From a virus: DNA of 20,702 bases. The stretch lies in the IMG/VR virus record IMGVR_UViG_3300046507_000003, positions 1-20,702 of that record. The stretch is one strand, 5' to 3'. Shown here piece by piece: positions 1 to 20,702 of this stretch (within the stretch, counting starts at the first letter, position 1; every line of letters starts with the position of its first letter). The position numbers were made by a program, and so were the translations under genes. The notes under the pieces were generated by a model, which saw only the letters and a list, made by a program, of their open reading frames with translations, had not been told where the DNA came from and searched no databases.

Positions 1-393
1 CAGAAGACCGCAACCGAAGCGGAGCTAAACGACAGCGCCAGGACTTCCGCAATCTCTAACGCAGCTAAGAACGTTAGCGAAGCATTCCAATTCGCTTTGG
101 AATGGGCCGCTGTCTTCCAAGGTGCCGCCGAATCGGAAGTTACTTTTAAACTTAACTCTGAATTCGACTTGGCCCGTCTGACTGACGCAGAGCGCGCACA
201 GTTGATTAAAGAGTACCAAGCAAACGGCATCACTTGGACCGAATGGCGCACCGCTTTGCACAAAGCAGGTATTGCCACCCTGGACGACGAAAAGGCCAAA
301 ACGGAATTGGAAGAACAAGCCGCCGCCGACTTGGAGAAAGCGACAGCCGAGTTCGAAGCGACTAACCCCGACCCAACGGCGGGCGCTATCTAA
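1..393 (+). CDS. Portal protein, C-terminal end (DUF4055-like, partial)
   Basis: The frame is open from base 1, so the gene begins before the window and only the last 130 residues are present. A segment like KTATEAELNDS...AKNVSEAF near the start, followed by an FxLNSEFD stretch and ALHKAGI, matches what I know of the C-terminal part of DUF4055 phage portal proteins. Those form the ring through which DNA enters and leaves the capsid. The last 40 residues are acidic and alanine-rich (EEQAAADLEKA), as is common for portal tails. The stop codon overlaps the start of the minor head gene (TAATG), implying translational coupling. Its place just before a minor head protein and scaffold fits a portal. 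The family assignment rests on the C-terminal fragment only; the terminase genes should lie upstream. Confidence 0.8.
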   Translation, partial: QKTATEAELNDSARTSAISNAAKNVSEAFQFALEWAAVFQGAAESEVTFKLNSEFDLARLTDAERAQLIKEYQANGITWTEWRTALHKAGIATLDDEKAKTELEEQAAADLEKATAEFEATNPDPTAGAI

Positions 394-1502
394 TGGACCT
401 AATCGCGCAGAAAAGAATCTTTGATATTGTCACTCGACAGGCGATGTTCATTGAGCAAGTAAAAGCGGATGAAACCCAAATCTTTAACGCCGTCCTTTCC
501 GAAATCGAGGACGTATTTAAAAAGGAACTAGGCCGCTTAAACTTCCAATCTCTTGACGGTATGAGCAAATCGCAACTTGAATTGTTCTTACGTCAACTGC
601 GCGTGTCGCAAACGCGGATCTATAGCAGGTATCAACAGGCGTTGATTGTCCGTCTTGAACAGTTCATGACCGCGACGGTAAGAATGTCGGCGATTTCGTC
701 GGCGTCCTTTGCTGCCCACAAGTTCGACGAAGAGTCGGAGCCGGACGAAGAGATTAAACAGCTTACGTTTGCGCAGGCTGCGACGGTCATTGAGACGGAA
801 AGTAAAAAGAAAGAGGAAAGCAGTCTCTTTGGCCTGTTCTGGTTGGTCGGTACAGCGGCGGCTATGCGCCTGCTATGGGGTCGCATTAAAGCGCAGCCAA
901 TGGGCGCTAACGGTATTCTGCCGCTGAATTACATTAACACCGCTGTCGCGTCGTCCATGCTTGATCTTGAAAGCCTTGTGCGCCAGGAATGGGCCAACAA
1001 GACGACCGTAGCGGAAGTGTTGACCAAGGCAATACGCGGCGAAGAGGGTAAGAGTTCTGTTGCGGCCAAAATCCGTAACAAGATGCGGGCGGTTATTCAC
1101 ACCACTATGCAGGCTATCGCACAGCGCGCCATTAACACGGCGAATAGCGCGCTATGGCCCGAATATGTGTGGGTATCCATCATAGACGACAGGACTAGCG
1201 ACATTTGCCGGTCCCGTCATATGAACGTTTATGTTTACGGTAAAGGTCCGCTGCCGCCTGCGCATCCGTTTTGCCGGTCGCATGTTGTACCGAAACCATC
1301 GGGCGCTTATACGTTCGCCGTTCCGTCGTTCTTTGAATGGCTTAAAACCCAACCTTTAAGCTTCCACAAAGCGGTTTTCGGCGATACAATCGCGGCCAAG
1401 TTCGAAAACGGTACGATCAAAGTAACCGACTTCGATAAGTTCAAACCCGAAAAAACTTTATCTGTTGCCGAGTTCGCAAAGAAAACAGGCGACTTACTCT
1501 AA
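393..1502 (+). CDS. Minor head protein, Mu F / SPP1 gp7-like
   Basis: This 369-residue protein ends its core with the signature of phage Mu F-like head morphogenesis proteins. DDRTSDIC lies at about residues 265-272, followed by HPFCRSH at 291-297; Cys272, Cys294 and the histidines could bind a metal. In this family the protein binds the portal, is packaged in a few copies, and supports head assembly and DNA delivery. The N-terminal half is helical and charged. A short hydrophobic stretch at about 145-162 (LFGLFWLVGTAAAM) is unusual for a capsid protein and could be a buried helix or a membrane-active segment. The start ATG shares its first base with the portal stop. No toxin or ADP-ribosyltransferase extension is visible at the C-terminus. 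Confidence 0.85.
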   Translation: MDLIAQKRIFDIVTRQAMFIEQVKADETQIFNAVLSEIEDVFKKELGRLNFQSLDGMSKSQLELFLRQLRVSQTRIYSRYQQALIVRLEQFMTATVRMSAISSASFAAHKFDEESEPDEEIKQLTFAQAATVIETESKKKEESSLFGLFWLVGTAAAMRLLWGRIKAQPMGANGILPLNYINTAVASSMLDLESLVRQEWANKTTVAEVLTKAIRGEEGKSSVAAKIRNKMRAVIHTTMQAIAQRAINTANSALWPEYVWVSIIDDRTSDICRSRHMNVYVYGKGPLPPAHPFCRSHVVPKPSGAYTFAVPSFFEWLKTQPLSFHKAVFGDTIAAKFENGTIKVTDFDKFKPEKTLSVAEFAKKTGDLL

Positions 1503-1521
1503 GCCTTGGCGGTGCTAAGGC
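1503..1521 (+). other. Intergenic hairpin before scaffold gene
   Basis: GCCTTGG (1503-1509) can pair with CTAAGGC (1515-1521), one pair being G-U, around the loop CGGTG. It sits immediately after the minor head stop codon and has no following T run, so it is a weak candidate for termination. It could affect mRNA decay or access to the scaffold ribosome binding site. The nonamer GGCGGTGCT inside it (1508-1516) recurs at 1531-1539, where it supplies the likely ribosome binding site of the next gene. Confidence 0.4.
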
Positions 1522-1543
1522 AAAACTATAGGCGGTGCTTATC

Positions 1544-2266
1544 ATGGCGTTGAAACGTAAAATTACTAAAGCTGAATACGATGCGTTGCCGGAAGTTATC
1601 CAGGCTGAATACAAAGGCGATGGCGCCGGTTACATTCTGGACACCGACGACGATAACGAGGCCGTCGATAACCTGCGTCGTGCGCTGGAAAACTCCAAGA
1701 ACGATACAGCCGCCGAACGCCAGGCTAAAAAAGAACTGAAAGACAAGCTCGACGAAATCGACCGCAAGATTAAAGCCGGTGAACTTACCACTGCGCAGGC
1801 GAATCAAGACGTTGACGCGCTTACCCGTATTTTCACCGAAGAACGCGAAACACTGCGCGCCGAAAAGGACGGCATTATCAGCCGGAAAGATAAGCAACTT
1901 GAAAACCTGTTGCTTGCCGGTAAAGCCGAAAGTATGGCCCGCGAACTTGCGGGGGATAATTGGGCGCTGTTGCTGCCGCATGTTTCCTGCCGTCTTCGCG
2001 CCGATGTTTCCAGCGATACGCCGTCTGTGAAAGTTCTAACTGCGACAGGCGAAGTTTCGACTTTGACCCTGGACGATTTGAAAAAAGAACTATTGAATAA
2101 CCCGCTCTACGCGGCTATTCTCGTAGGCGTAAATTCTTCGGGCGGCGGTGCTTCCCGAAACACTGGGGGCGGTGCTTCCAAAAAACCAAACGAATACACA
2201 GAAGCCGAACGCACGGAACTGTATCGCACAGACCGCGCTAAGTTCGATCAACTTTTCCCCCAGTAA
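1544..2266 (+). CDS. Capsid scaffolding protein
   Basis: A 240-residue acidic, strongly helical protein just before the major capsid gene. The opening motif (ALKRKITKAEYDALPE, then AEYKGDG and a VLD-like stretch) is typical of small phage scaffolds. Residues about 38-135 are rich in E, K, A and R with heptad-like spacing, consistent with a coiled coil. Residues 200-212 form a glycine-rich linker (two GGGAS blocks), followed by a charged C-terminal tail (about 214-240) that would be expected to contact the capsid protein, as scaffold tails do. A GTG at 1535 would add three residues, but ATG 1544 is better placed behind GGCGGTG. The scaffold role is inferred from position, composition and start motif; no protease domain is visible. 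Confidence 0.75.
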   Translation: MALKRKITKAEYDALPEVIQAEYKGDGAGYILDTDDDNEAVDNLRRALENSKNDTAAERQAKKELKDKLDEIDRKIKAGELTTAQANQDVDALTRIFTEERETLRAEKDGIISRKDKQLENLLLAGKAESMARELAGDNWALLLPHVSCRLRADVSSDTPSVKVLTATGEVSTLTLDDLKKELLNNPLYAAILVGVNSSGGGASRNTGGGASKKPNEYTEAERTELYRTDRAKFDQLFPQ

Positions 2267-2281
2267 AGTAAGAGGTTTAAA

Positions 2282-3316
2282 ATGGCCGGTCCTGTCCGTC
2301 TATCCGACGTTGTAATCCCCGAGGTTTACAACACCTATCAAGCGCTTAACACTCCAGAACTGACAGCGTTCTGGCAAGCGGGCTTGGTAGAACAAAACGC
2401 ATTGCTTGACGGCATTGCACAAAGCGGCGGTAAAACTGCCGTACTTCCATTCTGGAAAGACCTCGACTCGTCCGAAGAACCGGATATGTCGAACGACGAT
2501 CCCGCCGACAAAGCGACGCCGGGTAAAGTCGGCACCGGTCAAATGGAATGCCGTAAGGCTTTCATGCACAAGTCTTACAGTTCGATGGACCTCATCAAAG
2601 AACTGGCAGGCGCCGAACCGATTCAACACATCCGTAACCGTTTCGGCACCTATTGGGCTCGCCAATATCAGAAACGTTTGATCGCAACTACTTTGGGCGT
2701 TATGCGCTCCAACGTTGCGCAAAACGCTTCTGACATGACCGTCGATATCTCCGCTGTCGGCGACGGTATTTTCAACGGTGACGCGGTAATCGACGCCGCC
2801 GCAACTATGGGTGACGCACTCGGCAATTTCTCGGCAATCGCCGTGCATTCCGCCGTCCGTACTCGCATGGTTAAGAACCGCGAAATCGTTACCATCCCTG
2901 ACAACGAAACCGGCGTTAACATCCAGTATTACAAGGAAATGCGCGTAATCGTTGACGACTCGATGCCGGTTGTTTCGGGAACTGGCGTTAACCGCGTGTT
3001 CCTGTCGGTGTTGATCGGTTCCGGCGCGTTCGGTTACGGCGGTCAATCGGGCCACGCTTTCGCCCTTGGTGAAGGTACGCCTAAAAAGCCTTCGTATGTT
3101 GTCCGCGAAGAGGACGCAGGTAACGGCGGCGGTGAGGAAATCATCGGCGAACGTAAAACTACCATCCTTCACCCGCAAGGCTTCACTTGGGTAGAATCTG
3201 GCGCTGCCCTGGCCGAGTTTTCCCCAACCAACGCGGACTTGGCTTTGGCCGCTCACTGGACCCGCGTAGTTGACCGCAAACAGGCGCCGTTCGCCTTCCT
3301 GCTGTCCAAGGCGTAA
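2282..3316 (+). CDS. Major capsid protein
   Basis: This 344-residue protein follows the scaffold, has a strong ribosome binding site (AAGAGGT, 5-6 bases before ATG) and is closed by a stable hairpin. All three points fit the most abundant head protein. The N-terminus (RLSDVVIPEVYNTYQ, then a stretch with LDGIAQSGG and LPFWKDLD) matches a common siphophage and podophage coat-protein family with the HK97 fold. A YSSMDLIKELAGAEPIQHI segment at about residues 100-118 resembles its spine-helix region. The length is close to the mature HK97-fold coat size, and no N-terminal delta domain or protease is present. This points to assembly by a separate scaffold rather than by an HK97-type propeptide. 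The fold is inferred; the identity as major capsid protein is well supported by context. Confidence 0.9.
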   Translation: MAGPVRLSDVVIPEVYNTYQALNTPELTAFWQAGLVEQNALLDGIAQSGGKTAVLPFWKDLDSSEEPDMSNDDPADKATPGKVGTGQMECRKAFMHKSYSSMDLIKELAGAEPIQHIRNRFGTYWARQYQKRLIATTLGVMRSNVAQNASDMTVDISAVGDGIFNGDAVIDAAATMGDALGNFSAIAVHSAVRTRMVKNREIVTIPDNETGVNIQYYKEMRVIVDDSMPVVSGTGVNRVFLSVLIGSGAFGYGGQSGHAFALGEGTPKKPSYVVREEDAGNGGGEEIIGERKTTILHPQGFTWVESGAALAEFSPTNADLALAAHWTRVVDRKQAPFAFLLSKA

Positions 3317-3332
3317 TCCCAACCATAAACGC

Positions 3333-3350
3333 AAGGGGCTTCGGCCCCTT
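3333..3350 (+). terminator. Hairpin after major capsid gene (C(UUCG)G tetraloop)
   Basis: AAGGGGC (3333-3339), loop TTCG, GCCCCTT (3344-3350): a perfect 7-bp stem with the very stable UUCG loop closed by C-G. Only a short T stretch follows (AGCTTTAAG), so it is probably a leaky terminator or a 3'-end stabiliser of the capsid mRNA rather than a full stop. The next gene has its own ribosome binding site (AAGAGGT) just after the hairpin. Confidence 0.7.
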
Positions 3351-3370
3351 AGCTTTAAGAGGTTAAAACC

Positions 3371-3577
3371 ATGCTCGCTCCGCGCTGGCTCAAGTATGTA
3401 AAGGACGCAATCGCGTTCGACAAGAAAGTAAACAACGCGGTAACTAAGGACAAAGCGGCAATCGTTGCTTTGACCGCTGTAACCGCTCCTAACGCCACTG
3501 ATTTGACTTCCGCTCAAACCCTGGCAAACGCAAACAAAGTCGCGATTAACGCCGTTATCGCCGCACTGAAAGCATAA
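3371..3577 (+). CDS. Small head-region protein, unknown
   Basis: A 68-residue basic-to-neutral protein, alanine- and threonine-rich, with a good ribosome binding site (AAGAGGT, spacing about 8). The C-terminal half (NATDLTSAQTLANANKVAIN then AVIAALKA) has the periodic leucine/alanine helix pattern seen at the C-terminus of several small phage head or fibre proteins, where it resembles a trimerising helix. It could be a capsid decoration or head-fibre component, since it follows the major capsid gene directly. I cannot name a family with confidence, and the function is not established by the sequence. Confidence 0.65.
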   Translation: MLAPRWLKYVKDAIAFDKKVNNAVTKDKAAIVALTAVTAPNATDLTSAQTLANANKVAINAVIAALKA

Positions 3578-3588
3578 GGGGAAACACA

Positions 3589-3891
3589 ATGCTGCCACTG
3601 AAAGAACGTCAAGCCGCCCGCGCAGCCGCCCGCGCAAACCCTGACGCATGGCGTCTGCCGTCCGGTGAAGTTGGCGAAGGCCAGGACACCGAAAGCGGCG
3701 AAGGTGAAAAAGACCAGTTCGACGCTTTGACCGTTCCGCAACTGAAAGAATGGGCCGCTTCGTTGGACTCCCCGGTTCCTGCCGAAAAGACCAAACGTGA
3801 AGACGTTTTGGCTTACGTTCGCAACCTGCAAACCTACCTGCTCGCCAATGGCGGCAAAGCACCAACCCCCGGTTGGACTTCCAACAACTGA
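3589..3891 (+). CDS. Small protein with HeH/SAP-like helical motif
   Basis: A 100-residue protein with an arginine/alanine-rich N-terminus (KERQAARAAARANPDAWR), an acidic glycine-rich linker (about 27-43) and a compact helical segment at about residues 47-80 (LTVPQLKEWAASLD, then KTKREDVLAYVRN). That segment follows the LTxxxLKxxL...K.EL...I pattern of HeH/LEM and SAP-type motifs, which are small helix-extended-helix folds often involved in nucleic-acid or protein contacts. Phage genes of this kind are common between the capsid and connector genes. The ribosome binding site AAGGGGAA precedes ATG by 5-6 bases. A role at the capsid-DNA or capsid-connector interface is inference. Confidence 0.7.
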   Translation: MLPLKERQAARAAARANPDAWRLPSGEVGEGQDTESGEGEKDQFDALTVPQLKEWAASLDSPVPAEKTKREDVLAYVRNLQTYLLANGGKAPTPGWTSNN

Positions 3892-3906
3892 TCAAGGGCT
3901 AGAACA

Positions 3907-4404
3907 ATGTCGCTTATCGTAGAAGACGGAACCGGGCTAGAAAACGCCGACAGTTATGTAAGCCTTGCCGACGCCCGTACCCTGGCAACGAGTCGCGGCA
4001 TTGTTCTAAGCGCCGATGACACGGAACTTTCGCAACAGCTTGTTAGTGCTGCCGACCGTGTTACCAGTTACGAGGGGCAGTTTACCGGCCAGCGTGTTAC
4101 CGGCGAACAGGGCTTAAGTTACCCGCGCAATAACTCCTTTCGTTACGGCACAACCATTGCCAATACTTCGATTCCTAAAGAGTTGAAGTTGGCGCAAGTG
4201 ACGTTGGCCGGTATGTTGGAAGCCGGTGTAGAAGTTTGGGCGCAGGGCTTTGACGGCGTAAAGTCGGAGAAAATCGGCCCCTTGCAAATCGAATACGCCG
4301 ACGACAAGGCAGCCAGTGTGGGCAACCCGGACTTGCCGCAAATCGAGTCTATCTTGCAGCCGTTGTTTGCGCCTTTCACCGCTAACTTTATTGTGAGTCG
4401 GTAA
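3907..4404 (+). CDS. Head-tail connector, DnaT_2-like family
   Basis: A 165-residue protein starting MSLIVEDGTGLENADSYVSL. This VEDGTG.xxADSYVS opening marks the family often labelled putative DnaT-like ssDNA-binding protein (DnaT_2) in phage annotation. The middle has the QxLxxAADRVTSYEGQFTG and QGLSYPRN blocks of the same family. In phages these proteins sit where gp6/gp15-type adaptor subunits are found, so the likely job is an adaptor ring on the portal rather than DNA replication. The gene lies between the HeH-like gene and a second small neck gene, and its stop overlaps the next start (TAATG). The family is well recognised; the connector role is inferred from context. Confidence 0.8.
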   Translation: MSLIVEDGTGLENADSYVSLADARTLATSRGIVLSADDTELSQQLVSAADRVTSYEGQFTGQRVTGEQGLSYPRNNSFRYGTTIANTSIPKELKLAQVTLAGMLEAGVEVWAQGFDGVKSEKIGPLQIEYADDKAASVGNPDLPQIESILQPLFAPFTANFIVSR

Positions 4405-4793
4405 TGGGTACTTATGACCGCTTTATCAAAACGGCCAAACGCCTAATCGCGAAGTACGGCGAAAAGTGTGAATGGCAGGTAAACTCTGATACGTCCGACG
4501 ACGAATCAGACGAACCGTGGAAAAGTGAAGACGTCGCGCCGGTTGTACACAGCGTTAAAATCGCTTTCTTCAACAGCGAGCAAACAGGTTTAGAAACGTT
4601 GTCAAAGGCGGTTAACAATTCCGTTGTTATTGGCAACGTTGTTGGTTACATGCCTGCCGTTGACTTCAAGCCTGATATGCGAGATACAATCAAGCGCCTA
4701 GTTGCTGAAAAGAACTTGACGCTTGTAAGCATTGACGAAATAAACCCGAACGGTGTTACCCCGATTATCTATATCCTTAAGTGCATCCAATGA
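4404..4793 (+). CDS. Probable head closure / neck protein
   Basis: A 129-residue protein coupled to both neighbours: its ATG shares a base with the previous stop, and its TGA overlaps the next ATG (ATGA). It has a helical basic start (YDRFIKTAKRLIAKYGEKCEW), an acidic loop (SDTSDDESDEPW) and a beta-rich remainder with a stretch ending NLTLVSIDEINPNGVTPIIY. This fits the head-closure (stopper) family in size and layout: an RLI.KYG...W start, then a beta barrel with a DxIN..G late motif. Position between adaptor and tail terminator supports this. No enzyme motif is seen. The function is by position and pattern rather than a firm family match. Confidence 0.65.
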   Translation: MGTYDRFIKTAKRLIAKYGEKCEWQVNSDTSDDESDEPWKSEDVAPVVHSVKIAFFNSEQTGLETLSKAVNNSVVIGNVVGYMPAVDFKPDMRDTIKRLVAEKNLTLVSIDEINPNGVTPIIYILKCIQ

Positions 4794-5245
4794 ACTATAG
4801 CGAATCGACAGACGCTTTACTGACATTGTTTTGGGACGGCTTTAAACCGGAGGCGGTCGCGCTTCTTGGTTATACCCCAAAAGTTTATTGGCCGGATCAA
4901 CAGGAAACGGGCACACCTGACACAACTAAAGTATGGTTGCGAGTTAGCCGCCGTGACCTTCCGTCTAAACTGTCGGGTTATGGCGAAGGCAATAACCAGT
5001 CGACTAAGCGTTACGATTGTGCGGGCTTTCTGTATATCCAAATGTTCTACCCACAATCCGACGGCAGCGCGTCTAGCAAGTTTCCATTGCTCGCCAGCGC
5101 CGCTAAAGATTCGTTGCAAGGGAAACACGATCCAACTAATTATCTATGGATAAGGGATTGCACAATCGCGCCCCTTGACCCCGAAGCAAGTTGGTTCCGT
5201 AAAAACGTTGTTGTCGACTTCACCTATCAAGAAATCAAGAGGTAA
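4790..5245 (+). CDS. Probable tail terminator protein
   Basis: A 151-residue protein placed directly before the tail tube gene, the usual place of the tail terminator that caps the tube and joins it to the head. ATG 4790 overlaps the previous stop (ATGA); a GTG at 4781 would add three residues but lies deeper in the upstream gene. Visible features are an amphipathic N-terminal helix (ESTDALLTLFWDGF), a central beta-rich part with WLRVSRRDLPSKLSG and GFLYIQMFYPQ, and a C-terminal strand (NVVVDFTYQEIKR). These follow the order expected of the gpU-like fold: helix, strands, then IQMF-like strand and closing strand. No catalytic motif is present. The assignment is from gene order and pattern. Confidence 0.7.
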   Translation: MNYSESTDALLTLFWDGFKPEAVALLGYTPKVYWPDQQETGTPDTTKVWLRVSRRDLPSKLSGYGEGNNQSTKRYDCAGFLYIQMFYPQSDGSASSKFPLLASAAKDSLQGKHDPTNYLWIRDCTIAPLDPEASWFRKNVVVDFTYQEIKR

Positions 5246-5250
5246 TTGCA

Positions 5251-6771
5251 ATGCCAAAAATTAAACAGGACAGCAACCTTACGGGGCTTGCGATTGCCGA
5301 AGAAGTTTCGCTAAAGACGCTGCCCGGTACGCCGGTATGGTACGCCCAAGAGCCTAACGAATATTCGGACTTCGGTAGCGATGTTACTACCGTTGCCCGT
5401 GCGCCTATTAACGCCGGTCGTCAGAACCAGAAAGGCGGCGTTGTCGACTTCGACGCTAGCGGCGGTTTTAACATGGACTTTACACAGGCCAACGCTCAAC
5501 GCCTGTTGCAAGGTTTCTTTTTCGCAGATGCCCGCGAAAAGCAAAAGTCTGATCCTATCAGCGTTGCGGCCCGTAACCCGGTTGTCGGCATCGCTACAAA
5601 CGTGTTGACCTTCACCAACAACTTTACCACTGCCATTCCTACCGGCGCGCTGTTCGAACTTACCGGCTTTGTGTCGCCAGCGAACAACGGCTTTAAGGTC
5701 GGCACTGTCGGCGGTCTGAAAACTGTAACCCTGGCGGGTATGGTCGACGACGCGTCGCCGGGTGTGGCAAGCGCTGAAATGGTCGGCGTTCAATTCCCGT
5801 CCGCTACTGCGTCTTTGACCTTTACGGGCGGCGTGGCGTCCCTGGTAGTGTCCAGCGGCGTGCTTAACACCTACGGCCTGACGCCGGGCGAGTGGGTGTT
5901 CCTGGGTGGCGACGCTGTAGCGAACCGCTTCAACAACAACGTAGGTTATGCCCGAATCAAAACCATCAACGCCGGTTCGCTGGTGTTCGATAAAGTTAGC
6001 TGGTCGACTTTCACGGCGGAAGCTGGCACCGGTAAAACGATTCAAATGTTCTTCGGTACTGTCATTCGTAACGAGAAACTGCCCGCCCTGATTAAGCGTC
6101 GGTCTTACTCGATTGAACGTCAGTTGGGCGCCGATGACGTCGCTATGCAAGCCGAATACCTCGACGGTGCGATTCCCAACGAACTGACGATTAACATTCC
6201 GCAAGCTGACAAGCTTAACGCCGACCTTACCTTTGTTGCGATGGACAACAAACAAGTAACCGGCACCGAAGGCATTCGCAGCGGTACGCGTGTCAACGCA
6301 TTGGGCGAATCGTTGGTTAACACTTCGACCAACGTTTACCGGATGAAAATGAGCATTATCGACCCGGCCAACCCTGCGCCTACCGGTCTGTTTGCTTACA
6401 TTACCGAGGCTGATATTGGCATTAACAACGGTGTTTCGCCTGAAAAGGCTATCGGTGTTACTGGCGCATTTGAAGCGGCCTTGGGTAACTTCGAAGTTAC
6501 CGGCAGCGTTAACGCCTTCTTTAGCGACGTCAACGCCGTTAAAGCAGTTCGTAACAACGCAGACGTAACCGTCGACTTTATCTTTGGTTTGAACAACGGC
6601 GGTTTCGTTATCGATATTCCGTTGCTCGGCCTGGGTGGCGGTCGCCTGGACGTAACTAGCGGCGAATCCATCAAGCTTCCTCTTGATATCGCAGCCGGTG
6701 AAAACGCCGCCGGTTACACTATGATGATGTGTTTCTTTAACTACTTGCCAGCAATCGCAATGGGGGTATAA
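5251..6771 (+). CDS. Major tail tube protein
   Basis: A 506-residue protein following the tail terminator and preceding the tail chaperones, which is the tube-protein position. It opens with KIKQDSNLTGLAIAEEVSLK and runs through NEYSDFGSDVTTVARAPI and SGGFNMDFT, a pattern known from phage tail tube proteins (Phage_tail_tube_2-like). It is much longer than lambda gpV (246 aa). Two beta-rich modules of similar layout appear to be inserted at about residues 113-160 and 187-250, each with a hydrophobic-Gly-Phe stretch and an N.GF or NN.GY turn. The tube-like part resumes at about 275 (KLPALIKRRSYSIERQ). The ribosome binding site AAGAGGT lies 7-8 bases before ATG. An intrinsic terminator follows, as expected for an abundant product. 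Confidence 0.88.
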   Translation: MPKIKQDSNLTGLAIAEEVSLKTLPGTPVWYAQEPNEYSDFGSDVTTVARAPINAGRQNQKGGVVDFDASGGFNMDFTQANAQRLLQGFFFADAREKQKSDPISVAARNPVVGIATNVLTFTNNFTTAIPTGALFELTGFVSPANNGFKVGTVGGLKTVTLAGMVDDASPGVASAEMVGVQFPSATASLTFTGGVASLVVSSGVLNTYGLTPGEWVFLGGDAVANRFNNNVGYARIKTINAGSLVFDKVSWSTFTAEAGTGKTIQMFFGTVIRNEKLPALIKRRSYSIERQLGADDVAMQAEYLDGAIPNELTINIPQADKLNADLTFVAMDNKQVTGTEGIRSGTRVNALGESLVNTSTNVYRMKMSIIDPANPAPTGLFAYITEADIGINNGVSPEKAIGVTGAFEAALGNFEVTGSVNAFFSDVNAVKAVRNNADVTVDFIFGLNNGGFVIDIPLLGLGGGRLDVTSGESIKLPLDIAAGENAAGYTMMMCFFNYLPAIAMGV

Positions 6772-6794
6772 ACTCCCGTTCATTGTCAACCAAG

Positions 6795-6818
6795 AGCCCG
6801 GTTAACGCCGGGCTTTTT
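6795..6818 (+). terminator. Intrinsic terminator after tail tube gene
   Basis: AGCCCGG (6795-6801), loop TTAACG, CCGGGCT (6808-6814), then TTTT C: a GC-rich 7-bp stem with a U tract. It lies 24 bases after the tube stop codon and 18 bases before the chaperone start. It likely lowers expression of the downstream tail genes relative to the tube protein. Confidence 0.85.
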
Positions 6819-6835
6819 CATTTTGAGAAATCACC

Positions 6836-7261
6836 ATGTCTAAAAGCAGTCTGTATAAGCATTTCGAAACCAGCAAATCGCTTACCACCACTGGCGCCGC
6901 TTTCACTCTGCCAAAGAACGACGATGGAACGGTGCCCACACTGCAAATCGCACGGGCGCACACGTCGAACCAGTTACACGCCAAGGCCGTAGCCAAGGTT
7001 TACACGCCGGAAGTTATGCAGACTCTTGAACAGCTTTCGGAAGACGAAGCGCTGTCGATGGAAATCGAAGTGTTCGTAACCGGCTGTTTGATGGGTTGGA
7101 AAAACGTTCTAGACCGCGACGGCGAAGTTCTGGAATTCAACCAAGCTAACGCCCGCGAATTGCTTTTCGATTTGCCGGAACTGTTCCAATCGGTTCGCGC
7201 TTACTCGCATCGCCTGTCTAACTATCTGAAAACAGCGGAAGAGAAAGCCATAAAAAACTGA
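6836..7261 (+). CDS. Tail assembly chaperone (lambda gpG-like)
   Basis: A 141-residue protein between tail tube and tape measure, the same position as lambda gpG and almost the same length (lambda G is about 140 aa). It is moderately acidic, beginning with MSKSSLYKHFETSKSL and then a predicted beta/helical region, and ending with a basic helix (SNYLKTAEEKAIKN). Such chaperones bind the tape measure protein and recruit tube subunits during tail assembly but are absent from the virion. The last sense codons are AAA AAC before TGA and form the slippery heptamer A AAA AAC, so some ribosomes should shift to -1 and make the longer GT form. The start has a weak ribosome binding site (GAGAA, spacing about 8). 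Confidence 0.85.
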   Translation: MSKSSLYKHFETSKSLTTTGAAFTLPKNDDGTVPTLQIARAHTSNQLHAKAVAKVYTPEVMQTLEQLSEDEALSMEIEVFVTGCLMGWKNVLDRDGEVLEFNQANARELLFDLPELFQSVRAYSHRLSNYLKTAEEKAIKN

Positions 7262-7299
7262 TCGAAGTTCTACAGTTCGGTAGAAAGGTTACGAACTTT
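7252..7299 (+). promoter_or_regulatory. Programmed -1 ribosomal frameshift site
   Basis: The frame-0 codons ATA AAA AAC TGA contain A AAA AAC at 7252-7258, a classical X XXY YYZ -1 slippery heptamer, immediately followed by the gpG stop. After the shift, reading continues at CTG (7258) without a stop to 7614. Downstream, GAAGTTC (7264-7270) can pair with GAACTTT (7293-7299, one G-U pair), starting 5 bases after the heptamer. An alternative stem, GTTCG (7275-7279) with CGAAC (7292-7296), is mutually exclusive with the first. Either could be the stimulatory structure. Confidence 0.88.
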
Positions 7300-7614
7300 G
7301 AAATTGACCTTATTACCAAAATGGCAAAGCTGGCCGGGGAAACGCCGCCGAAACAGTTTGAAAACCGGCCTGTTTTGTCTGTAGGACTTCAATTCTATTT
7401 AACGGCGTTTCACGACCTAAGTACCGATAGACATTACGGTATGTCGGCAGGTCCTATCCCCTGGACCGCTAAAGCCCAATATGCAAAATATTACGGGCTA
7501 ACCTCGATAGAAACAGAGCGGTTCTTTACCATTCTTGATAGACTCGACGCAGACTATTTAACTAACAGTCAGCCGAAGACTAAAAAGAATGGCAACCCTA
7601 AAAGACCTAGCTAA
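7258..7614 (+). CDS. T part of the G-T tail chaperone, made by -1 frameshift
   Basis: This is not an independent gene but the -1 extension of gpG. Read from CTG 7258 it adds 118 residues (starting LIEVLQFGRKVTNFEIDLIT) and gives a 259-residue GT fusion, close to the size of lambda gpGT. An ATG exists at 7321, but it has no ribosome binding site and would discard a coherent open stretch upstream. Residues after it include TPPKQFENRPVLSVGLQFY and IPWTAKAQYAKYYGL. In lambda, the T part binds the tube protein while G coats the tape measure. The reading frame ends inside the next gene (overlap 7589-7614), another sign of tight coupling. Confidence 0.85.
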   Translation: MIEVLQFGRKVTNFEIDLITKMAKLAGETPPKQFENRPVLSVGLQFYLTAFHDLSTDRHYGMSAGPIPWTAKAQYAKYYGLTSIETERFFTILDRLDADYLTNSQPKTKKNGNPKRPS

Positions 7615-8035
7615 ACGGCTCAATAACTACGCGGATAAAATCGAGGCGGCACCTTCACAGGTAGCCGCCGCTTTTACGTTTGTGTTAGTTGAAGAGTTAG
7701 CAATGCGAACTCCCGTTGATACTTCTAAAGCGCTGTCTAACTGGCTGGTATCTTTAGACGATCCTGTCTTAATCGATATGGACGCTTATTACGAAGGTAT
7801 TCGCGGGTCGACAGCTATGGCAAGTGTTCGGGAAGTATTAGCCTTCGCCAATACCGTTCTAGGAAAGAAAAAGCCAGGGCGGGAACTGTTTATCTCTAAC
7901 GCCGCGCCGTATATCCGCGATCTTGAAAACGGAACGTCAAGGCAAGCCCCTTTAGGTTTTACAAAACAAAGTCTAGCGTTTGCTCGCTCCAAACTTCCCG
8001 CCATTATCAAAAAGGTTCTAAACGATGGCCGATAA
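7589..8035 (+). CDS. HK97 gp10-like tail protein
   Basis: A 148-residue protein starting MATLKDLAKRLNNYADKI, with an early helix-rich part (VAAAFTFVLVEELAMRTPVDTSKALSNW). The TPVDT.KA..NW motif and the later APYIRDLENGTSRQAP motif are the hallmarks I know of the HK97 gp10 / minor tail completion family. Members usually sit between the head closure and tail terminator genes and help join or complete the tail. Here the gene lies between the GT chaperone and the tape measure, overlapping both (26 and 11 bases). Ribosome access is probably coupled to translation of the T frame, since only a weak AAAAAGA precedes the start. Motif match is good; the exact role at this position is unclear. Confidence 0.78.
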   Translation: MATLKDLAKRLNNYADKIEAAPSQVAAAFTFVLVEELAMRTPVDTSKALSNWLVSLDDPVLIDMDAYYEGIRGSTAMASVREVLAFANTVLGKKKPGRELFISNAAPYIRDLENGTSRQAPLGFTKQSLAFARSKLPAIIKKVLNDGR

Positions 8036-11000
8036 AACGATTGTTATTAGTGTAAAGGATGAGGTCAGCACAGCGCCCGCAACTAAGTTTCGGGATATGG
8101 CTATCGAGGCGGCAACCGCTGGCAATGCTATTGACCGGCTCAAGGCGTCGATTAACAGTCTGCCGACGACAAGTGTGGGCAGGATAGCAACTGAGCTAAA
8201 CAAGATCGCCGCCGCAACTGCCAAGGTTACAGCGACGCAAACCGCCGCGACTGCCGAAAGCTTAAAAGCGCAGCTAATGCAACAGCGACTTGCGACGGAA
8301 ATTGCCAGGACTACAAAGGCAAATACCGACGCCGAACTGTCGGCGCTTCGTTTGGCTACGGCCCAAGACCGGGCGACAACTGCGCAGGAACGCGCCGCAC
8401 AGAAAGCCAAAGACGCGGCAGCCGCTCAAGAAGCTTATAACAAGCGCCTAAAGGAATCGACGACGGTTTCTGATTCGTCCGTTAAAAAGGTCGAACAGCT
8501 TGGCGCAGCGCTTGAAGACATTTCGAAGAAAGCAAAGTTAAGCCGTAACCAAATTCTTACTTTGCAATATACCGCGTCTGACATTGTGTCGTCTTTGGGT
8601 TCCGGCATTTCGCCAATGACCATTGCCCTTCAACAAGGCCCGCAAGTTGCGCAGGTATTCACCAAAGAGCTATCGGCGCTAGGTGCCCGCTTTGGTCTGG
8701 TTATCGGTGCTGCCGGTGCCCTGGCTGCCGCTGTCGGTATCCTGGGGCTTGCATACAACAGCGCCGCCAACGATTCGGCCAAGCTTAACAACGCGCTTAA
8801 AGTGACCGGCAACTATGCAGGGTTGACCGAAGGCGCGTTTAAAGACATGGCGGATTCTATCGCCGAAAGTTCCGGTAAGAGCGTACAGGCTTCGTCGGAA
8901 GTGGCGCAGGCGTTCGTTTCGTCCGGTCGTTTCCAGCGTCAAGAAATCGAACAGAACTCGGTAAGTGTTCTAAAGCTGGCGCGTCTTACTGATACCGCCG
9001 CCGAAGACATAGGTAAAAGCTTTAACGCGATGGCCGATGGTCCGACAGCGTTTGCCGAATCGTTGAACAAAAGCTATCACTTTTTGAGTTCTGCGCAGCT
9101 AACGCAAATCCGGCAATTGGAAGAAACAGGCCAGAAGACCAAAGCGACGCAGTTGGTTTCTAAGCAACTTTACGACTATCTCGCAACTGTCGATTCGCAG
9201 TCGCTTGGTCCGCTTAGTGACGCTTGGAAAGACGTACAGCTAATGATTGCCGCTGCCGGGCAGTCGTTGAAAGAGTTCGTTAACGGTGTTGGACCGGGGA
9301 AACGCATTGCGCAAATTCAAAGCCAACTTACGGACATTGCGAACAGCCAAAAGATTAACCCTTACTCGCCGGACGATACTTACCGTATTGAATCCCTTAA
9401 CCAAGAGTTGGGAATCCTTTACGCACAGGTCGCAGCCGACAAAGAGAAAAACGACCTTCAATCTAAAAATGCGCAGATTCAACAGGACGGTTACGAATCA
9501 TCGAAACGCATCGGCGATCAATGGCTAAAGACTGTTGATAACGTCGGTGAAGCAAACCGCCAAATTGAAAAGTTCCGTACTGACATTAAGCAAGCGCTTG
9601 AAGCCAACCCGAACGACGCATTGGCGTTAGCGGCACAAGCCAAACAAGCGGAAATCGAAAAGAAAATTCGCGAAGCTAACATGCCGGTTAGCAAACAGGA
9701 CGACAAGACGGGGGAAACCCGCGCTTTGGCAATCGCTAAAATCAACGCCGAACTTGATAAGCAAGTTAGCGGCCTTGGTAAATTGCGTCCACAACGCGAA
9801 ATGCAACAACAGCTTGACCAGTACGAACTAGAATTAGCGTCGCGTAAAATCAAGCTAAGCGCCGACGAACGCGCCGAACTTGAAAAGAAACTGCAAACCA
9901 TTCAGAACTACGCCCGCGCTCAAGAAGCGACGGACCGTATTTACGAAGAGGTTACAGGGCCGCTTAACGACTACAACGCAGCTATCGACGCTTCCAACGC
10001 TTTGCTTAAGTCCAACACGATTACGCAAGCCGACTATACAAAGCAGTTGAACAAGGCGCAGGAAGTTTACGCGACCGCCCAAGACCCGTTGCGCGACTAC
10101 AACAAGCAACTTGAACAACAAATGGATTTGCTTAAACGTTCGCAGCCTAACCGCGAAATTATGCAACAGTTGCAACAGGCTGATAACACCGCACGGGCGG
10201 CAGGTATCCCGCTTATCGACGCGACAACAGGGGCGCTAACTGAGGAAGGCCAAGCGCTACAAAAGAAACTCGAAACGATCCAACACTTAACCGGTGTACA
10301 GCAACAGTACGATTCTATCTACGCTCAAACGGTAGGTTCGCAAACTGCTATCGCCGATGCCGTAGACGCTACAACTATGGCTTATCAAAACGGAATTATC
10401 TCGGCAGAACAGTACGGTGTTCGTATGAATAACCTTGCTGTCCAGGCTGCGCAACTTCGTATCGACGCCGGAAACGCTATGCCGGGTGACGCGGCACTGG
10501 CAAGTTTCGGCGCTATCATCGACGGCTATAAAGGAATGCTTAGCGGCCTTTCTCAAAGTTTCGGTGATTTGTTCGTCAACATCACCGACGGTTTTTCGTA
10601 TGCCATTGCTGGCGCGATTATGGGAACTGAAAGCCTTGGCGATGCACTTAAGGACGTCGCGCAATCGGCAGTACAACAGCTTATCGGCTCGCTTATTAAG
10701 CTCGGTATTCAGTACGCAGTTAACGCCGCTATTGGCGAGTCGCTAGGGTCAGCGGGCGCGGCCTTGAGCATCGCGCAGGGCGCGGCTGTAGCGACGGCCT
10801 GGGCGCCTGCCGCCGCTGCCGTATCCTTGGCAACCTTTGGTGCTAACGGCGTGCCTGCCGGTGCTGCAATCGCTTCAACCAACGCTCTATCGATGGGCTT
10901 TGCTATGGCCGGGTTCTCGGAGGGTGGCTATACCGGTCCAGGCGGCAAGAATCAGGTTGCGGGCTACGTCCACGCAGGGGAAGTCGTATGGTCACAGGAC

Positions 11001-11324
11001 GACGTAGCCAACGCTGGCGGCGTAGCCAACGTGGAAGCCATGCGGGCGGGCCGGGCCAGCGCGGTACAGGGTGGCGGGCGTACCGAGGCTAGTGTGGGCA
11101 GCAAGGGCGGCGGCACGCTTGTTAAATTGACCGTTATCAACAACGCCAATAACAGCCAAGTTAGTTCGACGCAAAGCGAAGACGAAAGCGGGAACATTGA
11201 TCTAGTGGTAACAGTAGACAGTATGGAAAAAATGTTAGCGTCCCGTGTTGCCAGCGGTCGCGGTGCATTGCATAGCGCCACTAAAACGGCATTCGGTCTT
11301 AAATCGTCGCCGACTGGGGGTTAA
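8025..11324 (+). CDS. Tape measure protein
   Basis: A 1099-residue protein following the chaperones. Helical, alanine- and glutamine-rich segments (about 20-175) are followed by a region typical of prophage tail-length tape measure proteins (LSRNQILTLQYTASDIVSSL, then GISPMTIALQQGPQVAQVF, about 172-212) and a hydrophobic segment at about 222-244. The centre is coiled coil-like and carries a duplicated module (about 589-700 and 708-810). The C-terminal part (about 838-990) has hydrophobic Ala/Gly-rich stretches and a GFSEGGYTGPGG...GYVHAGEVV motif known from lambda-type tape measure C-termini. It sets tail length and is ejected with DNA; at about 0.15 nm per residue the tail would be near 160 nm. 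No peptidoglycan hydrolase motif is seen. The start is preceded by AGG. Confidence 0.93.
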   Translation: MADKTIVISVKDEVSTAPATKFRDMAIEAATAGNAIDRLKASINSLPTTSVGRIATELNKIAAATAKVTATQTAATAESLKAQLMQQRLATEIARTTKANTDAELSALRLATAQDRATTAQERAAQKAKDAAAAQEAYNKRLKESTTVSDSSVKKVEQLGAALEDISKKAKLSRNQILTLQYTASDIVSSLGSGISPMTIALQQGPQVAQVFTKELSALGARFGLVIGAAGALAAAVGILGLAYNSAANDSAKLNNALKVTGNYAGLTEGAFKDMADSIAESSGKSVQASSEVAQAFVSSGRFQRQEIEQNSVSVLKLARLTDTAAEDIGKSFNAMADGPTAFAESLNKSYHFLSSAQLTQIRQLEETGQKTKATQLVSKQLYDYLATVDSQSLGPLSDAWKDVQLMIAAAGQSLKEFVNGVGPGKRIAQIQSQLTDIANSQKINPYSPDDTYRIESLNQELGILYAQVAADKEKNDLQSKNAQIQQDGYESSKRIGDQWLKTVDNVGEANRQIEKFRTDIKQALEANPNDALALAAQAKQAEIEKKIREANMPVSKQDDKTGETRALAIAKINAELDKQVSGLGKLRPQREMQQQLDQYELELASRKIKLSADERAELEKKLQTIQNYARAQEATDRIYEEVTGPLNDYNAAIDASNALLKSNTITQADYTKQLNKAQEVYATAQDPLRDYNKQLEQQMDLLKRSQPNREIMQQLQQADNTARAAGIPLIDATTGALTEEGQALQKKLETIQHLTGVQQQYDSIYAQTVGSQTAIADAVDATTMAYQNGIISAEQYGVRMNNLAVQAAQLRIDAGNAMPGDAALASFGAIIDGYKGMLSGLSQSFGDLFVNITDGFSYAIAGAIMGTESLGDALKDVAQSAVQQLIGSLIKLGIQYAVNAAIGESLGSAGAALSIAQGAAVATAWAPAAAAVSLATFGANGVPAGAAIASTNALSMGFAMAGFSEGGYTGPGGKNQVAGYVHAGEVVWSQDDVANAGGVANVEAMRAGRASAVQGGGRTEASVGSKGGGTLVKLTVINNANNSQVSSTQSEDESGNIDLVVTVDSMEKMLASRVASGRGALHSATKTAFGLKSSPTGG
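9789..10455 (+). repeat. Tandem duplication inside the tape measure gene
   Basis: Two copies of a module of about 119 residues lie in tandem, copy 1 from 9789 and copy 2 from 10146. Shared landmarks in order are P-x-R-E-x-x-Q-Q-L, a variable part, LxKKLxTIQ, xxxYxxIY, a small alanine-rich stretch (AIDASNAL against AVDATTMA) and an I(T/S)xAxxY...N motif. The DNA copies have diverged, so it is an old duplication, detectable in protein only. Confidence 0.75.
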
Positions 11325-11326
11325 CA

Positions 11327-12151
11327 ATGGCGTATCCAAACTATTTACCAGTGCCCACACGGTCGGGCTATTCCGCCCGGCCAACCAATGAGCCTAAACG
11401 GGTAAAGATGGACGACGGACAAAACCGGCAAATACGTGTCGGTAGTTCGTCGCCGTTTACTTACACCCTCAATTGGAGCCTGACCTACGACCAAACTAAG
11501 TTTTTCGAAGCTTGGATAGAATACGACGTTGCCAGGGGCGCAGGTTATACCGATATCCCTATTGGCAACCGAACGGTAAACGTTCGACCAGTTACGGGCG
11601 TTCCGGTCTACACGCCGAACGGGGCTAAATGGGTCGTTAGTCTTGACGTTGAAGAACTCCAAGCCGGGCCGGTTATTCCTGCCCGTAATGGCGTGCTACC
11701 TGTTTGGCCTGGAACTTTACCGGAATTCGAAAAAGACAGTTATACGCTGTCTGATCCTGGCGCCGTCACCCGTTCCGACATTGACAATGGACGCGCCGAA
11801 ATGCGCGTTCGTTTCAGGGGCCGTGTTACCGAGTACAGCGGAAAACTAATTCTGACCCAAAGTCAACGCGATATCTTTTGGCAATTTTGGAAAAATACGC
11901 TGATTAACGGTCAAACTTGGTTTATGGCACCTTTCGCTAACGCGGTGTCGCAAAGTAAACTAAGAGCCCGCATTGTCGCTGCGCCGGTTGAATCGCCAAA
12001 CGGCGCTTGGTACGAACTGACTTTTGCGCTCGAAACAGTAAACGCGCCGATTATGTCCATTTACGAATATCACGCTATCGGCACATTCGTTAACACCTAC
12101 GTCGTATCCGGTTATGTAGATGACGGTTACGCCGGTTTCTGGATATTGTAA
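11327..12151 (+). CDS. Minor tail / distal tail protein
   Basis: A 274-residue beta-rich protein two bases after the tape measure stop, with GGGGG before its ATG. It has two related halves. The first has FTYTLNWSLTYDQTKFFEAWIEYD (about residues 43-66) and VRPVTGVPV; the second has GRVTEYSGKLILTQSQRDIFWQFWKN and FALETVNAP. A repeated Y/F-x-x-F-W-x-W/F pattern suggests a duplicated domain. This position, directly after the tape measure, is that of lambda gpM or distal tail proteins, which form the ring beneath the tube and start the tail tip. No enzyme motif is seen. The role is inferred by position and pattern; the two-domain reading is my own. Confidence 0.75.
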   Translation: MAYPNYLPVPTRSGYSARPTNEPKRVKMDDGQNRQIRVGSSSPFTYTLNWSLTYDQTKFFEAWIEYDVARGAGYTDIPIGNRTVNVRPVTGVPVYTPNGAKWVVSLDVEELQAGPVIPARNGVLPVWPGTLPEFEKDSYTLSDPGAVTRSDIDNGRAEMRVRFRGRVTEYSGKLILTQSQRDIFWQFWKNTLINGQTWFMAPFANAVSQSKLRARIVAAPVESPNGAWYELTFALETVNAPIMSIYEYHAIGTFVNTYVVSGYVDDGYAGFWIL

Positions 12152-12153
12152 CT

Positions 12154-12690
12154 ATGAGTCTATCCGTAGCTATTACCGAGGCTTACGCCTCACAGCCTGA
12201 CGACGAATTGGCTATCGATACGTTGGAGTTTCACAACTCCAACTTTGTCGACGATGACGGCAACCGAACCGCCGCCAGGGTCGCACAAGGGTACGACGAC
12301 TGGTCGTGTAAACTGGAACCAACGGCGCCGCTTAACGCGAACCAATATGTACTGTTTCGCGGCGTTCCGTTCTCGTTTACACAACCGTCATTCGGCGAAG
12401 ACGAAGTGCCGTCGTGTACGTTCTCTATTTCCAACGTTAGCCGCGAACTGACTAAGTATATGGAAATGGCGATTGCAAAGACGGAACCTATCATTATGTA
12501 TTACCGGCCATATCTCGCCAGCGACTTAAGTACGCCGCAAATGGACCCGGTTTATGTAATGACGTTAACGTCGGCAGAAGTAGGCGTAACTCAAATCACA
12601 GGAACCGCCACGTTAAGCGATGTGCATAACTGGCCGTTCCCTTATCAAAAATATACGCCGGAACGTTTCCCCGGCTTGGTGCGCCCATGA
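12154..12690 (+). CDS. Tail tip protein, DUF1833 family (lambda gpL-like position)
   Basis: A 178-residue protein with the DUF1833 pattern: an N-terminal DTLEFHNSNF strand, a WSCKLEPTAPL strand, then a YRPYLASDLSTPQ motif in the C-terminal third and a closing WPFPYQKYTPERFPGL. These last two motifs are the most recognisable parts of the family, found just before the NlpC/P60 gene in many siphophages, at the place of lambda gpL. It should be part of the tail-tip complex. Two bases separate it from the previous gene, and its TGA overlaps the next ATG (ATGA). The family call is strong; the structural role is inferred. Confidence 0.85.
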   Translation: MSLSVAITEAYASQPDDELAIDTLEFHNSNFVDDDGNRTAARVAQGYDDWSCKLEPTAPLNANQYVLFRGVPFSFTQPSFGEDEVPSCTFSISNVSRELTKYMEMAIAKTEPIIMYYRPYLASDLSTPQMDPVYVMTLTSAEVGVTQITGTATLSDVHNWPFPYQKYTPERFPGLVRP

Positions 12691-13097
12691 TCACAGCCGA
12701 AGAAGTAGACGCGCTATTAGACTGCCAATATAAAGAGGGTTCTTTCGGACCGCCCGAAAACGGCTTTAATTGCTGGGGTTTACTTCACTATGTCCAGGCC
12801 GTTTACTTTGGCGTACAGATGCCCCGTGCCCCTATCGGCGATGCCGAGCGTTGTAAGCAGATGTTCGCGGACCATGTTACGGCGGATGTGTGGGCACTAG
12901 TTGAAAAGCCAGAACACGGCAACGGCGCTTTAATGCGCGGCGGTGATAATCCGCATGTCGGTATCTATCTTGATTTTGACGGGGGTGGCATACTTCACGC
13001 ACTTGAAGGCGTCGGCGTAGTGTTTACAACGGTTGACCGTCTTAACTATATGGGCTTCGCCCGTACCAAATATTACAGGTTATCAAATGGCGGCTAA
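12687..13097 (+). CDS. NlpC/P60 tail-tip peptidase (lambda gpK-like)
   Basis: A 136-residue protein with an NlpC/P60-type cysteine peptidase signature: FNCWGLLHYV with the likely nucleophile Cys29, then NPHVGIYLD with His90 and a nearby His104 (ILHALEG). In this family the enzymes cut peptidoglycan peptides, and in tails they act at the tip during DNA entry or tip assembly. It sits between the DUF1833 and J-like genes, as in lambda where K lies between L and I/J. Its 3' end overlaps the J-like gene by 11 bases. A lambda gpK-like JAB domain is not present, so only the NlpC half is encoded here. Which residue acts as the third catalytic position is a guess. Confidence 0.88.
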   Translation: MITAEEVDALLDCQYKEGSFGPPENGFNCWGLLHYVQAVYFGVQMPRAPIGDAERCKQMFADHVTADVWALVEKPEHGNGALMRGGDNPHVGIYLDFDGGGILHALEGVGVVFTTVDRLNYMGFARTKYYRLSNGG

Positions 13098-16000
13098 CTT
13101 AGTTATTCATAAAGACCCGTTTCGCCCTGCGTTAAACGTCGAAACTAGTAAAGTTAAAGACGGGCAAACTATTTGGCAAACGTTGGTTGATAGTGGATTC
13201 TGTACACCGCTGGAACATCGTATTGCCCGTAACGGTCCTTTTATTGTTCTGCTTAACGGCGAATTGATCTTAGAAGCCGATTGGGCGGTTTTGCTTAACG
13301 AAGACGACGTGGTACAGGTTACACGTCTGCCGCGTGGCGGCGGTAAAGGTGGTTCGAACGTCGGTAACATTCTTGGCGCTATCGTTATTGCCGTTGCCGC
13401 TTATTTCACGTTCGGTCTTAGTCTGGTCGCAACGGCGGCGGTAGGTGTCGGCGCATTCGCTGCGTTAAGCCTTATGACTGGCGCTGTCCCTGCGCCGACT
13501 ACGGCTATCGGTTCGTCGGGCGAAAGTCCTAGCCCTACTTACTCGCTCAATGCGCAGGGTAACATTCCGCGTTTGCTCCAGGCGATGCCGCGCATTTATG
13601 GCCGCGTTCAAACAACGCCGGACTTTGCCGCTTTGCCTTACTCCGAATACGAAGGCAACGAACAGTATCTGTATCAACTGTTTTGCATTTCGTTGGGCGC
13701 TGTCGAAATCGAATCGATTACTTTCGACAATACCCTTATCGGTAACTTTCCAGACGCTCAATACGAAATCATTAATCCGGGTGGCGCGGTTACTCTTTTC
13801 CCTGACAACGTTGTTACGTCGGACGCTGTTACCGGTCAAACTCTGCTAGCGCCGAACAATCCAGGCTATACGATTGTCGGCCCGTACGTTGCTGTACCTG
13901 CCGGTAAGACTGCAAACTTTATCGCTGTCGACATTGCCGCGCCTCAAGGTGTTGGGCGGATCGATGATAACGGCAAGACGGTTTCGAACTCTGTCGAGGT
14001 TTCGTTTGAATATCAAACCATCGACGATGCGGGCAACGCTATTTCGGCTTGGCTGCCGCTTGTTACCAAGACTTTAACCTTTGCGACTACACAGGCGCAA
14101 ATCATCACTATTAAGGTTCCGGTTACACCGGCCCGTTACCAGATTCGCGGGCGTCGTTTCACCAACGAAGTTCTAGATAACCGCACTTACGACACCGTAC
14201 AATGGACGGGTCTACGTTCGTATTTGTCTTCGACTTACACTTACGGCAACTGTACGCTTTTGGCGGTGAAAGCCCGCGCTACTAACTCGCTCAACTCTAC
14301 GACGGCGCGTCGTCTGCAAGTCGTTGCAATCGGTAAGACTTCAACTTGGGACCCTGTTAACGGTTGGGGGCCGCTGGTTTCGAATACTTCCCCGGCTTGG
14401 GCGGCGGCAGATATTCTAATGCATCCCGAATACGGGCGCGGTCTGCCCACAAGTCGGCTTAACATTAACAAGTTGTACGCGCTGGCTCAAACCTGGCAAT
14501 CCAGGGGCGACACGTTTAACGGCGTGTTTGACAGTACGTCGCAACTATGGGAATCGCTTAGCGCTGTGCTGCGCGTTGGTCGCTGCGTTCCAATGTATTA
14601 CGCCGGCGTTATCGATTTTATTCGTGATGAGCCGCAAAGCATTCCGACTGCCTCTTTTCAACCGGGTAACATCATTGCCGGTTCGTTTAAGACGACTTAT
14701 AACTTTTTCGACGTTAACACGCCGGATCACGTCATTATTAACTATCGCGATTCCACTACATGGGAACCGGCGCAAGTATCTTGCACGCTGCCAGGGGAAA
14801 CCGCGCTTAACCCTAAGACGATTGACTTTTTCGGTTGCACTAGCCGCGATCAGGCTTGGCGCGAAGGAATGTCGATGGTTGCCGCTAACCGGGACCGTCG
14901 CCGCCGTATTTCGTTTTCGACTTTAACCGAAGCGTTGGTGTTGAAATACAACGGTCTTATCCGTGTTTCGCACGACGTCCCGCAATGGGGTTTCAGCGGT
15001 CGCGTACTTAGCTTTAATGCAACTGCCGGTATTCTTCGCACTAGCGAGCCTGTCCCGTTTGATATTTCAACCACCAACGTTATCGCGTTCCGTAAGAAAG
15101 ACGGCAGCGAACACGGACCGTTTACCATGTCGAGGGATTCGACAATAGACGAAGAAAACGGCGTGTTTGGCTGCGTTGTTGGCGGCACACTTGCGCAGCG
15201 TCAAGCAATCTTTATTTCGGACGGTACTCGCCAGGACTACACATTCTATCAATGCGGCCCGACCGAGAAATGCGGTATTAAGGCGCTTGTCATGTCCATT
15301 ACACCGGACGCGGACGGCAAAGTAAGGGTCGAATGTATCAACTACGCGGACAGCGTTTACAGTGCCGAAAACGGCGGTGTAGTTCCGCCGCCCGGTCCTG
15401 AATCCAGTTTGCCGACAACACCGACTAACCCGATTATCGACCGCGTTAGCGTCGTGTACACGGTGACAGTGGGGGAACAAAACGTTATCGCTACGCCTGC
15501 GCGTGGCGCGATTTACTACGAATTCCAAGCGAAGTTAACCGGGCAAAGCGATTGGGCTATCCTTGGCAACCAAGATACTCCGATTATGGTTGTTCACTTG
15601 CAGGCCGGTAACTGGTCGGTACGCGTTCGCGGTATCGGTCGCAACCCTGGACCCTGGACAACTTGGACCGGCGACATTGCGTCAACAAGTCTGCCGACCG
15701 CTACACTAGACACTTTCGTTGCGGCTAAGGCGCTTTGGGCGATTGATCTTTCTTGGACCTATTCGGCGGCGTCGGCTTCCCTGGCAAAGAACGTCGAAAT
15801 TTGGGCCGGTCTTACTAACGTCCTCGGTAACGCTAGCCGTGTCGCTAACCTGCCTTACCCTGCGAACAAGTTCACGATTACGAACTTGGTGGCAGCCGAA
15901 GGACGGTATTTGTGGGCACGCGTCATAGACACAGCCGGTCGGATTGGCCCTTGGTTCAATAACGGCGTTCCGATTTATCAAATTGCCGAAGACAGCGCGG

Positions 16001-17118
16001 CAAAGATCCTGGCTTACCTGACGCAACAGATTTCCGATTCGCAATTAACTATTGCGTTGCTGGATAAGATCGAAAACCCGATTGTCGATTTCGGCCCGGT
16101 TTATGCGGCTATCGATCACGAAGAAACGCAGCGGATTAACGGTGACACTGCGCTTACGACTATCACGACGAACCAGCAAACAACGATTAACGCCAACTCT
16201 TCGGCAATTGCACAAGAGGCAACCACCCGTTCTAACGCCGACTCGACTTTAACGACTCAAGTAAACACCGCTGCAAGTACCGCGAACGCAGGCTTAGCCC
16301 TGGCGCAAACAGTACAAACAACCGCCGCTAACACCAACGGCGATTTGGCGGCGATGTACAACATCAAAACACAAATCGACGTCAACGGTCGTACTTACGT
16401 TGCAAGTATCGGGGTAGGGGTTAGCAACACTGGCGGGATTATCGAGTCGCAAATTTTGCTTGCGGCTTCACGGTTTGCAATCATCGATCCGAACAGCGGA
16501 AGTCTAAAGGTCCCGTTTGCCTATTATAATGGCGCGGTCTACATGAACCTTGCGATGATTGAAAACGCTTCGATCACCACGGCGAAAATCGGCGACGCGC
16601 AGATTACAGCGGCCAAGATTGCTAGTGCTAACATTCTTACCGCTCACATTGCAGACGCCCAAATCCTTACGGCAAAGATTGCCGACCTTTCGGTTAACAC
16701 CCTTAAAATCGCCGGGCGCTCTGTTACTGTCCCTTCCCTGGCATTCAGCAACGGTTTGCACGACATTACGGGTTCTACCGGTAACGGCGTTTTGAACTTC
16801 GTAACAACGCAATCTTTGACCGTAGCTGTACCCGAAAACACTTACGCTTCTGTTAATATCTCGTTCGGCCAATGCGGCCAAGCTGGATTGCCTCAAGTTG
16901 GCGTCGGTGCGTGGCGCTTGTGGCATAACGGCGCAATCATCGCAACCGGTGACGGCGTTCAACAGTTCGGTTCGACTGCCGCATGTATCGCGGTGACGGC
17001 CATTGCGGGCAACAACACTTTCGATTTGCAGGTATCGCCGCACGCAGGTACGGGCGTTGTTGCTTACGGTATCACCGTTCAAACACGGGCAATCTCTTTT
17101 ATGGCGGTTATGCGATGA
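13087..17118 (+). CDS. Tail tip host-specificity protein (I-J fusion, gpJ-like)
   Basis: A 1343-residue protein. ATG 13087 overlaps the previous gene by 11 bases and yields the family-typical MAANLVIHKDPFRPAL start; the in-frame extension to 13033 lies in the peptidase gene. Residues 1-85 are a beta-grasp-like domain (as in lambda gpI), followed by a glycine-rich GGGKGG and a long hydrophobic segment (about 96-130). The J-like hub begins near YSLNAQGNIPR (about 152). Two fibronectin-III-like domains follow (about 766-868 and 868-956), then a helical, heptad-like part, a DUF1983-like domain (about 1095-1150), five 10-residue repeats (1163-1212) and a beta-rich C-terminus that probably contacts the receptor. 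It should be a trimer at the tail tip. Boundaries are estimates. Confidence 0.9.
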   Translation: MAANLVIHKDPFRPALNVETSKVKDGQTIWQTLVDSGFCTPLEHRIARNGPFIVLLNGELILEADWAVLLNEDDVVQVTRLPRGGGKGGSNVGNILGAIVIAVAAYFTFGLSLVATAAVGVGAFAALSLMTGAVPAPTTAIGSSGESPSPTYSLNAQGNIPRLLQAMPRIYGRVQTTPDFAALPYSEYEGNEQYLYQLFCISLGAVEIESITFDNTLIGNFPDAQYEIINPGGAVTLFPDNVVTSDAVTGQTLLAPNNPGYTIVGPYVAVPAGKTANFIAVDIAAPQGVGRIDDNGKTVSNSVEVSFEYQTIDDAGNAISAWLPLVTKTLTFATTQAQIITIKVPVTPARYQIRGRRFTNEVLDNRTYDTVQWTGLRSYLSSTYTYGNCTLLAVKARATNSLNSTTARRLQVVAIGKTSTWDPVNGWGPLVSNTSPAWAAADILMHPEYGRGLPTSRLNINKLYALAQTWQSRGDTFNGVFDSTSQLWESLSAVLRVGRCVPMYYAGVIDFIRDEPQSIPTASFQPGNIIAGSFKTTYNFFDVNTPDHVIINYRDSTTWEPAQVSCTLPGETALNPKTIDFFGCTSRDQAWREGMSMVAANRDRRRRISFSTLTEALVLKYNGLIRVSHDVPQWGFSGRVLSFNATAGILRTSEPVPFDISTTNVIAFRKKDGSEHGPFTMSRDSTIDEENGVFGCVVGGTLAQRQAIFISDGTRQDYTFYQCGPTEKCGIKALVMSITPDADGKVRVECINYADSVYSAENGGVVPPPGPESSLPTTPTNPIIDRVSVVYTVTVGEQNVIATPARGAIYYEFQAKLTGQSDWAILGNQDTPIMVVHLQAGNWSVRVRGIGRNPGPWTTWTGDIASTSLPTATLDTFVAAKALWAIDLSWTYSAASASLAKNVEIWAGLTNVLGNASRVANLPYPANKFTITNLVAAEGRYLWARVIDTAGRIGPWFNNGVPIYQIAEDSAAKILAYLTQQISDSQLTIALLDKIENPIVDFGPVYAAIDHEETQRINGDTALTTITTNQQTTINANSSAIAQEATTRSNADSTLTTQVNTAASTANAGLALAQTVQTTAANTNGDLAAMYNIKTQIDVNGRTYVASIGVGVSNTGGIIESQILLAASRFAIIDPNSGSLKVPFAYYNGAVYMNLAMIENASITTAKIGDAQITAAKIASANILTAHIADAQILTAKIADLSVNTLKIAGRSVTVPSLAFSNGLHDITGSTGNGVLNFVTTQSLTVAVPENTYASVNISFGQCGQAGLPQVGVGAWRLWHNGAIIATGDGVQQFGSTAACIAVTAIAGNNTFDLQVSPHAGTGVVAYGITVQTRAISFMAVMR
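16573..16722 (+). repeat. Five tandem 10-residue repeats in the J-like protein
   Basis: Five 30-base units encode ITTAKIGDAQ, ITAAKIASAN, ILTAHIADAQ, ILTAKIADLS and VNTLKIAGRS. The consensus is I-x-T-A-K-I-x-(D/S)-A-(Q/N). A regular hydrophobic spacing suggests a trimeric beta-helix or coiled stalk that links the DUF1983 part to the receptor-binding tip. Confidence 0.85.
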
Positions 17119-17516
17119 CAGATTACGAACACCAACCCGAACACCCTGATAGATCGATTAAGATTGTTGATTACGACAAGACGACCGGCCAGATTAACCG
17201 CGTCGTCACCTACTACGAAGCGGAACACGCGGGTGAATTGTATCCCGGTTGCCTTTACCTGCCGGTTGAAACCGAGACTAACGACATGCTGTTTTATGTC
17301 AAAGATTCGTCGGTTTTGCCGCGCCCGGTATCTACTGTCTACTTAGACGGCGCAAAGCTCTGTAATGTAAGAGAAAACGCCGCCGTTATTATTGACGGTG
17401 AAACCTACACGGCAGACGGTAGCGAAATTACCTTAGAGTTTTCGCATTCGGGCCAGTACCTAATCACCGTTAAAGATTGGCCTTTCCTCGATTGGAGCGG
17501 GATTTATGAAAATTAA
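17115..17516 (+). CDS. Tail accessory protein downstream of J, unknown
   Basis: A 133-residue acidic protein whose ATG overlaps the J-like stop (ATGA), so the two are coupled. It has a DYEHQPEHPDRS start, a GQINRVVTYYEAE strand with a following CLYLPVE turn, a D..VIIDGETYTADGSEITLEF region (about 90-110), and ends YLITVKDWPFLDWSGIYEN. That ending, with a LITVxxWPFLD strand, is common in small proteins encoded just after tail-tip genes of many siphophages. A small beta-sandwich partner of the J-like protein or fibre is plausible. Longer in-frame starts lie inside J and are rejected. I do not know the exact function. Confidence 0.75.
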   Translation: MTDYEHQPEHPDRSIKIVDYDKTTGQINRVVTYYEAEHAGELYPGCLYLPVETETNDMLFYVKDSSVLPRPVSTVYLDGAKLCNVRENAAVIIDGETYTADGSEITLEFSHSGQYLITVKDWPFLDWSGIYEN

Positions 17517-17679
17517 CCATCGCGCAGATATAGCAAGTCGCCGGGCGAACGAGTATCCTAAAGTGGAAGACCAGTTAGACGCCATATGGCACGCTATGAA
17601 TAACGGTCAACTACCAAAGATCGAAGGCTTTTACGAAAACATCAAAGCCGTTAAAGATCGCCACCCGAAAAAGGAATAA
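17506..17679 (+). CDS. Small tail-region protein (57 aa), unknown
   Basis: A 57-residue gene overlapping the upstream gene by 11 bases and ending 5 bases before the lipoprotein start. It encodes MKINHRADIASRRANEYP, then VEDQLDAIWHAMNNGQLPKI, EGFYENIKAVKDRHPKKE. The YPxVEDQLDAIWHAM and FYxxIKAVKDxxPK motifs recur in small phage proteins next to tail-fibre genes, so it is a real gene despite its size. The composition is mainly helical and charged, with no signal peptide or membrane segment. GGAG (17496-17499) precedes the ATG with about 6 bases spacing. The likely role is tail-fibre or tail-tip related but unproven. Confidence 0.82.
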   Translation: MKINHRADIASRRANEYPKVEDQLDAIWHAMNNGQLPKIEGFYENIKAVKDRHPKKE

Positions 17680-17684
17680 CAGAA

Positions 17685-17972
17685 ATGCGTACATCTAAGC
17701 TCGCTGTTGCCCTGTTTACCGCTGCCATTCTGTCCGGTTGTGCCCACACTAGCTGGCAGGAATACGCGGACACGAACAACTGCCAGCCTACCGGTAACAG
17801 CGACCTCAAGAAAGAGGTTAACAGTGTGGGCATACAGAGCGGTAACGGCATGGGCTTAGGTGTTCCGGCAACAATCGCAATACCGACCGTAAGCGTACGG
17901 CGCGTCTATCAATTCCAATGCGACAACGGCGTTATTTGGGCGTACCAAACCAAAGGCAAACAGAAAGAGTAA
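17685..17972 (+). CDS. Phage-encoded outer-membrane lipoprotein
   Basis: A 95-residue protein with a complete lipoprotein signal: basic start (MRTSK), hydrophobic core (LAVALFTAAI) and lipobox LSGC with Cys19. The residue after Cys19 is alanine, so by the +2 rule the mature 77-residue product should go to the outer membrane. The mature part has cysteines 33 and 79 that could form a disulfide, a glycine-rich stretch (about 49-62) and a beta-rich C-terminal half (VSVRRVYQFQCDNGVIWAYQTK). AAGGA (17671-17675) precedes ATG by 9 bases. It lies between tail-tip and fibre genes. Known phage lipoproteins such as T5 Llp or Cor block receptors to exclude further phage; a spanin-type Rz1 role is less likely, as no Rz partner is adjacent. 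The specific function is inference. Confidence 0.85.
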   Translation: MRTSKLAVALFTAAILSGCAHTSWQEYADTNNCQPTGNSDLKKEVNSVGIQSGNGMGLGVPATIAIPTVSVRRVYQFQCDNGVIWAYQTKGKQKE

Positions 17973-17977
17973 ATCTA

Positions 17978-20509
17978 ATGGTAATGACGTATCGCGACAC
18001 CAAAGGTACGCCGCTAACGTTCGCGGAGGTTGACGCCAACTTTCGGGATGTTTACGGGCGCGTAACGAACATCAACTTGGCCGGTCTATCTGCGCTGACG
18101 CCTGGGGCCGATTTGCTGCCGTACTTTACCGGCATCACTGGCACAATGGCGACGACGGGCTTAACGGCGTTCGCCCGTAGTCTGCTTAGCGACGCGACAC
18201 AGGCCGCTATGCAGACGCGGTTAGGCTTGGTCCCAACGGTAGGCAAGTACGATACAACGGTCGGTCGCGTTCTCAAAGTCGGCGATTTTGGCATCGGTCT
18301 AACTACAATGTCGGGGCTTCCCGTCTCCAACCTCGACGACGTAACGCTGGGTAACGGCCTGTATGCGGTCAGTTCGTCCACTACCGGGGCCAAACCGGCA
18401 ACGTTTGGTATTTTGGCCGTAGTTGGTCGAAATAACATCGTCGGTTCTAACGGTCGGGTCATACAGACCTTTTACGAGACTGATACGACTACCGCACCTC
18501 GTATATGGAATCGGGTTTATCTGTCCAACACATCGACTTGGGGCGTTTGGGATTTACAATGGTCTGCGAACAACCTAGTCAAAACATCTAGCCAGACCGA
18601 TACAACGGCAGGTTCGATGCTCAAAGTTGGCGATTATGGATTGGGTTCTACAACTGTCCCGCTTGCGACCGGCGATATCGACGCGCTTACTGTAAATGCG
18701 TCGTACAACATTACAGCCGATGTTGTTACCGGCACTTTCCCGGCTGGTAAATCGTCGGTTAGGTATCACATTCTAAGACACGTTCAATACGCGGCTACGT
18801 CGGCGTGGCAAGAGCTATTAGACCGCGACAATAACACCCTTTACTTTCGCGGTAAGTCTTCTAGCACTTGGTCGGCATGGGTTAAAGTTTGGACTGACGC
18901 GACTTTGGTTAAGACAACAAGCCAAAACGACACAACTGCCGGTTCGATGTTGAAAGTAGGCGACTTCGGCATAGGTGCGCTTAACCAGATTGCGGCAGGT
19001 ACTGACCTTAACGACATTACCGTACCTGGCATGTACGGCCAACCCGCGACCGCAAACGCGACTCTTGTTTTAAACTACCCTGTGGCTACAGCGGGTACTT
19101 TGTTTGTACAACGAGGCGGTGCCTCGATTGTCGTTCAAATGTATTTGGAGTATTTCACTGGTCGGCTTTGGACTCGCGGCATTTACATTGGAGCCCCTAG
19201 CGCCTGGATTTGCAGTTGGGACACCGGCAACCTCGCCAAGACAACAACCAACACCGATACGACCGCAGGTCGAATGCTCAAAGTTGGCGATTATGGATTG
19301 GGTAACACTGGCGGGCCACCTTCGGTCACGGATGCGAACAGCGCTACAACGGCGGGCTTTTATCGCCTTAATACCCCGTACACTAACGGCCCGACCGCTG
19401 GCGCATACGCCATTATCGTACAACGGTACGATAACGAAGTTACGCAGATTGCATTTCAAGAAGGGTTTGGTATCCCCCAATTGTGGATGCGACAACGGCA
19501 AGGCGCGTCCGCATGGGGTAACTGGTATCAGGCTGCAATTGTTGACGGCGCCGGTGTTAACTCTTCGATTAAGAGTCTTGCGGGTCTGGTGAATACACCC
19601 TCGCGAAATATCCTTATTAACGGTGATTTCCGAATCGCCCAACGCGGAGCTAGTGTCACCGTTAACAGTCCGGGTACGTCGTACGGCGGTCCCGACAGAT
19701 GGATTTTAGTTAACCAAAGCACGGGCGCGCAAATTGTACAGTTTTTGTCGACCATCACTGAAAACGGCGTCGCTTACCCCGCTGTCGTTCAACAACTAAA
19801 CACACTTTATACCGACCTTGGGACTAACAAGTTTCACGGCGGCATACACCAGCGAATGGAAGGGTTTAACGTCCAAAGATTGCTAGGTAGACCTGCAACT
19901 TTATCGTTCCTGTTTATGGCCAAAAAGTCGGCAACCGTTCCGGTATGTTTGCGCGGCGGGGGTGTCTCTTTCGTTACAACATTCGCATGCGTGGCTAACA
20001 CACCGATACGTGTTACGATTCCTATTCCGACTTTCCCTGTCGGGATGGCGTTTCCAAACAGCAACGCTAACGCGTTAGAATTGCAGATAGGCGCGCAAAA
20101 TAACGGCGACTACGTTACCGCCACACAAAATATCTGGATTGGCGGTACGTTTATGAAACCTACCGGCCAATGGTATAACGCCGTAGGTGACTGGATTTCA
20201 GTAGCAGAATGTCAACTTGAAATCGGCGATAAAACGCCGTTCGATTACGAAGACATTGCGGTTAACCAAACGCGCTGCCAACGGTACTTCGAGGTTATTC
20301 TAGGGACCGTTAGCCCGTCGCAGGGAACATGGTTACACCGTCCGTATAAGGTTTCAAAACGATCTGTTCCTACCCTGACACTAATGAGCGGTAGCCTAGT
20401 CGGTGCTAGCATGGATACTTCGGGCGGCTTGTACAGTATGAGAGCACCGGCAGGCGCATTACCATCGTCCGATTCGGACTTTACTGTTTATGTAGACGCG
20501 GAGCTTTAA
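17978..20509 (+). CDS. Tail fibre with four tandem knob-like modules
   Basis: An 843-residue protein. ATG 17978 follows AAAGAG and gives MVMTYRDTKGTPLTFAEVDANF, the GxPLTxxEVDANF start common to phage fibres; earlier in-frame ATGs lie inside the lipoprotein gene. Four modules of about 110 residues follow. Each opens with a linker like DTTAGxMLKVGD(Y/F)G(L/I)G (near residues 99, 215, 325, 434) and ends with a W-x-x-W strand (WGVWDLQW, WSAWVKVW, WICSW, WGNWYQ), similar to pyocin-knob domains of R-pyocin fibres. From about 544, NILINGDFRIAQRG and DRW begin a beta-sandwich resembling carbohydrate-binding modules. The last 85 residues (from TRCQRYFEVI) form a separate tip. It probably binds surface polysaccharide or protein receptors. 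Confidence 0.88.
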   Translation: MVMTYRDTKGTPLTFAEVDANFRDVYGRVTNINLAGLSALTPGADLLPYFTGITGTMATTGLTAFARSLLSDATQAAMQTRLGLVPTVGKYDTTVGRVLKVGDFGIGLTTMSGLPVSNLDDVTLGNGLYAVSSSTTGAKPATFGILAVVGRNNIVGSNGRVIQTFYETDTTTAPRIWNRVYLSNTSTWGVWDLQWSANNLVKTSSQTDTTAGSMLKVGDYGLGSTTVPLATGDIDALTVNASYNITADVVTGTFPAGKSSVRYHILRHVQYAATSAWQELLDRDNNTLYFRGKSSSTWSAWVKVWTDATLVKTTSQNDTTAGSMLKVGDFGIGALNQIAAGTDLNDITVPGMYGQPATANATLVLNYPVATAGTLFVQRGGASIVVQMYLEYFTGRLWTRGIYIGAPSAWICSWDTGNLAKTTTNTDTTAGRMLKVGDYGLGNTGGPPSVTDANSATTAGFYRLNTPYTNGPTAGAYAIIVQRYDNEVTQIAFQEGFGIPQLWMRQRQGASAWGNWYQAAIVDGAGVNSSIKSLAGLVNTPSRNILINGDFRIAQRGASVTVNSPGTSYGGPDRWILVNQSTGAQIVQFLSTITENGVAYPAVVQQLNTLYTDLGTNKFHGGIHQRMEGFNVQRLLGRPATLSFLFMAKKSATVPVCLRGGGVSFVTTFACVANTPIRVTIPIPTFPVGMAFPNSNANALELQIGAQNNGDYVTATQNIWIGGTFMKPTGQWYNAVGDWISVAECQLEIGDKTPFDYEDIAVNQTRCQRYFEVILGTVSPSQGTWLHRPYKVSKRSVPTLTLMSGSLVGASMDTSGGLYSMRAPAGALPSSDSDFTVYVDAEL
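18242..19305 (+). repeat. Repeated linker motifs in tail fibre, including an exact 30-base repeat
   Basis: The motif encoding DTTxGxxLKVGD(Y/F)G occurs four times; its L-K-V triplet begins at 18272, 18620, 18950 and 19277 (spacings 348, 330, 327 bases, all in frame). Copies 2 and 4 share an exact 30-base identity (18617-18646 and 19274-19303). The nearly identical DNA could permit recombination that removes or adds two modules (219 codons). Confidence 0.88.
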
Positions 20510-20511
20510 CA

Positions 20512-20702
20512 ATGTACAAACTCGCACCATTAGGTTCTGTAATTCGGCTGGAAGACTGGGCGCTTATTCCTAACGACGAAGGGAATCGAGATTGGATCGA
20601 ATACCAAGAATGGTTAGCGGCGGGTAACGTGCCAGAACCTGAGTTTACCGAAGCTGAATTAGCGGCGATTAAACGGGCGGAAGACGTCGTAACCGAAACC
20701 GA
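20512..20702 (+). CDS. Tail fibre assembly-like protein, N-terminal part (cut by window end)
   Basis: ATG 20512 follows GGAG (20500-20503) two bases after the fibre stop. The open frame runs to the window end for 63 residues. It reads MYKLAPLGSVIRLEDWALIP, then NDEGNRDWIEYQEWLAAGN and VPEPEFTEAELAAIKRAEDV. The N..W.EYQ.WLA.GN.P.P motif is typical of the small proteins encoded after phage tail fibres, often annotated as tail fibre assembly or DUF4376-related proteins. Its likely function is to help fold or attach the fibre. The C-terminal half is missing, so the exact subfamily is open. Confidence 0.78.
   Translation, partial: MYKLAPLGSVIRLEDWALIPNDEGNRDWIEYQEWLAAGNVPEPEFTEAELAAIKRAEDVVTET

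What the first reader, a model, noticed from the sequence alone, without database searches (positions are those of the whole stretch)
17685..17972. Lipoprotein gene inside the receptor-binding operon: candidate superinfection exclusion factor
A lipobox-bearing 95-residue protein with predicted outer-membrane sorting (Cys19 followed by Ala) is encoded between the tail tip and tail fibre genes. Phage lipoproteins such as T5 Llp and the Cor family are known to bind the phage's own receptor and block secondary infection or inactivation of released virions. The two cysteines in the mature part suggest a small disulfide-stabilised fold. Co-location with the receptor-binding proteins would let lipoprotein and fibre specificity be exchanged together. 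The function is inferred; the lipobox is seen directly.
Basis: partly seen in the sequence, partly recalled or inferred. Interest (0 to 1): 0.65.

Follow-up and report, generated by a model that had tools for sequence, protein, structure and literature searches.

The report
Phage receptor-locus lipoprotein, probable self-exclusion factor
A bacterial virus carries, among the genes it uses to recognise its host, a small lipid-anchored protein that probably blocks the virus's own entry receptor once a cell is infected; the idea is known from T5 and T1, but this protein is built on an unrelated, unnamed domain.

Summary
Window 17685-17972 encodes a 95-aa lipoprotein (LSGC lipobox, Cys19, Ala at +2) with exactly two cysteines in the mature part (C33, C79). 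It lies in a tight late operon: J, 133 aa, 57 aa, lipoprotein, tail fibre. It is not homologous to T5 Llp or Cor: their PHROG does not match it and pairwise scores equal shuffles. It does occupy their slot. N15 reads J, gp22, gp23, cor, fibre; T5 llp abuts the pb5 gene. The only close relative found, gp90 of the N4-like Pseudomonas phage phCDa, sits between a J-like/adaptor/receptor-binding trio and the long tail fibre, a slot that is empty in LIT1. The mature domain is a divergent branch of an unnamed, widespread family (W..F...H.C...CDDGVTYW) that elsewhere is anchored by a transmembrane helix in phages, prophages and Klebsiella plasmids, away from tail genes. Best reading: a receptor-blocking lipoprotein that works like Llp/Cor but evolved separately (about 0.55). 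A spanin is unlikely. Function is untested. Novelty: new variant of a known kind.

The parts
17685..17972 (+). lipoprotein gene (95 aa); signal peptide 1-18, lipidated Cys19, mature domain with C33 and C79
   Evidence: homologue phCDa gp90
17739..17741 (+). codon of Cys19, predicted lipid attachment site (LSG|C, +2 Ala)
   Evidence: direct reading
17754..17939 (+). W24..C79..W85 domain, remote branch of the CDDGVTYW family (helix 24-30, strands 34-46, 68-78, 84-91)
13087..17118 (+). J-like central tail-tip protein (1343 aa); the last ~145 aa are unmatched (probable receptor-contact extension)
17115..17516 (+). 133-aa J-adjacent protein (phrog_18216; homologues after J in Iggy and PARCL1pr)
17506..17679 (+). 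57-aa J-adjacent protein (phrog_2687; homologues after J in phiAxp-1, nyashin_LB6, PARCL1pr)
17978..20509 (+). lateral tail fibre (843 aa), C-terminal 325 aa 48% identical to Pseudomonas putida phage fibres

Best explanation
It is a late-expressed, probably outer-membrane lipoprotein. After Sec export, SPII cleavage and lipidation at Cys19, its small disulphide-closed periplasmic domain (C33-C79) binds the periplasmic side of the phage's own outer-membrane receptor or an associated part. That makes the receptor unusable: further particles of the same specificity are excluded, and progeny are not lost on the envelope fragments of lysed cells. In effect it works like T5 Llp and T1/N15/phi80 Cor, but its domain comes from an unrelated, mostly inner-membrane-anchored family. 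Shown here: the gene, lipobox, cysteine pair, slot in the receptor module, and homology to phCDa gp90 and to the CDDGVTYW family. Inferred: outer-membrane sorting, the disulphide, receptor binding and exclusion.
For: (1) Same slot as known exclusion lipoproteins: N15 J-gp22-gp23-cor-fibre, T1 cor beside the same module, T5 llp beside the pb5 gene on the opposite strand. (2) The one close homologue, phCDa gp90 in an N4-like podovirus, lies between gp93-gp92-gp91 and the 1028-aa long fibre. gp93 is 52% identical to LIT1 gp56. gp92 and gp91 are homologous to the post-J pair of Achromobacter phage AMA2. LIT1 has only 38 bp at that place. In DEV the matching gp54 is the LptD-binding protein (PMC12892993). 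So the same lipoprotein type is in the receptor-binding slot of two unrelated phages. (3) Same architecture as Llp and Cor: lipid Cys plus exactly two mature cysteines 46 apart (Llp 47, Cor 48). Llp has an intramolecular disulphide (PMC9586334). (4) Lipoproteins in the structural cluster of mEpimmI phages exclude their own phages when expressed (PMC11893012). (5) No spanin partner; phCDa has its own Rz and embedded Rz1.
Against: No sequence similarity to Llp or Cor. Most members of the domain family are transmembrane-anchored and lie near regulatory and replication genes or on plasmids, so the domain is not tied to receptors as such. None of the other phages checked that share the J module carries a family member. 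The cysteine spacing in phCDa gp90 is only 28, and its gene is on the strand opposite to the tail genes. The structure model is of low to moderate confidence and matches nothing solved. No receptor is known.
Confidence: 0.55

Rival explanations
1. An envelope-acting accessory of the CDDGVTYW domain family with no link to the receptor: a general periplasmic protein (for example an inhibitor of an envelope enzyme, a stabiliser, or an adhesion or stress factor) that happens to be encoded in the late operon.
For: The domain family is broad: phages, prophages and Klebsiella IncHI1B plasmids with tandem copies, TM-anchored and away from tail genes in the loci looked at. No named family matches.
Against: Both lipoprotein members sit at receptor-recognition modules of unrelated phages, which is not expected of a general accessory.
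Confidence: 0.2
2. A superinfection exclusion factor that acts after adsorption, at DNA entry through the envelope (blocking the tail tip, tape measure or injection in the periplasm) and not on the receptor.
For: TM-anchored relatives on phages and conjugative plasmids would fit exclusion at the inner membrane. The mEpimmI authors name interference with DNA ejection as an alternative for lipoproteins.
Against: The lipoprotein form and its receptor-module slot fit receptor contact better. The TM-anchored relatives have no tested function.
Confidence: 0.15
3. An outer-membrane lysis lipoprotein (o-spanin, Rz1-like) or other lysis part.
For: Phage lipoproteins are often o-spanins (general knowledge); the gene is late.
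Against: No overlapping or adjacent i-spanin, no proline-rich mature part, no other lysis gene recognised in the window. The homologue's genome has a separate Rz with embedded Rz1. No lysis PHROG matches.
Confidence: 0.04
4. A tail-assembly or virion component that needs membrane anchoring during fibre maturation.
For: It is in one tight operon with J and the fibre, with no promoter or terminator of its own.
Against: It is absent from the other phages checked that have the same J/133/57-aa module, so it is not needed for assembly there; phCDa encodes it on the opposite strand.
Confidence: 0.06

Closest known systems
phCDa gp90 (Pseudomonas phage phCDa, Schitoviridae)
   Same: lipobox, W..[FY]AD.N.C..TG, IP..RRV..FQC....W; adjacent to receptor-binding genes; 0 of 20,000 shuffles reach its score
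   Different: shorter loop (cysteines 28 apart), opposite strand to the tail genes; annotated only as hypothetical
T5 Llp and Cor of T1, N15, phi80 (PHROG 1119)
   Same: small OM lipoprotein with two mature cysteines 46-48 apart, encoded beside the receptor-binding genes
   Different: no sequence similarity, no PHROG 1119 match; longer mature part with a Trp/Tyr helix before the first cysteine and a Gly-rich loop
Unnamed TM-anchored 'W..F...H.C...[PDKTGY]xCDDGVTYW' domain family (phages, prophages, IncHI1B plasmids; near phrog_8826)
   Same: same W-C-C-W order and G.[NS]G loop; profile match 18.9 bits, above all 5,000 shuffles of its mature part; reciprocal search positive
   Different: family is inner-membrane anchored, ends in CDDGVTYWR, and lies near regulatory or replication genes
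mEpimmI Lpp021 and Lpp010 lipoproteins
   Same: lipoproteins in the structural gene cluster, shown to exclude their own phages (PMC11893012)
   Different: sequences not compared here; temperate coliphages

Membership tests
Cor/Llp superinfection exclusion lipoproteins (PHROG 1119) | sequence match to the family profile | tested here: not met
   Llp, Cor N15 and Cor T1 match phrog_1119; this protein does not at E up to 1; pairwise scores equal shuffles
Cor/Llp superinfection exclusion lipoproteins (PHROG 1119) | lipoprotein signal peptide with lipobox and OM-type +2 residue | tested here: met
   LSGC19-A-H; sorting itself not assayed
Cor/Llp superinfection exclusion lipoproteins (PHROG 1119) | two mature cysteines about 47 residues apart, able to form the one intramolecular disulphide | tested here: met
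   count and spacing met (33/79; Llp 26/73, Cor 28/76 and 25/73); bond formation not tested
Cor/Llp superinfection exclusion lipoproteins (PHROG 1119) | gene next to receptor-binding tail genes | tested here: met
Cor/Llp superinfection exclusion lipoproteins (PHROG 1119) | Llp fold | tested here: inconclusive
   model pLDDT 65.8; no strong PDB match of any kind
Cor/Llp superinfection exclusion lipoproteins (PHROG 1119) | blocks receptor and plating when expressed | not testable with these tools
   needs a bench assay
CDDGVTYW small anchored domain family (unnamed) | profile match of the W-C-C domain above shuffled controls | tested here: met
   18.9 bits, best of 5,000 shuffles of its mature part 17.3, other phage lipoproteins at most 1.7; hhalign probability 89-92%
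CDDGVTYW small anchored domain family (unnamed) | C-terminal C[DN]DG[VI]TYW motif | tested here: not met
   here CDNGVIW, one residue shorter before the Trp: a divergent branch, not a typical member
CDDGVTYW small anchored domain family (unnamed) | N-terminal membrane anchor, domain outside the cytoplasm | tested here: met
   lipid anchor in place of a TM helix, from sequence
o-spanin (Rz1) | overlapping or adjacent i-spanin gene | tested here: not met
   no lysis gene next to it; phCDa has a separate Rz/Rz1

The most novel reading that the evidence does not exclude
Receptor-locus exclusion lipoproteins arose more than once: a mobile, disulphide-bonded envelope domain, used elsewhere as a TM-anchored exclusion or envelope factor on phages and conjugative plasmids, was converted to a lipoprotein and placed in the Cor/Llp slot, as a second, non-homologous receptor-blocking family shared by sipho- and podoviruses.
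Probability: 0.35. Interest if true: 0.6.

Novelty: new variant of a known kind. Interest (0 to 1): 0.42.

Why it matters
If true, the slot after the J-like tail tip is a general site for exchangeable receptor-blocking lipoproteins in phages beyond coliphages, filled by unrelated proteins. A lipoprotein there would point to the terminal receptor class of phages with unknown receptors. The unnamed TM-anchored family would become a candidate for exclusion functions on phages and plasmids.

Tried and rejected
Direct relatives of the window protein in viral contigs and genome contigs, single sequence: none. Plasmids with the window protein: none. DNA pattern for W..[FY]A..N.C..TG in viral contigs: 10 matches, only phCDa was real. 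798 bacterial genomes with the window+phCDa profile: one match, a false one without lipobox or family motif; empty answers there prove little, since the positive controls were only phages. Foldseek against BFVD and PDB, and VIA-align: only weak matches, Llp not among them, which is inconclusive. Named Pfam, NCBIfam and PADLOC families: none above cut-off. A lysozyme-inhibitor (MliC-like) reading was considered for the YQFQCDNG stretch, but from memory the order of elements is wrong and no Pfam model matches. A moron with its own promoter and terminator: not supported by the scan. The family was found by a probe written from memory of a motif; the homology claim rests on later tests with sequences found in the databases, not on the probe.

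Full report
Observation. The ORF at 17685-17972 is real: 95 aa, ATG, a good ribosome-binding site, 5-nt gaps to both neighbours, and coding statistics that favour its frame. It has a three-part lipoprotein signal ending in LSGC19 with Ala at +2, and two cysteines in the mature part, C33 and C79. A lipobox rule alone would be met by chance about once in two simulated windows, so the case rests on the combination and on the homologue below.

Surroundings. The window is a late gene block of a tailed phage with a J-type long tail (siphovirus, inferred): head genes, tail tube, tape measure, minor tail proteins, an NlpC/P60-type protein, J (13087-17118), 133 aa, 57 aa, the lipoprotein, and a fibre of 843 aa (head and tube genes read by size and order only). 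J is related to Achromobacter, Burkholderia and Pseudomonas phages, but its last ~145 residues have no counterpart, as expected for a receptor-contact extension. The 133-aa and 57-aa genes form a conserved pair after J in phiAxp-1, PARCL1pr and others, and Iggy has the 133-aa one. The fibre C-terminus is 48% identical to Pseudomonas putida phage fibres, so a Pseudomonas host is likely (inference). No promoter or terminator is seen around the lipoprotein gene, so it is probably transcribed with the tail genes, late.

Relatives. No named family matches; phrog_8826, of unknown function, is the best at E = 0.0013. In 50,697 phage records the only full-length relative is gp90 of phCDa. The mature parts share W..[FY]AD.N.C..TG..KKE and IP..RRV..FQC....W, and none of 20,000 shuffles reaches their score; gp90 also has a lipobox. 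A motif probe then uncovered a widespread family: Xanthomonas and Aeromonas phages, Klebsiella IncHI1B plasmids with tandem copies, 29 viral contigs and 11 bacterial genomes. These are small proteins with an N-terminal transmembrane helix and an outside domain W..F...H.C......G....G....CDDGVTYW. A profile of 37 such domains, made without the window protein or phCDa gp90, scores the window protein at 18.9 bits; the best of 5,000 shuffles of its mature part gets 17.3, the next 12.0, and other phage lipoproteins at most 1.7. In reverse, a two-sequence profile of window and phCDa scores 73% of family domains above 99% of their shuffles and finds the Xanthomonas phage member at E = 6e-7. So the lipoprotein is a divergent branch of this unnamed family. 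The named neighbours of the family are regulatory and replication genes, not tail genes; most neighbours have no known function.

Structure. Two AlphaFold2 models, one without and one with the family alignment, agree on helix 24-30 and strands 34-46, 68-78 and 84-91. Confidence is low to moderate (pLDDT 59.5 and 65.8; up to 85 per ten-residue block in the core). Nothing solved resembles it clearly.

Slot. In N15 the order is J, gp22, gp23, cor, fibre; in T1 cor follows the same pair; in T5 llp lies beside the pb5 gene on the other strand. The BASEL study assigns the genes downstream of gpJ as the receptor-binding loci, with cognate exclusion proteins (PMC8594841), and the KanT1 paper reviews the cor cassette (PMC13164509). 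In phCDa the order is gp93 (429 aa), gp92, gp91, then gp90 on the opposite strand, then the 1028-aa fibre. gp93 is 52% identical to LIT1 gp56; gp92 and gp91 are homologous to the post-J pair of AMA2 and show no match to LIT1 gp55 and gp54; LIT1 has 38 bp and no lipoprotein at that point. In DEV, a close relative of LIT1, gp56-gp55-gp54 is the receptor-binding fibre and gp54 the LptD-binding protein (PMC12892993). Thus the two lipoprotein members found sit at the receptor-binding module of two unrelated phages, and in phCDa the lipoprotein goes with a different receptor-binding pair. This is one comparison, not a statistic. Other phages with the window's J module lack any family member.

Comparison with Llp and Cor. 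Shared: lipoprotein, size class, two mature cysteines 46-48 apart, slot. Not shared: sequence. Llp and both Cor proteins match phrog_1119, this one does not, and pairwise scores are at shuffle level. It therefore is not filed as a Cor/Llp member, but working like one remains the best reading, supported by the tested mEpimmI lipoproteins (PMC11893012) and by the Llp-FhuA structure, where Llp binds from the periplasm (PMC9586334). A further precedent for a lipoprotein gene near the tail fibre of a Pseudomonas prophage is AH14a (PMC4936722).

Verdict. Probable receptor-blocking lipoprotein on a scaffold unrelated to Llp/Cor; 0.55. Spanin, tail part, general envelope accessory and injection block are the rivals. 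Interest is moderate: the kind is known, the protein family and the apparently convergent slot are new.

Noticed in passing
L031:2647-3608 (Klebsiella africana plasmid), L032:2761-3171: IncHI1B-type plasmids of Klebsiella and relatives carry one or two tandem TM-anchored copies of the CDDGVTYW domain (624 plasmid records matched the probe); those looked at are annotated hypothetical.
   Followed up: partly
window 17506-17679: The 57-aa J-adjacent protein has homologues across Synechococcus cyanophages, Pelagibacter and Roseobacter phages (phrog_2687/1787/9114), so it is a widespread small protein of unknown role.
   Followed up: partly
window 16657-17118: The last ~145 residues of J match nothing in the phage collection beyond their first 27 residues, a likely receptor-contact extension.
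   Followed up: partly
L001:5929-6183 (-): phCDa has an unannotated 84-aa lipobox ORF embedded in its Rz gene, a probable Rz1.
   Followed up: no
L001:10240-11222 (-) and L092:4723-5708: The receptor-binding pair gp92-gp91 of an N4-like podovirus is homologous to the post-J pair of a siphovirus (AMA2), which fits horizontal exchange of receptor-binding modules between phage families.
   Followed up: partly
L051, L052, L053: Metagenome phages carry identical 71-aa CDDGVTYW-family proteins in which the loop between the two cysteines is largely deleted, so the loop looks dispensable for the domain.
   Followed up: no
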